Shown here in pieces: positions 1 to 64,000 of a stretch of 64,000 nucleotides of DNA. Location of the stretch: assembly GCF_018882095.1 (NCBI RefSeq), contig NZ_JACVPD010000002.1, positions 1 through 64,000 on the forward strand, in the 5' to 3' direction. The DNA is from Polynucleobacter sp. CS-Odin-A6 (GTDB lineage: Bacteria > Pseudomonadota > Gammaproteobacteria > Burkholderiales > Burkholderiaceae). A program made the position numbers and the translations under genes. The number at the start of each line of letters is the position of its first letter. Within the stretch, counting starts at the first letter, position 1. Under the pieces are notes generated by a model. That model searched no databases. It worked only from the letters and a program-made list of their open reading frames with translations, and had not been told where the DNA came from.

Positions 1-646
1 TACTACCCAGAGCTTGATCTTTAAGTGTGTGATGCCGCGAACGACGCATGATGCGGGTACGGCGTAAATGTGCCACGAGCTCTTTCTTCAAGGCTCCACG
101 GGCTTGGATAAAGAGGCTGCGATAAATTGTCTCGTGTGACACCTGATAGCTTTCATCATCTGGATACGTTTGCTTTAACCATCCGGCAATCTGTTGTGGC
201 GACCACTGCAAGAGCTGCAGCTTATCTGTCACGATACTTGCCAAGGGCTTGTTCAAGACCAGTTTACAAGTCTTAGGACGAAGTGCTCGATCCCAAGCTG
301 AGCTATCTGCCCCAGCTGATCGGTAGTCTTTGGCGCCACCATTACGCTTAACCTCCCGACTAACCGTAGAAGGCGATCTGCCTAAAAGCTGTGCGATAGA
401 ACGAAGGGATTGTCCCGTTGCTAGACCGCGGGAGATCTCTTCTCGCTCAGCCAAAGTCAGCGATAGAGCTGATCGAGATCGCTCTAGTGGTTTGATGCCA
501 CCACTTTCGGCCAAAATACGCTGGATAGAAGAGTGGCCCCGATCAAATAACTGCGCTATCTGATGAAGGTTATCGCCTTTTTGCCAGCGCTCCCACATTA
601 AAGCCTTCTGAGTGGCTGTGTAATAGATTCGAGGTCTTTGTTTCAT
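1..646 (-). CDS. IS30-family transposase, N-terminal part (runs off left edge)
   Basis: Reading leftward from an ATG at 644-646 there is an open frame of about 215 residues with no stop before the window edge. It begins MKQRPRIYYTATQKALMWERW, followed by two helix-turn-helix-like segments (IAQLFDRGHSSIQRIL near residue 30; IARLLGRSPSTVSREV-type near residue 85) and a block with WSPQQIAGWL and HETIYRSLF, which are typical of IS30-family transposases. The catalytic DDE core lies beyond the window. A strong ribosome site (AAGGAG) sits 9 nt before the ATG. The gene is cut only by the window boundary; no frameshift is seen in the visible part. Confidence 0.9.
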   Translation of the reverse strand, partial: MKQRPRIYYTATQKALMWERWQKGDNLHQIAQLFDRGHSSIQRILAESGGIKPLERSRSALSLTLAEREEISRGLATGQSLRSIAQLLGRSPSTVSREVKRNGGAKDYRSAGADSSAWDRALRPKTCKLVLNKPLASIVTDKLQLLQWSPQQIAGWLKQTYPDDESYQVSHETIYRSLFIQARGALKKELVAHLRRTRIMRRSRHHTLKDQALGS

Positions 647-680
647 GAGCAACACTCCTTTTGCTTACGCAGTTAGTAGT

Positions 681-706
681 GTGTTGCATCGATCAGTTGA
701 ATTCAA
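681..706. repeat. Probable terminal inverted repeat of the IS30 element
   Basis: This stretch lies 35-60 bp upstream of the transposase start, where IS30-family elements carry their left inverted repeat. It has the usual make-up (GTGTTGCAT...TTGAATTC, read on the plus strand). The partner repeat is outside the window, so the exact boundary and any target-site duplication cannot be confirmed. Confidence 0.4.
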
Positions 707-753
707 GGCCGATAGCGGTCATTGATTAAACCCAGCAAACCCTGCTTTTTACC

Positions 754-1212
754 CTAATAGTCCACTTTAAACTTCGCAAAAGGGTTATCTAGTGGGGTTT
801 CTTCAATTAGCACGATCCGAGAGCGTGAACTTGGAGTGAATCCCATATCTGTTGCAGCCCTCATCATTAAGATGGCTTGGCGATTCTGAATTGACATGGC
901 GGGATTGATCACAGTTGCACCGTTGGCGGCGCTGATTGTCTGCCCAGAGTTTTTAACTTCTACACCAGCAATGCGGTAAGCCACTAAAGCGTTCACCCAG
1001 ACTTCCATGTGGCTAGAATCTATCATTTTCAATAAACCCTTAGGAGCGTGCGTCATCGCATAGCCCCAGACTTGCCTCTCTTCTTCACCAAAGTATGCTG
1101 GCGGCTCAACTAAGTCACCATGAGGCTTAGGTTCGGCTGGGTTGGCTCTGTCAGCGCGATTAGTCCCCTGAAGGAGTTTTAACATTGTGGGTTTGGGAGT
1201 TCTGCCAGCCAT
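754..1212 (-). CDS. Phage small terminase subunit, P27 family
   Basis: A 152-residue protein beginning MAGRTPKPTMLKLLQGTNR, the N-terminal signature of P27-type small terminases, followed by the usual EPKPHGDL-PPAYF segment. Such proteins recognise phage or satellite DNA and recruit the large ATPase/nuclease subunit for packaging. The start is supported by AGAGG 6 nt before the ATG. No large terminase follows: the next thing downstream is an IS30 end, about 50 bp past the stop, so the packaging module is either interrupted or continues beyond the insertion. Length is normal for the family. Confidence 0.85.
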   Translation of the reverse strand: MAGRTPKPTMLKLLQGTNRADRANPAEPKPHGDLVEPPAYFGEEERQVWGYAMTHAPKGLLKMIDSSHMEVWVNALVAYRIAGVEVKNSGQTISAANGATVINPAMSIQNRQAILMMRAATDMGFTPSSRSRIVLIEETPLDNPFAKFKVDY

Positions 1213-1463
1213 ATAAACCTCTATTTTGAAAATTCAAAAATTGACATTGTGTGTGTCGTGCCTTACGCGCGGTTTAGCTCAGTAATCCCATAGGGATTGA
1301 AAGCCCCCTAGGGTACGGGAGGCTCACCGAAAGGTATTAACGATGAGATTCCTGTATGCACCCCCAGAAAGATACTGAATGACCCAATCTAATTAGGACT
1401 GTTCAAACTGCCAGAGTTTTTCAAAGGATCACCCACCGCTGGCTGGGACGACATGTCAACAAC
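1213..1463. other. Non-coding spacer between capsid and small terminase genes
   Basis: I see no convincing coding frame here. A short perfect hairpin (AATCCC-ATA-GGGATT) lies at 1284-1298, next to a run of GC-rich sequence. Related islands may carry an HNH nuclease or head-tail gene at this place, but no such protein could be read in any frame. Confidence 0.4.
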
Positions 1464-2477
1464 TTAAACCGAAACCAAATCACCGATTAGCACTCTTCCT
1501 GCATCAGTAGTAAATGGGACTACTCGCTTCTCTAATAGAACAGTACGAAGGTTACGAGTCAGATCTTCGCCATCAAGTCCGAGGATCAGCATTGCTTGTG
1601 ATCTCTCAGCCAATGAGACGCCAACGCCATCTAATGTCGTTAATAAGAACTTCCCAGATGGGATGGACGAGGCTTGGGCAATCGTGATGCCATACATCTG
1701 AGGCATTCCTAACCAGACTCCGCTAGTGCTAGCCTTTGTCAGGGCGAGAGTTGCGTAATCTTGGGGATTAAGAAAGAATGTCCCTGAGAGTCCATATAAA
1801 GCTAACTGCGCTGCTGCACCTACAAGGTTGTCTGCCACCGTAGTACTGGCGCTGACATACGCTGTATTGTTACCAGCAGTATTAGCCATAGTCCAGATAG
1901 CATCATCGATCGTTTTTCTTAATCTGAGATTCAGCACATTGTTCACGATACTTTGCAAATCAGGAATGTCCTGCAATGCTTGCGTTGAGATCTTGGCATA
2001 ACAGGCATAAGTTAGCAGCTCTACTGTCGAAGATGAGGTGCTAATGGCTAAGAGCTTCTTGGCATCACCTTGCGCTGCTTGAACCCCAGCAGTATCAGTT
2101 GAACCAATCTTGTTTACCACCACAGAGGGGGCATCAACAATGCGGGTTGGTAGGTACTGCTCAATAAATGACCACCCTGTCGTTGCCGTCATGGCAATCG
2201 GATTCATCATCGCTGGCACACTAAGTCCAGAGTCCGACACAATCGCTTTACGCGATAAGGCTACCCTGCCATTAAAGTCATTGCCCTTTAGGGTATCGAA
2301 GGCATCGCGCCACTCGGTATTGTTATTGCTGCCACCCGTAAAGTTAGGGCGGTTTGATTTAGTTTGATCTGCTTCAAGCGTATTTAAGCGGTCGCCAAAG
2401 TCAGATACAAAATTGGTTATATCTTCATTGCCCTTTTGAACAAGGGCTAATAGGTCGTGTGTCATGGAATGCTCCAA
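1464..2477 (-). CDS. Phage major capsid protein, HK97 fold
   Basis: A 337-residue protein with features of the HK97-type major capsid family: a short charged N-terminal helix (residues 1-45), then LSVPAMMNPI, the core with RIVDAPSVVVNKIGST, a spine-helix region (ALQDIPDLQSIVNNVLNLRLRK-like), and a C-terminal part with GVSLAERSQAMLIL and RTVLLEKRVV. Such proteins assemble the icosahedral shell. The N-terminal scaffold-like domain is short and no protease gene is visible. An internal ATG four codons in (MTHDLL) is a possible alternative start. It lies in an island that otherwise has only replication, integration and small-terminase genes. Confidence 0.85.
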   Translation of the reverse strand: MEHSMTHDLLALVQKGNEDITNFVSDFGDRLNTLEADQTKSNRPNFTGGSNNNTEWRDAFDTLKGNDFNGRVALSRKAIVSDSGLSVPAMMNPIAMTATTGWSFIEQYLPTRIVDAPSVVVNKIGSTDTAGVQAAQGDAKKLLAISTSSSTVELLTYACYAKISTQALQDIPDLQSIVNNVLNLRLRKTIDDAIWTMANTAGNNTAYVSASTTVADNLVGAAAQLALYGLSGTFFLNPQDYATLALTKASTSGVWLGMPQMYGITIAQASSIPSGKFLLTTLDGVGVSLAERSQAMLILGLDGEDLTRNLRTVLLEKRVVPFTTDAGRVLIGDLVSV

Positions 2478-2625
2478 AGAGTTAATAAATTTGCTCTAAG
2501 GCTACTCTTCGACAGACTCACTCTGTTCTGGGTTTTCTTCTTCCGAGCTGTGTCGGGATTTTGATTGTGTACTGCAAGAATCACTCAGGAAGTACACAAA
2601 CCAATAACTCTATTTTCCGCTGATC

Positions 2626-2943
2626 CTATGAATTAGCAACACATTTTTTTAATGTTGTTGCGGCATATTCGGCAGTCTCTTGCCAGCCTTTTGCAATTAT
2701 CTCTTGCGTTGCAATCTGACCAACATAAATCTTATGTTCAATAGTCTGCTTCGAAGACAAACAACGGCAAACATTTTCAAGATGCGATCGCATTTCATCA
2801 GCACACTTAATAACTGCGCTCGGAGAATAAGCTTCAGTCTTTAAAAATGCAATTTTGTTAAAGAGTTGATTCAAGTTGTCCATCAAAATCTCATTGTCTA
2901 TATGGAGCATTGCTTCTGGTGATGGGTTTGTTAGTGCTTTCAT
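2626..2943 (-). CDS. Small protein of unknown function in the phage-like island
   Basis: A 105-residue protein that I do not recognise. It is largely helical in character (leucine- and glutamate-rich, no membrane segment or signal peptide), with a CRCLSSKQ segment and four cysteines in total. The start is well supported by AGGA 8 nt upstream of the ATG. It sits between the ATPase/remnant-gene block and the capsid gene, on the same strand, so it may be a regulatory or replication accessory protein of the island; this is inference from position only. Confidence 0.6.
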   Translation of the reverse strand: MKALTNPSPEAMLHIDNEILMDNLNQLFNKIAFLKTEAYSPSAVIKCADEMRSHLENVCRCLSSKQTIEHKIYVGQIATQEIIAKGWQETAEYAATTLKKCVANS

Positions 2944-3008
2944 GGTGTTGATCCTAAAGTGAAGGTATATAAGGGGTACTTAAAACGGTAAATATGGTTA
3001 TTTTGTTA

Positions 3009-3243
3009 TTAATGGTAAGTATGGAATCTATGGTTGGTATCGTGTGCTATGCCAGCTATCTTGGCTAGTTTTAAGCGGGTATCAATCTGTTCCGCAGATT
3101 TCTGCTTAATAGAATCGATTGGGGAGGCTTCCGCAGAAATCTGCGGAAGCTGAGGATAACTCCGCAGAATTCTGCTTAGTTGTTCCAAGCTGCTCACCCT
3201 TTCTTGCTACTTGATTCTCTTTAGCTCTCGCTGTAATAGTCAT
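3009..3243 (-). pseudogene. Frameshifted remnant of a phage/plasmid DNA-binding (ParB-like HTH) gene
   Basis: One frame starts at ATG 3241-3243 and reads MTITARAKENQVARKGEQ before stopping after 45 codons. A second frame (GTG at 3195-3197) ends with QIDTRLKLAKIAGIAHDTNH. In phage and plasmid proteins with a ParB-like helix-turn-helix, RAKENQ and TRxELAKIAGVSHDTI occur in that order in a single chain, so the two frames look like one gene split by a frameshift and cut short at its C-terminus. The junction is filled with near-identical palindromic boxes. Alternatively the 62-codon GTG frame alone is a real small gene. The family match is from memory. Confidence 0.5.
3091..3175. repeat. Three 15-bp palindrome-like boxes TCCGCAGAWWTCTGC
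   Basis: Three copies lie at 3091-3105, 3130-3144 and 3161-3175, differing only in the central A/T pair. The third contains the perfect 12-bp palindrome GCAGAATTCTGC; the second extends to a 20-bp near-palindrome at 3129-3148. Spacings are 39 and 31 bp. They lie inside the remnant gene beside the ATPase, so they may be protein-binding boxes (operator or iteron) or the product of local duplication. Confidence 0.75.
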
Positions 3244-3263
3244 AGATACCAAAGAAACCACTT

Positions 3264-4436
3264 TTAGACCCCCCTTCGCTGATTGGCTAATTGGTTTTTA
3301 TATTCATCCGCAATCAAGCCGTATCGAAACCCATGTTTGGGCTGAGCAATTGATAGCCATAGTGGATCTACCGAAAATGATGAGCAATGGCGTTTTAAAA
3401 CTCCATCCAATCGTCTGCGAGCAAACCCTCTCTCTTGAGTTTTAGAGATTTCAAATAAATCATTGGAGGATTTACTGAGAATTCTGATGTTATCCAATAT
3501 GAATGAGATCTCGTCAGCATCCTCTTGTAGGTATTTCTTATGCTTAGATAGCGCCAGAGTATCAATGTGCCTTGGCTGCACCGTTACGCCACGATCTGAG
3601 TCAATCACAAAGGTGAGTTCCTCCAGTTGCGCACGAGACTTATCAATATGAGTTGACACCGTTATCGAACCATCTGGATTCTTAATGGGGATAAGGTAAA
3701 TTAGCTCATCAAAGTCATTTCTCAGATCGCCAGTACCTTCATAGATGGGCAAACCATCAAGACCATCGTATTTATTGCAATGCCCCAGACAAATTACAGT
3801 CATTCCCTTGGCAGTCAAGGCACGCAGGATTGAATAAAAAGTCTTCCCTTTGTTTTTTGCCATCAAATCGGTGAACTTCTTGAGCGTATCGAGAACCAGC
3901 ACAACATTGGAATAGTCTTTATCGATAAGTGACATCTGTTTTAGATATTCAACTACCTGATCGTTGGTATGCCCAGTTATATCTGGGTTTAAAAGCGTAT
4001 AGCCGTGATCTTTCGCATGTGCTGCATAGTCTTTAATGTCGCTGGCTGATGCGTCAGCATTGACATAGATGACTTGATAGCCCACTCCCGCCAATAACGC
4101 TGCAATATAGGTCAGAAAAGCAGTTTTACCAGAGCCAGCTTTTCCAATAATGGCAATCAAGTGTCCTGCAACAAAAAGTTTTAGATAAATAAATTTTGCA
4201 TCTTGAATTTCTTTAACCTTATTCTCGGTCACTTTCATATTCATTAATCCTTCGAATGGGTCTGGAATCTCTTTTAAGATTTGGGGAATCTTAGATTTTT
4301 GATGGGAGAGTAATGGCTCAATATGTTGACTACCAGCTTTGAAGTTAATAGTTCTACCTCTAGCCCTACTTTCTTCTTCAGGTACGGTCTCGCCAAAGCC
4401 CTCTTGCCATTCTTCGTTTGTCTGGACTGTGTTCAT
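3264..4436 (-). CDS. RecA-fold ATPase, RepA/DnaB-like, of the mobile island
   Basis: A 390-residue protein with Walker A GKAGSGKT at residues 98-105, a Walker B strand VVLVLD at 178-183, and a GHCNK motif near 218-222 resembling the motif 3 of hexameric RepA-type helicases. The first 90 residues are charged and probably disordered; the last 100 are helical (KTQERGFARRRLDGVLKRH). RepA-like ATPases of plasmids, satellites and integrative elements unwind or load at their own origin. It lies just downstream of the AlpA-like gene, which supports a replication role for the island. No separate primase is seen. Confidence 0.75.
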   Translation of the reverse strand: MNTVQTNEEWQEGFGETVPEEESRARGRTINFKAGSQHIEPLLSHQKSKIPQILKEIPDPFEGLMNMKVTENKVKEIQDAKFIYLKLFVAGHLIAIIGKAGSGKTAFLTYIAALLAGVGYQVIYVNADASASDIKDYAAHAKDHGYTLLNPDITGHTNDQVVEYLKQMSLIDKDYSNVVLVLDTLKKFTDLMAKNKGKTFYSILRALTAKGMTVICLGHCNKYDGLDGLPIYEGTGDLRNDFDELIYLIPIKNPDGSITVSTHIDKSRAQLEELTFVIDSDRGVTVQPRHIDTLALSKHKKYLQEDADEISFILDNIRILSKSSNDLFEISKTQERGFARRRLDGVLKRHCSSFSVDPLWLSIAQPKHGFRYGLIADEYKNQLANQRRGV

Positions 4437-4500
4437 ATTCCCACCTTGCAGATAAAACCTTGGCAGCGTATGATCGGAATTGAATTTGTTTTGAAAAGGT

Positions 4501-4527
4501 CTGGCTTTGGAGAGCCAGATTTTTTTA
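4501..4527 (+). terminator. Terminator-like hairpin on the strand opposite to the island genes
   Basis: CTGGCT (4501-4506), a 6-nt loop, AGCCAG (4513-4518), then A and seven T (4520-4527): the form of an intrinsic terminator for plus-strand transcription. Both neighbouring genes are on the minus strand, so it would stop antisense transcription between the AlpA-like and ATPase genes. Confidence 0.5.
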
Positions 4528-4549
4528 TTGGGGGATTCATATTGACCCC

Positions 4550-4786
4550 TTAGGCTGTGGCTTTTTGAGTGCGGGACTCATCATTTATAAGCTCCAATAA
4601 AGCAGCCTCACCATTCTCTAGCAGCTTGGCAATATCAGAAACTCTCCACAGTAATCGACCCCCAACTTTGATAGGCACAATGCCGTAGCAATGCCCTTTC
4701 TCACAATAATTTTTGCGTACAGTTTGAGGGGAATTATGCACAGCCTTAGCAAACTCTTCTGTAATTACTACCTCTGGTAATTCCAT
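4550..4786 (-). CDS. AlpA-like helix-turn-helix regulator/excisionase
   Basis: A 78-residue protein with a MerR/excisionase-type winged helix: FAKAVHNSPQTVRKNYCEKG gives the helix-turn-helix, followed by the wing IPIKVGGRLLWRVSDIAKLL. In P4-like elements AlpA-type proteins activate or direct excision by the integrase. It lies between the integrase and the ATPase on the same strand, the usual place. A GGGG tract 11 nt before the ATG is a loose ribosome site. The upstream region has direct repeats of AGCTATA (about 4830-4850). Confidence 0.75.
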   Translation of the reverse strand: MELPEVVITEEFAKAVHNSPQTVRKNYCEKGHCYGIVPIKVGGRLLWRVSDIAKLLENGEAALLELINDESRTQKATA

Positions 4787-4860
4787 AATGATTTATTCCC
4801 CTGTCCATATTTCGATGTAAAGCTATATCTTCTAGCTATACCATTGGACTATGAGTTTGA

Positions 4861-4887
4861 TAAAAAACTGCCACTTCAAAAGTGGCA
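4861..4887 (-). terminator. Intrinsic terminator of the integrase gene
   Basis: Read on the minus strand: GCCACTT-TTG-AAGTGGC followed by AGTTTTTTA, about 80 bp after the integrase stop. A second, similar inverted repeat (CCACTTTCAAAGTGG, 4903-4917) lies about 32 bp upstream without a T-run, so the pair could also serve as twin operators ahead of the AlpA-like gene. Confidence 0.65.
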
Positions 4888-4966
4888 AGAGAAAATAAAT
4901 ATCCACTTTCAAAGTGGCAAAAATTTCAGATTATGAAAATTACTTCTTATTCCTATATAGGAATGC

Positions 4967-6247
4967 CTAAGCTGCCAATATATCTTCCAGCTTGGACTCC
5001 CAGCGCTTCAAAACATCGAGCTTTTCAGGCAGATACTCATACATGTTGTAGACCTGATCTTGCACACCATGAATGCCGTGGCTTAATAGCTGACCGCGTA
5101 AATCTTTACTTATACCCATTTGAGCCAACATCGTTTCACAAGTGCGCCGCAAATCTCGTATATCAAATGTGTTCTCACCCATTGATTTACTGATCTGGGA
5201 CACTCTTGCACCAGCCTCGCGCGCATTTGAATAAAAATAATGTTTTTCACCCTTAGGCATATCTTGCAGCAAACCTAAACTCTTCGGCGCTAAAGGCACA
5301 AGATGTTCTCTAGGCTCTAAGCGCCGCCCTTTTGGATCTAGCAATTTAATTGCACCTATTTCAGATTGATAGTCCTGTTCAGTAATACGGGATAACTGGG
5401 CAATACGCTGCGCGCCCGACATCATGTGGATTTTGAGTAAAGTATCGACTGGGCTATCGGTCAAAGCCATGAGATACATTTTTAGCTCTTGCTTAGATAG
5501 ATGGCGATTTGTCTTTTTATTACGAATCTTAGGAATGATCGTTACTGGATTACTGGTAATTTTGAAAGGTATGAACGCAGCAGGGGCTTGAGCATCAAAC
5601 TTTGCCTTCATCGCTGCGTTATAAGCAGCCGATAAATAACTGCGTGTAATGTCAGCAGTGCGCTTTTTACCAGCCTCAAACACTTTGCGAATAATGTCTG
5701 CAATATCTTCACTAATAATTTGCTTGGCAGGAACATCAGCAAACTTGCTGGTAAAGACATGGCAAGTAAAGGCGCTAAATGAATCTGAGCTTGCCTTTAG
5801 CTTGCCCGCTGCCTTAAGCCCGTCCGAGTACACGGTACATAAAGCCCGCAATGTAAGCCTATGTTCGCGCTCCTTTTCTATTTTTGCCGTTACCCGCGCC
5901 TCTTTCACGGCAACATCAGCCGCAATCACTTGTGCCTTTACTTCTCTTGGGTCTTTGCCATCATCAATTTGAGTCTGGTAGCTACGGGCTTTGATTCTGG
6001 CGCTATCTAATGTCCATACCTTGGTATCGCCAATCGTCATCCGAATGGACTCGCCGTTAAATCGTCCTTGGAAGATAAAGGCTTTGCTACCCCTCAGATT
6101 GAGCTTGGTTTTCTTGGTGACTCGCACACCAAAACCCGATGTGTCAGTATCCCAAAAAAATTCTTGTAAGCGTTTTCCAGAACTCATGTAAGCAGAAACT
6201 CTTGCTGGTGTCAGGCGTTCTCTTTTTGGTGTCAGGCGTTCGTTCAT
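4967..6247 (-). CDS. Tyrosine-recombinase integrase, P4-type
   Basis: A 426-residue integrase with an N-terminal arm-binding domain (about residues 10-105, with SGFGVRV and AFIFQGRF), a central core-binding domain, and the C-terminal catalytic domain. The box I arginine is in SGAQRIAQL; box II reads DIRDLRRT, where the usual HDLRRT histidine is replaced by arginine; LLSHG follows, then a tyrosine in VYNMYEYLPEK. Such enzymes insert islands into tRNA genes, and a broken tRNA-Ser lies 175 bp upstream. The N-terminus contains a doubled ERLTP motif encoded by a 21-bp-spaced DNA repeat. GGGG only 2 nt before the ATG makes the exact start uncertain. Confidence 0.88.
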   Translation of the reverse strand: MNERLTPKRERLTPARVSAYMSSGKRLQEFFWDTDTSGFGVRVTKKTKLNLRGSKAFIFQGRFNGESIRMTIGDTKVWTLDSARIKARSYQTQIDDGKDPREVKAQVIAADVAVKEARVTAKIEKEREHRLTLRALCTVYSDGLKAAGKLKASSDSFSAFTCHVFTSKFADVPAKQIISEDIADIIRKVFEAGKKRTADITRSYLSAAYNAAMKAKFDAQAPAAFIPFKITSNPVTIIPKIRNKKTNRHLSKQELKMYLMALTDSPVDTLLKIHMMSGAQRIAQLSRITEQDYQSEIGAIKLLDPKGRRLEPREHLVPLAPKSLGLLQDMPKGEKHYFYSNAREAGARVSQISKSMGENTFDIRDLRRTCETMLAQMGISKDLRGQLLSHGIHGVQDQVYNMYEYLPEKLDVLKRWESKLEDILAA

Positions 6248-6420
6248 ATCCCCTTTTTTGTAAGCACTTTGTACTCACATTACAGGAAAATATCGAAATA
6301 GCAAGGAATGAGAAAAAGTTGAACTCAACTTGTGAGTTGGCTGCAAACCCTTATAAACATTGACTAAATCAACATAACGCTACTTTAGGGAATGTATCGG
6401 AATAAGTGGCTTTTACTATT

Positions 6421-6458
6421 TTCGAGTCAGGTACATTCGACCACTCTGCCACCTCTCC
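6421..6458 (-). pseudogene. 5' half of tRNA-Ser(CGA), broken after the anticodon loop (attachment site)
   Basis: Read leftward from 6458 the sequence is GGAGAGGTGGCAGAGTGG, then TCGAATGTACCTGACTCGAA: acceptor strand, D-arm, anticodon stem CCTGA and loop CTCGAAA with anticodon CGA. The expected 3' stem TCAGG and the rest of the molecule are absent; the sequence changes to ATAGTAAAAGCC. This fits integration at the anticodon loop, a known tRNA sublocation for tyrosine integrases. A T-arm or 3' acceptor strand was not found elsewhere in the island. The matching half should lie beyond the left edge. Confidence 0.8.
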
Positions 6459-6472
6459 GGACCGAAGGGGCA

Positions 6473-6478
6473 ATTATA
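6473..6478 (-). promoter_or_regulatory. -10 element of the tRNA-Ser promoter
   Basis: A perfect TATAAT on the minus strand lies 14 nt before the first tRNA base, so the tRNA promoter stayed with the chromosomal half and would now drive the broken gene. No good -35 is seen. Confidence 0.6.
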
Positions 6479-6513
6479 GCTTTGGGATACTGTTTAGTTT
6501 GTTAGACGTCTGA

Positions 6514-7839
<1,326 letters not shown>

Positions 7840-7852
7840 TTAGATTCAGTTT

Positions 7853-8545
7853 TTAGTTTAAGCGTAAGACTTCAGCACCAGCGGGGGGCGTAAAAGTGAA
7901 GCGGTTAGCAGGTAAATTGACGTTGAGCACAATCTTATCCAAAGTCACTAGAACAACACTTCCCAGGCCATCAATCAGCTCTAGTGCTTTCGGCAGGCCA
8001 TTCACCATACCAACAGAGATCTTGGTATAGGGCAAGTCATTACCCCCTTTTGCGTTGGGATTTTTCTTGGGACTTAAAGCAACCCATTTCATCCCTAGGC
8101 GATCTTCACCCTCAACCAGGTCGAAGCTTTGATCTAGTGAGGTTTCACCAAACAAAATGGCAGCAGGGGTGCTAGCTAAGACTTGACCCGCAGGCCTGAA
8201 GGTCGCCTGGTTTAAATCCTTATCCCATAGGATGAGTTGCTTGCCATCAGCAATCAGTTTTTGCTCATAGGGTTTTTGGGTATCCCAGATAAAACGTCCC
8301 GGCCTTTGAAACACAAACTGACCCTGAGTTTGACGAACCACCTTTAAACCTTTGTCTTGGGGCTCATTGGCCTTAGCAGCGCGCAACTGCTGCTGTATAA
8401 ATTCACCCTCGGCAGTTTTGGAGTTCCGTACAAATTGCCGTAACTGCTCTGCGCCGCTCTCACCCTCTGCTAATACAAGGCTCGAAAAGAAAAAGGGGGT
8501 AAGACCTAAGATGGCGGAAGCAAGTAACGATACAAATCTGTTCAA
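7853..8545 (-). CDS. lolA: Outer-membrane lipoprotein carrier protein LolA
   Basis: A periplasmic chaperone that carries lipoproteins from LolCDE to LolB. After a signal peptide (residues about 1-26, ending SSLVLA) come LolA features: GEFIQQQ, a GQFVFQRPGRFIWDTQKPYEQ-type strand and IADGKQLILWDKDLNQ. I place the start at TTG 8543-8545, preceded by AAGG 8 nt upstream and 10 bp after the ftsK stop, giving 230 residues and a clean signal peptide. An ATG at 8594-8596 overlapping ftsK would add 17 residues ahead of it. It is co-directional with ftsK and serS. Confidence 0.9.
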   Translation of the reverse strand: MNRFVSLLASAILGLTPFFFSSLVLAEGESGAEQLRQFVRNSKTAEGEFIQQQLRAAKANEPQDKGLKVVRQTQGQFVFQRPGRFIWDTQKPYEQKLIADGKQLILWDKDLNQATFRPAGQVLASTPAAILFGETSLDQSFDLVEGEDRLGMKWVALSPKKNPNAKGGNDLPYTKISVGMVNGLPKALELIDGLGSVVLVTLDKIVLNVNLPANRFTFTPPAGAEVLRLN

Positions 8546-8555
8546 GGTGTTGACC

Positions 8556-11864
<3,309 letters not shown>

Positions 11865-11894
11865 TTAACGCGTCATTAACCAAGGCTCGAAAGA

Positions 11895-11924
11895 AAACGC
11901 CTAGCCCTATCGCTAGGCGTTTTT
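11895..11924 (+). terminator. Intrinsic terminator after trxB
   Basis: AAAACGCCTAGC / GCTAGGCGTTTT forms a long stem with a 6-nt loop and runs into TTTT; it is nearly symmetric and could act both ways. Confidence 0.85.
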
Positions 11925-12009
11925 AATTTGACGGCAAGGCTTTAAACTAGGCATACCCTCACCTCTTTGCTAATATTGAGGCAATTATTCATCATCAACT
12001 GGAGTATTC

Positions 12010-12546
12010 ATGAGTTACGACAAGGTCAGCCCCGGGAAAAAAATCCCAGAAATCTTCAATGTCATTATTGAGATCCCCATGAATGCGGATCCAGTGAAAT
12101 ACGAGGTTGATAAAGACAGTGGTTGTTTGTTCGTCGATCGCTTTATGGGTACAGCAATGCACTATCCATGCAACTACGGTTACATTCCGCGTACGATTGC
12201 TGGTGACGGCGATCCTGTTGATGTTCTCGTCATTACTCCATTCGCTCTGGTTCCAGGCTCAGTCATTAGCTGTCGCGCTATTGGCATGTTAGAGATGGAA
12301 GATGAAGGCGGACAGGATGCGAAGTTGTTGGCTGTTCCAGAAGACAAGATTTTGTCGATCTATAAGCATTTACAAAAACCTGAGGATGTCAACGAACTAC
12401 TCTTGAACCAAATCCAGCACTTCTTCGAACACTACAAAGATCTTGAAAAAGGGAAGTGGGTCAAAGTAAAAGGCTGGACAGGTGTTGCCGGTGCCCATCA
12501 GGAAATTTTGAGTGGCATCGAAGGCTACGCTCAGTCACAAAAATAA
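12010..12546 (+). CDS. ppa: Inorganic pyrophosphatase, family I
   Basis: A 178-residue cytoplasmic enzyme hydrolysing pyrophosphate to two phosphates and so pulling biosynthetic reactions forward. The family signature DGDPVD is at residues 66-71, with HYPCNYGYIPRT before it and the conserved KGKWVKVKGW near the C-terminus. The start has GGAG 6 nt upstream. nadE, whose synthetase reaction releases pyrophosphate, begins 23 bp downstream on the same strand, so the two are probably co-transcribed. Confidence 0.97.
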   Translation: MSYDKVSPGKKIPEIFNVIIEIPMNADPVKYEVDKDSGCLFVDRFMGTAMHYPCNYGYIPRTIAGDGDPVDVLVITPFALVPGSVISCRAIGMLEMEDEGGQDAKLLAVPEDKILSIYKHLQKPEDVNELLLNQIQHFFEHYKDLEKGKWVKVKGWTGVAGAHQEILSGIEGYAQSQK

Positions 12547-12569
12547 TTAAGCAACTATTGGAGCAATCA

Positions 12570-14195
12570 TTGGGAGTGAGCTCGCAAACAATCGCCTTGG
12601 CGCAAATGAACCCTCTGTTAGGTGATTTGCCTGGTAATGCCCGTCTCATCTCTCAAGCTGCGGCCGATGCTTATGCACAAGGCGCAAATCTACTACTAAC
12701 ACCAGAGCTTTCACTCACTGGATACCCACCAGAAGATCTACTCTTACGCCCTGCTTTTATTGAGGCTGCAGAGCGTGAGCTGAGCTCTTTAATGCTAGCG
12801 CTCCAGAAATTCCCTGGTCTGATTGTTATTGTTGGCCATCCCAAAAGAACGACCAGCGGTTTACAAAACTACGCGTCTGTTCTGCGCGATGGAAAAGTCA
12901 TTGCTGGCTACGCAAAACAAGAATTGCCTAATCACGAAGTATTTGATGAAGTGCGGTATTTCACAGCAGGTAATGAAGCCTGTGTATTTGAAAATGCCGG
13001 CATCCAATATGGACTTATTCTCTGCGAAGATGCCTGGCATACAGCCCCTGCTAAACAAGCTCATGCTGCTGGAGCACAAGTGTTATTGGTTCTCAACGCA
13101 TCCCCCTATCATCTCCAAAAAGAAACTTTACGCATTGAAGTTCTGCGCAAGCATATTGCACTAACGAAGATGCCTTTGGTGTATGTCAATGCCGTTGGCG
13201 GTCAAGATGAACTCGTTTTTGATGGTGGATCTTTTGCACTGAATAGTGCAGGCAAAGTAGTTATGACGATGCCTCAATTTGAAACCGCTCTTGGCTTGGT
13301 TAATGTCAATGCATCTGCCGATCTAGAACAAGGATCTCTAGTGGCAACCTTAAGCGTAGAAGCCCAGGCTTATCAAGCGCTAGTTTTAGGTGTGCGGGAC
13401 TATGTTCAAAAGAATCACTTTCCCGGAGTCATTATTGGCCTCTCTGGAGGTATTGACTCTGCATTAGTACTAGCTGTTGCCGTGGATGCCCTAGGTGCCG
13501 ATCGTGTGCGAACTGTCATGATGGCCTCTCGCTATACCGCTGAAATTTCTTGGCTTGATGCTAGAGAAATGGCGAAGAATCTTCAGGTTCAATACGATGA
13601 GATTCCGATTGGCGAACCAGTAGACGCCTTAGAAAAATCTTTAGCAGAGCAATTTAAAGGTTTGAAACTAGATGCTACGGAGGAGAATATTCAGGCACGG
13701 GTACGTGGCACTCTGCTGATGGCGCTCTCTAATAAAACGGGTCGCCTGGTTCTGACTACAGGCAATAAAAGTGAGATGGCTGTAGGCTACTGCACCTTAT
13801 ATGGTGATATGGCTGGTGGTTTTGCCGTCATTAAGGATATCGCTAAGACTTTAGTCTATCGCCTATGCGCCTACCGTAATAGCATTACCCCCATTATTCC
13901 GGAGCGAATCCTGACGCGTGCCCCTTCCGCCGAATTGCGCCCTGATCAAACTGATCAAGATAGCCTCCCTTCCTATGAAATATTGGACGGCATCGTTGAG
14001 CGTTACATAGAGCAAAACCAGTCCATCACCCAAATCATTGCTGCCGGCTTTGATGCTGAAAGCGTTGAAAAGGTTACCCGCCTCATAAAGCTCAATGAAT
14101 ATAAGCGCCGACAGGCACCTCCAGGTGTCCGGGTAACTACTCGCGCTTTTGGGCGCGACTGGCGCTATCCTATTACTTCACAATTTAGAGCCTAA
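12570..14195 (+). CDS. nadE: Glutamine-dependent NAD+ synthetase
   Basis: A 541-residue two-domain enzyme making NAD+ from deamido-NAD+. The N-terminal nitrilase-like glutaminase has TPELSLTGYPPEDLL, the lysine region AKQELPNHEVFDE and the cysteine in LILCEDAWH. The C-terminal synthetase has the PP-loop SGGIDSAL and GNKSEMAVGY. I choose TTG 12570-12572 as start: GGAG lies 6 nt before it, and no in-frame ATG occurs until inside the first strand. GTG at 12576 is an alternative. It follows ppa and precedes glnB on the same strand. Confidence 0.93.
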   Translation: MGVSSQTIALAQMNPLLGDLPGNARLISQAAADAYAQGANLLLTPELSLTGYPPEDLLLRPAFIEAAERELSSLMLALQKFPGLIVIVGHPKRTTSGLQNYASVLRDGKVIAGYAKQELPNHEVFDEVRYFTAGNEACVFENAGIQYGLILCEDAWHTAPAKQAHAAGAQVLLVLNASPYHLQKETLRIEVLRKHIALTKMPLVYVNAVGGQDELVFDGGSFALNSAGKVVMTMPQFETALGLVNVNASADLEQGSLVATLSVEAQAYQALVLGVRDYVQKNHFPGVIIGLSGGIDSALVLAVAVDALGADRVRTVMMASRYTAEISWLDAREMAKNLQVQYDEIPIGEPVDALEKSLAEQFKGLKLDATEENIQARVRGTLLMALSNKTGRLVLTTGNKSEMAVGYCTLYGDMAGGFAVIKDIAKTLVYRLCAYRNSITPIIPERILTRAPSAELRPDQTDQDSLPSYEILDGIVERYIEQNQSITQIIAAGFDAESVEKVTRLIKLNEYKRRQAPPGVRVTTRAFGRDWRYPITSQFRA

Positions 14196-14256
14196 GCAGC
14201 CCCAATGGGGGTTTTAGGGCATTTGGTAAGAGATCTAGGTATGATTACCTTATTAA

Positions 14257-14604
<348 letters not shown>

Positions 14605-14620
14605 AAACCGCCATCACCAT

Positions 14621-14645
14621 GCGCTAATCCTTTTAGGGTTAGCGC
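14621..14645. terminator. Hairpin shared by the convergent glnB and rodZ-like gene ends
   Basis: GCGCTAA-CC...GG-TTAGCGC forms a strong stem that overlaps the last bases of the minus-strand gene. No T-run follows on either strand, so it may act as a transcript-end stabiliser more than an intrinsic terminator. Confidence 0.45.
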
Positions 14646-15703
14646 AATTGAGAATCCGACCGATCTGTAGGTGGAGCCGCTATCTCAGAAGCTTCCAAAA
14701 TCAATGTTTTAGTGTTGGGATTTGACGGGCGTACTTTTACCCCCTGGAAAAATACATCCATCTGACTCAAGCCATCTGTCAGCACCTTAAACGGCGGCTT
14801 ACCATTAAACGATATCCCCACTCCCGGCTCAAGGAGTTTATTTTGAGTCTTACCGGAAGCATCCACTACACAAATAACTTGCTGAGATTTAGTCTGTACG
14901 TAAACCACATTGGCTGGTTTTCGAGCCGCCTCTGGCTTAAAGCTGGTACCCCCTTCCTCTGAAGGGCAAACGCCAGAGGTGCCTGCAGCAACCACTGAGA
15001 CCGGCGCTACTTCTACCGGCGCCACTGCGGGGGGCGACTCAACTGGCGTCGCTACGGACGGTGGGGCAGGCTCATTGATTTCTTCTTTTACGAGGATTAT
15101 TTCCTCTGGCTTATCTGCGAAAAATAAAGGTCGCAAATTAATAACTGCAAAAACCCCAGCGGCAAGTACGCTGAACCAAAGAAAAAGTGTGTTTTGCGAA
15201 CTGGATTTTGACTTGCTTGCTGCTCTGGTGAATGGCACTTCTTTGGCTTGCACTTTTGTAACAGGCTCTTTTTTTTCTTCTGCAATTACCATCGTGGGTA
15301 ACTGAGTCTCCTCCGCCCGCTCTTTGATTTCAAGGGCATCTTTAACTACATCTACCTCACTGGCCAACATCTTTTCAACCTGAAGATCCTGAGGATTCTT
15401 TATTAACTTAGCCTCTGCAATCGGAAGCTCCTCTTGGCTTGCATTAAATTTTTGCGGCACTTGTGAGCTATCGTCGAATGCATCCGCATCATTTAGCTTA
15501 AGGAGCCTTGCTACCTTCTTGGCAGCGGTGACTTTAATCTGTTCGCTATAAAAAGAACTCGTTCCACCATTTTCAATTTGCTCAATTTGACGAGTCGATA
15601 GACAGGCCATGCCGCCGAGTACTTTTGTGCTTAGGCCAAGGCTCTCTCGAGCCTTGATAAAGGCTTCTTTACGAATCTCGGGAGGCTTAGAGTGGATGGT
15701 CAC
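14639..15703 (-). CDS. RodZ-like membrane protein with N-terminal helix-turn-helix
   Basis: A 354-residue protein with a Cro/Xre-like helix-turn-helix (about residues 10-70, LSTRQIEQIENG), a charged linker, one membrane segment near 175-195 (LFLWFSVLAAGVFAVINL), a proline/valine-rich periplasmic linker (about 210-240), and a C-terminal domain with GVGISFNGKPPFKV typical of the RodZ C-terminal (DUF4115) fold. RodZ couples MreB to the wall elongation complex. Only the family resemblance is seen here; a second, canonical rodZ may exist elsewhere. It shares its strand with the response-regulator gene 62 bp upstream. Confidence 0.65.
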   Translation of the reverse strand: MTIHSKPPEIRKEAFIKARESLGLSTKVLGGMACLSTRQIEQIENGGTSSFYSEQIKVTAAKKVARLLKLNDADAFDDSSQVPQKFNASQEELPIAEAKLIKNPQDLQVEKMLASEVDVVKDALEIKERAEETQLPTMVIAEEKKEPVTKVQAKEVPFTRAASKSKSSSQNTLFLWFSVLAAGVFAVINLRPLFFADKPEEIILVKEEINEPAPPSVATPVESPPAVAPVEVAPVSVVAAGTSGVCPSEEGGTSFKPEAARKPANVVYVQTKSQQVICVVDASGKTQNKLLEPGVGISFNGKPPFKVLTDGLSQMDVFFQGVKVRPSNPNTKTLILEASEIAAPPTDRSDSQLR

Positions 15704-15765
15704 AGGAGTAACTTATTTATAAGAATATTAATCGTTGTTGAGAATCTAACATACTATTATTGCTA

Positions 15766-16404
15766 TTAATTCAACAGCCTATGATCTTGAATATTTTCAA
15801 GATCAGATTCAAGGTACTTTGTAACCAACGTTTGAACTGACTCTACATTCATCTTATCCATGACTCTAGATTTATGAACCTTAATCGTGGCATCCGTTGT
15901 CCCCAGTTTGACGGCAATATCCTTGTTCAGTAAGCCCTTGACTAGCCAAAAGCATACCTCCCTCTCCCTCGGAGTCAATGTGGCATAGCTCTTTTTCGTC
16001 TCCACTTCCTTGGAAATACGTTTGAGCTGACGGCTATCCAACTCCAAAGCATCGGCGACCGCTTTTAATAAATCCTCAATATTGAATGGCTTGAAGAGGA
16101 AATCAACAGCCCCCTGTTTAAGGCTTTTCACAATCTGATGGGGATGGCTCTGCCCACTAATGAACACAATCGGAGTCTTACGCCCAATTTTCAGCAATGT
16201 TTCTTGCAAATCCAATCCCGATTGATCTGGCATTTGCATATCTAACAAAATGACTGCCGGCGCTACAGGCAAGGAATCTTCGATAAATGTCTGTGCCGAG
16301 GAAAAATCTTCAACAATGTAACCCACCTCTCTCAACATCCTCCCCAAAGAGGCGCGCATCGAGTCATCGTCGTCAATTAAGTAGATGTGACCAAGTTTAG
16401 ACAT
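15766..16404 (-). CDS. FixJ/NarL-type response regulator
   Basis: A 212-residue two-domain regulator. The receiver has the acidic pocket (DDDD, residues 11-14), phospho-acceptor Asp55 in LLDMQMPD and Lys105 in FKPF. The C-terminal LuxR-type DNA-binding domain starts at LTPREREV and contains NKDIAVKLGTTDATIKVHKSRV. The layout matches FixJ-like transcription factors. No sensor kinase is adjacent, so its partner is unknown. It is transcribed toward the RodZ-like gene, and ilvD diverges upstream across 227 bp with A/T-rich sequence. Confidence 0.88.
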   Translation of the reverse strand: MSKLGHIYLIDDDDSMRASLGRMLREVGYIVEDFSSAQTFIEDSLPVAPAVILLDMQMPDQSGLDLQETLLKIGRKTPIVFISGQSHPHQIVKSLKQGAVDFLFKPFNIEDLLKAVADALELDSRQLKRISKEVETKKSYATLTPREREVCFWLVKGLLNKDIAVKLGTTDATIKVHKSRVMDKMNVESVQTLVTKYLESDLENIQDHRLLN

Positions 16405-16631
16405 TGAATTTAAAGGAAAAGGTAATAAAAACAGAATGTAATGCAGTTTTTTTTGAAAGGATATTAGCTTTTAAGCTAACAGAAGGAATAATGATTCAAT
16501 TAAATCAAATCATATTCTTATTGCAGCGCACCAATAAATAGCTAAAGGCTTCTTATAAACCTCTGCATTTCCCCTTCTATCGCGGCACAATAGAGGTTTT
16601 CGACAAATTATTCTCTGGAGTCCAAATCAGC

Positions 16632-18320
16632 ATGAAACGCCTCAATGAACGCTCACGCAATGTCACCGAAGGGGTTGCCCGCGCACCCAATCGCTCAATG
16701 TATTACGCCATGGGCTATCAGGAGAACGATTTCGTCAAACCCATGGTCGGCGTGGCAAATGGCCATTCCACCATCACTCCATGCAATAGTGGGCTACAGC
16801 AGCTAGCAGATGCAGCAGTGATTGCCCTAGAAGAGGCTGGTGCTAAATCGCAAGTATTTGGTGTGCCAACTGTTTCTGATGGCATTGGTATGGGCACTGA
16901 GGGCATGAAGTATTCCCTTGTCTCCCGCGAAGTCATTGCCGATAGCATTGAGACTTGCGTCAACGGCTTATGGCAGGATGGCGTAGTCGTGATTGGTGGT
17001 TGCGATAAAAATATGCCGGGCGGCATGATGGCAATGGCCCGCACCAATGTCCCGAGTATTTATGTTTATGGTGGCACCATTAAGCCAGGTCATTACAAAG
17101 GCAAGGATCTCAATATTGTTTCCGCTTTTGAAGCCGTTGGTGAATTTACCTCGGGACGTTTGAACGAGGAAGATCTCAAGGGTGTTGAACAAAATGCGTG
17201 CCCAGGTAGCGGCTCTTGTGGCGGTATGTATACAGCCAATACGATGAGCTCTTCATTTGAAGCCCTAGGAATGAGCCTGCCCTACTCCTCCACCATGTCC
17301 AACGTAGATGCCGAGAAAGTGGCTAGTGCGCACGAGTCAGCAAAGGTTCTAGTTGAGGCAATTAAAAACAATTTACGTCCACGCGACATCATCACCAAAA
17401 AATCTATTGAGAATGCGGTCAGCGTGATCATGGCGGTTGGTGGCTCTACCAATGCCGTATTGCATTACCTAGCGATTACCAGCGCCGCGGAAATTGATTG
17501 GACGATTGATGACTTTGAGCGCATTCGTAAACGTGTTCCCGTCATTGCGGATATGAAACCCTCCGGCCAGTATTTAGCAACCGATCTTCACCAAGCTGGT
17601 GGTATTCCACAAGTGATGAAGATTTTGCTAGATGGTGGACTGTTGCATGGCGACTGCATGACAATCACCGGCAAAACGATTGCTGAAGTACTAAAAGATG
17701 TTCCATCTACACCGCGTGCAGATCAAAAAGTCATTCGCACTTTAGATAATCCAATGTACAAGCAGGGTCACTTGGCTATCCTTAAAGGCAATATCTCCCC
17801 AGAAGGTTGCGTAGCGAAAATTACTGGTCTCAAGAACCCATCGATTACTGGCCCTGCCCGTGTATTTGATTCTGAGGATGACGCCATGGCTGCCATCATG
17901 GCGCAAAAGATCAAAGATGGTGATGTGATGGTCATTCGTTACGAAGGCCCCAAAGGCGGTCCTGGCATGCGCGAGATGCTCGCTCCTACCTCAGCCCTAG
18001 TTGGTCAAGGTTTAGGCGAGACAGTCGGTCTGATTACCGATGGGCGCTTCTCTGGCGGCACCTGGGGTATGGTGGTTGGTCACGTAGCACCTGAGGCATT
18101 TGTAGGTGGTGTGATTGCATTGATTCACGAAGGGGACTCCGTGACAATCGATGCTCATAAGCTGCTGATTCAATTGAACGTGAGTGATGAAGAAATCGCA
18201 AAGCGTCGCGCCGCTTGGGTACAACCTAAGCCACGCTACACCCGCGGCTTGCTAGCGAAATATGCCCGTCTTGCAAGCAGCGCTAGTAAAGGTGCGGTAA
18301 CCGATCTCAATTTAGATTGA
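16632..18320 (+). CDS. ilvD: Dihydroxy-acid dehydratase
   Basis: A 562-residue Fe-S enzyme of valine, isoleucine, leucine and pantothenate synthesis. The cluster cysteines are at 51 (TPCNSG), 124 ([10 protein letters not shown]) and 196 ([14 protein letters not shown]), and [14 protein letters not shown] marks the C-terminal domain. The cysteine pattern and length match the shorter IlvD class. GGAG lies 11 nt before the ATG. It stands alone, with its own terminator. Confidence 0.98.
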
Positions 18321-18352
18321 AGCTTGAAATACTAAATCAGCGGCATTAAAAC

Positions 18353-18387
18353 AAAAGCCTCTTAGTCGCAAGACCTAGAGGCTTTTT
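18353..18387 (+). terminator. Intrinsic terminator after ilvD
   Basis: AAAGCCTCTTAG and CTAGAGGCTTTTTT flank a 10-nt loop, about 30 bp after the stop; the stem ends in six T. Confidence 0.85.
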
Positions 18388-18419
18388 TAATACCAAAGAC
18401 TACAGACTCAGGAGAAAGC

Positions 18420-18893
18420 CTAGTGCTTCATCGCCCCGCCGTGAGCACCCATGGCATTCACAGGCAGTTTCACTTCCACTTCACCAGCTTTAGCAAACTT
18501 GAGCTTGAGTGGCACAGTCTCACCAGCAGCCAAAGGAGCCTTAATGTTCATGAACATTAAATGCATACCACCGGGCTTTAACTCAACAGCGCCACCTGCT
18601 GGCACGGCAATATCTTTCACTTGGCGCATTTTCATGACATTGCCCTCCATTGCCATTTCATGCAATTGCACTTCGCTAGCCACTGGTGAGCTAGCGGATA
18701 GCAACTGGTCGGCGTTACTACCCTTGTTTTCAATCTTCATAAACCCGCCCGCAGCCATTTGGCCAGGAACAGTAGAGCGGGTATAGGCGTTCTCAATTTT
18801 GATTGCGTTGACAGAAGCGCTCTGCGCAAATACAGACCCGCTTAAGGTGATACCCATTGCCACACAGATGGTAACGAATACATTTGATTTCAT
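18420..18893 (-). CDS. Periplasmic PCu(A)C copper chaperone
   Basis: A 157-residue secreted protein with a signal peptide cut after SVFA (about residue 23). It carries the complete copper site of the PCu(A)C family: His78, Met89, His111 and Met113 with the exact H-x10-M-x21-H-x-M spacing. These chaperones hand Cu(I) to cytochrome oxidase. The start at 18893 has AGGGGAG 7 nt upstream; an upstream in-frame ATG at 18938 would spoil the signal peptide. It is the last gene of the copper-type cluster, 46 bp after the TlpA-like gene. Confidence 0.93.
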   Translation of the reverse strand: MKSNVFVTICVAMGITLSGSVFAQSASVNAIKIENAYTRSTVPGQMAAGGFMKIENKGSNADQLLSASSPVASEVQLHEMAMEGNVMKMRQVKDIAVPAGGAVELKPGGMHLMFMNIKAPLAAGETVPLKLKFAKAGEVEVKLPVNAMGAHGGAMKH

Positions 18894-18939
18894 ATTAAAA
18901 CTCCCCTGGTTATTCTTTAACAATGACATCTTAGACAAC

Positions 18940-19413
18940 TTAAGTACCCTTACTTAAGAAACTTTGTAGCATCTGAAAATCAATTAAGCCAGTCTTTCTG
19001 GACGACTTACCATTCTGATCGATCAGAATAGTGATTGGCGTTTCACCCTGCCATTTCGGATCGATTTCATAACGCACACGCTCATCAAATGCTGAAGCAA
19101 TATAGTAATTATTTTCTCGCTCAAGCCCTGCTTTACTCAGCATTTTTTTTATTGCATTAGGAGAAACATCATCTACCTGAATAAAGATTACCTTGGCACC
19201 TGGATGACGCTTTAAAAAACTACCCCATTGTGGCATTTCCTTAACGCAAGCGGGACAGGTAACACCCCAAAAATGAATCGCTACTGGCGTACCTAGTGAG
19301 CTCTTAACCCCAGCCCAATCACCGCTTTGATAAGGCTTTAGGTTGAAGGTATCTGCTAATGCCGGACCAGCTATTGACAGCAGCATCAGGCAGATCATTA
19401 AATACTTTTTCAT
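18940..19413 (-). CDS. TlpA-like periplasmic thioredoxin-fold protein
   Basis: A 157-residue protein with a signal peptide (cut after PALA, residue 20), a thioredoxin fold and the active site CPAC at residues 53-56 (HFWGVTCPAC). The cis-proline region is TPITILID. TlpA/ScoI-type reductases keep copper-binding cysteines reduced during oxidase assembly. Its start overlaps the stop of the sialidase-like gene by 4 bp (ATGA), so the two are translated together. The context with a PCu(A)C chaperone points to copper delivery. Confidence 0.85.
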   Translation of the reverse strand: MKKYLMICLMLLSIAGPALADTFNLKPYQSGDWAGVKSSLGTPVAIHFWGVTCPACVKEMPQWGSFLKRHPGAKVIFIQVDDVSPNAIKKMLSKAGLERENNYYIASAFDERVRYEIDPKWQGETPITILIDQNGKSSRKTGLIDFQMLQSFLSKGT

Positions 19414-20660
19414 TGCTTCTGTCCAATTTTAATAAGTTGATATCCATCGATCCGTGTAAGCCAAGACAACATGACATCCTCATGATGGCTCAACAATAAA
19501 GGATGATCGCTATATCCCGCTGTTCTGGAAATCAACCGGGGAGCACTCCAGGTCTTACCGTCATCCATGGAGTCTTTTGTATATATCGCTGAATAGGAAC
19601 CATCAAACTCTTTCCACACTAGCCAGACTTGACTGCCTGATGCCAACAAGTATGGCCTAGATACATTAGCCCCCTCTGAACCTATACGCACTGGCTTTGA
19701 GTAGCTTAAACCTTGATTACTCGAGTTCGCATAAAACACCCCAGAACGTTTGCTACCTTGTGTATACCAAGCCACATGAAACTTGCCTGTACCTGAAATA
19801 GCAATGGAGGGACCCTGATGAGGACAAGCATCTGTTTTCCAATCATCATCAGCCACTCTGCGGACTGACTCAGCCCCTGCATTGGCAATGACTTGCGTAG
19901 CGTGGTCTCGAATGCCTCCAGGAAAAATAGCGCGATAGGCAACCACGGGCTGACCCTTAGGATCTAGGCTCACACCAATGCGGCAACATTCACAACTACT
20001 GTCATTAGCAATACGTTCGGTCTGAAAAGTCTTGCCACCATCCCCTGAAAAAGCATAGGCAATTGACCCGCCAAGACGCTTCTCACCACCCTGCTTAGCC
20101 ATAGCCACTAAACGCTTATCAATCCAGGAAATAAAGACAGATCCATCCGGCCTGATTAATGCCGAAGGAAAGCGCTGACTTGACCCATCTCGTACCAATG
20201 ATTCAGGGGCAGTAAAGGTTTTGCCGCCATCAACAGATCTAGCGGTATTGATTTGTGCATTCCAGTTAGCATCCTTAAAAAATGAGTACGCTAAAAATAC
20301 ATTGCCCTGTTGATTAACTAAGATTTGTGGGCGAGCATCAGCACCCGTGTCTAAAGATTTGCCATGCTCAGCAATTTTGACTTCAGATGAGAATGTTTTC
20401 CCAAGATCGGATGACTGAGCTACAGATACCACTCCATTAGCAGTCCATGCTAGCAATAGCTTGCCATCCCCAGTCAAAAAAGGAGTGGCAGCATTAGCGC
20501 ATTCCAAACCAAATCCAACACATGATGCTGGCTTTGTTGCGGAAGCACCAGCCATATGAGACGAATGATTCATTTGAGCCAATACAGAATCAAACGCAAC
20601 TAGGCCCAAAGCACTCATTAAGAGCATCTTGAGAACGAGGCTACAGGATGTATTAGTCAT
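19410..20660 (-). CDS. Secreted sialidase-like beta-propeller with Cys/His/Met motifs
   Basis: A 416-residue protein with a signal peptide (residues 1-28), then MNHSSHM at the mature N-terminus. Asp-box (BNR) repeats are at 83-90, 142-149, 205-212 and near 365 (S-x-D-x-G-K-T-F/W), as in sialidase-fold propellers. A CECC motif lies at 223-226 and a C-x6-C pair at 47/54. The sialidase catalytic arginine triad is not evident, so a carbohydrate enzyme is unlikely. Motif content and neighbours suggest copper handling. It starts on the last base of the receptor gene and overlaps the TlpA-like gene. Confidence 0.75.
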   Translation of the reverse strand: MTNTSCSLVLKMLLMSALGLVAFDSVLAQMNHSSHMAGASATKPASCVGFGLECANAATPFLTGDGKLLLAWTANGVVSVAQSSDLGKTFSSEVKIAEHGKSLDTGADARPQILVNQQGNVFLAYSFFKDANWNAQINTARSVDGGKTFTAPESLVRDGSSQRFPSALIRPDGSVFISWIDKRLVAMAKQGGEKRLGGSIAYAFSGDGGKTFQTERIANDSSCECCRIGVSLDPKGQPVVAYRAIFPGGIRDHATQVIANAGAESVRRVADDDWKTDACPHQGPSIAISGTGKFHVAWYTQGSKRSGVFYANSSNQGLSYSKPVRIGSEGANVSRPYLLASGSQVWLVWKEFDGSYSAIYTKDSMDDGKTWSAPRLISRTAGYSDHPLLLSHHEDVMLSWLTRIDGYQLIKIGQKQ

Positions 20661-22822
20661 TAGAAGATGATACGTGCACCCACAGAAATTGCTTGTGGCA
20701 TACCCACGACATAGCCAGTATTGCTACTCCCGGTTCCAAAGGTGATGTATTGACGATTAAATAAGTTCACTGCAGATGCATATACAGTGGCATTTTTAGT
20801 CAACTCATAGTTAGCGCGTAGACCTACTACTGCATACGCAGCAACCGGCAGAGTATTGCTATTGTCCATCCATGAGCTTCCAATATAGCGAACCGTTGCA
20901 GTCAAGCTGGCTTGTGGAATTGGAAAATAAGTCAGACCGCCACCCAAAATATTTTGTGGAACTCCACCAACTTGCTTGCCAACCGGATCTGTTGTTGCTG
21001 TCCATGTTAATTTAGTGCTTGTAAACGCGTAGTTTGCATCTGTAGCCCACTGAGAATTAATGTCATGGTGGAATTGAAGTTCAATACCCTGACTGAGAAG
21101 ACTTTGATTATTAGTGTAATAACTGGAATTAGTTGAACAGCCGAGTGGGTTTCCTACGGTTGCACACAAACTATTCGCTAAGGCCTGTTGGCTTGGCTGA
21201 ATTTTATAACTCACAATCGCATTTTGAATGTAATTGTTAAAGGCAGTTAATTGTGCAAAACCACTCCTCCATCTGTAGTCTGTACCAACTTCATAACCCG
21301 TCATTGTTTCAGGAGTTAAGTTTGGATTTGCAAAAGAGTATCCAGTTCCAGAACCATAACTTCTTAAGGTGTTATTCATTCCAGGGGCATGAAAGGCCTG
21401 GTAAGCCGCTGAGCGCAAATCCCAATCCTTGCTTAACTTGTATAACAAACCCAGAGTAGGGCTTACCTGAGTTTTACTCTGATTTGGAACATTCTGATAC
21501 GAGGGTATTCCTGACAATCCAGCATTGTAAGATGTCGGCGTTTGACTACTCCATTGATCCAAACGGGCTGCCAAAGTTGCTTCTAAGGGAAATGATTCTG
21601 CTTTTGATTTCACTTGGCCCAATAAACCATAAAATGTTTGTTGACCTTTGCCATAGTTAACGGCAGTAACCGACCCAGCAGTACTCAGGTTATTGGTTTG
21701 AATGGAACCAGCGATATTGCGCGCATCTACACCCACAACATATTGATCAATTAAACCGGTTACTTCTCGAGTGTATTGCGCAGAGGCGCCTACAGTGCTG
21801 TAGGGGTCTTTATAGTTCGCATTGATATAAGGATAGTTTTTTGGATTTGATCCTGTAGCTGAAGTAGTTGACCCATTTTGCTTATTAAAGCCTGTATTCC
21901 CATAGAAGAAATTGACATCTACTTTTGACTTATCGTCTAAGCGAGTGGTTGTACCCCCAGCCAAGTCAGTCTCTTGAGTAATATTTGTAGCAAAGGCATA
22001 ACCTGACGAGAGATTTGACATGGTGTGATACCCCACGCGGAAGAACCCATTGGTGTCTTCAGTAGCTTTGAAATAACCCTGTAGTCTGACATTGGAGTTG
22101 TGTGAGGCTGCATCGCCTTGTCCATTCTTAATACTATTGGATGCGGCTGGAGAAATCGTCGCAATATTTTGATAGCCGTCGGTATTGAAATAATCAGCGG
22201 AGAATCTCAGCTGAAGATTTTCCGAGGCAATCAAATCCTTAGATGCGGCTACATTGCCAGCGCCAAATGCACCATAACTTGCTGAGACCTCTTGCTGACT
22301 ATTGACTGGTGTTTTAGTCTTGATATTAATCACGCCACCCATTCCGTAGTTACCCCATAGACTGGAAACTCCCCCACGAATAAACTCGACAGAATCAATC
22401 GATGACATAGGGACAAGGTTCCATTGGACAGTTCCATAAAAAGCATCGTTCGCTGGCACGCCATCAATCAATACTAAGGTCCTGGCATTACCGAGTCCCC
22501 GGACATTGATACTTTGTCCGGTGGGATCCTTTTGATAATAGGGTGTGTCATTCAAGATGATGCCTGGGACATTCTTTAATACCTGATCAATGGTTTGATC
22601 CGGTGAGATCTCCAGCATTTCCTTAGTCAAAATCGTCGTGTTTAGCGGAATCTCATCCAAAGGTGTCCCAGAACGGGTTGCACTGACAGTGACATTTTTC
22701 AACTTCTGATCGTAATCGGGCGGTGGGGCAATTTGAGCCTGAGCACCAACAACAGATAATGTTGGGCCAAATAGTATGCCAAGGCATACGCTTATTTTCT
22801 TTTGCTTAAACAACATCCTCAT
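20660..22822 (-). CDS. TonB-dependent outer-membrane receptor (probable copper or metal uptake)
   Basis: A 720-residue receptor with a signal peptide (cut near residue 29, GAQA), a plug domain (about 45-165; NVTVSATRSGTPLDEIP, INVRGLGNARTLVLIDGVP, SSLWGNYGMGGVINIKTK) and a 22-strand barrel ending in GMPQAISVGARIIF with the terminal phenylalanine. The TonB box is not obvious. A cysteine pair (CATVGNPLGC) lies in a late extracellular loop. The substrate cannot be read from the sequence; the DUF2946, PCu(A)C and thioredoxin neighbours favour copper, as for OprC-like receptors. Confidence 0.85.
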   Translation of the reverse strand: MRMLFKQKKISVCLGILFGPTLSVVGAQAQIAPPPDYDQKLKNVTVSATRSGTPLDEIPLNTTILTKEMLEISPDQTIDQVLKNVPGIILNDTPYYQKDPTGQSINVRGLGNARTLVLIDGVPANDAFYGTVQWNLVPMSSIDSVEFIRGGVSSLWGNYGMGGVINIKTKTPVNSQQEVSASYGAFGAGNVAASKDLIASENLQLRFSADYFNTDGYQNIATISPAASNSIKNGQGDAASHNSNVRLQGYFKATEDTNGFFRVGYHTMSNLSSGYAFATNITQETDLAGGTTTRLDDKSKVDVNFFYGNTGFNKQNGSTTSATGSNPKNYPYINANYKDPYSTVGASAQYTREVTGLIDQYVVGVDARNIAGSIQTNNLSTAGSVTAVNYGKGQQTFYGLLGQVKSKAESFPLEATLAARLDQWSSQTPTSYNAGLSGIPSYQNVPNQSKTQVSPTLGLLYKLSKDWDLRSAAYQAFHAPGMNNTLRSYGSGTGYSFANPNLTPETMTGYEVGTDYRWRSGFAQLTAFNNYIQNAIVSYKIQPSQQALANSLCATVGNPLGCSTNSSYYTNNQSLLSQGIELQFHHDINSQWATDANYAFTSTKLTWTATTDPVGKQVGGVPQNILGGGLTYFPIPQASLTATVRYIGSSWMDNSNTLPVAAYAVVGLRANYELTKNATVYASAVNLFNRQYITFGTGSSNTGYVVGMPQAISVGARIIF

Positions 22823-22892
22823 CCCACAAACAATATTGCGACAACCCCAGATGGGTTGCCAACTGCATAGCTAGGCTATGCCCTAAAAAGAA

Positions 22893-23264
22893 TTAGGTTG
22901 GTGTAGGGGGTGCTGCAGAAGGTGGAGTGATCCAAACCGCAAGTGGTTTGGGTGATTGATAGAACAGCTGTGGCAGCAAAGCGAGAGTTTGCGGCGCTTG
23001 AAATGTGAGGGTGGTATGAAAGGCGGGAGTGGTATTGCTCTGTGCCAAACAATAAGGGCACGGTTTGGCATCTGTAAGATCAGTCTGATCATTACTTGTC
23101 ACCTGCATCTGGGTCTTATTACCATCAGCCGAGCAAATCTCCATTGCAAAACCTTGGCCATGGTTCACAAGCGATACCGCTTGTGAAACTGTGGGGGCAA
23201 GTGCGCTCATAGCGATTGCTAGTGAAGCAATCCAGTGAATAAGGCGGTTTTTACGAAGATTCAT
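22893..23264 (-). CDS. DUF2946 family small secreted protein
   Basis: A 123-residue protein with an N-terminal hydrophobic signal (residues 10-30, WIASLAIAMSALAPTVSQA), a cysteine at EICSADG and a CPYC pair (residues 68-71), ending in a proline-rich tail. DUF2946 proteins are repeatedly found beside copper-type TonB receptors; their function is not known. It is the first gene of the five-gene minus-strand cluster, 70 bp before the receptor. TAAAAT 9 nt before the ATG could be a -10 giving an almost leaderless message. Confidence 0.75.
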   Translation of the reverse strand: MNLRKNRLIHWIASLAIAMSALAPTVSQAVSLVNHGQGFAMEICSADGNKTQMQVTSNDQTDLTDAKPCPYCLAQSNTTPAFHTTLTFQAPQTLALLPQLFYQSPKPLAVWITPPSAAPPTPT

Positions 23265-23316
23265 GATCTAAATATTTTATCGGAGTTTGCGGAAAATCGT
23301 TCCACCTCAATAGAAC

Positions 23317-23336
23317 AAGGGGGCTTGCGCCCCCTT
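23317..23336 (-). terminator. GC-rich hairpin downstream of tctA
   Basis: AAGGGGGC-TTGC-GCCCCCTT lies about 60 bp after the tctA stop. The following minus-strand sequence (GTTCTATT) is a weak T-tract, so termination may be partial. Confidence 0.5.
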
Positions 23337-23393
23337 CTATCTGATCAATCTTCGTTTTTGACTTGATTGGACGATATTTTTATCTTCTATTAA

Positions 23394-24893
23394 TTAGACT
23401 GCAGCCGCCTTTTTCTTGCCAATTACCTTGCCAATTAATGGCCAGAAGAGCAATAGCAAAGCAAGGGAACTAATGCCGGCTACCAAGTAGTTTGAGAAGA
23501 ATATATCCACGCTACCTTGAGACATCAACATGGACTGACGGAAAGAATCTTCCGCACGATCACCCAAAACCAAGGCCAAGACCATTGGTGCCATTGGATA
23601 GTCCAGTTTCTTGAAGATGTATCCAAGCACACCAAAGCCAAGCATCAGCCAAACGTCAAAAGTAGCGTTGTGAACGGTGTATGCACCCACTGCACAAATC
23701 ACAATAATGACTGGAGCAATAATAGAGAATGGAATTCTCAAGATGGAGGCAAACAATGGGACACAAGTTAATACAACAAACAAGCCTGCCAAGTTACCTA
23801 AGTACATACTCGCAATTAAGCCCCAAACAAAGTCTGGCTTCTCAACGAATAGCAGTGGTCCTGGTTGTAAGCCCCAAATCAATAAGCCGCCGAGCAATAC
23901 AGCCGCCGTTGGTGAACCCGGAATACCCAAGGAGAGCATTGGTAGTAGAGCGGCAGTACCAGCAGCATGGGCTGCTGTCTCGGGAGCAACAATACCCTCC
24001 ATCTCGCCCTTACCAAAGTTCTCACCCCTCTTGGACACGCGCTTAGCAACACCGTAGGCCATAAACGAGGCGGGAGTGGCGCCTCCGGGAGTGATACCCA
24101 TCCAGCAACCAATCAAACAACTGCGCAGTGTAGTAGCCCAATATCTTGGCAGCTTCGCCCAAGTCTCTAGAACCACCTGACGACGAATCTTCGCTGCAGC
24201 GCCCTTGAATTCAAGACCTTCTTCCATCGACAACAGGATCTCGCCAATACCAAATAGGCCGATAACCGCGATTAGGAAATCAAAACCGCGCATCAGTTCA
24301 TGACTACCAAAAGTCAAGCGCAATTGACCGGTTACGGTATCCATACCCACAGAGGCCAAAGCAAAGCCGAGCATCATGGCGGAGATAGTCTTAAATGGCG
24401 AACCCTTATTCATTCCCACAAAGCTACAGAAGGTTAATAAGTACACCGAGAAGAATTCAGGCGGCCCAAATTGCAAAGCAAACTTCGCAACCAAGGGTGC
24501 TAAGAAGGTAATCATCACAATGGCAAAGAACGCACCCACAAATGAGGATGTGAATGCTGCAGTCAGTGCCTCGCCCGCCTTACCTTCTCGCGCCATTGGA
24601 TAACCATCAAAGGTGGTTGCAACTGACCAGGGCTCGCCAGGAATGTTAAACAGAATAGATGTAATCGCACCACCAAATAATGCACCCCAGTAGATGCAGG
24701 AGAGCATGATGATTGCCGAAGTTGGCGGCATGGTGAAGGTCAATGGCAACAGAATTGCAATTCCGTTAGCGCCACCTAAACCGGGCAGCACACCAATAAT
24801 GACACCAAGAGTGACTCCGACCAGCATTAATAGCAAGTTAAAGGGTGTCATTGCGACGGCAAAGCCGTTGAATAGAGCGCTAATTTCTTCCAA
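23394..24893 (-). CDS. tctA: TctA-family tripartite transporter large permease
   Basis: A 499-residue membrane protein with about 12 hydrophobic segments and the family signatures GVLPGLGGANGIAILLPLTF (residues 38-57) and GITPGGATPASFMAYG. It forms the channel of a tripartite tricarboxylate transporter, driven by ion gradient. The start is TTG at 24891-24893 with AAGGAG 6 nt upstream. The three components follow in the order tctC-tctB-tctA on one strand. The substrate (citrate or another carboxylate) cannot be told from sequence. Confidence 0.93.
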   Translation of the reverse strand: MEEISALFNGFAVAMTPFNLLLMLVGVTLGVIIGVLPGLGGANGIAILLPLTFTMPPTSAIIMLSCIYWGALFGGAITSILFNIPGEPWSVATTFDGYPMAREGKAGEALTAAFTSSFVGAFFAIVMITFLAPLVAKFALQFGPPEFFSVYLLTFCSFVGMNKGSPFKTISAMMLGFALASVGMDTVTGQLRLTFGSHELMRGFDFLIAVIGLFGIGEILLSMEEGLEFKGAAAKIRRQVVLETWAKLPRYWATTLRSCLIGCWMGITPGGATPASFMAYGVAKRVSKRGENFGKGEMEGIVAPETAAHAAGTAALLPMLSLGIPGSPTAAVLLGGLLIWGLQPGPLLFVEKPDFVWGLIASMYLGNLAGLFVVLTCVPLFASILRIPFSIIAPVIIVICAVGAYTVHNATFDVWLMLGFGVLGYIFKKLDYPMAPMVLALVLGDRAEDSFRQSMLMSQGSVDIFFSNYLVAGISSLALLLLFWPLIGKVIGKKKAAAV

Positions 24894-24936
24894 CTTAAAC
24901 TCCTTCTTTTTTAATCTTTATTACTTATTATTATTT

Positions 24937-25464
24937 TTATTGCACGCCGATAAACTCGAGCGGGTTGATCCATGAACCGTGTGGCAATGGCACTTGAAAC
25001 CAGTACTCAAACATCAGGTACAGAGATGCGCTCACTCCTACCGCAACTGCAAGCGCTTTCCATGCTGGATATTTACCAAGCCAAATCATGAAGATCGCAA
25101 TATAGATCACAGAAGATATATAAATACCGATCAACTGGACGCCAAGCACAAAAACAATAGCCGGCAACAACACAGCCATGACCTGCTTGAAAGATTCTTT
25201 ATCTACGAAGGATTCTGCTTGCTTTTTTCTATCTACTACTACAGCTTGGTAGAGTGTCACAGCGCTAGAAAAAATGATAATCAGGCTGATATAGAAGGGG
25301 AAATAACCAGCCTCTGGGCCATCACTCCCCCAGCTCGCGCCCAACTTGATGCTGCCCATCATCACAACAATGCCTATAGCAATAAATAGGAGCGCGGTGA
25401 TGATATCCATCATCCTGACACTGATCACGGACTCTTGATTTGAATGATTTGAATGTTCAGACAT
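24937..25464 (-). CDS. tctB: TctB-family tripartite transporter small permease
   Basis: A 175-residue protein with four membrane segments (about residues 15-35, 50-70, 95-125 and 135-155), the usual form of TctB. It partners TctA in the membrane. The N-terminus (MSEHSNHSNQES) is polar. It begins 107 bp after tctC, with a terminator-like hairpin in the gap, and ends 43 bp before tctA. Confidence 0.88.
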   Translation of the reverse strand: MSEHSNHSNQESVISVRMMDIITALLFIAIGIVVMMGSIKLGASWGSDGPEAGYFPFYISLIIIFSSAVTLYQAVVVDRKKQAESFVDKESFKQVMAVLLPAIVFVLGVQLIGIYISSVIYIAIFMIWLGKYPAWKALAVAVGVSASLYLMFEYWFQVPLPHGSWINPLEFIGVQ

Positions 25465-25524
25465 GTGCTTCGCTCGCCATTAAATAGTTAATGAATACAG
25501 TATTACGTTTACTGATGATAGATA

Positions 25525-25553
25525 ACAAAAAATAAGACCTCCACAGGGAGGTC
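25525..25553 (-). terminator. Terminator between tctC and tctB
   Basis: On the minus strand GGACCTCC-CTGT-GGAGGTC is followed by TTATTTTTT, within 50 bp of the tctC stop and before tctB. It would let the binding protein be made in excess over the permeases. Confidence 0.75.
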
Positions 25554-25571
25554 CTATTGAAGACCTTCTAC

Positions 25572-26576
25572 TTACTTGGCCAAGAAACCAGCTTCAGCCA
25601 TTAACTGCTTGTGTAAAGCTTCATTCAGCGTCAACCAGTTACTAAATTCTTTACCAGTCATAAATGTTTGGTTAAATGCGCCATCAGCCATGAACTTCTT
25701 CCATTCTGGAGTTGCACGTACTTTTTTGAACAGATCGATATAAAAATCTACCTGCTCTTGAGTCACGCCTGGGGCCATAAAGATACCGCGCAACATCACA
25801 TAGTCAGTGGACACTCCCGCCTCTTTACAAGTGGGGACGTCATACCAAGATTGCGTATCGGTGATCTTTTCCTTGTATGGCATGCGAGTGTCATCAAAAA
25901 CGCACAAAGCACGTAATTTATTTGCACGCCATTGAGCAACCGCTTCGATTGGATTATTCACAGAAGAGTCGATGTGATTACCGACGAGCTGAACGGCAAC
26001 GTCGCCACCCCCCTTAAAAGGAATATAAGTGAACTTAGCGCCGGTTGCCTTTTCCAGTGCGACGGTAATAATTTGATCCTCTTGCTTCGAGCCAGTGCCG
26101 CCCATTTTAAATTTACCTGGGCCAGCTGCCTTAGCGGCATCGATATATTCTTTGGCTGTTTTATAAGGCTTCTCTGCGTTATCCCACAATACAAATTGAT
26201 CCAAGGCCAGCATAGCAACCGGAGTGATATCTTTCCAATTAAATGGAACGCCAGTAGCTAAGGGAGTGGTAAATAAGTTAGAAAGCGTGATCACGATTTT
26301 ATTCGGATCGCCTTTAGCCTCTTTCATTGCCAAGAAGCCTTCAGCACCCGCACCTGCAGACTTATTCACTGGGATGATGGCCTGCTTCATCAAGTTATTT
26401 TTTGTAATGATCCCTTGGATCATCCGAGCCATTTGGTCAGCTCCGCCGCCAGGTCCGGCGGGAATAATGAACTCTACTGGTTTAGTTGGCTCCCATGCAG
26501 CTGAAGCAGGTGTGACACCAGCAACACCGAGGGCTAATACGGTGGAAATCAACGCCCCTTTGAACTTCATCTTCAT
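25572..26576 (-). CDS. tctC: TctC-family periplasmic substrate-binding protein
   Basis: A 334-residue solute receptor with a signal peptide ending TPASAA. It shows the Bug/TctC features PVEFIIPAGPGGGADQMAR after the signal, KFKMGGTGSKQEDQI and AKFTYIPFKGGGDVAVQLVG in the ligand domain, and AWEPTKP at the mature N-terminus. The start at 26576 has GGAGGAG 5 nt upstream; an earlier ATG at 26603 overlaps that site. It is first in tctCBA and is followed by a terminator-like hairpin. Confidence 0.93.
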   Translation of the reverse strand: MKMKFKGALISTVLALGVAGVTPASAAWEPTKPVEFIIPAGPGGGADQMARMIQGIITKNNLMKQAIIPVNKSAGAGAEGFLAMKEAKGDPNKIVITLSNLFTTPLATGVPFNWKDITPVAMLALDQFVLWDNAEKPYKTAKEYIDAAKAAGPGKFKMGGTGSKQEDQIITVALEKATGAKFTYIPFKGGGDVAVQLVGNHIDSSVNNPIEAVAQWRANKLRALCVFDDTRMPYKEKITDTQSWYDVPTCKEAGVSTDYVMLRGIFMAPGVTQEQVDFYIDLFKKVRATPEWKKFMADGAFNQTFMTGKEFSNWLTLNEALHKQLMAEAGFLAK

Positions 26577-26791
26577 GTATGCTCCTCCAGAAAAAATTTG
26601 CATACCAATATTACTTTGGCTTCTCTATGTTATGTGTAGATTTTTATCGAAGTGAGTGTATCCCTGCTTGATTACCATCAACAATTACTAAATGGGCCTT
26701 AGGGGTAACACTAACTAATTAGTACAAACCCTAATAAAACTGCATGAGAGCTAGCTTTGAATGGACTAGGTAGTTTTTCAAGGATGTATTC

Positions 26792-27268
26792 CTAGCGGAA
26801 TCGATCCAAAAGCTTCTTGCTGACTTTATCAAGGTGAGTTGCATCTTTGATTAAGAATTGCAAACCATTAGAGTCGGCAATAAGGAGTGTATTGCCAGCA
26901 ATTCGACGGATATCTTCCTCTGCTTTGAGTCTAATTCTGGTCGGGCCGCGGTCAGTTTCAATATCCCAAATACTCGGAGTAGCAAAAGTAGACACTTTGG
27001 TGATTTTTTCAATGATGGGCATGAATTCACGAGAAGCCATTTCTGCCTCGATGAGACCTAACTCAGCCTCTGGAATTGCGCCAACGCCATTAAACCAACA
27101 TAACTCTTTGCCAGATTGATCCATGATGGAGATGCCAGCACCTGGAGCAGTAATTGGGAAAGCTCTCACGGGGTAGACCCCCACATGGCGGTTACCACTG
27201 GCGTCAATCAAAACCAGACGCCCAAGCGAATCTCGCTCAAGTGCGTGGGGCAATTGATGATGACTCAT
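26792..27268 (-). CDS. DUF1854 protein associated with cyanophycin metabolism
   Basis: A 158-residue soluble protein of the DUF1854 family (GRLVLIDASGNRHVGVYPVRAFP, WDIETDRGPTRIRLKAEEDIRR). Members sit next to cyanophycin genes in Burkholderiales; their biochemical role is unknown to me. The start overlaps the end of the ABC transporter gene by 4 bp (ATGA), so translation is coupled. The central acidic stretch and the WDIETDRG segment are the best-conserved-looking parts. No signal peptide or membrane segment is seen. Confidence 0.85.
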   Translation of the reverse strand: MSHHQLPHALERDSLGRLVLIDASGNRHVGVYPVRAFPITAPGAGISIMDQSGKELCWFNGVGAIPEAELGLIEAEMASREFMPIIEKITKVSTFATPSIWDIETDRGPTRIRLKAEEDIRRIAGNTLLIADSNGLQFLIKDATHLDKVSKKLLDRFR

Positions 27269-29577
27269 AGCCCGCCCCCTTGTACCGCATTCTCTTCCAG
27301 ACTTTCACCAATGACACCACCCTCAACCAACTCTGCAGCATGACGAAGCTGTGCTTGATATAAGGCGTAATACGCTCCCTGCGCCTCCATCAATGCATCA
27401 TGAGATCCGATTTCCACAATCTCGCCTTTATCGAGAACTACCAAGCGATCTGCTTTTCTGAGTGTGGAGAGGCGATGAGCAATCGCGATAGTAGTACGGC
27501 CCTTTACCAGGTTATCCAAAGCACGCTGAATTTCTTTCTCGGTGGTGGTGTCAACTGAAGAGGTTGCTTCATCCAAAATCAGAATGCTGGGATTAATCAG
27601 CAAGGCGCGGGCAATAGAAATTCGTTGACGCTCTCCACCGGAAAGTGATTGACCGCGCTCGCCCACTAATGAGTCATAGCCTAGGGGCAGACGGAGAATA
27701 AATTCATGAGCATGGGCAGCTCTTGCTGCTTCAATAATTTCTTCACGCGTTGCTTCAGGTTTACCGTAAGCAATATTTTCAGCAATCGTGCCAAAGAATA
27801 AAAATGGCTCCTGAAGAACCAGGCCAATACGCTTACGATAATCTGCGATCGCAATACTACGAATATCACGGCCATCCAAAGCAATCGAACCCGCACTAAC
27901 ATCGTAGAAACGGCAAATTAAATTCACTAAGGTGCTTTTACCGGAGCCGCTGTGCCCAACCAATCCAATCATCTCTCCTGGAGCAATATCCAGATCAATG
28001 CCTTTAGATACTGCACGATTACCATAGCGGAAACCTACGCCCCTTAAGGAGATGCGCCCTTTTACTTGACCCAAAGGTGCAGGATTAATCGGCTCAGGTA
28101 CGCTCGAAACATGATCCAATATATCAAAAATACGTTTTGCACCAGCAGCTGCTTTTTGTGTATGCGAAACAATACGGCTCATTGAATCAAGGCGAATGTA
28201 AAAACGGCCGATGTAAGCTAGGAAAGCAATCAAAACACCTACCGTTACCTTTTGATGAGCAACTTGCCAAATACCAAAACCCCAAACTACCAGAAGGCCA
28301 GTCTCGGTGAGCAGTGTGACTGTTGGGGAGAACAATCCCCAGACACGATTGACACGATCATTGATTTGTAAATTGTGTTTATTGGAATCAACAAAACGCT
28401 TCAACTCACGATCTTCTTGGGCAAATGCCTTGACGACCCGAATACCTGGAATGGTATCCGTCAAGATATTAGTTACTTCAGACCACATACGATCGATCTT
28501 CTCAAAACCAAAACGCAGTTTGTCGCGCACCACATGAATCATCCAGATAATGAAGGGCAATGGTGCGAGCGTTACTAAGGCCAATAACGGATCAATTGAA
28601 ATCAAAATGGCAGCAGTCATCGTGATCATCAGAACGTCAGTAGCAAAGTCGAGAGCATAGAGCGATAGAAATACGCAAATACGATCAGTCTCAGCGCCGA
28701 TACGCGCAATTAAGTCGCCTGTTCTTTTGCCCCCGAAATACTCCAATGACAATTTAAGTAAATGCTCAAAGGTAGTATTCCGTAAATCTGCGCCAATACG
28801 CTCACTGACCAATGCAAGCAGGTAGGTCTTCCACCAACCCAAACCCCAGGCTACGATGGCTGCTGCAAGTAAAGCAAATAAGTATTTACTCGCTAAATCA
28901 AAGTCAATGGGATTCCCTTTTTCATAAGGGATCAGCACATGATCCATGATCGGCATTGTGAGATATGGAGGTATCAGGGTCGCACCTGTTGACAGCAAGG
29001 TCAGTACAAAGCCTAGTGCAAGTTCTTTTTTATAGGGGCGCGCAAAACGCCACAATTTAAATAAGGTCCAAGTAGACGGGGGAATATCTTCCTCAGGATC
29101 GCAAGTCGGGCATGCATCTGAATTCGCGGGCTTGGGAGTTAAGCAAACCGAGCACACCTGCTTGTCGTATTCGGATGCCTCATGACTCGGGTGATTCAGT
29201 TGATCGCCACGCAACAGTTGCATAAAGCCGGTCTGTAAACGCAAGATCTGAGGATTTACCGCTAAAGTAAAATACCAAATCCTAAGCAGATTGGTCTCGG
29301 ACTCCAGTCTAAGGTGACCCACCCCAGCATGATCCCCATGCAAAAGATGAACCCCAGAACGCATCGGCCAAAATTCCGAGCGATTGCCATCAACCCAAAT
29401 CAACCCTGCCGGAATTAAGCAAAGCAGGCTTTTTTCAAAGCGCATCTCTCTATCAAGATCCAGCTCAACCCAGGCCATTATTGAACCTAGGTCCTCAATG
29501 GGGTGAGATGATCCTATCAAAGCACTTGTCCAATGACTTGGTGGAGGGGGTGCGGATAGGGAAATTTCTGGGTTCAT
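27265..29577 (-). CDS. ABC exporter-type transporter linked to the cyanophycin locus
   Basis: A 770-residue protein with an unusual 165-residue N-terminal soluble region ending in a zinc-ribbon pattern (Cys142, Cys145, Cys156, Cys159), then a six-helix exporter membrane domain (about 185-470) and an ATPase domain with GHSGSGKS, signature LSGGERQR and Walker B ILILDEATS. It is a half-transporter expected to work as a dimer. It diverges from cphA' and is coupled to the DUF1854 gene. The substrate is unknown; a role in peptide or amino-acid movement for cyanophycin turnover is inference. TATACT lies 10 nt before the ATG. Confidence 0.88.
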   Translation of the reverse strand: MNPEISLSAPPPPSHWTSALIGSSHPIEDLGSIMAWVELDLDREMRFEKSLLCLIPAGLIWVDGNRSEFWPMRSGVHLLHGDHAGVGHLRLESETNLLRIWYFTLAVNPQILRLQTGFMQLLRGDQLNHPSHEASEYDKQVCSVCLTPKPANSDACPTCDPEEDIPPSTWTLFKLWRFARPYKKELALGFVLTLLSTGATLIPPYLTMPIMDHVLIPYEKGNPIDFDLASKYLFALLAAAIVAWGLGWWKTYLLALVSERIGADLRNTTFEHLLKLSLEYFGGKRTGDLIARIGAETDRICVFLSLYALDFATDVLMITMTAAILISIDPLLALVTLAPLPFIIWMIHVVRDKLRFGFEKIDRMWSEVTNILTDTIPGIRVVKAFAQEDRELKRFVDSNKHNLQINDRVNRVWGLFSPTVTLLTETGLLVVWGFGIWQVAHQKVTVGVLIAFLAYIGRFYIRLDSMSRIVSHTQKAAAGAKRIFDILDHVSSVPEPINPAPLGQVKGRISLRGVGFRYGNRAVSKGIDLDIAPGEMIGLVGHSGSGKSTLVNLICRFYDVSAGSIALDGRDIRSIAIADYRKRIGLVLQEPFLFFGTIAENIAYGKPEATREEIIEAARAAHAHEFILRLPLGYDSLVGERGQSLSGGERQRISIARALLINPSILILDEATSSVDTTTEKEIQRALDNLVKGRTTIAIAHRLSTLRKADRLVVLDKGEIVEIGSHDALMEAQGAYYALYQAQLRHAAELVEGGVIGESLEENAVQGGGL

Positions 29578-29772
29578 TAGTTCTAAAAGTATAGTGGAGC
29601 TAGATTTTTTAGATTTAATAGCTCTGTCAACTTTGAGGGGAAGAAAGCCGTTAAATGATTAACTTAGGCCTTTTTATGTATTTTTGCCAATTTTGTGGAT
29701 TTTGAATAATTATTAGAACTAGAGAGACAGCCTGAGACACTCCCGCCATGACTTTTAAAGGCGGCGCTGAGA
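29578..29772. promoter_or_regulatory. Divergent promoter region of the cyanophycin locus
   Basis: This 195-bp gap separates the ABC transporter from cphA'. On the minus strand TATACT (29588-29593) lies 10 nt before the transporter ATG, leaving a leader of only 3-4 nt. For cphA' the clearest candidates are A/T-rich stretches near 29690-29715 (TTGCCA then AATAATTATTAG). No operator was identified. Confidence 0.45.
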
Positions 29773-31980
29773 TTGCCCATTCCACATATGCCCCAATTAC
29801 TAGATAAAACCATTGAGATCCTGAGCGTGAAGCATCTCCGCGGACCCAATATGTGGACTTACCATCCCGTGATTGAGGTTTGGGTAGATATTGGTGACTT
29901 GGAGGACTACCCCTCTAACCTGATTCCTGGGTTTTATGAGCGCTTGATCCTAGCGTTGCCAAGCCTTCAAGAACATCGTTGTAGCTATGGTGAAGCCGGT
30001 GGATTTTTAAAGCGCGTTGAAGAAGGCACCTGGCCTGCTCATATTCTCGAACACCTCACCCTTGAATTACAAAATTTAGCTGGCATTCCCGGTGGATTTG
30101 GTAAGGCCCGTGACGGCGACCGTCGGGGTGTTTACAAAGTCATGGTGAGCGCAATCAATGAGGAAGTGACGCTCACTGCCCTCAAATATGCGAGAGACTT
30201 ATATCTTGCCTTAGCTCAAGATACTAAAGACCCAGTGGCTGAGGTACAAACCATTCTCGAAAATCTGCGCGAGCTCGGCGATGATCTGTTGCTAGGGCCT
30301 AGCACTGCTTGTATCGTGAACTCAGCAGAGGAAATGGGTATCCCCTCAATCCGCTTATCAGAGGGCAACTTGGTACAACTGGGTTATGGGGCCAATCAAC
30401 GCCGCATCTGGACAGCAGAAACAGATCAAACCAGTGCTATCGCTGAAACCATTTCTCGCGACAAAGATCTCACAAAGAGTCTGCTATCTAGCGCAGGCGT
30501 ACCAACCCCTAAAGGTCGCACAGTCACCAGCCCAGACGATGCTTGGGAAGCTGCACAAGATATTGGTCTGCCTGTCGTGGTTAAACCGATTGATGGCAAT
30601 CATGGTCGCGGAGTATTTATTAATCTTTACACTCAACTAGAAATTGAAGCTGCTTACGCAGTTGCCATTGATGAAGGCAGCGAAGTCTTAGTTGAGCGCC
30701 ACATTATTGGTGATGAGCATCGCCTTTTGGTGGTTGGCAACAAAGTCGTCGCAGCTGCCAAAGGTGAAACAGTTTGGATTACAGGTGATGGTAAACATAC
30801 GGTCCTTGAACTTATTCAGACTCAGATTAACTCTGACCCCCGTCGCGGTAGATCAGAGGAGTGTCCACTCAATCCAGTTCGAATTGATTCTGCAGTCGAG
30901 CTCGAGCTTGCACGTCAAAAGCTAATTGGCTCAAGTGTTCCAGCTCCCGATCAAAAAGTACTGATTCAAAGTAATGGCAATGTCGCTTTTGATGTGACTG
31001 ACTTAGTACACCCGGAGGTGGCTAGTCAGGTTGCCTTAGCAGCACGCGTGGTGGGATTGGAAATTGCTGGTGTTGACTTGGTTGCTCAAGATATTAGCAA
31101 GCCATTAGAAGAACAAAATGCTGCCATTGTCGAAGTAAATGCTGGCCCCGGTCTCTTGATGCACTTAAAACCGGCCAGCGGCAAACCACAGCCCGTAGGT
31201 AAAGAAATTGCCAATCACCTTTTTCCACCTGGAGCTAATTTTCGCATTCCTGTAGTGGGTGTCTGTGGTGCTCGCGGTAAAACTCCTGTTGCAGAAATGA
31301 TTGCGCACTTCTTGCGGCTCACTAATTTATATGTCGGTCTCTCGTGCAGTAAGGGATTATTTTTTGGTCATCGCGCCATTCAAAAAAGCAATGCGGCTAA
31401 TTGGGAAAATGCCCGTCGTACTTTATTGAATCGCGCAGTTGAAGCCGCTGTTATCGAAAATAATAATTTATCCATGTTAATTGAAGGTCTTGCCTACGAC
31501 CGTTGCCAAGTAGGTGTTGTACTCAATGTGGATCCGATGGCCAACTTTCCTCAATATGCCATCTATGATGAAGACCAAGTCTTTAGCATTATGAGAACGC
31601 AAGTCGATGTTGTGCTGCCAACTGGAGTTGCCGTTCTCAATGCAGATGACCCCCTAGTTGTCAAGATGGCGGAGCTTTGCGATGGCGAAGTGATCTTCTT
31701 TACCCAAGATTCCTCATCCTTAGTACTACAAGAGCATCTCAAAAAGGGTAGTCGCGCAGTCATCATTGGTAAACAGCAAATTACCTTAAAAACTGGCAAT
31801 CAGGATCAAAAGAATATTCCTGTGCCAAGCTATTCAGAGCTCGATGCTAGCGCGCCCTGGCAGCCCATGAATCTGGGCGCTGCAATTGCTGCAGCCTGGG
31901 CTTTGGGAATCCCGTTTAATGTTTTAGAGGCTGGTGCAGAAACCTTTGTTTCTGATGCCATCATTCCAGCGGGGGTCTAA
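29773..31980 (+). CDS. cphA': Cyanophycin synthetase-like protein CphA'
   Basis: A 735-residue relative of cyanophycin synthetase with an N-terminal domain, an ATP-grasp domain (about 215-470; DGNHGRGVFINL, VEVNAGPGLLMHLKPASG) and a Mur-ligase-like domain. The Mur P-loop reads GARGKTP near 499-505 in place of the usual GTNGKTT, and the C-terminal Mur subdomain is missing (735 against 856 residues in the next gene). In relatives with two copies, the short form acts together with cphA. The start may be TTG 29773 (AAGGCGG 8 nt upstream) or ATG 29788. Confidence 0.85.
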   Translation: MPIPHMPQLLDKTIEILSVKHLRGPNMWTYHPVIEVWVDIGDLEDYPSNLIPGFYERLILALPSLQEHRCSYGEAGGFLKRVEEGTWPAHILEHLTLELQNLAGIPGGFGKARDGDRRGVYKVMVSAINEEVTLTALKYARDLYLALAQDTKDPVAEVQTILENLRELGDDLLLGPSTACIVNSAEEMGIPSIRLSEGNLVQLGYGANQRRIWTAETDQTSAIAETISRDKDLTKSLLSSAGVPTPKGRTVTSPDDAWEAAQDIGLPVVVKPIDGNHGRGVFINLYTQLEIEAAYAVAIDEGSEVLVERHIIGDEHRLLVVGNKVVAAAKGETVWITGDGKHTVLELIQTQINSDPRRGRSEECPLNPVRIDSAVELELARQKLIGSSVPAPDQKVLIQSNGNVAFDVTDLVHPEVASQVALAARVVGLEIAGVDLVAQDISKPLEEQNAAIVEVNAGPGLLMHLKPASGKPQPVGKEIANHLFPPGANFRIPVVGVCGARGKTPVAEMIAHFLRLTNLYVGLSCSKGLFFGHRAIQKSNAANWENARRTLLNRAVEAAVIENNNLSMLIEGLAYDRCQVGVVLNVDPMANFPQYAIYDEDQVFSIMRTQVDVVLPTGVAVLNADDPLVVKMAELCDGEVIFFTQDSSSLVLQEHLKKGSRAVIIGKQQITLKTGNQDQKNIPVPSYSELDASAPWQPMNLGAAIAAAWALGIPFNVLEAGAETFVSDAIIPAGV

Positions 31981-34551
31981 TTGGAAATTACTCGTATTCG
32001 TATGCTACGCGGCCCCAATTTATGGAGTCGCCATACCGCGCTAGAGGCCATTGTTTCTTGCGATGAATCTGAGCGCTCCATCGATTCGATTCCTCAATTT
32101 GAAACTAAAATCCGTGAGCGATTTCCCCAGCTCGGAAGTATGCGTCGTGGTGGCCATAATGAGGCTCTATCTTTAGCACATGCACTTGAGCACGCTGCCT
32201 TAGGCCTTCAATCTCAAGCAGGTTGCCCAGTCACATTTAGTCGCACAGTGCAGACGATTGATGCTGGGGTTTACCAAGTTGTCGTGGAGTACACCGAAGA
32301 GGTTGTGGGGCGCATGGCTTTTGACTTTGCTTTTGCCCTCATTCAATCGACCCTGAATGACGTACCCTTTGATCTGGCAGCCGCCCTCTCAGAATTAGAA
32401 GCTTTATATGAAGATGTGCGCTTAGGACCCAGCACCGGCTCCATTGTGGATGCTGCTGTTCAAAGAAATATCCCTTATCGCCGTATGACTGAGGGCAGCA
32501 TGGTGCAATTTGGTTGGGGGAGTAAACAAAAGCGCATTCAAGCAGCTGAAACTAGCGATACCAGCGCGATTGCAGAGGCTATTGCGCAAGATAAAGAGCT
32601 CACCAAAAACTTATTAGCCGCGGCTGGAGTATCAGTTCCCATCGGTGAAGTTGTTACTACTGCGGATGATGCCTGGCGTGCCGCCCAAAACATTGGTGGC
32701 CCAATCGTACTCAAGCCCAAAGATGGTAACCAAGGCAAAGGGGTTGTTGCTAACATCCAGACTGAAGCCGAAGTACGGGCTGGATTTATTGTTACTCAAG
32801 CCTTTGGCCGTGAAACCATTGTTGAGCGCTACTTACCTGGAGCTGACTACCGCCTTCTCGTGGTAGGTAATCGCCTTTCAGCAGCAGCACGGCGCGAACC
32901 CGCTCAAGTTGTTGGTGATGGAAAAAATACCGTTGCGCAATTGGTTGAGCAGGAAAATAAGAATCCCTTGCGTGGCGATGGCCATGCTACTGCCTTAACC
33001 AAGATTCAGTTTGACGAGATTGCGCTTGCGCATTTGGCGAGTAATGGCTTCAGCCCCCTTTACATACCTAAAACGGGTGAACGCATCCTATTGCGTAATA
33101 ACGCTAATCTGAGCACAGGCGGGACTGCAACTGATGTGACTGATGATGTTCATCCGGATGTTGCTGCTAGCGCTATCGCTGCTGCACAAATGATTGGATT
33201 AGATATCGCCGGGGTCGATGTTTTGTGTGAAGCAATTTACAAACCATTAGAGGCACAAGGTGGTGGTATTGTTGAAGTCAATGCAGCACCGGGCTTACGA
33301 ATGCATCTCAACCCCTCCTTTGGGAAGAGCCGCCCTGTTGGTGAAGATATCGTCAACATGATGTATCCCCTTGGCGAGGATGGACGCATTCCAGTGGTAG
33401 CAGTGACTGGCACAAATGGAAAAACAACCACTGTTCGATTGATTTCTCATTTACTCAACGAGAACGGCTTACGGGTTGGTATGACCACAACGGATGGGGT
33501 CTATATCAATCATCGCCTGATTGACTCTGGTGACTGTAGCGGTCCCAAGAGCGCTCGCAATGTACTCATGCATCCCGATGTCGATGCCGCTGTTTTAGAA
33601 ACGGCCCGTGGCGGTATGCTGCGTGAAGGTCTGGGTTTTGATCGCTGTGAAGTTGCCGTTGTTACCAATATTGGCGAAGGTGACCACTTGGGCCTGAACT
33701 ACATTACTAGCGTTGAAGACTTAGCTATCCTGAAAAGGGTCGTAGTACAAAACGTGGCGCCTACTGGTGCGGCAGTTCTGAATGCTGCCGATCCGATGGT
33801 TGTGAAGATGGGTGATGTCTGTACAGGGCGAGTGATTTTCTTTGCGCAGAACCAACATCACCCTGTCATTGCAGCGCACCGCGCCAAGAATAAAAAAGTG
33901 ATTTACTTTGATGGGGCCTATATCGTCTGCTCCAAAGGGTCACGCATACTTTTCCGCTTCCCGGTTAGCGAAATTCCGCTGACTCAAAACGGCATATTGG
34001 GGTTCCAAGTAGAAAATGCCATGGCCTCTATTGGCGCGGCTTGGGCTTTAGGTTTGGATGCCGACATTATTGCGCGTGGATTGCATTCTTTTGAGAGTAC
34101 TGCAAACGCGGTTCCTGGACGGTTTAACCAATTCCAGCACAAAGGCGCGACCGTCATTGCGGATTATGGCCACAACCCAGATGCAATGCGTGCCTTAGCA
34201 AACGCAATTGAAGCCATGAAACCTGTTAGGAGTCATGTGGTAATTAGCGGCGCTGGAGATCGTCGCGATGAAGATATTCGTGACCTCACGCGTATCCTAG
34301 GTAACAGTTTTGACAACATCATTCTCTACCAAGACCAATGTCAGCGTGGACGTGAAGACGGTGAAGTGTTGAAGCTTCTTCAAGAAGGCCTAGTAGGTAC
34401 AAGTAAAGCTAAGCAAGTAAAAGAAATTACCGGGGAATTCTTAGCAATTGATACGGCACTCAATGATTTGTCTGCTGGGGATATCTGCCTCATACTGATT
34501 GACCAGGTAGAGGAGTCACTTGCCTACCTTAAAGAGAAAGTACAACCTTAA
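31981..34551 (+). CDS. cphA: Cyanophycin synthetase
   Basis: An 856-residue enzyme that builds the storage polymer of aspartate with arginine side chains. The N-domain is followed by ATP-grasp (about 220-470; KDGNQGKGVVANI, VEVNAAPGLRMHLNPS), then the Mur-ligase module with an intact P-loop TGTNGKTT at 476-483 and the C-terminal substrate domain (DYGHNPDAMRALANA). It starts with TTG directly after the stop of cphA', with GGGGG 5 nt upstream. No cyanophycinase gene is in the window. Length is normal for CphA. Confidence 0.95.
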   Translation: MEITRIRMLRGPNLWSRHTALEAIVSCDESERSIDSIPQFETKIRERFPQLGSMRRGGHNEALSLAHALEHAALGLQSQAGCPVTFSRTVQTIDAGVYQVVVEYTEEVVGRMAFDFAFALIQSTLNDVPFDLAAALSELEALYEDVRLGPSTGSIVDAAVQRNIPYRRMTEGSMVQFGWGSKQKRIQAAETSDTSAIAEAIAQDKELTKNLLAAAGVSVPIGEVVTTADDAWRAAQNIGGPIVLKPKDGNQGKGVVANIQTEAEVRAGFIVTQAFGRETIVERYLPGADYRLLVVGNRLSAAARREPAQVVGDGKNTVAQLVEQENKNPLRGDGHATALTKIQFDEIALAHLASNGFSPLYIPKTGERILLRNNANLSTGGTATDVTDDVHPDVAASAIAAAQMIGLDIAGVDVLCEAIYKPLEAQGGGIVEVNAAPGLRMHLNPSFGKSRPVGEDIVNMMYPLGEDGRIPVVAVTGTNGKTTTVRLISHLLNENGLRVGMTTTDGVYINHRLIDSGDCSGPKSARNVLMHPDVDAAVLETARGGMLREGLGFDRCEVAVVTNIGEGDHLGLNYITSVEDLAILKRVVVQNVAPTGAAVLNAADPMVVKMGDVCTGRVIFFAQNQHHPVIAAHRAKNKKVIYFDGAYIVCSKGSRILFRFPVSEIPLTQNGILGFQVENAMASIGAAWALGLDADIIARGLHSFESTANAVPGRFNQFQHKGATVIADYGHNPDAMRALANAIEAMKPVRSHVVISGAGDRRDEDIRDLTRILGNSFDNIILYQDQCQRGREDGEVLKLLQEGLVGTSKAKQVKEITGEFLAIDTALNDLSAGDICLILIDQVEESLAYLKEKVQP

Positions 34552-34591
34552 GTTCGGCTGTATTTTCCTTGCTATTCTTGCTGGCTATTTT

Positions 34592-35602
34592 TTATGCTTG
34601 CGCATGATATTGCTGTAAGCGCTCAATTTCTTCTTTAGACCCTAGCATCACAGATACCCGCTCATGAAGCTCGGTCGGAATCATATCCATGATCAGTTGC
34701 TCACCATTGGTTGATGCTCCACCAGCCTGCTCTACCAAGAAGCTCATAGGATTAGCCTCATACATTAACCGTAACTTGCCAGGCTTATGCGGCTCACGCT
34801 GATCCCATGGATACATAAAGACACCACCACGCGATAACACACGATGGACATCAGCCACCATGGAAGCAATCCAGCGCATATTGAAATCTTTATCGCGCTC
34901 ACCACTGACACCCGCTAAACACTCATCCACATAGCGACGAACAGGCTCAGCCCAGTGACGCATGTTGGACATATTGATAGCAAACTCTTTAGTAGAGTGG
35001 GCAATTTCCACTGCGTGCTTAATTAATACAAATTCACCCGTGACTTTATTTAATGTAAACATCACGACACCCTCGCCTAGTGTGAGGGCCATTGTCGTTT
35101 GCGGGCCATACACTACATAACCTGCTGCTACTTGATGGCGTCCTGACAATAAAAAATCAGTAGTTTGTAAGGAGGCCGTAGGATCTTGTTTCTTTAGTAC
35201 AGAAAAAATAGTGCCAATCGACACGTTCACATCAATATTAGATGAACCATCCAAAGGATCAAAGAGTAGCAAGTAATCGCCAGTACCTTGAACGGGCAAG
35301 GGAAACTCCATTTCCTCAGAAGCTAAGCCCGCCAAAGATCGGCACCCTTGCACACCATCAATCAACAAGTCATTGGCTATGACATCCAGCTTTTGCTGAA
35401 CTTCACCCTGAACATTACCAGTACCGGCAGAGCCCAATAAGCCGATCAAAGCACCTTGCGCTACTTCGTGACTCAGAGTTGAACAGGTATGAGAAACCGC
35501 CAGCAAAAGCTCTTGCAGGCCAGCAGGAATAGCTGAGCCCTTGAACTGAGTAGTTTCTAAATACTGCTTGAAATTGGTATTAAAAGTACTTGAAGCGGTC
35601 AA
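34592..35602 (-). CDS. fbp: Fructose-1,6-bisphosphatase, class I
   Basis: A 336-residue gluconeogenic enzyme releasing phosphate from fructose 1,6-bisphosphate. The metal site [12 protein letters not shown] is intact, as is the substrate motif [15 protein letters not shown]-like segment and the C-terminal [17 protein letters not shown]. The start is TTG at 35600-35602, with GGAG 9 nt upstream; the next in-frame ATG is far inside the protein. It converges on cphA across 40 bp without a clear terminator. Confidence 0.96.
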
Positions 35603-35664
35603 AAGGAATTTCTCCGTAATGGGTTGATGCAGTAATGACTCTATTTTGCCTTGTTATAGGATGC

Positions 35665-38283
35665 TTAATTGCCTAAGTTGCCTAAGGCCTTCAAAACCAC
35701 CTCTTTCACATCCGCAGAGAGGGTTTCAGATGCGGCCACCTGTTTTAGAGCTGCCAGCATCTGCTCCTGATAAATCGGCGCAAACTGGCGCCAGCGGTCT
35801 AATCCCCTTGCCAAGCGTGCAGCAACTTGTGGATTGATAGGATCCAAAGCAAGCACCGACTCGGCCCAAAATGCATAACCGCTGCCATCAATCTGATGAA
35901 AGCTGGCTGGGTTATTCATACAGAAAGCATGGATCACACTGCGAACGCGGTTAGGGTTATTCATTTTGAAGGCTTCATGCTCACGCAAGCGCTTGACTTC
36001 ACTCAAAGTGGGGGCAGCATTGGCAACGGGCGGACGACTGGATTGCAAAGCAAACCACTTATCAATGACTAAGGCATCGTCAGCAAAGCGAATATAAAAA
36101 TCCTCTAAACAAGCAGTTGCGGATTGAGCCCCATGAATGACCAATCCTGCTAACGCTGCGTAGCGGTCAGTCATATTGTCAGCATTCTGGTATTGATTTA
36201 CGGCCATTGGTGCCCAGATCAGGGGATCTGCTTCGAGCAACATACTCAGTGCTAAGTTTTTCAAAGCCCGCTTACCAGCACTAGCGGCATCCGGGTTAAA
36301 TGGTCCTGGGGTTTGCATCTGCTGATAAAGTGCAGCCCATTCGATACGTAACTCACTAGCAATAGCATGGCGGAAGGAGCGACGTGCGACATAAATCTTT
36401 TGTGGATCAACACTGATGCACTGCTCATATAAATAGGTTTCTGCTGGCAAGGTTAGAACTAAGTCCTTAAAAGCAGGATCGAGATCAGGATCAGTTAAGA
36501 GATTGCGATAGGCAGCAATCAGGTTTATATCTGGCAAGCGATTTTCTAAAATCATTTGCATTGCCAATTTCTGACCAGCCTCCCAGCGATTAAAGGCATC
36601 GTCATCACTAGAGAGCATCACTAATAGATCTGCTTCGCTTTGATCAAAATCGAGATGAATCGGTGCTGAGAAGTTTCGGTTAATCGACAGCACAGGGCGA
36701 CTTCCCAGCCGATCAAAAGTCCAAGTTTGCTGTGCTTGCGTTAACTCTAACAAAATCTCAGCCCGATTATTTTCAGGGGTCAGCAAGCACATCTTCAATG
36801 GAATATGAAAAGGCTCACTCTCTTTTTGTGCCGTGTTTACTGAATGACTTTGAGTTAAGGTAAGGTGATATTGCTGTTTAGCCGCGTCGTAGGATTCTTT
36901 TACTGATACCTGAGGCGTGCCCGCATAGCTATACCAATGTTTGAATTGCGAAAGATCTCGGCCATTAGCATCGGCCATGGCGGCCAAAAAATCGTCACAG
37001 GTTACTGCTTGTCCATCATGACGTTTGAAGTAGAGATCCATCCCCTTGCGGAAGCCCTCAATACCAAGCAAGGTTTGATACATGCGCACAACTTCAGCGC
37101 CCTTCTCATAAACGGTTACGGTGTAAAAGTTATTAATCTCTTGGTATTCATCAGGGCGAATCGGATGAGCCATGGGACCCGCATCTTCTGGAAACTGCAA
37201 TTGACGCAAGAGGCGGACGTCCTCAATGCGTTTTACTGCTCGCCCCGACTCACTTCCCATTTGATCCGCAGAAAATTCTTGATCACGGAACACAGTCAGG
37301 CCTTCTTTGAGCGAGAGCTGAAACCAATCACGACAAGTCACTCGATTACCGGTCCAATTGTGGAAGTACTCGTGCGCTACAACGCTTTCGATATTGGCAA
37401 AGTCAGCATCAGTTGCAGTTTCGGCTTGAGCGAGAACATATTTGGTATTGAAGATATTCAAGCCCTTATTCTCCATTGCACCCATATTGAAATCACCCAC
37501 TGCAACAATCATGAAACGCTCCAGGTCAAGCTCTAGACCATAGCGCCTTTCATCCCAACGAATGGAGGCGATTAAAGAATCCATTGCGTGACGGGTCTTT
37601 TTTAGATCATGAGGTTCGACCCAAATTTGCAATAACTTCTGTGCACCGCTACTAGTGGTAATAGTCTCTTCAATACATTCCAACTTACCAGCAACCAAAG
37701 CAAATAAATAGGATGGCTTCGGAAATGGATCCTCCCAAACAGCGCTATGCCAACCATTAGAGAGTTTCTCAGTGCTAATGAGGTTTCCATTAGAAAGTAG
37801 AACTGGGTACGCAGCCTCGCGAGCGCGCAAGGTAACGCGATATCGTGCCATTACATCCGGTCTATCGAGGAAGTAAGTAATCTTTCTAAAACCTTCAGCT
37901 TCGCATTGCGTAAAAAAGTTGCCATTAGAAACATACAGGCCCATCAGGGAAGTATTTTTCTCAGGCACACAGACGCAGATAATTTCGACAACAAAACCCT
38001 GCTTGCCCCCACTAGGCAAGGCATGAATAGTCAAAGCTTCTGGATTCAACTCAAACTGACGATGCGCCTCACCGTTAATGCGCAAACTAACAAACTCAAG
38101 CTCATGACCCTGCAATACCAGAGGAGCACCTGCCTCATAGCCAGCTCCAGGCAAAACTTCAAGGCGACTTTTTACAATTGTCCTAGCAGGATCTAAGGCA
38201 ATGTCGAGTTCGACCTGTGAAAAGGTATAAGTTGGAGCGCGGTATTCGAGCCTACGAAAGCTCTGTGGGAGATCAGTTTTCAT
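35665..38283 (-). CDS. pepN: Aminopeptidase N
   Basis: An 872-residue M1 metallopeptidase trimming N-terminal residues from peptides. The exopeptidase motif GAMEN is at 268-272, the zinc site HEYFH at 304-308 with the third ligand Glu near 327 (LKEGLTVFRDQEFS). The long helical C-terminal half fits the E. coli-type enzyme. There is no Shine-Dalgarno sequence; TAAAAT (38290-38295 on the minus strand) ends 6 nt before the ATG, suggesting a leaderless message. fbp lies 62 bp downstream on the same strand. Confidence 0.97.
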   Translation of the reverse strand: MKTDLPQSFRRLEYRAPTYTFSQVELDIALDPARTIVKSRLEVLPGAGYEAGAPLVLQGHELEFVSLRINGEAHRQFELNPEALTIHALPSGGKQGFVVEIICVCVPEKNTSLMGLYVSNGNFFTQCEAEGFRKITYFLDRPDVMARYRVTLRAREAAYPVLLSNGNLISTEKLSNGWHSAVWEDPFPKPSYLFALVAGKLECIEETITTSSGAQKLLQIWVEPHDLKKTRHAMDSLIASIRWDERRYGLELDLERFMIVAVGDFNMGAMENKGLNIFNTKYVLAQAETATDADFANIESVVAHEYFHNWTGNRVTCRDWFQLSLKEGLTVFRDQEFSADQMGSESGRAVKRIEDVRLLRQLQFPEDAGPMAHPIRPDEYQEINNFYTVTVYEKGAEVVRMYQTLLGIEGFRKGMDLYFKRHDGQAVTCDDFLAAMADANGRDLSQFKHWYSYAGTPQVSVKESYDAAKQQYHLTLTQSHSVNTAQKESEPFHIPLKMCLLTPENNRAEILLELTQAQQTWTFDRLGSRPVLSINRNFSAPIHLDFDQSEADLLVMLSSDDDAFNRWEAGQKLAMQMILENRLPDINLIAAYRNLLTDPDLDPAFKDLVLTLPAETYLYEQCISVDPQKIYVARRSFRHAIASELRIEWAALYQQMQTPGPFNPDAASAGKRALKNLALSMLLEADPLIWAPMAVNQYQNADNMTDRYAALAGLVIHGAQSATACLEDFYIRFADDALVIDKWFALQSSRPPVANAAPTLSEVKRLREHEAFKMNNPNRVRSVIHAFCMNNPASFHQIDGSGYAFWAESVLALDPINPQVAARLARGLDRWRQFAPIYQEQMLAALKQVAASETLSADVKEVVLKALGNLGN

Positions 38284-38316
38284 AGGGCAATTTTAAGCCC
38301 TGTGGATCCATTTGCC

Positions 38317-38892
38317 CTAGCCCCAAATAAGGGTTGCTGCACCGATAGCAATGAAGGTTACGGCAGCTACAGCATGTACCCACCGAATTGGCATGCGCTG
38401 GGTAAATTTCTGACCAATCCAAACCGCTGGAGCATTGGCTAACATCATCCCCAAAGTGGTACCAACGGTTACAGAAAAAACATCGGAATACTTAGCGCCT
38501 AAAGCAATCGTTGCGATCTGAGTCTTGTCCCCCATCTCTGCTAAGAAGAAAAGTCCAACCGTCAGAATAAATACCTGAAAAGGGCGATCAACTGCCTTAG
38601 AACTTCCAGCATCATCAATATGATCAGGAACCAAGAGCCAGAGCCCTATTCCCAAAAAGCTTAATCCCAAAATCCACTTCAGCAGGTCTGGGCTCAATAA
38701 TGTGGTGAGCCAATGACCTAGTAATGCGGCACAGGCATGATTGGCGATGGTTGCAATCAGAATCCCGCCGATAATCGCAAAGGCCTGCTTGGGATAGCGT
38801 GCAGCTAGCATGAGTGAGAGTAATTGTGTTTTATCACCCATCTCGGCGAGAGCCACTACACCCGTAGAAATTGCTAGTGCGGATAAGTCCAT
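38317..38892 (-). CDS. GDT1/TMEM165 (UPF0016) family manganese or calcium exporter
   Basis: A 191-residue inner-membrane protein made of two similar halves of three helices. Each half carries the family motif EMGDKTQ (LAEMGDKTQLLSL near residue 16; LAEMGDKTQIATI near residue 117), joined by a short polar loop. Bacterial members export Mn2+ (MneA). No yybP-ykoY riboswitch is visible upstream. TATTAT 7 nt before the ATG suggests a very short leader. It ends 33 bp before pepN on the same strand. Confidence 0.88.
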   Translation of the reverse strand: MDLSALAISTGVVALAEMGDKTQLLSLMLAARYPKQAFAIIGGILIATIANHACAALLGHWLTTLLSPDLLKWILGLSFLGIGLWLLVPDHIDDAGSSKAVDRPFQVFILTVGLFFLAEMGDKTQIATIALGAKYSDVFSVTVGTTLGMMLANAPAVWIGQKFTQRMPIRWVHAVAAVTFIAIGAATLIWG

Positions 38893-38999
38893 TCTTGAAT
38901 AATAGAGGAAGATCCAGTCATTGCAAGCTTCTATCTATTTTGTACTGAATGCATCAGATGAAATTGATGCATTCAGCATGGACAACTTTAATGCGAGAA

Positions 39000-40118
39000 T
39001 TAAACAGCCAACAACTCTTCGGCCGATACAAAATCGACTTTTTGGGCCTGAGCTACCGGCTCAGATGTCAGACTTCCTCGATGCACACTCAGGCCGTTAC
39101 GCAAGTGATGATCTTTAGATAAGGCTGTCACTATTCCGCGGTTTGCCAATGCTTCAATAAAGGGGTAGGTCGCATTAGTCAAAGCAAAAGTAGATGTGCG
39201 AGCAACTGCGCCGGGCATATTCGCAACACAATAGTGCAGTATGCCATCCACCATAAAGGTAGGATCTGCGTGCGTAGTGGGTTTAGATGTTTCAAAACAA
39301 CCGCCTTGATCAATTGCTACATCGACCACTACTGCGCCAGCCTTCATCTTGCGAACCATCTCTCTAGTGACCAGCTTTGGCGCTGCGGCACCTGGCAATA
39401 ACACGGCACCAATCACTACATCGGCTTCGCAGACTTCTAACTCCACTAAAAGTGGATCTGCATAAAAGGTTCTTACGCGATTCCCGTAGAGCATATCAAT
39501 CTGTCTTAAACAGTCAATATTGCGATCAAAGATACAAACCTCTGCACCCATGCCAACCGCCATTTGCAAAGCATTTCGCCCTACTACACCAGCCCCCAAT
39601 ATGACCACCTTTGCCGGCGCTACTCCAGGGACGCCGGCCATCAAAATACCTAATCCTCCAGACGTCTTTTCTAGATGAATAGCGGCAGCTTGAATGGACA
39701 TCCTGCCTGCTACCTCACTCATAGGCGCCAAAAGCGGCAGTGTGCCAGTGCATGAAGTGACAGTTTCATATGCAATACACGTGGCTCCCGAAGCGATTAA
39801 GGCCATAGTCTGCTGTGGATCTGGGGCCAGATGAAGATAAGTGAAAAGAATTTGATCTTCACGCAACATCGCGCATTCTTGTGGCTGAGGCTCCTTTACT
39901 TTAACAATCATCTCTGCTTTGGCAAACACCTCTGCAGCACTATTAATCAAAGAAGCTCCAGCTAAGCGGTAAGACTCGTCGCTCAAACCAATTTGCTCAC
40001 CAGCTCCACGTTGCACTAAAACAGAGTGACCGTGCTTACACAAACCCCGAACATTACCTGGTGTTAAGCCAACACGAAATTCATTATTTTTTACTTCTTG
40101 AGGTACGCCAACAATCAT
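39000..40118 (-). CDS. ald: Alanine dehydrogenase
   Basis: A 372-residue NAD-dependent enzyme interconverting L-alanine and pyruvate plus ammonia. Seen: MIVGVPQEVKNNEFRVGLTP, the substrate lysine/arginine region near KVKEPQ, the Rossmann motif GAGVVGRNA and the C-terminal HYCVANMPGAVARTSTFALT. AAGGAG 6 nt before the ATG supports the start. The amino-acid permease gene lies 10 bp upstream on the same strand, so uptake and deamination of alanine are probably coupled. Confidence 0.96.
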   Translation of the reverse strand: MIVGVPQEVKNNEFRVGLTPGNVRGLCKHGHSVLVQRGAGEQIGLSDESYRLAGASLINSAAEVFAKAEMIVKVKEPQPQECAMLREDQILFTYLHLAPDPQQTMALIASGATCIAYETVTSCTGTLPLLAPMSEVAGRMSIQAAAIHLEKTSGGLGILMAGVPGVAPAKVVILGAGVVGRNALQMAVGMGAEVCIFDRNIDCLRQIDMLYGNRVRTFYADPLLVELEVCEADVVIGAVLLPGAAAPKLVTREMVRKMKAGAVVVDVAIDQGGCFETSKPTTHADPTFMVDGILHYCVANMPGAVARTSTFALTNATYPFIEALANRGIVTALSKDHHLRNGLSVHRGSLTSEPVAQAQKVDFVSAEELLAV

Positions 40119-40128
40119 TTATATCTCC

Positions 40129-41511
40129 TTATTTGAATTCACGACTCAGTTTTGTTTTGCGATGCAAGCCAACGAGATAAAACATGGCGAGATACACACT
40201 TAATAAGCACGGACCTAAGATCAAAGCTATCCGTGCATCCTCATGAAAGCCCATCAACACCACTACCAAAGCAATAAATGCCAATGCGAACCACGAGGAA
40301 TAGGGCCACCAGGGTGCGCGATAGGCCAACTCAGCAACCTGGGTTTTAGTAAGAGAACGGCGAAATTGAATTTGTGTGATCAAAATAGCAATCCATACCA
40401 TCAGACCAATAAAAGTAACTGCGGCCATGATGTATTGAAATGCCTTATCTGGAACAAAGTAATTCAATACCACTCCCGTCATACAGACTGCTACGGTAGC
40501 CATCACTGCCCGATGCGGAACACCATTCTTTGATAGCTTGGCAAACGGAGCTGGCGCATAGTTATTCTTCGAGAGTGCGTACAAGAGACGACCGCCACTA
40601 AAGATGCCGGCATTGCAAGATGACAACGCTGCAGTAATCACCACAAAGTTAATGATTCCAGCAGCCTCACGCAGTCCAATACGCTCAAACATCACTACAA
40701 ACGGACTACCTTGTTGGCCAATTTCATTCCAAGGAAAGATGGCTAAGATAACGAGGATTGCGCCCATATAGAAAATCAAGATGCGCCATGCCAATGAATC
40801 AATTGCCATGGGAATCGTTTTGCGTGGATTCTCAGCTTCACCAGCAGATAAACCAATCATCTCAATACCAACATAGGCAAATAAGACCATCTGCAAGGAA
40901 AGTAGCATTCCGCTAATCCCGTTCGGAAAGAAGCCGCCGTGTTGCCACAAATTACTCAAGCCAATCGGTTGCCAGTCATTGGTAAAGCCAAACAAAATGA
41001 CGGAAGCACCTAATGCAATCATGGCAACAATAGCAACTACTTTGATTAAGGCAAACCAAAACTCAAACTCACCAAAAACTTTTACAGCAATGAGATTAAT
41101 CAGGCCCATCATCAAGATAGAAGATAAGGCCCATATCCACTGAGGTGTATCAGGAAACCAAATGCCCATATAAATACCAACAGCAGTTACCTCAGCAATG
41201 CCAACGACAATCCAATAAGTCCAATAACCCCAACCCACCATATAGCCTGCTAGTGGGCCAACGTAGTTGTTGGCATAGGCGGCAAATGAGCCCGCTACTG
41301 GCTCATGAACAGCCATTTCCCCCAAGGTGCGCAGCACAATGAAGGCCACGATGCCGGCCAGCAGGTATCCCAGCAAAATAGAGGGTCCTGCGATTTGGAT
41401 CGCGCTAGCCGATCCCAGAAATAATCCAACTCCGATAGTAGAACCCAAGGCCATGAGGCGAATATGCCGGACTTTGAGGTGGCGCTTTAAACCAGTGTGT
41501 TCAGTCTGCAA
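40129..41511 (-). CDS. Amino-acid permease, APC superfamily (AAT family)
   Basis: A 460-residue transporter with 12 membrane segments and the AAT-family opening GLKRHLKVRHIRLMALGSTIGVGLFLGS. It resembles the ProY/CycA group; the link to ald favours alanine (or D-alanine/glycine) as substrate, which is inference. I start at TTG 41509-41511: a near-perfect AAAGGAGG lies 6 nt upstream. The in-frame ATG at 41550 would put that site inside the gene and add 13 unlikely residues. Confidence 0.9.
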   Translation of the reverse strand: MQTEHTGLKRHLKVRHIRLMALGSTIGVGLFLGSASAIQIAGPSILLGYLLAGIVAFIVLRTLGEMAVHEPVAGSFAAYANNYVGPLAGYMVGWGYWTYWIVVGIAEVTAVGIYMGIWFPDTPQWIWALSSILMMGLINLIAVKVFGEFEFWFALIKVVAIVAMIALGASVILFGFTNDWQPIGLSNLWQHGGFFPNGISGMLLSLQMVLFAYVGIEMIGLSAGEAENPRKTIPMAIDSLAWRILIFYMGAILVILAIFPWNEIGQQGSPFVVMFERIGLREAAGIINFVVITAALSSCNAGIFSGGRLLYALSKNNYAPAPFAKLSKNGVPHRAVMATVAVCMTGVVLNYFVPDKAFQYIMAAVTFIGLMVWIAILITQIQFRRSLTKTQVAELAYRAPWWPYSSWFALAFIALVVVLMGFHEDARIALILGPCLLSVYLAMFYLVGLHRKTKLSREFK

Positions 41512-41746
41512 AAGAGACCTCCTTTCGATTTGTCGTTGATAAGTCACCAACGAGACAAAGTCTAGGGAGGACTGGACTTCTAGACTAGAGGCTAGAAATG
41601 CACAAAGTGCTTAAAGAAATAAATATGAGGTGCAAAAAAGTTGTTAACCTAATAGATAAAGGCTAAGACGAACTTGAATTAATTAGGGACGACATCAGAA
41701 TCCGTAATTTCCTACAGGGATTCCCCTAAAGGATTTGGGGATCGTT

Positions 41747-42520
41747 TTAAGCAATGGCCTTCTGAATCGCAATCAGATTTAAAACTTCGGCAGCAGCGGC
41801 CAAACCACAGGCTGCAGTGACCATGACTGTAGATCCATAACCAGAACAAGCTAGACCACCGCTGGCAGCCCCTGCCCGTGGCTCATGAGAATAAATAGCG
41901 CGAATGCCAATTTTTTTCTTCAGGCTTCTAGAAAAGCCATGGTCTTGTCGTAGGCCTTGACGCACCTTAGCGAGTAAAGCATCTTGCTCGGTTCGAGAAA
42001 GATCATCGCAACGCACAGAAGTAGGATCAGATTTTCCGCCAGCAGCACCACACATCACTAGAGCGCGCTCGTTTTTAGTTGCCCACACTGCTAAGGCAAT
42101 TTTGGTTAGTACTGAATCTGTAGCATCCAAAATAATGGCATCAGGGGGAATTAATTCATCTAAATTCCCTGACTCCAAAAATGTATCGCAGGAGGTTAAT
42201 TGAATATCAGGATTAATTCGGCGAATACGATCAGTCATCACTTGTACTTTTGCCTTACCGAACTCACCCTCGAGCGCGTGAAGTTGACGATTGGTATTAC
42301 TTTCAGCAATGTGATCAAAATCAATTAATACAAGATGTCCAATTGCCGTGCGCGCCAAGGCTTCGGCAGCCCAAGAACCCACTCCTCCTAGGCCGGCAAT
42401 TACGACCGTGGCATGACGAAAGCACTCCCGCAGCTCAGGGCCGTATAGACGAGCTACTCCCCCAAAACGACGATCATCCAAATTGACTTCTTTCCTATCT
42501 TCTATCTTGTTTTCTTCCAT
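41747..42520 (-). CDS. tcdA: tRNA threonylcarbamoyladenosine dehydratase
   Basis: A 257-residue E1-like (ThiF-fold) enzyme that cyclises t6A to ct6A at position 37 of tRNAs, using ATP. Seen: [12 protein letters not shown], the nucleotide loop [30 protein letters not shown], and the catalytic-cysteine region with VMCGAAGG. The C-terminal [15 protein letters not shown] helix is typical of TcdA/CsdL. The gene diverges from pdxH by only 22 bp; TATAAA 8 nt before the ATG is a probable -10, so the leader can be only 1-2 nt. Confidence 0.92.
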
Positions 42521-42542
42521 AGCTTCTCTTTATACTGAAAAA

Positions 42543-43178
42543 ATGGACTCCATTGCTCAACTTCGCAAAAACTATACCTTCGGTCAGCTTTCAGAAACTG
42601 AGGTTCCACCCGATCCTTTGGTCTTATTTCAGGTCTGGTTTGATCAGGCAATTACGGCACAATGTCCGGAACCGAACTCGATGACTTTGGCGACTGCTGA
42701 TATATCAGGCAATCCCTCAGCCCGTATTGTCTTACTCAAAGGGGCGGATGAAGCTGGTTTTACCTTCTTTACTAATTATGAAAGCCAAAAAGGCAAAGAG
42801 TTGGCCATTCGTCCTCATGCTGCCTTATTGTTTCATTGGCATGAGCTTGAACGCCAAGTTCGCATCAAAGGTGTAGTCGAAAAAGCGACCGCCGCAGAAA
42901 GCGATGAATATTTCCATTCTCGCCCTGTCGCCTCCCGCATTGGCGCCTGGGCTTCTCCACAAAGCGCTGAAATTCCCAGTCGAGAATTTCTTGAAGACGC
43001 TGAAAAACGTTTCGCGGCAGACTTTGGTGACCAAGCTCCAAGACCAGAGCACTGGGGTGGCTATCGCCTGCATCCTACTGAGATTGAATTTTGGCAAGGT
43101 CGCCCTTCACGCCTGCACGATCGCATCCATTACCGAGTTGTAGGTAACGGTTGGCGCATCACCCGCCTAGCACCCTAA
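42543..43178 (+). CDS. pdxH: Pyridoxamine 5'-phosphate oxidase
   Basis: A 211-residue FMN enzyme making pyridoxal phosphate. Seen: [40 protein letters not shown] (FMN site) and the C-terminal signature [13 protein letters not shown]. The ATG at 42543 gives a normal N-terminus; an upstream in-frame ATG at 42483 lies inside tcdA. There is no Shine-Dalgarno sequence, and TATACT (42531-42536) ends 6 nt before the ATG, suggesting a leaderless message. Confidence 0.95.
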
Positions 43179-43208
43179 AGAGGCTTAGCAGAAACAATCT
43201 CGACCGTC

Positions 43209-43781
43209 TTAGCGAAACTCCGAAGCAATTAAAGAGTGAAACTTTGCTCTAAATTTAGCTAACTTGGGAGCGACAACTGCCATGCAGTAGCCTTGACCTG
43301 GATGCTGACGAAAATAATTCTGGTGATACGCTTCAGCTGGATAAATGACAGGAGCGGCATCAATTTGAGTTACAACCGCACCCGAATAAATTTTCGCCAC
43401 CTCCAGCTCTTTTACAACCTCGTGCGCCATTGTCATTTGACTCTCGCTATGAGTAAAAATAACTGAGCGATATTGCGTACCACGATCATTACCTTGATAG
43501 TTCAAGGTTGTTGGATCATGAATCACGAAAAAGATTTCTAATAAGTCGCGATAAGAGACTATCTCCGGATCAAAGTACACATCGACGATTTCTGCATGGC
43601 CCGTTTGACCAGAGCAGATCGATTCATAATCAGGATTTAGCATGGCTCCACCTGCATAACCGGACACTACCGTGCTCACACCTGAAATTTGCTGATAAAC
43701 CGCCTCTAGGCACCAGAAACAGCCGCCTCCCAAAGTGGCGCGCTCCAGGCCTGAGTGATTTTTATGGGTGATTTCGTTCAT
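43209..43781 (-). CDS. msrA: Peptide-methionine (S)-S-oxide reductase
   Basis: A 190-residue repair enzyme reducing methionine-S-sulfoxide. The active site GCFWCLE is at residues 20-26, followed by GVSTVVSGYAGG and the C-terminal EAYHQNYF. A second cysteine (YCMAVV) lies near the C-terminus for thioredoxin-linked recycling. AGGA 7 nt before the ATG supports the start. It converges on pdxH and diverges from the aldehyde dehydrogenase gene. Confidence 0.96.
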   Translation of the reverse strand: MNEITHKNHSGLERATLGGGCFWCLEAVYQQISGVSTVVSGYAGGAMLNPDYESICSGQTGHAEIVDVYFDPEIVSYRDLLEIFFVIHDPTTLNYQGNDRGTQYRSVIFTHSESQMTMAHEVVKELEVAKIYSGAVVTQIDAAPVIYPAEAYHQNYFRQHPGQGYCMAVVAPKLAKFRAKFHSLIASEFR

Positions 43782-43832
43782 GGCTTTATCCTAATGCCTT
43801 ATTCAATCTTTTGCTCGCCATAGATAAACTCA

Positions 43833-45236
43833 ATGCTCATAAATCGCTTCACACTCCAATTAGATGAAATCAAGGCGGCTTATGCTTTAGAACCAAACCC
43901 CAGCTTAGAGGTTCGCCTTGAGCGCATTGGGCGCATTGAACAAATGATTGCTGCCAATGAGGAAAAGCTCTGTACGGTATTGGCTGCAGACTTTGGTACG
44001 CGTCACCCAATTGAGAGTAGGCTGCTTGAATTTCAGATGATTTATCAGGCTTGTAAGCATGTTCGCCAGCATCTCAAAGAGTGGATGAAACCCCAGCTTG
44101 TGCCGACCCCAGGATTTATGGGGTCTTCTCATGCTTGGACCCAAATGCAATCTATAGGGGTAGTTGGCATCATGAGTCCTTGGAATTATCCCGTTCAGCT
44201 TGCGCTGGTTCCAGCCATCGCCGCCCTTGCAGCCGGGAATCGAGTATGGCTCAAGCCATCAGAAAGAAGTTCACGCACCTCCGGATTTTTGACAGCCTTG
44301 ATCCAAGAGTACTTTCACCCTAGCGAATTTTGTGTCATCGCTGGTGGCGCAGATCTCGCAGAATCTTTTGCGGCACTCCCTTTTGATCATCTATTTTTCA
44401 CTGGCTCCGGCAATATTGGTAAAAAAGTTATGCGCGCCGCTGCGGATCACTTAACGCCTATAACACTAGAGCTAGGGGGTAAGTCCCCAGCTATTGTGGA
44501 CCCCTCTGCCAAGCTTCAAGAGGCTGCGGCCAGCATCATTTACGGTAAGCTCATTAACGGTGGTCAAACGTGCATTGCCCCTGATTATGTGGTGGTGCAT
44601 GCTAATGATGTCGATAACTTTGTTCAAGAGCTGCAGCGTGCGGCTCAAAATCAATTCTCGAATCCCGAAGTATTAACTGGAGCGATTGATGAACATCAAC
44701 TTACTCGCTGGCAACAATTAGTTCAAGACGCAGTGAAGCGTGGTGCGCAAGCAATTCCACTCATTTCTTTTGGTGAAAATAGCTCGCCCTCCTTCACGCC
44801 CGTAGCACTCCTTAATGTGCCTGATGAAGCGCTCATCATGCAAGAAGAAGTCTTCGGCCCCATTCTGCCAATCGTAATAATCAATGATCTGGTCTCTACT
44901 ATTCGGTATATCAATGACCGGCCAATGCCATTAGCCCTATATTGGTTTGGCAACAACAAAAAAGTGATGCAGCGCATTCTCGATGAAACACGCTCTGGTG
45001 GTGTGACGATTAATGACACCCTGCTACACGCAGCGGTAGAAAATTTACCTTTTGGCGGCGTTGGTCCCAGTGGCATGGGTGCCTACCATGGCAAAGTGGG
45101 TTTTGAACTATTCAGTCATCGCAAATCCGTTTTGGAAGTCCGTGGCTTCTTTGGCATACCTTACTTGCGGGGTACTCAGTTGGTAAGACCGCCATACGGC
45201 AATGGGGTGGAGCGTTTATTGCGTTGGCTACCTTAA
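43833..45236 (+). CDS. Coniferyl-aldehyde-dehydrogenase-like aldehyde dehydrogenase
   Basis: A 467-residue NAD(P)-dependent aldehyde dehydrogenase. Seen: SPWNYPVQLALVPAIAALAAGN, LKPSERS, FTGSGNIGKKV, the glutamate region LELGGKSPAIVD and the catalytic cysteine in NGGQTCIAPDYV. The C-terminal hydrophobic tail (FFGIPYLRGTQLVRPPYG) is typical of the coniferyl-aldehyde/fatty-aldehyde branch. The true substrate cannot be told. No Shine-Dalgarno sequence is seen; TAGATA 6 nt before the ATG is a poor -10 candidate. Confidence 0.9.
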   Translation: MLINRFTLQLDEIKAAYALEPNPSLEVRLERIGRIEQMIAANEEKLCTVLAADFGTRHPIESRLLEFQMIYQACKHVRQHLKEWMKPQLVPTPGFMGSSHAWTQMQSIGVVGIMSPWNYPVQLALVPAIAALAAGNRVWLKPSERSSRTSGFLTALIQEYFHPSEFCVIAGGADLAESFAALPFDHLFFTGSGNIGKKVMRAAADHLTPITLELGGKSPAIVDPSAKLQEAAASIIYGKLINGGQTCIAPDYVVVHANDVDNFVQELQRAAQNQFSNPEVLTGAIDEHQLTRWQQLVQDAVKRGAQAIPLISFGENSSPSFTPVALLNVPDEALIMQEEVFGPILPIVIINDLVSTIRYINDRPMPLALYWFGNNKKVMQRILDETRSGGVTINDTLLHAAVENLPFGGVGPSGMGAYHGKVGFELFSHRKSVLEVRGFFGIPYLRGTQLVRPPYGNGVERLLRWLP

Positions 45237-45268
45237 TTGCTTCAGTAGCAATTAATTCGGGAAAACCC

Positions 45269-45297
45269 TTGTAATACGGCTACAAAAATGCCATAAT
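45269..45297 (+). promoter_or_regulatory. Promoter of the RhlE-type helicase gene
   Basis: TTGTAA (45269-45274), 17-bp spacer, CATAAT (45292-45297). Transcription from about 45304 would give a leader of about 186 nt. Confidence 0.6.
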
Positions 45298-45403
45298 TGG
45301 AGGCTTTTTAAAGCAATTTGATTCATCGCCCCCCAGCTATATTTCAGCGTACCGTTTAGAGGTTATAAACACCGAAGTCCAAAAAACGCGCTGCCGCCTG
45401 TCT

Positions 45404-45481
45404 GATGGTCGATGCCTTTGACCATCACACTCAGTAAAAAACAAAGAGTGTATACACGGAGACATCCCTTCATCGGGATGT
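45404..45481 (+). promoter_or_regulatory. Structured 5' leader of the helicase gene
   Basis: Two hairpins: GATGGTC/GACCATC at 45404-45426 and ACATCCC-TTCATC-GGGATGT at 45462-45481. The second pairs the GGGATG that lies 9 nt before the ATG, so it can hide the ribosome site. Cold-induced RNA helicase genes often have long regulatory leaders; here the control is inferred from structure only. Confidence 0.5.
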
Positions 45482-45489
45482 GCAATAGC

Positions 45490-47115
45490 ATGACTTTTTC
45501 TAAAGAAACGAATCCTGAGTTGAAAGACTCAAAACCCTCTGGAACTGAGTTCCAGTCTTTCGCCCTTGCGGCGCAACTCCTTAAAAACGTTGCTGAACTG
45601 GGTTATACCCAAGCCACTGAAGTGCAAGCTCAGGTTATTCCTGCGGCGCTCGCTGGCGGTGACTTATTAGTCAGCAGCCAAACTGGTAGCGGTAAAACTG
45701 CAGCCTTTTTATTACCTTTAATTAATCAACTGATCGAAGATAACCCTAACAGCTCACCTGTTCCAGGCCGCGCTCAACCTAAAGTGTTGGTGCTCTGCCC
45801 TACTCGTGAATTAGCTCAACAGGTTGCTGCAGATGCAGTCAACTTAGTTCGTGGCATGAAAGGCATTCGTATCGCAACCGTCATGGGTGGCATGCCTTAT
45901 GGCAAGCAAATCCAAGCGCTCAAAGGCGCCTTGTTAGTTGTCGCAACCCCTGGTCGTTTACTCGACTTGACTGACAGCAAAGCAATTCGCTTAGATGATG
46001 TAAAACAACTCGTGATCGATGAAGCTGATCGTATGCTTGACATGGGATTTGCTGATGATCTCGAAGCCATTGACAAACGTTGTGCTAGCCGTACCCAAAC
46101 CCTAATGTTCTCAGCAACTTTTGCGCCAAAGATTATGTCTTTAGCAAATGAACTGACTAGCAATGCAAAGCGGATTGAGCTTGCTCACGCTGGTGAAAAG
46201 CATGCCAATATCGAACAGAAGTTGCATTGGGCTGACAGCATGTCACACAAACATAAGCTGCTCGAGCACATTTTGGCTGACGCCTCTTTAGATCAAGCAG
46301 TGGTGTTTGCTAGTACGCAAATTGAAAGTGAAAAAATTGCTGATACTCTGCGTGCGAATGGTTATGAAGCAAGCGCCTTACACGGTGCAATGCCACAAGC
46401 TGTTCGTATGCGTCGTCTCGAGTCTCTTCGCAAAGGTCACACCAAGATTTTGGTTGCGACTGATGTAGCCGCTCGCGGTATCGATGTGCCCCGTATTAGT
46501 CATGTGATTAACTTTGGCTTGCCAATGAAACCAGAAGATTACACGCACCGCATTGGTAGAACTGGACGCGCTGGTCGTAATGGCGTTGCCATCACTTTGG
46601 TTGAACATCGTGACCGTGCCAAGATTCGCAATATTGAGCGTTTTACCCAGCAAGACATTGTTGCTTCAGTAATCGCTGGTCTAGAGCCGCAAGCCAAGCC
46701 TAGCTTTGGTGGTGGCGGCGGCGGTCGCCCAGGCGGTGGTCGTTCAGGTGGTTTCGGTGGCGGCGGTCGCTCTGGCGGCGGCGGTGGCGGTGGTCGTTAT
46801 GGTTCAGGCGCTCGTTCAGAGTCTCGCTCTGGCAGTGGTGGTGGCGGAGGCGGTGGTAATCGCTCAGGCAATCATTTTGAATCTCGTTCTGGTGATTCCC
46901 GTCCATCTGGCGACTCACGTCCTGCTGCTGGCGCTAATCGCTTTGCTGATTCACGTCCTGCGCGCTCTGGTGATTCACGCCCGTCTGGCGACTCACGACC
47001 TGCTCGCTCTGGTGACTCACGACCTGCTCGCTCTGGTGACTCACGTCCGTCTGCTGGTCCTCGTTTTGCTAAACCCAAAACTGGTGGTCAACGCAGAAAC
47101 TTTAGCGGTAGCTAA
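45490..47115 (+). CDS. rhlE: DEAD-box ATP-dependent RNA helicase, RhlE type
   Basis: A 541-residue helicase that remodels RNA. From ATG 45490: Q-motif region FQSFALAAQLLKNVAELGY, TGSGKT at 65-70, DEAD at 177-180, SAT at 208-210, and HRIGRTGRAGR in the second domain. The C-terminal 140 residues are a glycine-rich stretch followed by repeats of SGDSRPA(R), probably a disordered RNA-binding tail. The start codon is chosen because it follows the leader hairpin and matches the family N-terminus; upstream ATG/GTG codons lie in the structured leader. ubiC follows after 2 bp. Confidence 0.92.
   Translation: MTFSKETNPELKDSKPSGTEFQSFALAAQLLKNVAELGYTQATEVQAQVIPAALAGGDLLVSSQTGSGKTAAFLLPLINQLIEDNPNSSPVPGRAQPKVLVLCPTRELAQQVAADAVNLVRGMKGIRIATVMGGMPYGKQIQALKGALLVVATPGRLLDLTDSKAIRLDDVKQLVIDEADRMLDMGFADDLEAIDKRCASRTQTLMFSATFAPKIMSLANELTSNAKRIELAHAGEKHANIEQKLHWADSMSHKHKLLEHILADASLDQAVVFASTQIESEKIADTLRANGYEASALHGAMPQAVRMRRLESLRKGHTKILVATDVAARGIDVPRISHVINFGLPMKPEDYTHRIGRTGRAGRNGVAITLVEHRDRAKIRNIERFTQQDIVASVIAGLEPQAKPSFGGGGGGRPGGGRSGGFGGGGRSGGGGGGGRYGSGARSESRSGSGGGGGGGNRSGNHFESRSGDSRPSGDSRPAAGANRFADSRPARSGDSRPSGDSRPARSGDSRPARSGDSRPSAGPRFAKPKTGGQRRNFSGS
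46888..47055 (+). repeat. In-frame tandem repeats encoding SGDSRPAR units
   Basis: About seven imperfect copies of a 24-30-bp unit (core CTGGTGACTCACG) encode the helicase tail. The last three copies are nearly identical at DNA level, which points to recent slippage or duplication. Confidence 0.8.
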
Positions 47116-47117
47116 AA

Positions 47118-47681
47118 ATGATTCACCGTTTTCGTCTCCGTTCTGCATGGAATCGAGTCGATTCCGGTGAACTTCATCAAGCGCCACGCCAATGGCAGCC
47201 TTGGCTTAGTGATACTGGTTCTTTAACCCAAAAAATTGAACAGCTCATTGGTCAAAAGCTAGAGGTTGTAGTGTTACGCGATTGCCGGCAAAACTTAGAT
47301 AGCGACGAGAGTCGCTATTTTCATTTCAAAATCAAACATTGTCGTATACGAGAAGTATTACTCTGCGCCAATGGCATTCCGCTGGTAATGGCGCGTAGCA
47401 TCATCCCCACCATGAGCTCAAGTGGCAGCAATCATGAAGTTCTGCGCCTAGGCAAGAAGCCATTAGGCGCTGTTCTCTTTGCAAAAACACGCATGCACTC
47501 CCACAGGAAACCGCTGCGCGAAATTTCGCGCCTAGATAAGCAAAGTTCACTATGGAAAAAATGTGTTCAGCAATATCCTAAACTACCATCGGTAACTTGG
47601 GCAAGACGAACACTCTATGAGCTCAAAGGGCGCCCACTTCTAGTGAGTGAAGTTTTTCTGCCAGCACTACTGAGCTACTGA
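47118..47681 (+). CDS. ubiC: Chorismate lyase
   Basis: A 187-residue enzyme that removes pyruvate from chorismate to give 4-hydroxybenzoate for ubiquinone. Family features seen: WLSDTGSLTQKIE near residue 30, EVLLCANGIPLVMARSIIP (residues 79-97), LGKKPLGAVLF (111-121) and GRPLLVSEVFLPALL at the C-terminus. It is slightly basic at the N-terminus. The gene starts 2 bp after the helicase stop, with no separate promoter apparent, so it probably depends on read-through from rhlE. Confidence 0.85.
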   Translation: MIHRFRLRSAWNRVDSGELHQAPRQWQPWLSDTGSLTQKIEQLIGQKLEVVVLRDCRQNLDSDESRYFHFKIKHCRIREVLLCANGIPLVMARSIIPTMSSSGSNHEVLRLGKKPLGAVLFAKTRMHSHRKPLREISRLDKQSSLWKKCVQQYPKLPSVTWARRTLYELKGRPLLVSEVFLPALLSY

Positions 47682-47700
47682 ATTACTGATCTAGCCCAGA

Positions 47701-48510
47701 TTAAATAGCGGCCCAAGCTTGCGATGCTGCCATCAAAGCATCATCGCCGGGCTCACAAGTAAACACCTCTCCAAAGCCAATTCGCTCAGCAGCGTCTGCA
47801 ATATTGTGATGTGGACAAATCGCAGTAGCGAGATCCAATGGCAACTTCGCCTGACCCAAATAGCGCACCGCCTCAGAAGAGGTCAGCAACCAAAGTGATT
47901 GTGCAAAATCCATCTCATGAATGTCATGCCAAGCAGGATTATCGAGAGCTAAAGGCACACGCTGATAGACTGAAATCGCCTCCACTTGCGCTCCTGCATT
48001 CTTCAAGGTTTCAGCCAACCAGTCGCGCCCACCCTCGCCTTTGAAGATCAGCACTTTCTTACTTGGCCAATTCCATTGCAATTTCTGCAACTCAAACCAT
48101 AAGCCTTCTGAATCCCAATGGGCCTTATCTTGCGGAAGAATGATTAGTGTGGGAGTGCTCTCAGCTCCAATGCCATGATTTTTTAACGCCGCCATACTGC
48201 TGCCACCCATCACCCCAATCGGAATCACGTGATTGGATAGCTCCTGCCAAGACTTTTCGAGAAGACGCAGGGTGCACTCAATGGCATTTGGGCTGACGAA
48301 TATAGCGAGGTCAGCCGATTGAAGAGCTTGAATCATCTGATTGCCTAAACCATCCTCATTCTTGGGGACGATGGTAAGTAATGGCAAAGAAATAATCTTG
48401 GGGGAGAGCTCTTTGGTAATGCCACTCTTGAGTAAGGATTTTTGTAGCGCTTCGGACAATTGTCGACTCTGCCCACTAGGGCGGGTAACGACAATCGTCT
48501 TGCTACTCAT
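47701..48510 (-). CDS. hemD: Uroporphyrinogen-III synthase
   Basis: A 269-residue enzyme closing hydroxymethylbilane to uroporphyrinogen III in haem and sirohaem synthesis. Family features are weakly conserved, as usual: TRPSGQSRQL at the N-terminus, DLAIFVSPNAI (about 90-100), VLIFKGEGGRDWLAETL (about 160-175), YQRVPL, and SLWLLTSSEAV. Position directly after hemC (21 bp) on the same strand makes the identification secure. It converges on ubiC. Confidence 0.9.
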   Translation of the reverse strand: MSSKTIVVTRPSGQSRQLSEALQKSLLKSGITKELSPKIISLPLLTIVPKNEDGLGNQMIQALQSADLAIFVSPNAIECTLRLLEKSWQELSNHVIPIGVMGGSSMAALKNHGIGAESTPTLIILPQDKAHWDSEGLWFELQKLQWNWPSKKVLIFKGEGGRDWLAETLKNAGAQVEAISVYQRVPLALDNPAWHDIHEMDFAQSLWLLTSSEAVRYLGQAKLPLDLATAICPHHNIADAAERIGFGEVFTCEPGDDALMAASQAWAAI

Positions 48511-48531
48511 GACGCTTTATGTCGCCGAGAA

Positions 48532-49512
48532 TTACTGGGGCAAGCCATTTGGCAACAAGCTTGCAGCACCCTGCGCAATTAAATCTTGTGCCACAGACAA
48601 GCCCAAGGCTTCGGCATCCTCCAAACTCGCCACTGCACCTTGCGCGGTAGCAAGACAAATTGCCTTGCCATCTACACTAGCTACAAAAGATCGGATATGC
48701 ATCTGATTCTGGTCCCAAGTAGCATATGCTGCGAGTGGCACCTCACAAGAGCCTCCAAGCTGGCGTGACACCATGCGTTCAGCAGAGACGGCATACAACG
48801 TTGCCAAATCATTTAACGGGGCAAGCCACTGCTTAATGTTGGGATGCTTACTCAGGGTTTCGATTCCCAGAGCCCCTTGGCCTGCTGCTGGAGTGTAAGG
48901 ATCGATAGGTAATAAAGCCCGAATGCGACTTTCCAAACCAAGTCGCTTGAGACCGGCGGCAGCCAAAATAATCGCCTGATACTCACCCCGGTCCAATTTG
49001 CCCATCCGAGTATCTAAGTTTCCTCTTAAGGGCTGAATTTCGAGATGGGGAAATTTGGCTCGGAGAACCGACTCACGTCGCAAGCTAGAGGTCCCTACAA
49101 CCGCGCCTTGGGGTAGATCTTCAAGACCGGCATAGTCATTAGAAACAAATGCATCATGGGCATCTTCCCGGACCATCACGCAAGACAGATCAAAGCCTTC
49201 AGGCATCACCATGGGGACATCTTTTAAAGAATGCACTGCCAAATCTGCCCGTCCATCCTCCAGTGCAGTTTCTAGCTCTTTAACAAATAAGCCCTTTCCG
49301 CCGACTTTGGAGAGCGCTTTATCCAATATTTGGTCTCCCCGAGTGGTCATACCCAAAATTTGGACATCGCATCCTGGATAGAGCTTTTTGAGGCAATCTC
49401 GGACGTGTTCAGCCTGCCACATGGCAAGCCGGCTCTCGCGGGAGGCGATTACAAGACGCTCTGGAGGGCTGGAGATAGAAGGGGTAGCGCTAGATAGGGA
49501 AGATTGGGACAT
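48532..49512 (-). CDS. hemC: Porphobilinogen deaminase (hydroxymethylbilane synthase)
   Basis: A 326-residue enzyme joining four porphobilinogens. Seen: [50 protein letters not shown] and the cofactor cysteine in [13 protein letters not shown] start at ATG 49512; upstream in-frame codons overlap the divergent argH. Only 43 bp separate the two genes, and TATTTT lies 7 nt before this ATG as a possible -10. hemD follows. Confidence 0.95.
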
Positions 49513-49555
49513 AACATTTAAAATAATTAAAGACCGACACCAATATACTGCTTTT

Positions 49556-50974
49556 ATGAGCTCATCCAAAAATTCCCTCGCCAACAAAGCCCAAGCTTGG
49601 TCGGCCCGTTTCACTGAACCGGTTGACGAACTGGTGCAGCGTTATACCGCCTCTATCGGCTTTGATCAACGTTTTGCCTTAGTAGATATCGCAGGATCCC
49701 TAGCTCACGCGGAAATGCTGGCTTCCCAAAAGATTATCAGCGCACAAGATTTAGCAGATATTCAGAAGGGGATGGCCCAGATTAAAAGTGAAATTGAGGC
49801 TGGTATCTTCCAATGGCAACTTGCCCTCGAGGATGTTCACCTGAACATCGAGGCCCGTCTGACAGAATTGGTGGGTGATGCCGGAAAGCGTCTGCATACT
49901 GGTCGCTCACGCAATGACCAAGTAGCTACCGATTTACGTCTATGGCTACGGGATGGCGCCGATCAGATTGCGAAAACCCTCAAAACTTTGCGTATTGCCT
50001 TACTCGATCTAGCAGAGACTCACGCCGCCACGATCATGCCGGGCCATACCCATTTACAAGTAGCGCAGCCAATTACTTTTGGTCATCATCTGATGGCGTA
50101 TTACGAAATGTTTAGTCGTGATGCTAGTCGCTTGGCTGATCTGCGCGCCCGCTTTAATCGCCTGCCATTAGGTGCTGCAGCACTAGCTGGGACAACCTAC
50201 CCGATTGATCGTGAGCAAGTAGCCAAGCTTCTGGGCTTCGATGGTATCTGCAATAACTCGTTAGATGCCGTCTCTGATCGTGACTTTGCGATTGAGTTTT
50301 GCGCTTTTGCATCAATTTTGATGATGCACATCTCCCGTCTCTCTGAAGAACTAGTGCTGTGGCTCAGTCCACGCTTTGGCTTTATTGATTTGCCAGATCG
50401 CTTCTGTACCGGCAGCTCCATAATGCCGCAGAAGAAAAATCCGGATGTACCGGAGCTCGCTCGTGGCAAAACAGGGCGTGTGTATGGCGACTTAATTGCT
50501 TTATTGACGCTAATGAAGAGTCAGCCGTTGGCATATAACAAAGACAATCAAGAAGACAAGGAGCCGTTGTTTGATGCGGTCGATACCGTACAAGATACTT
50601 TGCGCATCTTCGCGGACATGGTGCCCCATATTCAAGTCAAGGCGGATGTCATGAAAGCGGCTGCTGAAGAGGGCTTTGCAACCGCAACCGACTTAGCTGA
50701 CTACCTGGTTAAAAAAGGATTGGCCTTCCGTGATGCGCATGAGGCAGTAGCGCATGCAGTCAAGGCTTGTGTAGGTCGTCATTGCATGCTGACTGACCTG
50801 AGTCTTTCTGAGTTGCGCTTTGCTTGTGGCTTAGATAGTCGTCCTGAACTCATTGGCGACGATGTATTTGACCTATTGACTGTCGATGGCTCTGTTCATT
50901 CACGTCAACATGCTGGTGGCACTGCGCCAACTCAGGTACTCGCTGCAATCAAACAGGGTCGCGCGGATCTCTAG
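49556..50974 (+). CDS. argH: Argininosuccinate lyase
   Basis: A 472-residue enzyme giving arginine and fumarate. Seen: [40 protein letters not shown], and the fumarase-family signature [12 protein letters not shown]. Arginine is also a building block of the cyanophycin made by the locus at 29773-34551. The ATG at 49556 lies exactly 6 nt after TATACT (49544-49549) with no ribosome site, suggesting a leaderless message. The TRAP permease genes begin 5 bp downstream. Confidence 0.97.
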
Positions 50975-50979
50975 ATTGC

Positions 50980-51531
50980 ATGGGCTTTTGGGGAACGCTC
51001 TCAAACGGAATTGATCGCCTCAATCAATTCTTAGGCCAGATAGCCAGCATCCTGATTTTGCTATCCTGCATAGTTTCAGCGGCCAATGCGCTTATGCGCT
51101 ACGGCTTAGATATCAGCAATAACTGGCCGTTAGAGTTGCAGTGGTATCTCTTTAGCGCGGCTGTTATGCTGGGCGCCTCTTACACACTCAAGCGCAATGA
51201 GCATGTTCGAGTCGATTTAATTTACTCACAACTTTCGGATCGCGGTCGACTGTATACAGATCTCTTTGGTTTGATCTTGTTTTTGATGCCCGCCTGCATC
51301 TTATTTGCCTGGCTCTCTTGGACTACCCTGTTCTACCCCTCATGGCTGGTCTCGGAGCATTCCCTCAATGCCGGTGGTTTACCACGCTACCCCATTAAAT
51401 TGATTGTTCCATTCGGCTTCTTCATGTTGAGCCTGCAAGGCGTATCTGAAATTATTAAACGCATTGGCGCCCTCAAGGGGAAAGTAACTCTGCCGGCTGA
51501 AGATCTCCATTATGAAAAGCCCATGCAATGA
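50980..51531 (+). CDS. dctQ: TRAP transporter small permease (DctQ type)
   Basis: A 183-residue membrane protein with four helices (about residues 20-40, 52-68, 95-115 and 140-160) and the DctQ-family segment NNWPLELQWYLFSAAVMLGASYTLKRNEHVRVDL (split across helix 2). It partners DctM. It starts 5 bp after argH, and overlaps dctM by 4 bp. No periplasmic DctP receptor is nearby, so the substrate is unknown. Confidence 0.88.
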   Translation: MGFWGTLSNGIDRLNQFLGQIASILILLSCIVSAANALMRYGLDISNNWPLELQWYLFSAAVMLGASYTLKRNEHVRVDLIYSQLSDRGRLYTDLFGLILFLMPACILFAWLSWTTLFYPSWLVSEHSLNAGGLPRYPIKLIVPFGFFMLSLQGVSEIIKRIGALKGKVTLPAEDLHYEKPMQ

Positions 51532-53060
51532 TTCCGCTTGAATGGATGCCACCGCTGATGTTTGGCGGACTGATTGTGTTTATGTTGATCGGCTTTCCGG
51601 TTGCGTTTTCATTAATGGCGGCGGGCCTCTTTTTTGCCGGCATCGCTATTAGCGAGAACTTTTTTGGTATGCCGTTCTTACAAGCCATTCCACAGCGGAT
51701 CTTTGGCAGTGTTCTGGCAAATGATCTTCTCTTGGCTATTCCGTTCTTCACCTTCATGGGCGCCATTCTGGAACGCTGTGGTCTTGCAGAAGAAATGCTC
51801 GATTCTATGGGCCAACTGTTTGGGCGTGTTCGGGGTGGTCTAGGCTATTCAGTGATTATTGTGGGATTCATTTTGGGGGCGATTACCGGTACAGTGGCTG
51901 CTCAGGTGATCGCTATGGCCATGATCTCGCTGCCAGTAATGATCCGTTATGGTTACAACATGCGCTACGCTACGGGCGTTTTAGCGGCTTCTGGGACGAT
52001 TACCCAGCTTGTACCACCGTCATTGGTATTGATCGTGTTGGCTGATCAACTGAAGACTCAAAGTGGTAGCGCAGATGTCGGCAGTATGTATCTGGGTGCT
52101 TGGGGTCCATCCCTGCTCCAAATTGGTCTGTTTGCGCTCTACACCTTCTTTCTGTCACGCCTTAGGCCAGACTACCTGCCTGCTGCGCCAGAGAGTGAGC
52201 TTACCCTCAAGGGTTTGGCGCTCTGGAAAAAATGCTTCATGGGAATTATTCCTTCGGCAGCGCTGATTTTTTTGGTACTAGGCACCATTATGATGGGAAT
52301 TGCGACCCCAACCGAGTCAGGCGCCATGGGGGCAATGGGTGCATTACTGTTGGCATGGCTTCGTAGAGCGAATATTCCCAATCTGAAGGGGCTGATTCAG
52401 GAGGCTTATCAAAACACAATGCGCATTACTGCTATGGTGGTATTCATTTTGATTGGCTCCACTTGCTTCTCAGTAGTTTTCCAAGGAGTAGATGGTGGGC
52501 ACTGGGTCGAGGAATTATTTTCCCATCTGCCAGGTGGTTGGATTGGGTTCTTAGTTGTAGTGAACTTGTTTGTTTTCTTCCTCGCCTTCTTCCTAGACTT
52601 CTTCGAGATCGCCTTCATCATCGTGCCCTTACTGGCACCTGTCGCAGTCAAGCTACTCTCGCCCGTCTTGCTCGCCTCAATGAATGGCAATCCTCAAGCC
52701 GCTGCCAGCGCTGCGCTAGTCTGGTTTGGCGTAATGCTGTGCGTCAATATGCAAACGTCATTTATGCACCCTCCCTTTGGCTTTGCACTCTTCTATTTGC
52801 GCGGTGTAGCGCCCAAAGAAGTGAAGAGTAGTGATATCTACTGGGGTGCATTGCCTTGGGTAGGACTGCAACTCATCATGGTTGTGCTTGTGGCGGCATT
52901 CCCAGCGTTAGTCACTACTCTGCTTGATAAGCCAGCAGCAGTGGCCGAGAGTCAGGAATTTAATTTCACGAGCGGTGATGATGCTAAATCAGAAAAATTA
53001 CCAAGCAAGGTTGATGAGGATGCGCAAGTGATATTTCAATTGGATAAGCCGATCAAATAA
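51528..53060 (+). CDS. dctM: TRAP transporter large permease (DctM type)
   Basis: A 510-residue protein with about 12-13 membrane segments. Seen: GFPVAFSLMAAGLFFAGI, GAITGTVAAQVIAMAMISLPVMIRYGYN and ASGTITQLVPPSLVLIVLADQ, typical of DctM subunits; a hydrophilic C-terminal tail of about 40 residues is added. It forms the ion-coupled channel with DctQ. The ATG overlaps the dctQ stop. The matching binding protein must be elsewhere. YoeB converges from the other strand 16 bp away. Confidence 0.92.
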   Translation: MIPLEWMPPLMFGGLIVFMLIGFPVAFSLMAAGLFFAGIAISENFFGMPFLQAIPQRIFGSVLANDLLLAIPFFTFMGAILERCGLAEEMLDSMGQLFGRVRGGLGYSVIIVGFILGAITGTVAAQVIAMAMISLPVMIRYGYNMRYATGVLAASGTITQLVPPSLVLIVLADQLKTQSGSADVGSMYLGAWGPSLLQIGLFALYTFFLSRLRPDYLPAAPESELTLKGLALWKKCFMGIIPSAALIFLVLGTIMMGIATPTESGAMGAMGALLLAWLRRANIPNLKGLIQEAYQNTMRITAMVVFILIGSTCFSVVFQGVDGGHWVEELFSHLPGGWIGFLVVVNLFVFFLAFFLDFFEIAFIIVPLLAPVAVKLLSPVLLASMNGNPQAAASAALVWFGVMLCVNMQTSFMHPPFGFALFYLRGVAPKEVKSSDIYWGALPWVGLQLIMVVLVAAFPALVTTLLDKPAAVAESQEFNFTSGDDAKSEKLPSKVDEDAQVIFQLDKPIK

Positions 53061-53076
53061 CCGCCCCAAAACACGA

Positions 53077-53340
53077 TCATTGATAGTGATATCGGCACGC
53101 AATGATCACAAGCTGATCTTTCTCGATGGCATAAACAAGACGATGAACGTCATCTATTCGTCTTGACCAAAGTCCCGATAGGCTTCCTCTTAATTCTTCA
53201 GGCTTACCAATGCCATCCTCGGGATTTCGCATAGTATCTTTAATAAGCGCGTTGAGACGCTTTAAAGTTTTTTTATCTTGTCCTTGCCAGTAAACGTAAT
53301 CAGACCATGCAGCGCTTGTCCACACAATCCTACTTAGCAT
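53077..53340 (-). CDS. yoeB: YoeB-family toxin, ribosome-dependent mRNA nuclease
   Basis: An 87-residue RelE-fold toxin. Landmarks of YoeB are all kept: DYVYWQGQDKKTLKRLNALI, GIGKPEEL, LWSRRIDDVHRLVY and the C-terminal CRYHY. The catalytic residues correspond to Glu48, Arg67 and His85. It cuts mRNA on the ribosome unless bound by YefM. It overlaps the end of the antitoxin gene by 11 bp in the usual antitoxin-first order, so the pair should be intact. Confidence 0.93.
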   Translation of the reverse strand: MLSRIVWTSAAWSDYVYWQGQDKKTLKRLNALIKDTMRNPEDGIGKPEELRGSLSGLWSRRIDDVHRLVYAIEKDQLVIIACRYHYQ

Positions 53341-53587
53341 CTACAAGGGCTCGTTCTTTGGTTTGCCCTTTGCGATATTGCGCCAATGATTTCTCCAGAT
53401 GTTTTACGTTAGCAGGAGATTTTAATAAATGGAGTGTTTCCATCATGCTGTTATAGGTATTCAAAGACATTACCACCGCATCATCAGCATCTCTGCGAGA
53501 GATGATTGCTACATCACAATCACTCACCACCTGATCAATCACTTGCTTAAATTGGTTTCTGGCATCAGAAAAATTAATCACTCTCAT
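53330..53587 (-). CDS. yefM: YefM/Phd-family antitoxin
   Basis: An 85-residue protein whose N-terminal half (MRVINFSDARNQFKQVIDQV) is the Phd/YefM DNA-binding fold and whose C-terminal half (LKSPANVKHLEKSLAQYRKGQ) would wrap the toxin. I start at ATG 53587, with AGGA 7 nt upstream; a TTG two codons earlier is less likely. The complex should repress its own promoter through the palindrome just upstream. Confidence 0.92.
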   Translation of the reverse strand: MRVINFSDARNQFKQVIDQVVSDCDVAIISRRDADDAVVMSLNTYNSMMETLHLLKSPANVKHLEKSLAQYRKGQTKERALVDAK

Positions 53588-53597
53588 GGTCAAATCC

Positions 53598-53623
53598 TAC
53601 TTGTTCTATATATTGTACAAGTA
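53598..53623. promoter_or_regulatory. Palindromic operator/promoter of yefM-yoeB
   Basis: TACTTGT-N12-ACAAGTA forms a perfect 7-bp dyad, with TTGTACAA inside its right arm, 11 bp before the antitoxin ATG. It overlaps the probable -10 (TATATA/TAGAAC on the minus strand). YefM-YoeB operators in other bacteria contain similar TGTACA cores. Confidence 0.7.
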
Positions 53624-53649
53624 TATTCAAATTCTTATTTCAGTGCAAG

Positions 53650-53680
53650 CAAAAAAAATACCCTGCAAATGCAGGGTATT
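53650..53680 (-). terminator. Intrinsic terminator of the decarboxylase gene
   Basis: On the minus strand AATACCCTGCA-TT-TGCAGGGTATT runs into TTTTTT, about 25 bp after the decarboxylase stop. Confidence 0.88.
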
Positions 53681-53706
53681 CGGGGGGATGATGCATTTAA
53701 ACCAAA

Positions 53707-55974
53707 TTAAAGGGTGATATCCGGCTCTTGCCTTACGCAATCAACATAATATTCGCTACGCCCATCTATATCTGCTTTGACTAAACCATGAATGTCGGTT
53801 TCAAAGCCGGGGAACTGCGCATTGAAGTCACGCGCAAAATAGAGATAGTCAATGATGCGTTTATTAAAGCGTTCACCCGGAATCAACAATGGAATGCCTG
53901 GAGGATAGGGTGTCACTAACATTGCAGTAATCCGATCCTCCAATTGATCCAAAGGAACTCGATCCACTTCCTTGTGCGCCATTTTGGCCCAAGCCTCTGA
54001 AGGCATCATGGCCGGAACCATGTCTGAGGTGTACATCTCTGTAGTCATGCGTGCTACGTTACGGCTCTTATAGAACTCATGAATCTGCTGGCAAATATCT
54101 TTGAGGCCAACACGCTCATAACGGGGATGTTTAGCAACAAACTCAGGCAATACTTTCCAGAGAGGAGCGTTCTTATCAAAGTGATCTTTGAACTGTTGCA
54201 ATTCCGTTACTAAGGTATTCCAACGACCCTTCGTAATACCAATAGTAAACATGATGAAGAAAGAATACAAACCGCACTTCTCAACGATCACGCCATGCTC
54301 AGCCAGGTACTTTGTCACAATACTTGCCGGAATACCCATAGAGCCAAAGTTACCCTCGATATCTAAACCAGGCGTTACAACAGTCGCCTTGATTGGATCA
54401 AGCATATTGAAATCTTGAGCAACCTTACCAAAGTCATGCCAGCTGGCATTCGGCTCCAATACCCAATCAGAGCGCTCACCAATGCCCTCTTCAGTTAAGT
54501 GATCTGGACCCCAAACCTTAAACCACCAATCTGCACCAAACTTATCATCTACTTCGCGCATCGCACGCCGAAAATCCATTGCCTCGGCGATCGATTCTTC
54601 CACTAGGGTGGTGCCGCCTGGGGATTCCATCATGGCTGCAGACACATCGCAAGACGCGATAATGGCGTACTGTGGGCTGGTAGAGGTATGCATCAAGTAA
54701 GCTTCATTGAAGCAGTCCCGATCCAACTTGGTGTCTTCAGCATCCTGCACCAATACCTGTGAAGCCTGTGACAGACCAGCTAACAACTTATGAGTCGATT
54801 GGGTAGCGAACATCAAACTTTTTTTAGTGCGCTTACGGTCAGATCCGATGGCGTGCATGTCTTTGTAGAAGGGATGGAAGGCGGCATGCGGGAGCCAAGC
54901 TTCATCGAAATGCAATGAGTCCACCTTGCCATCGAGCATCTCTTTAATCATCTCGACGTTGTAAATAATACCGTCGTAGGTACTTTGCGTGAGGGTCATT
55001 ACCCGTGGAATGACATCCTTATTTTTAATGAAGGGATTAGCATCAATCTTTTTCTTGATGTTTTTCCACTCAAACTCTTCTTTAGGAATCGGGCCAATAA
55101 TGCCAAGATGATTGCGGGTTGGCATCAAGAAGATAGGGATCGCGCCCATCATCGTAATCGAATGGATCACCGACTTATGGCAATTACGATCTACCACCAC
55201 CACGTCGCCAGGGGCAACAGTAGAATGCCAAACAATCTTGTTGGATGTCGAGGTGCCGTTCGTCACAAAGAACAAATGATCGGCATTAAAAATACGTGCA
55301 GCATTACGCTCGCTCTGCAATACCGGACCAGTGTGATCCAGCAACTGACCTAACTCTTCAACCGCATTACACACGTCGGCGCGAAGCATGTTTTCACCAA
55401 AAAATTGATGGAACATACGCCCTACTGGGCTCTTTAAGAAAGCAACGCCACCAGAATGCCCAGGGCAGTGCCAAGAATATGAACCTTCAGAGGCGTAATT
55501 AGTAAGGGCCCGGAAGAAAGGAGGTGCTAATGAGTCTAGGTAGACCTTGGCTTCACGAATAATATGGCGCGCCACAAACTCAGGCGTGTCTTCATTCATA
55601 TGAATAAAGCCGTGTAACTCACGGAGAATGTCGTTCGGCATATGACGCGAAGTACGAGTCTCACCATACAAGAAGATCGGAATATCTTCATTGCGTTTAC
55701 GTACCTCAGTAATAAAGGCGCGTAAGTTATTGAGTGCAGGTAAATCATGGTCTTCAGAATCCGAAACAAATTCTTCGTCATCTATCGACACAATAAAGCT
55801 AGAGGCGCGGGACGCTTGCTGGGCAAAGGAGGTTAAGTCACCATAGCTAGTCAAGCCGATGACCTCCATGCCCTCGGTTTCAATAGCCTCAGCTAAGTCG
55901 CGAATGCCTGAACCTGAAATGTTTTCAGAGCGAAAATCCTCATCAATAATGATGATTGGGAAACGAAATTTCAT
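53707..55974 (-). CDS. Arginine/lysine/ornithine-type decarboxylase, fold III PLP enzyme
   Basis: A 755-residue enzyme with an N-terminal receiver-like wing domain (about 1-140), a PLP domain with TNGTSTSNK at 238-246, the pocket HFDEAWLPHA near 355-364 and the cofactor lysine in STHKLLAG (Lys396), and a C-terminal domain. This is the inducible basic amino-acid decarboxylase layout (AdiA/CadA/SpeF). The substrate cannot be told by eye; arginine is plausible. It may feed polyamine synthesis. Its neighbour dcd lies 53 bp upstream on the same strand. Confidence 0.9.
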   Translation of the reverse strand: MKFRFPIIIIDEDFRSENISGSGIRDLAEAIETEGMEVIGLTSYGDLTSFAQQASRASSFIVSIDDEEFVSDSEDHDLPALNNLRAFITEVRKRNEDIPIFLYGETRTSRHMPNDILRELHGFIHMNEDTPEFVARHIIREAKVYLDSLAPPFFRALTNYASEGSYSWHCPGHSGGVAFLKSPVGRMFHQFFGENMLRADVCNAVEELGQLLDHTGPVLQSERNAARIFNADHLFFVTNGTSTSNKIVWHSTVAPGDVVVVDRNCHKSVIHSITMMGAIPIFLMPTRNHLGIIGPIPKEEFEWKNIKKKIDANPFIKNKDVIPRVMTLTQSTYDGIIYNVEMIKEMLDGKVDSLHFDEAWLPHAAFHPFYKDMHAIGSDRKRTKKSLMFATQSTHKLLAGLSQASQVLVQDAEDTKLDRDCFNEAYLMHTSTSPQYAIIASCDVSAAMMESPGGTTLVEESIAEAMDFRRAMREVDDKFGADWWFKVWGPDHLTEEGIGERSDWVLEPNASWHDFGKVAQDFNMLDPIKATVVTPGLDIEGNFGSMGIPASIVTKYLAEHGVIVEKCGLYSFFIMFTIGITKGRWNTLVTELQQFKDHFDKNAPLWKVLPEFVAKHPRYERVGLKDICQQIHEFYKSRNVARMTTEMYTSDMVPAMMPSEAWAKMAHKEVDRVPLDQLEDRITAMLVTPYPPGIPLLIPGERFNKRIIDYLYFARDFNAQFPGFETDIHGLVKADIDGRSEYYVDCVRQEPDITL

Positions 55975-56027
55975 GAGTACCCTTTAAATTCGCCAGTGAG
56001 GCGATTAAATAGATTTAAGTCTTTGAT

Positions 56028-56594
56028 TTATGTCTTTGGCAATGTAACGCCAACTTGACCTTGATACTTACCGCCACGATCTTTGTAAGAAGTGCCACAC
56101 ACTTCATCGCTCTCAAAGAACAATACTTGTGCGCATCCCTCGCCGGCATAAATCTTGGCAGGCAAGGGCGTGGTATTGGAAAACTCCAGAGTCACATAAC
56201 CTTCCCACTCTGGCTCGAATGGCGTGACGTTCACAATAATTCCACAACGCGCATAAGTACTCTTACCGACGCAGACCGTTAATACGCTGCGTGGAATCTT
56301 GAAGTACTCAACCGTTCTTGCTAAAGCAAAAGAATTGGGCGGGATGATGCATACCGGGCCCTTGAAGTCGACGAAAGATTGCTCATCGAAGTTCTTGGGA
56401 TCAACAATAGTGCTATTGATGTTCGTAAAGATCTTGAATTCATCAGCGCAACGAATGTCATAGCCATAGCTTGAAGTGCCATAGCTCACAATTTTTTGTC
56501 CGGCGGCGTCTTGGCGAACCTGCTCAGGCTCAAATGGGCTGATCATGCCTTGCTCGCCCATGCGGCGGATCCAGTGGTCAGATTTAATAGTCAT
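56028..56594 (-). CDS. dcd: dCTP deaminase
   Basis: A 188-residue trimeric enzyme converting dCTP to dUTP for dTMP synthesis. Seen: [16 protein letters not shown], the catalytic region [31 protein letters not shown] and the C-terminal [12 protein letters not shown]. No Shine-Dalgarno sequence is present; TACAAT (56601-56606, minus strand) ends 6 nt before the ATG, again suggesting a leaderless message. fdhD ends 42 bp upstream. Confidence 0.97.
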
Positions 56595-56635
56595 GGCCGA
56601 ATTGTAAAACCATCGCGGGGCCTATGCCCACCAAT

Positions 56636-57490
56636 TTATGGGGAGGGAATTGCGGGTGGGGAGGTAAAAATGACCCTCTCAGGGGCATTGAAGATCTCAA
56701 AATGCTTGCCAGAACAGCGAGATAGAAGCGTGAGGTTCGTTTTGCGGGCTAACTCTAGGCCCATTAAGGTCATTCCAGAGCGCGTCATGAGAAAAGGGAT
56801 GCCCATCTGAGCACCCTTAATGACCATCTCCGAAGTAAGCCGTCCAGTAGTGAAGAAAATCAGATCCCTGCCTGGTTTATCAGCCAACCACATCAGACCT
56901 GAAATCGAGTCAACTGCATTATGTCGACCCACATCCTCAATGAAATGTAGCAGGCGGACACCACCATCTCCGTCCCGCTCAAACACGGCACAGGCATGTA
57001 CTGAGCCTGATTTCTTGTAAATCGTGTCATGAACCCGAATACTGTCGATGAGGTTAACGATGGCTTCTTGACTTAGCTGAGGCCCGTCAGGAAGTCGAAT
57101 CTCCGACATTTCCTCCATCAATCCACCAAACATCGTGCCCTGACCACAGCCAGTGGTAACCACCCGCTTACTGGTCAATGCGTCGATGTCCACGGTGCTG
57201 CGAAGGGTCCTCACTGCAGCAGAATCGGTTTCCCAATCTACCTGAATACTCGCAATGTCATCCGGTGACTCTACCAATCGCTGATTACGGAGATAGCCGA
57301 GCACCAAAGCCTCTGGGGCACTACCCAAAGTCATTAAAGTGACCACTTCACGTTTATCTAAATAAATGGTGAGCGGGCGCTCGCCGGGAATATGGGCAGT
57401 CTTGATGCGCCCTGCTTCGTCCATAATTTGTACCTCATGCACTAAAGGCACGGAAGCACTAGACATCTGAATATGGTGGCTTGAAGCCAT
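56636..57490 (-). CDS. fdhD: Formate dehydrogenase accessory sulfurtransferase FdhD
   Basis: A 284-residue protein that passes sulfur from IscS to the molybdenum cofactor of formate dehydrogenase. Seen: VTLMTLGSAPEALVLGYLRNQRL, HACAVFERDGD, HFIEDVGRHNAVD, FFTTGRLTSEMV and FLMTRSGMT. The place of the E. coli CxxC motif reads TTGCGQG, with a single cysteine. No formate dehydrogenase subunits are in the window. AGAG 8 nt before the ATG supports the start. Confidence 0.92.
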   Translation of the reverse strand: MASSHHIQMSSASVPLVHEVQIMDEAGRIKTAHIPGERPLTIYLDKREVVTLMTLGSAPEALVLGYLRNQRLVESPDDIASIQVDWETDSAAVRTLRSTVDIDALTSKRVVTTGCGQGTMFGGLMEEMSEIRLPDGPQLSQEAIVNLIDSIRVHDTIYKKSGSVHACAVFERDGDGGVRLLHFIEDVGRHNAVDSISGLMWLADKPGRDLIFFTTGRLTSEMVIKGAQMGIPFLMTRSGMTLMGLELARKTNLTLLSRCSGKHFEIFNAPERVIFTSPPAIPSP

Positions 57491-57623
57491 AAAACATCTC
57501 TTAAATTAGGTTTGAATCGGTGTTTACTTTAACCGCAGACTAAAATTAGCGCTGAAGTAGAGGCTCAAGCCTCATAATCTGGTATTCCCATTAGTTCACT
57601 ATTTCTATTTAAGTCCGTTTTTC

Positions 57624-59294
57624 ATGAGTAGCTCCAAACGTCGCCTGCTAGTTACCTCTGCCCTACCTTACGCCAATGGCCAGATACATATTGGGCATTT
57701 GGTGGAATATGTTCAGACCGATATTTGGGTTCGCTTCCAAAGAATGCGGGGTCATGAAGTGCATTACGTTGGTGCCGATGATACTCACGGCACACCCATC
57801 ATGCTGCGTGCGGAAAAAGAAGGTCTAACTCCAAAAGAATTAATTGCTAATGTATGGAAAGAGCATAAGCGCGATTTCGATGACTTCTTAATTTCTTTTG
57901 ACAACTACTACACCACAGATAGTCCTGAGAATGAAACCCTCTCTAAAAGTATCTATCTGAAATTGCGTGATGCTGGCCTGATTGAAAAACGTGCCATTGA
58001 GCAAGCATATGATCCCGTAAAAGAAATGTTCTTGCCAGATCGCTTTATCAAAGGCGAATGCCCTAAATGTGGCGCCAAAGATCAGTACGGTGACTCTTGC
58101 GAAAAGTGTGGTGCAACTTATTCGCCAACTGATTTAAAAAATCCGTTTTCTGTAGTGAGTGGCGCAACCCCAATCAAAAAAGTATCCGATCATTACTTCT
58201 TCAAGTTATCCGATTCACGCTGTGAAACCTTCCTGCGTGACTGGACCCAAGTCAGAACGCCACTGCAACCGGAAGCCCGTAACAAGATGAAGGAATGGGT
58301 TGGACAACCCGGTGATAGCAAGCTTGGTGACTGGGACATCTCGCGTGATGCACCCTACTTTGGCTTTGAAATCCCCGATGCGCCAGGCAAATATTTTTAT
58401 GTCTGGCTTGATGCCCCAATTGGCTATTACGCCAGCTTTCTCAACTATTGCCAGAGCAAGGGTTTGAATTTTGAGGAATGGGTCAGGCCGGATACTACTA
58501 CTGAGCAATACCATTTCATCGGTAAAGATATTCTGTATTTCCATACCCTTTTCTGGCCAGCGACTCTTCACTTTGCAGGCTACCGTACACCCACCAATGT
58601 ATTTGCTCATGGCTTCCTGACGGTTGATGGCGAAAAGATGAGCAAGTCCCGTGGCACTTTAATTTCTGCACATAGCGTGATTCAATCTGGCTTTAATCCA
58701 GAATGGTTCCGCTATTACTTTGCCACCAAACTCAATGCCAGTATGGAAGATTTAGATTTGAATCTCCAAGACTTTGTTGCCAGAGTAAATAGTGACCTCT
58801 TGGGGAAATATATCAACATCGCTAGTCGCAGCGCTGGCTTCTTAGTTAAACGTTTTGGCGGCATTGTTTCTGATGAAGCCATGAACAATCCACTACTTAC
58901 CGAAATTGCCTCTGCTAGTGAAAAAATAGCTGAACTTTACGAAGCACGTGAATATGCCAAAGCATTGCGCACCATCATGGAATTAGCCGACAAGGTAAAT
59001 GCCTTTGTGAATGAAAATAAGCCATGGGAAATCGCTAAAGATCCAGAGCGTGAGGCGGATTTACAAAGAGTTTGTAGCGTGACACTAGAAGCATTCCGTT
59101 TGTTGAGTCTTTATCTCAAGCCAGTACTGCCGCAAGTCTCAGCAGGCGTCGAGAACTTTCTCTCTGTTCCCGCTTTGACTTGGAATGATGTTGCAACGCC
59201 ACTCTCCAGCCAAAACCCGATTAAACCCTATAAACACCTTATGGCTCGGGTCGAAGAGCCCCAAATTGAGGCCTTAATGGCTGCAAACCTCTAA
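57624..59294 (+). CDS. metG: Methionine--tRNA ligase, short form without C-terminal tRNA-binding domain
   Basis: A 556-residue class I synthetase. HIGH is at residues 22-25, the knuckle [18 protein letters not shown] provides four zinc-binding cysteines, and KMSKS follows [11 protein letters not shown]. The anticodon-binding domain is present ([11 protein letters not shown]). The chain stops after this, whereas the E. coli enzyme (677 residues) and many relatives carry an extra EMAPII-like domain. No leftover coding frame is evident after the stop. No clear ribosome site precedes the ATG. Confidence 0.96.
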
Positions 59295-59442
59295 AAATAT
59301 CCCCAAAAGAGGATTTTTCAAGACTTAAGCAAAAAGTCGATGGGTTTGTAGGAAAAATCGTTAATAATGATGGGTTGGATAGGTTTTTGCTTTCCAATAA
59401 TTATTTAAGTATTTGAATTAATTGAGAATTTTAGGAAATAAG

Positions 59443-59623
59443 ATGGCCAGGTATACCTCTGAATTCACCCAGTTCTTAAATGAACTCAAATCTGAGAAAC
59501 CCGATCTTGAAGCGGGCCAGCAGGCGGGTCGCGCCCTCCTATGGGACCAAAAACCTTTGAGTACCGAAGATCAGCGCCGAGCCAAGGCTGCCAAATTAAA
59601 GCAGCGAGCTTACGTTTACTCGA

Positions 59624-59631
<8 letters not shown>
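59443..59631 (+). CDS. DUF3460 family small protein
   Basis: A 62-residue soluble protein matching the DUF3460 pattern (YTSEFTQFLNELKSEKPDLEAGQQAGRALLWDQK). These proteins occur widely in betaproteobacteria and have no known function. The start ATG at 59443 has AGGA 6 nt upstream; an in-frame codon 7 residues earlier lacks one. It overlaps scpA by 8 bp, so it is translated with the condensin gene. Confidence 0.85.
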
Positions 59632-61341
<1,710 letters not shown>

Positions 61342-61397
61342 TTGCGAGGCCTCGATCCCTTTAAGACACCAAGGGAACTGAGTTAGGAAGGACGGGT

Positions 61398-61709
61398 TTA
61401 GATTCTCATTTTCTCAACTGACAATGCCCTCTTCTCAATAATGAGGACTTGTTCGGTTGGGCAAACTATTACATTGCGATAGCGCACGGGAATGTATTCA
61501 TAAGGACCGCCATTGGCAACCCTCCACCTACTACCATCATAGAGCGTGAAGGTGTCCATTGGATTGCCATAAAAAGTGAGGGGCTCCCTAATGGCTGATT
61601 TATAACAAAGCACGCTATCCTCTTTTGAGGATTGGGCGTAGGTCAATTTCGATAGGGATAACAATCCCAGCAAAATCAATAGCCCGCCTCTAAGTGCGAA
61701 ATAAATCAT
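61398..61709 (-). CDS. Small secreted protein of unknown function
   Basis: A 103-residue protein with a clear signal peptide (LRGGLLILLGLLSLSKLTYA, cut near residue 25) and a mature part of about 78 residues with two cysteines (VLCYKSAI, VIVCPTEQ) and several aromatic residues (YDGSRWRVANGGPYEYIPVRY). I do not recognise the family. It overlaps the MarR-like gene upstream by 4 bp, so the two form an operon. Confidence 0.6.
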   Translation of the reverse strand: MIYFALRGGLLILLGLLSLSKLTYAQSSKEDSVLCYKSAIREPLTFYGNPMDTFTLYDGSRWRVANGGPYEYIPVRYRNVIVCPTEQVLIIEKRALSVEKMRI

Positions 61710-62047
61710 TTTTTAGCTGTTGAGGTTAATACCTCTGAGCAGTCATTTAACCAAGATAATCCCAACTTTGTTGGAGATACGTATTTACGCCGTGCGTCAA
61801 TTTTGCAGACATCAGTCTTAATGAGTTTTGAATCTATCAATAACTTGGTTATTGAATGCAGGGTTGCTTGAGAGGCAATCTCTTTTAGCAGTATTAGATC
61901 TAAGACAGAAAGGGTGACGCCTTCTGCGTGGGCAGCAAGGACAGCCTCAAGAACCATGACCTGTTTGTATTCAGTCAACTTGTAGCGCTTGTTAATTCTC
62001 CTAATGGAACTGGAGAAGTGAAGATATTTAAAGCTTGATTCAGACAT
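61706..62047 (-). CDS. MarR-like winged-helix protein
   Basis: A 113-residue protein with the layout of a small winged-helix regulator: YKLTEYKQVMVLEAVLAAH, a recognition-helix region ASQATLHSITKLLIDSKLIK, and the wing with DARRKYVSPTKLGLSWL. MarR-type proteins bind DNA as dimers and often control their neighbours. It is coupled to a secreted protein of unknown function downstream, so it may sense a cell-envelope cue; this is inference. Confidence 0.6.
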   Translation of the reverse strand: MSESSFKYLHFSSSIRRINKRYKLTEYKQVMVLEAVLAAHAEGVTLSVLDLILLKEIASQATLHSITKLLIDSKLIKTDVCKIDARRKYVSPTKLGLSWLNDCSEVLTSTAKK

Positions 62048-62134
62048 GCATTAATCGTATTCCCTGTAAGGTTATTCACCTAGGGAAATCGAAAATAACT
62101 TTTATATTTAATATTTGTTACGACTATAGAAATA

Positions 62135-62168
62135 GAAAAAGATTATGTTCGACACCGAACATAATCTT
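62135..62168 (-). terminator. Intrinsic terminator of the frc-formyltransferase operon
   Basis: A perfect 13-bp inverted repeat (AAGATTATGTTCG / CGAACATAATCTT, loop of 4) is followed on the minus strand by TTTCTATTTC, about 50 bp after the formyltransferase stop. The stem is unusually regular and could also be a protein-binding dyad upstream of the MarR-like gene. Confidence 0.7.
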
Positions 62169-62219
62169 AAAGGGTTAGAACGCGCTGAGACAGCTAGTCG
62201 CTATTTGAGAGTGTCTAAT

Positions 62220-63152
62220 CTAGATCGTGAAAAATTGACCCACATTAAGGTTTAACTCTCTCGCCAACTCAGCACCAGACACTTTTCCTGCGGCACCCTT
62301 GGCCTTGAGGACTTCTATCTGCCCGCCATGACAGGCTACAAAGAAGGAGTCCAAAGTAATTTCAGTGATCTCACCAGGCTTGCCTTTAACGGCCCCAAAA
62401 GTAGCAACGATATGCTTATGACAATCGTAGATCTGCACCTTTTGATCACCAAATTTCGTCCATGCGCCAGGGGCAGGGTTACATGCTCGAATCAGGTTAT
62501 GGATTTGAGTGATGTGGGTTGCCCAATGAATTTGAGCGGCATCAACTCCAAACCAACCTTCATAGTTAGCCTGAGACTCATCTTGCACTATCTCTTGATG
62601 CTGATTGGCAGCCACGAGATCAGCAGCTTCAAGCAAAGCTTTTACACCTAGCGGGAATAAGTGGTCGAAATAGACTGTACCTAGGGTGTCATTAGGTGCA
62701 ATGCACACCTCTTTTTGCAAAATAATTTCACCCTCATCTAAGCCATCAGATGGACGGAAGATCGTTAAACCAGTCTTTTCTTCACCAAGAGCAATAGCCC
62801 AATTAATCGCGCTAGGACCGCGATACTTTGGTAATAACGAGGGGTGATATTGAATCGTGCCGTGCTTCGGAATCTTACACAGCTCTTGCGGTACAAATTG
62901 CAACACATATGCCATCACACAGATATCGGCTTGACTATCTATCATCGCCTGAGCGGCATCAGCGCCTTTGAGCGATGCAAACTGCAAGGGAGTTAACCCT
63001 CTTGCAATAGCTGCCTCCTTAAGCACTTCAGGTTTGGAGGATTTCGGGTTATCCGGCGGACAAAAAACCGCAACCACTTCATCACCGCGATTTAAAAAAG
63101 CCTCCAAGGCCGCTTTACCAAAATCCGAACTTCCGATTAGCGCAATTCGCAT
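62220..63152 (-). CDS. Formyltransferase-like protein, 10-formyl-THF dehydrogenase N-domain type
   Basis: A 310-residue protein of the formyl-transferase fold. His103 and Asp139 of the catalytic set are present in HPSLLPKYRGPSAINW and DGLDEGE, but the asparagine of methionyl-tRNA formyltransferases (N-x-H) is Gln101 (IQYH). The sequence is closer to the hydrolase domain of 10-formyltetrahydrofolate dehydrogenase than to Fmt. The C-terminal OB-like domain is present. It starts 1 bp after the frc stop, so its job is probably in formyl/one-carbon transfer, not initiator tRNA formylation. Confidence 0.75.
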   Translation of the reverse strand: MRIALIGSSDFGKAALEAFLNRGDEVVAVFCPPDNPKSSKPEVLKEAAIARGLTPLQFASLKGADAAQAMIDSQADICVMAYVLQFVPQELCKIPKHGTIQYHPSLLPKYRGPSAINWAIALGEEKTGLTIFRPSDGLDEGEIILQKEVCIAPNDTLGTVYFDHLFPLGVKALLEAADLVAANQHQEIVQDESQANYEGWFGVDAAQIHWATHITQIHNLIRACNPAPGAWTKFGDQKVQIYDCHKHIVATFGAVKGKPGEITEITLDSFFVACHGGQIEVLKAKGAAGKVSGAELARELNLNVGQFFTI

Positions 63153-63153
63153 C

Positions 63154-64000
63154 TTAGATTACCTTATCGTGACGAAGAGAAATCAATTCATCGGTAGTAA
63201 AACCAAGTTCACTGAGAATCTCATCAGTATGCTCACCAAGTAGCGGTGAGCGAGTAATGTCTGTTGGACTATCGGACATTTTAATTGGATTACCAACTGT
63301 TAGATATTTGCCACGAATAGGATGATCGACCTCAACAATGGTTCCGGTAGCCCGTAACGCTGGCTCTTCTGCGATCTCCTTCATCGACAAAATAGGGCCA
63401 CAGGGGATGTCGTATTGATTCAAAATATCCATGACTTCAAACTTAGTCTTGGTCATAGTCCACTTTTCAATTTCACCGAAAATTTCCATCAGGTGTGGCA
63501 AGCGAGCCATGGGCGAAGAGAAACGAACATCTGTAATCCACTCTTCACGACCAATCACCTTACAAACAGCCTCCCAAACTGGGGCTTGCACAATGACATA
63601 CATATAAGCATTAGGATCTGTTTCCCAGCCTTTACATTTCACAATCCAGCCAGGTTGACCGCCACCAGAAGCATTACCAGCACGGGGTACAGACTCACCA
63701 AATTCACCATTAGGGTATTGGGGATACTCTTGCATGACGCCATTGCGCTCCAAGCGCTGTTGATCACGTAACTTCACGCGGCAAAGGTTTAATACAGAGT
63801 CTTGCATTGCTGCTAATACTTTTTGACCACGGCCAGAGTGTGTACGTTGATATAGCGCCGTCACAATACCTAATGCTAAATGCAAACCTGTGCCGCTATC
63901 GCCAATCTGTGCACCAGTGACCATCGGAGGTCCATCATCAAACCCGGTGGTAGAGGCTGAACCACCAGCACATTGCGCTACGTTTTCATATACCTTGCAA
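63154..64000 (-). CDS. frc: Formyl-CoA:oxalate CoA-transferase (family III), C-terminal part
   Basis: The visible C-terminal 280 residues match formyl-CoA transferases: [30 protein letters not shown], the catalytic aspartate in [17 protein letters not shown], a glycine-rich loop [10 protein letters not shown], and [29 protein letters not shown]. The gene continues past the right window edge. It exchanges CoA between formyl-CoA and oxalate. Oxalyl-CoA decarboxylase would be expected nearby, outside the window. The formyltransferase-like gene follows directly. Confidence 0.92.

Follow-up and report, generated by a model that had tools for sequence, protein, structure and literature searches.

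A conserved five-gene cluster of Polynucleobacter encoding a cysteine-bearing propeller and a partner thioredoxin is a probable copper-acquisition operon

Results

The five genes at 18420..23264 of the window, by which we mean the whole 64,000-nucleotide stretch of DNA analyzed here from the freshwater bacterium Polynucleobacter sp. CS-Odin-A6, very probably form a copper-acquisition operon. Our best explanation as a whole, to which we give a probability of about 0.53, is that this operon serves cytochrome oxidase and that a secreted propeller and a thioredoxin provide steps of the route. A preliminary description of this DNA had proposed a copper route from outside the cell to oxidase assembly, and this is well supported by the CruR leader, by OprC-type copper receptors in the same slot of three sister genomes, and by the presence in the cluster of the sole PCu(A)C gene of a genome with one oxidase (bearing a CuA motif) and one Sco.

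Gene organization and regulation

All five open reading frames (ORFs) are real and lie in the order described on the minus strand, which is the strand of every feature given below. The ORF list and the Pfam matches confirm this, with the thioredoxin just under the Pfam cut-offs (AhpC-TSA, 25.4 versus 26) and WGVTCPAC present in it. Three of the genes overlap, as had been said, the coordinates giving 1 shared base for receptor and propeller and 4 for propeller and thioredoxin. Signal peptides in the cluster were judged by eye, and a sigma-70 scan was uninformative (7 sites versus 10.0 in shuffles). A probable terminator, an AGCCTCT/AGAGGCT stem with a T run, was read by eye at 18348..18383; it is absent from the output of the automated scan, whose limit its loop exceeds.

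The first gene (22893..23264) is a cruR-like leader gene of 123 amino acids with a signal-peptide-like start, and it is the only DUF2946 match of the genome (PF11162, 54.3 bits versus a cut-off of 23.7). According to the available text of PMC9426467, DUF2946 is the CruR family of copper-sensing or copper-responsive leader ORFs, and the accessible part of PMC12992588 also describes DUF2946 proteins as copper-responsive leader ORFs. The idea that DUF2946 is a part of the transport route was not borne out, the gene being a regulatory leader ORF of the CruR family on the same portion of PMC9426467. The CXXC copper motif is present as CPYC. The C-terminal RAPP/RGPP arrest motif is missing from the window leader, which ends in TPPSAAPP; PPSAAPP also closes the CruR ORFs of 37 of 106 relatives, and AAPP serves as an arrest-defective control in the accessible part of PMC12992588. 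Since the window leader has no Arg of the arrest motif, arrest of the CruR type may not apply to it.

An apparent C>G bubble extends over the latter half of cruR and the intergenic region after it (22833..23090), with raw fractions of 0.29-0.40 for C and 0.12-0.19 for G in 78-base windows; the available text of PMC9426467 connects a bubble of this kind with Rho termination at the cruR gene of B. pertussis. The genus alignment places three hairpins at 22839..22897, namely 22882-22897 (which spans the cruR stop codon), 22865-22881 and 22839-22861. In 33 Polynucleobacter-type sequences these comprise 18 pairs with 97.8% of cells paired, 5 pairs are changed on both sides versus 1.4 in shuffles, and 0 of 500 shuffles equaled them on five measures, a control that ignores relatedness and so gives no probability. 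The bubble and the genus-conserved hairpins are compatible with the predicted copper-dependent control of the downstream genes. In 32 of 33 folds the ribosome-binding site of the receptor gene pairs with the last part of cruR, the window being the odd one out with 2 of 5 bases. This pairing is not claimed, because 65% of randomized synonymous versions and 59% of shuffles form it too.

The last gene encodes the periplasmic copper chaperone PCu(A)C (18420..18893; Pfam PF04314, 139 bits versus a cut-off of 29.4), and the complete site ascribed to it is there exactly, as H-x10-M-x21-H-x-M. Its start is more likely the ATG at 18893, behind AGGGGAG, than the TTG at 18938. The genome contains this one PCuAC match, one COX1 and one Sco, with oxidase and Sco located elsewhere, and the COX2 of the single aa3-type oxidase carries CSELCGAQHAFM, which is the CuA ligand pattern. 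In Caulobacter, as given in the available text of PMC12617631, full aa3 oxidase activity depends on a receptor whose gene lies near those for PCuAC and Sco1.

Conservation of the cluster

A survey of how often the families co-occur found the cluster to be conserved. Among the loci with enough flank from 113 distinct relatives, the propeller gene has one for a TlpA-like thioredoxin downstream (106 of 107) and one for a TonB receptor upstream (102 of 104); the cluster begins with DUF2946 in 84 of 93, and PCuAC is downstream in half (50 of 99). The 113 loci were de-duplicated; the 136-row conservation counts used below contain duplicates between sets. The synteny profiles were built partly from the very loci surveyed, and the independent check is given by Pfam tallies over 52 loci hand-picked out of 120 plus the window, in which same-strand genes within 400 bases were counted (47 of the 52 loci had one at position +1, 51 at -1, 39 at -2 and 25 at +2). 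Position -1 was occupied by a receptor in 49 of 52 loci and by ExbD in the other 3, position -2 by DUF2946 in 36 of 40, and position +2 by PCuAC in 17 of 26 and SCO1 in 2 of 26. For GC-rich loci the genes came from codon-scored calls and profile searches. This synteny, which extends across beta- and alphaproteobacteria, excludes chance as the cause of the clustering.

With a threshold of 300 bits, 15 of 398 sampled Pseudomonadota genomes (about 4%) contain the propeller family; with remote members included, it occurs in about 8% of a class-wide sample (30 of 369, E<1e-40, window genome counted). In the class-wide sample a thioredoxin is downstream in 19 and a receptor upstream in 18 of the 30 propeller places. 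The CruR profile had no match at any of these 30 places, several of which are on short contigs, and so the copper link is unproven for them.

The receptor and its replacements

The second gene (20660..22822) encodes a TonB-dependent outer-membrane receptor of 720 amino acids, the proposed copper importer, with barrel (136.2 bits) and plug (81.6 bits) both over the Pfam cut-off. We rejected an OprC identity for it, as TIGR01778 (OprC) is not among its 22 NCBIfam matches at E up to 0.1. A CrtA identity was rejected as well, because the conserved His of the Q-x-H pair is missing and a propeller comes next instead of PepSY_TM; no His is conserved at 90% in the 28-member group of the window receptor, an alignment that CrtA itself lies outside, and the sole Q/E-x-H of the window receptor is at 583. 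At the limits applied, phmmer with three receptors as queries did not list the CrtA entries 9RVQ and 9RVX from a set of PDB sequences that may lack them, a result that carries no weight.

The receptor partners of the propellers fall into four groups, of which those other than the window's are at most 20% identical to the window receptor, and the propeller-thioredoxin pair persists across all four. This constancy disfavors a receptor-specific scaffold, and hence the alternative in which the propeller serves the receptor as a structural or docking partner, with no handling of copper and with cysteines that form disulfides merely proofread by the thioredoxin. Within Polynucleobacter, nine genomes without a propeller and one with a broken propeller indicate that the propeller is dispensable in some members of the genus. 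In three of these nine sister genomes cruR and PCuAC are separated by an OprC-type receptor (594-614 bits versus the TIGR01778 cut-off of 472), a finding in favor of copper import; only one of the three loci (L198) has a flank, ilvD, in common with the window, and the other two (L200, L201) are located elsewhere.

The propeller and its thioredoxin

The third gene (19410..20660) encodes a secreted propeller of 416 amino acids with a CxCC...CP site. It matches Pfam BNR_2 (40 bits versus a cut-off of 31.4), and its structure model (pLDDT 81.9, pTM 0.83) has seven blades by strand count, compared with six in GH33 sialidases. The top structural matches of the model are PLL lectins, which are seven-bladed, and CylK and PL25 are also among them. 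The model thus points to an Asp-box propeller that is probably seven-bladed. Calling the protein sialidase-fold was right as to the Asp-box propeller and imprecise otherwise, given the probable seven blades and the missing FRIP-like motif; the remark that evident sialidase residues are lacking agrees with our scan of the first 140 residues, in which a FRIP-like motif was found in 0 of 136 rows, and on this ground a sialidase function was rejected. As to the Arg triad and Tyr/Glu nucleophile of GH33 sialidases, the aligned sequences show invariant Arg residues in the family. A sialidase-like carbohydrate-active enzyme that supplies a glycan receptor and adjoins copper genes by chance would fit the BNR_2 match, the sialidases among the Foldseek matches of the model (the 50 matches listed by VIA-align contain none, which excludes nothing) and the plasmid records that annotate remote relatives as "sialidase family protein" or "exo-alpha-sialidase"; public records label the propeller itself "sialidase". 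We consider this explanation very improbable, as the constant neighbors are CruR, thioredoxin and often PCuAC, and the FRIP-like motif is absent from those same rows.

The hallmark of the family is CxCC with a later Cys-Pro, which was found in 134 of 136 rows and also in remote kin. With duplicates kept, CxCC (C223, C225 and C226, the CECC at residues 223-226, 19983..19994) is present in 134 of 136 rows and C279 of the Cys-Pro motif (19824..19826) in 135 of 136; two members with 23-25% identity retain the four near-invariant Cys, and in the class-wide sample CxCC is present at 30 of 30 places. The His/Met-rich MNHSSHM (residues 30-36, 20553..20573), pointed out earlier together with CECC, is likewise present near the mature start, and His makes up 6.9% of the residues of this region versus 2.6% elsewhere (121 rows). 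A His-based copper site with H253 as obligatory ligand was rejected, as H253 is replaced by Gln in 26 of 136 rows; H295 is not invariant among remote members, so that any metal site of the propeller would rest on Cys. It can be argued, from strand order only, that the cysteines would lie near one another in the model. We infer that the propeller may bind or relay copper. The extra N-terminal Cys pair of many members looks structural, and periplasmic proteins often contain disulfides, both of which speak for the structural partner considered above; a dedicated thioredoxin, fused in some cases, goes beyond what proofreading would require, and we regard that alternative as quite doubtful. Searches of open-access journal papers found none on this propeller.

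The fourth gene (18940..19413) encodes a secreted thioredoxin of 157 amino acids with a TCPAC active site. W49, C53 and C56 (WxxxCxxC) are invariant in 48 rows and the PDB profile matches are StoA, TlpA and ResA, so that by sequence the protein is assigned to the broad TlpA/ResA-like class; the TlpA equivalog NF047696 of NCBIfam is not reached (20.7 versus 230 bits). Propeller and thioredoxin are fused in at least two lineages, and a model of the fused protein (pLDDT 79.3, pTM 0.69) has both domains, in an arrangement that it does not fix. The proposal that the thioredoxin keeps the propeller reduced has strong indirect support from the four near-invariant Cys, the adjacency in all but one of the 107 loci and these fusions, and we consider it likely that the thioredoxin serves the propeller.

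The pair sits in the post-receptor slot, which is the place of PepSY_TM in more than 75% of crtA loci in the available text of PMC12914433. This would suit a periplasmic enzyme, formed by the pair in replacement of the PepSY_TM of cruR-crtA-crpH, that converts an imported Cu(II)-chelate to free Cu(I) with the organic chelate bound in the propeller pocket. The small-molecule binders and processors among the top fold matches (PLL lectins, CylK, PL25) and the conservation of R183, R243, R251, D181, D252 and W274 with the cysteines favor such reductive release; no chelate is known, however, and a common propeller fold reveals no function. The sequence data do not tell relay from reductase, and we regard reductive release from a chelate as unlikely.

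Discussion

In the copper-acquisition operon that we prefer, the DUF2946/CruR leader peptide would sense copper during its synthesis and, by analogy with B. pertussis CruR, switch on the downstream genes when copper is short. The TonB receptor would carry copper, probably chelated, through the outer membrane, and the propeller would receive it in the periplasm, where it may be captured by the His/Met-rich tail and kept as Cu(I), or reduced, at the CxCC and Cys-Pro site. The adjoining TlpA-like thioredoxin, to judge from adjacency and gene fusions, would restore the propeller thiols, and PCu(A)C, as is known for its family, would supply the CuA/Sco machinery of the one oxidase with Cu(I). For the propeller as a thiol copper relay or reductase we see even chances. 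More tentatively, and at somewhat less than even odds, CxCC...CP propellers could be a new and widespread class of periplasmic copper proteins hidden as sialidases, which would work with a dedicated, sometimes fused thioredoxin as a redox-driven module, accepting copper from TonB receptors that are interchangeable and passing Cu(I) to oxidase assembly; in Polynucleobacter, several copper-import cassettes, this module among them, would be interchangeable under a leader peptide in which the arrest motif RAPP has become PPSAAPP.

Copper acquisition pathways remain poorly characterized, in the words available from PMC12914433. Little is known of how copper gets from receptors in the outer membrane to the chaperones of the periplasm. 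For this step the propeller offers a conserved candidate, which has a precisely defined site for mutagenesis and comes with a natural redox partner. The misleading "sialidase" label of the family is corrected as well.

Comparison with known systems

The propeller shares Asp boxes and the propeller fold with GH33 sialidases, PLL lectins, CylK and PL25 lyases, at about 6-16% identity among the matches listed. To our knowledge none of these combines a CxCC...CP site with a partner thioredoxin. TlpA of Bradyrhizobium, which acts in copper-site assembly, is reportedly the reductant of ScoI and CoxB; the window thioredoxin has the same periplasmic thioredoxin fold and WxxxCxxC, but is under the TlpA equivalog cut-off and is tied to a propeller gene. 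In tccA-pccA-sco1 of Caulobacter vibrioides a TonB receptor is likewise found near PCuAC, whereas Sco1 is a neighbor there and the available text of PMC12617631 does not mention a propeller.

The cruR-crtA-crpH operon of Bordetella pertussis (bp2923-bp2922-bp2921) also begins with a DUF2946 leader followed by a TonB receptor, and the available parts of PMC9426467, PMC12914433 and PMC13038864 link it to heme-copper oxidases and place PCuAC in a few related operons. Unlike that operon, the window has a receptor without the conserved CrtA-type His, a propeller and a thioredoxin in the post-receptor slot where PepSY_TM is found, and a leader that ends in AAPP rather than RAPP. The OprC-type receptors (TIGR01778) of the three sister Polynucleobacter genomes are placed like the window receptor between cruR and PCuAC, in a slot that, unlike the window's, holds neither propeller nor thioredoxin. 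The Polynucleobacter loci thus constitute a natural swap experiment, in which the leader gene and the chaperone are accompanied by different import cassettes in between.

Operon organization in the window

The preliminary description placed five genes on one strand with three of them overlapping, and both points were borne out. All lie on the minus strand and, in transcription order, encode the DUF2946 protein (cruR, 22893-23264), the TonB receptor (20660-22822), the secreted Asp-box propeller (19410-20660), a TlpA/ResA-like thioredoxin (18940-19413) and the periplasmic copper chaperone PCu(A)C (PCuAC, 18420-18938); receptor and propeller genes share 1 base, propeller and thioredoxin genes 4. 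The ATG at 18893, preceded by AGGGGAG, appears a likelier PCuAC start than 18938, and the protein has the complete H-x10-M-x21-H-x-M site that had been read in it. Signal peptides were assessed by eye. The genes upstream resemble what we take to be the tricarboxylate transporter tctABC, and the opposite-strand gene downstream is presumably ilvD.

Conservation of the gene neighborhood

The survey of the five families found that their co-occurrence is conserved. It covered 120 loci (113 distinct by propeller sequence), each count using only loci with sufficient flank and neighbor profiles partly derived from those very loci. A thioredoxin lies within 400 bases downstream of the propeller, or is fused to it, in 106/107 loci (the exception, L068, is a weak match); a receptor lies upstream in 102/104, a DUF2946 gene upstream in 84/93, and PCuAC within 2.2 kb in 50/99. 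Pfam tallies of same-strand genes no more than 400 bases apart, made on 52 loci chosen for spread plus the window, agree: DUF2946 at -2 in 36/40, a receptor at -1 in 49/52 (the other three have ExbD there, with an ExbB-ExbD pair between receptor and propeller), and at +2 PCuAC in 17/26 and SCO1 in 2/26. At E 0.01 the +1 proteins match Redoxin in 27/48 cases and AhpC-TSA in 27/48, and all 48 have W49, C53 and C56 in common.

By protein search the propeller occurs in 56 of 200 same-family genomes, a count that takes in a weak, partial match in G037 and the broken G094 copy; named relatives come from Polynucleobacter, Trinickia, Paraburkholderia, Nitrobacter, Bradyrhizobium and Reyranella, among others. 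Of 398 Pseudomonadota genomes sampled evenly, 32 matched at E 0.001, 15 of them above 300 bits; of these 15, the 12 neighborhoods inspected all have a thioredoxin beside the propeller, and 11 a same-strand receptor upstream. In the decaying operon of G094 (L043) the receptor is split over several frames while thioredoxin and PCuAC are retained. The locus L032 has a second cruR and two open reading frames (204 and 104 aa) between thioredoxin and PCuAC, at 4108-5456.

The 49 receptors at -1 form four groups (28, 10, 8 and 3 members), and identity to the window receptor is at most 20% in the three groups to which it does not belong; thus the receptor is what changes between loci, and the pair of propeller and thioredoxin is what stays. 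Propeller and thioredoxin are fused in L103, L106, L108 and L110, which are 87-96% alike, and in a fragment, L131. Another fusion, L236, has CQCC and is only 35% identical to these, so fusion arose at least twice. Given the fusions and the gene adjacency, the probable client of the thioredoxin is the propeller.

Fold and cysteine site of the propeller

The structure model (pLDDT 81.9, pTM 0.83) has a predicted seven blades, counted from its strands. The best VIA-align rows are PLL-type lectins (Z ~28-31, rmsd 2.8-3.0, ~310 aligned), with CylK among the top rows, and the Foldseek matches include sialidases; no function follows from this likeness of fold. By strand order the CxCC motif lies on the connector of blades 3-4 and C279 on that of blades 4-5, which would therefore put both on the face that also carries the R251-D252 and D181-K182-R183 loops, a placement drawn from topology and not distance.

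Conservation was followed in a 17-row alignment and in 136 rows that include duplicates. C223, C225, C226, D252 and H295 are each conserved in 134 of the 136, and C279 and R251 in 135; at position 253, 26 rows have Gln in place of His. The CxCC cysteines are absent from two rows, the weak match L068 and the broken copy L043, whose main open frame lacks the motif because the propeller is frame-broken. In 13 rows, including two members at 23-25% identity, F164, W179, D181, C223, C225, C226, R243, W274, C279-P280, G283 and seven other positions are invariant. The N-terminal region is 6.9% His vs 2.6% in the rest, with at least two His in 77/121.

A class-wide sample of 369 genomes held 31 places besides the window at E < 1e-40, of which 30 were fetched and one, a contig-end fragment, was omitted. 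CxCC is present in 30/30 and CPxxG in 29/30, with a same-strand thioredoxin next in 19/30 and a same-strand receptor before in 18/30. A CruR search at these 30 places, some on short contigs, found none, which counts against a general copper role of the propeller. A TonB gene follows the thioredoxin in three of the operons inspected (L238, L241, L243), and a TonB-type gene precedes the receptor in L240; the other neighbors tested (SET domain, sensor kinases, response regulator, macro domain, YaaA) are uninformative on copper.

A remote CTCC propeller annotated 'sialidase family protein' was also seen on the Pseudosulfitobacter plasmid NZ_CP054602.1 (L205), clustered with a copper oxidase, a copper-binding protein, an azurin-family protein, TolC, a DsbA-family protein and a P-type ATPase.

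Other cassettes between cruR and PCuAC

Each of the 21 Polynucleobacter genomes tested gave one match for PCuAC and one or more for DUF2946. In eight of nine without the propeller (L196-L204), something else lies between a cruR and PCuAC. L198, L200 and L201 have OprC-type copper receptors there (TIGR01778; 594, 614 and 612 bits vs a cut-off of 472). L202 pairs a different receptor with NF033672, a protein associated with copper uptake; L197 has a receptor similar to it with a small protein that resembles NF033672 by appearance; further receptors are found in L204 and L197. L203 has a DsrE-like gene alone. In L196 (3686-4726) and L199 (3802-4842), cruR is followed by a gene for a 346-aa protein carrying CASCGCSLNTDIGTQGMG (CASCGC), with a TlpA-like gene on the other strand; within the limits set, searches of Pfam and NCBIfam gave nothing for the L196 copy, and this protein is a candidate unknown copper protein. 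Import cassettes are exchanged in the space between cruR and PCuAC, which contains OprC, other receptors together with NF033672, the CASCGC protein or hardly anything, depending on the genome. Since ilvD adjoins it in seven of the nine loci (not L200 or L201) and the transporter gene flanks the other side in L197, L202, L203 and L204, only L198 has OprC at the same place as the window's set, and there a shared flank shows this on one side only. Because known copper receptors swap into this space, the receptor-propeller-thioredoxin set of the window would import copper as well, which is our strongest argument.

The CruR leader and probable copper control

The DUF2946 protein CruR of Bordetella pertussis is a copper-responsive leader ORF; the CXXC of nascent CruR perceives copper, arrest at RAPP is relieved and Rho terminates transcription ahead of the receptor gene (PMC9426467). 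The window cruR carries CPYC. Between 23090 and 22833, successive 78-base windows (C 0.29-0.40, G 0.12-0.19) form a candidate C>G bubble resembling the one described there for Bordetella cruR. Three hairpins that span the cruR stop codon and the stretch before the receptor gene (22839-22897) are conserved in 33 Polynucleobacter-type sequences, with 97.8% of cells paired, just 26-38% when the partners are slid, and changes on both sides in 5/18 pairs vs 1.4 in shuffles; they are a possible RNA switch. Pairing of the receptor ribosome-binding site with the cruR end is modestly above control, no more. The related CutF of Rhodobacter acts via a stem-loop covering the ribosome-binding site of the next gene (PMC9973294). 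Taken together, CPYC, the C>G run, the hairpins and these parallels make the operon very probably copper-controlled, despite a different arrest motif.

That motif, within the end of cruR (22893-22931), is AAPP, which abolishes B. pertussis CruR arrest (PMC12992588). Among 106 CruR ORFs of relatives, duplicates included, 37 end in AAPP, 39 in RAPP and 17 in RGPP; the AAPP endings, like the window's, sit within TPPSAAPP-like tails, in Polynucleobacter and near MAGs, and L032 and L197 have an additional second CruR with PSRAPP. That PPSAAPP is a changed arrest motif is a testable idea.

Proposed function and comparison with known systems

Gene order, synteny, motifs, fusions and OprC in the same space are observed; in the path that we infer, the TonB receptor would import copper, the propeller would handle it on thiols renewed by the thioredoxin, and PCuAC would deliver it onward; a relay and a reductive release by the propeller would fit its sequence alike. 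PCuAC, COX1 and Sco each have a single match in the 2.1-Mb genome of the window, and its oxidase operon reads COX2-COX1-CtaG-COX3-SURF1-CtaA-UbiA family-Sco, where COX2 combines a cytochrome c domain with the CuA ligand pattern CSELCGAQHAFM. In Caulobacter, full activity of the aa3 oxidase requires a TonB receptor whose gene lies close to those of PccA and Sco1 (PMC12617631).

TonB copper operons headed by CruR are already a known kind, and we found no description of the propeller-thioredoxin module in the open literature. AhpC_TSA genes are mentioned in cruR operons in PMC9426467, and these may include the window-type thioredoxin. The 28 receptors of the window's group have no conserved His, whereas CrtA, the receptor of the B. 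pertussis cruR-crtA-crpH operon, needs its invariant His358 (PMC12914433), and the propeller-thioredoxin pair occupies the place after the receptor where most crtA loci have a PepSY_TM gene (PMC12914433).
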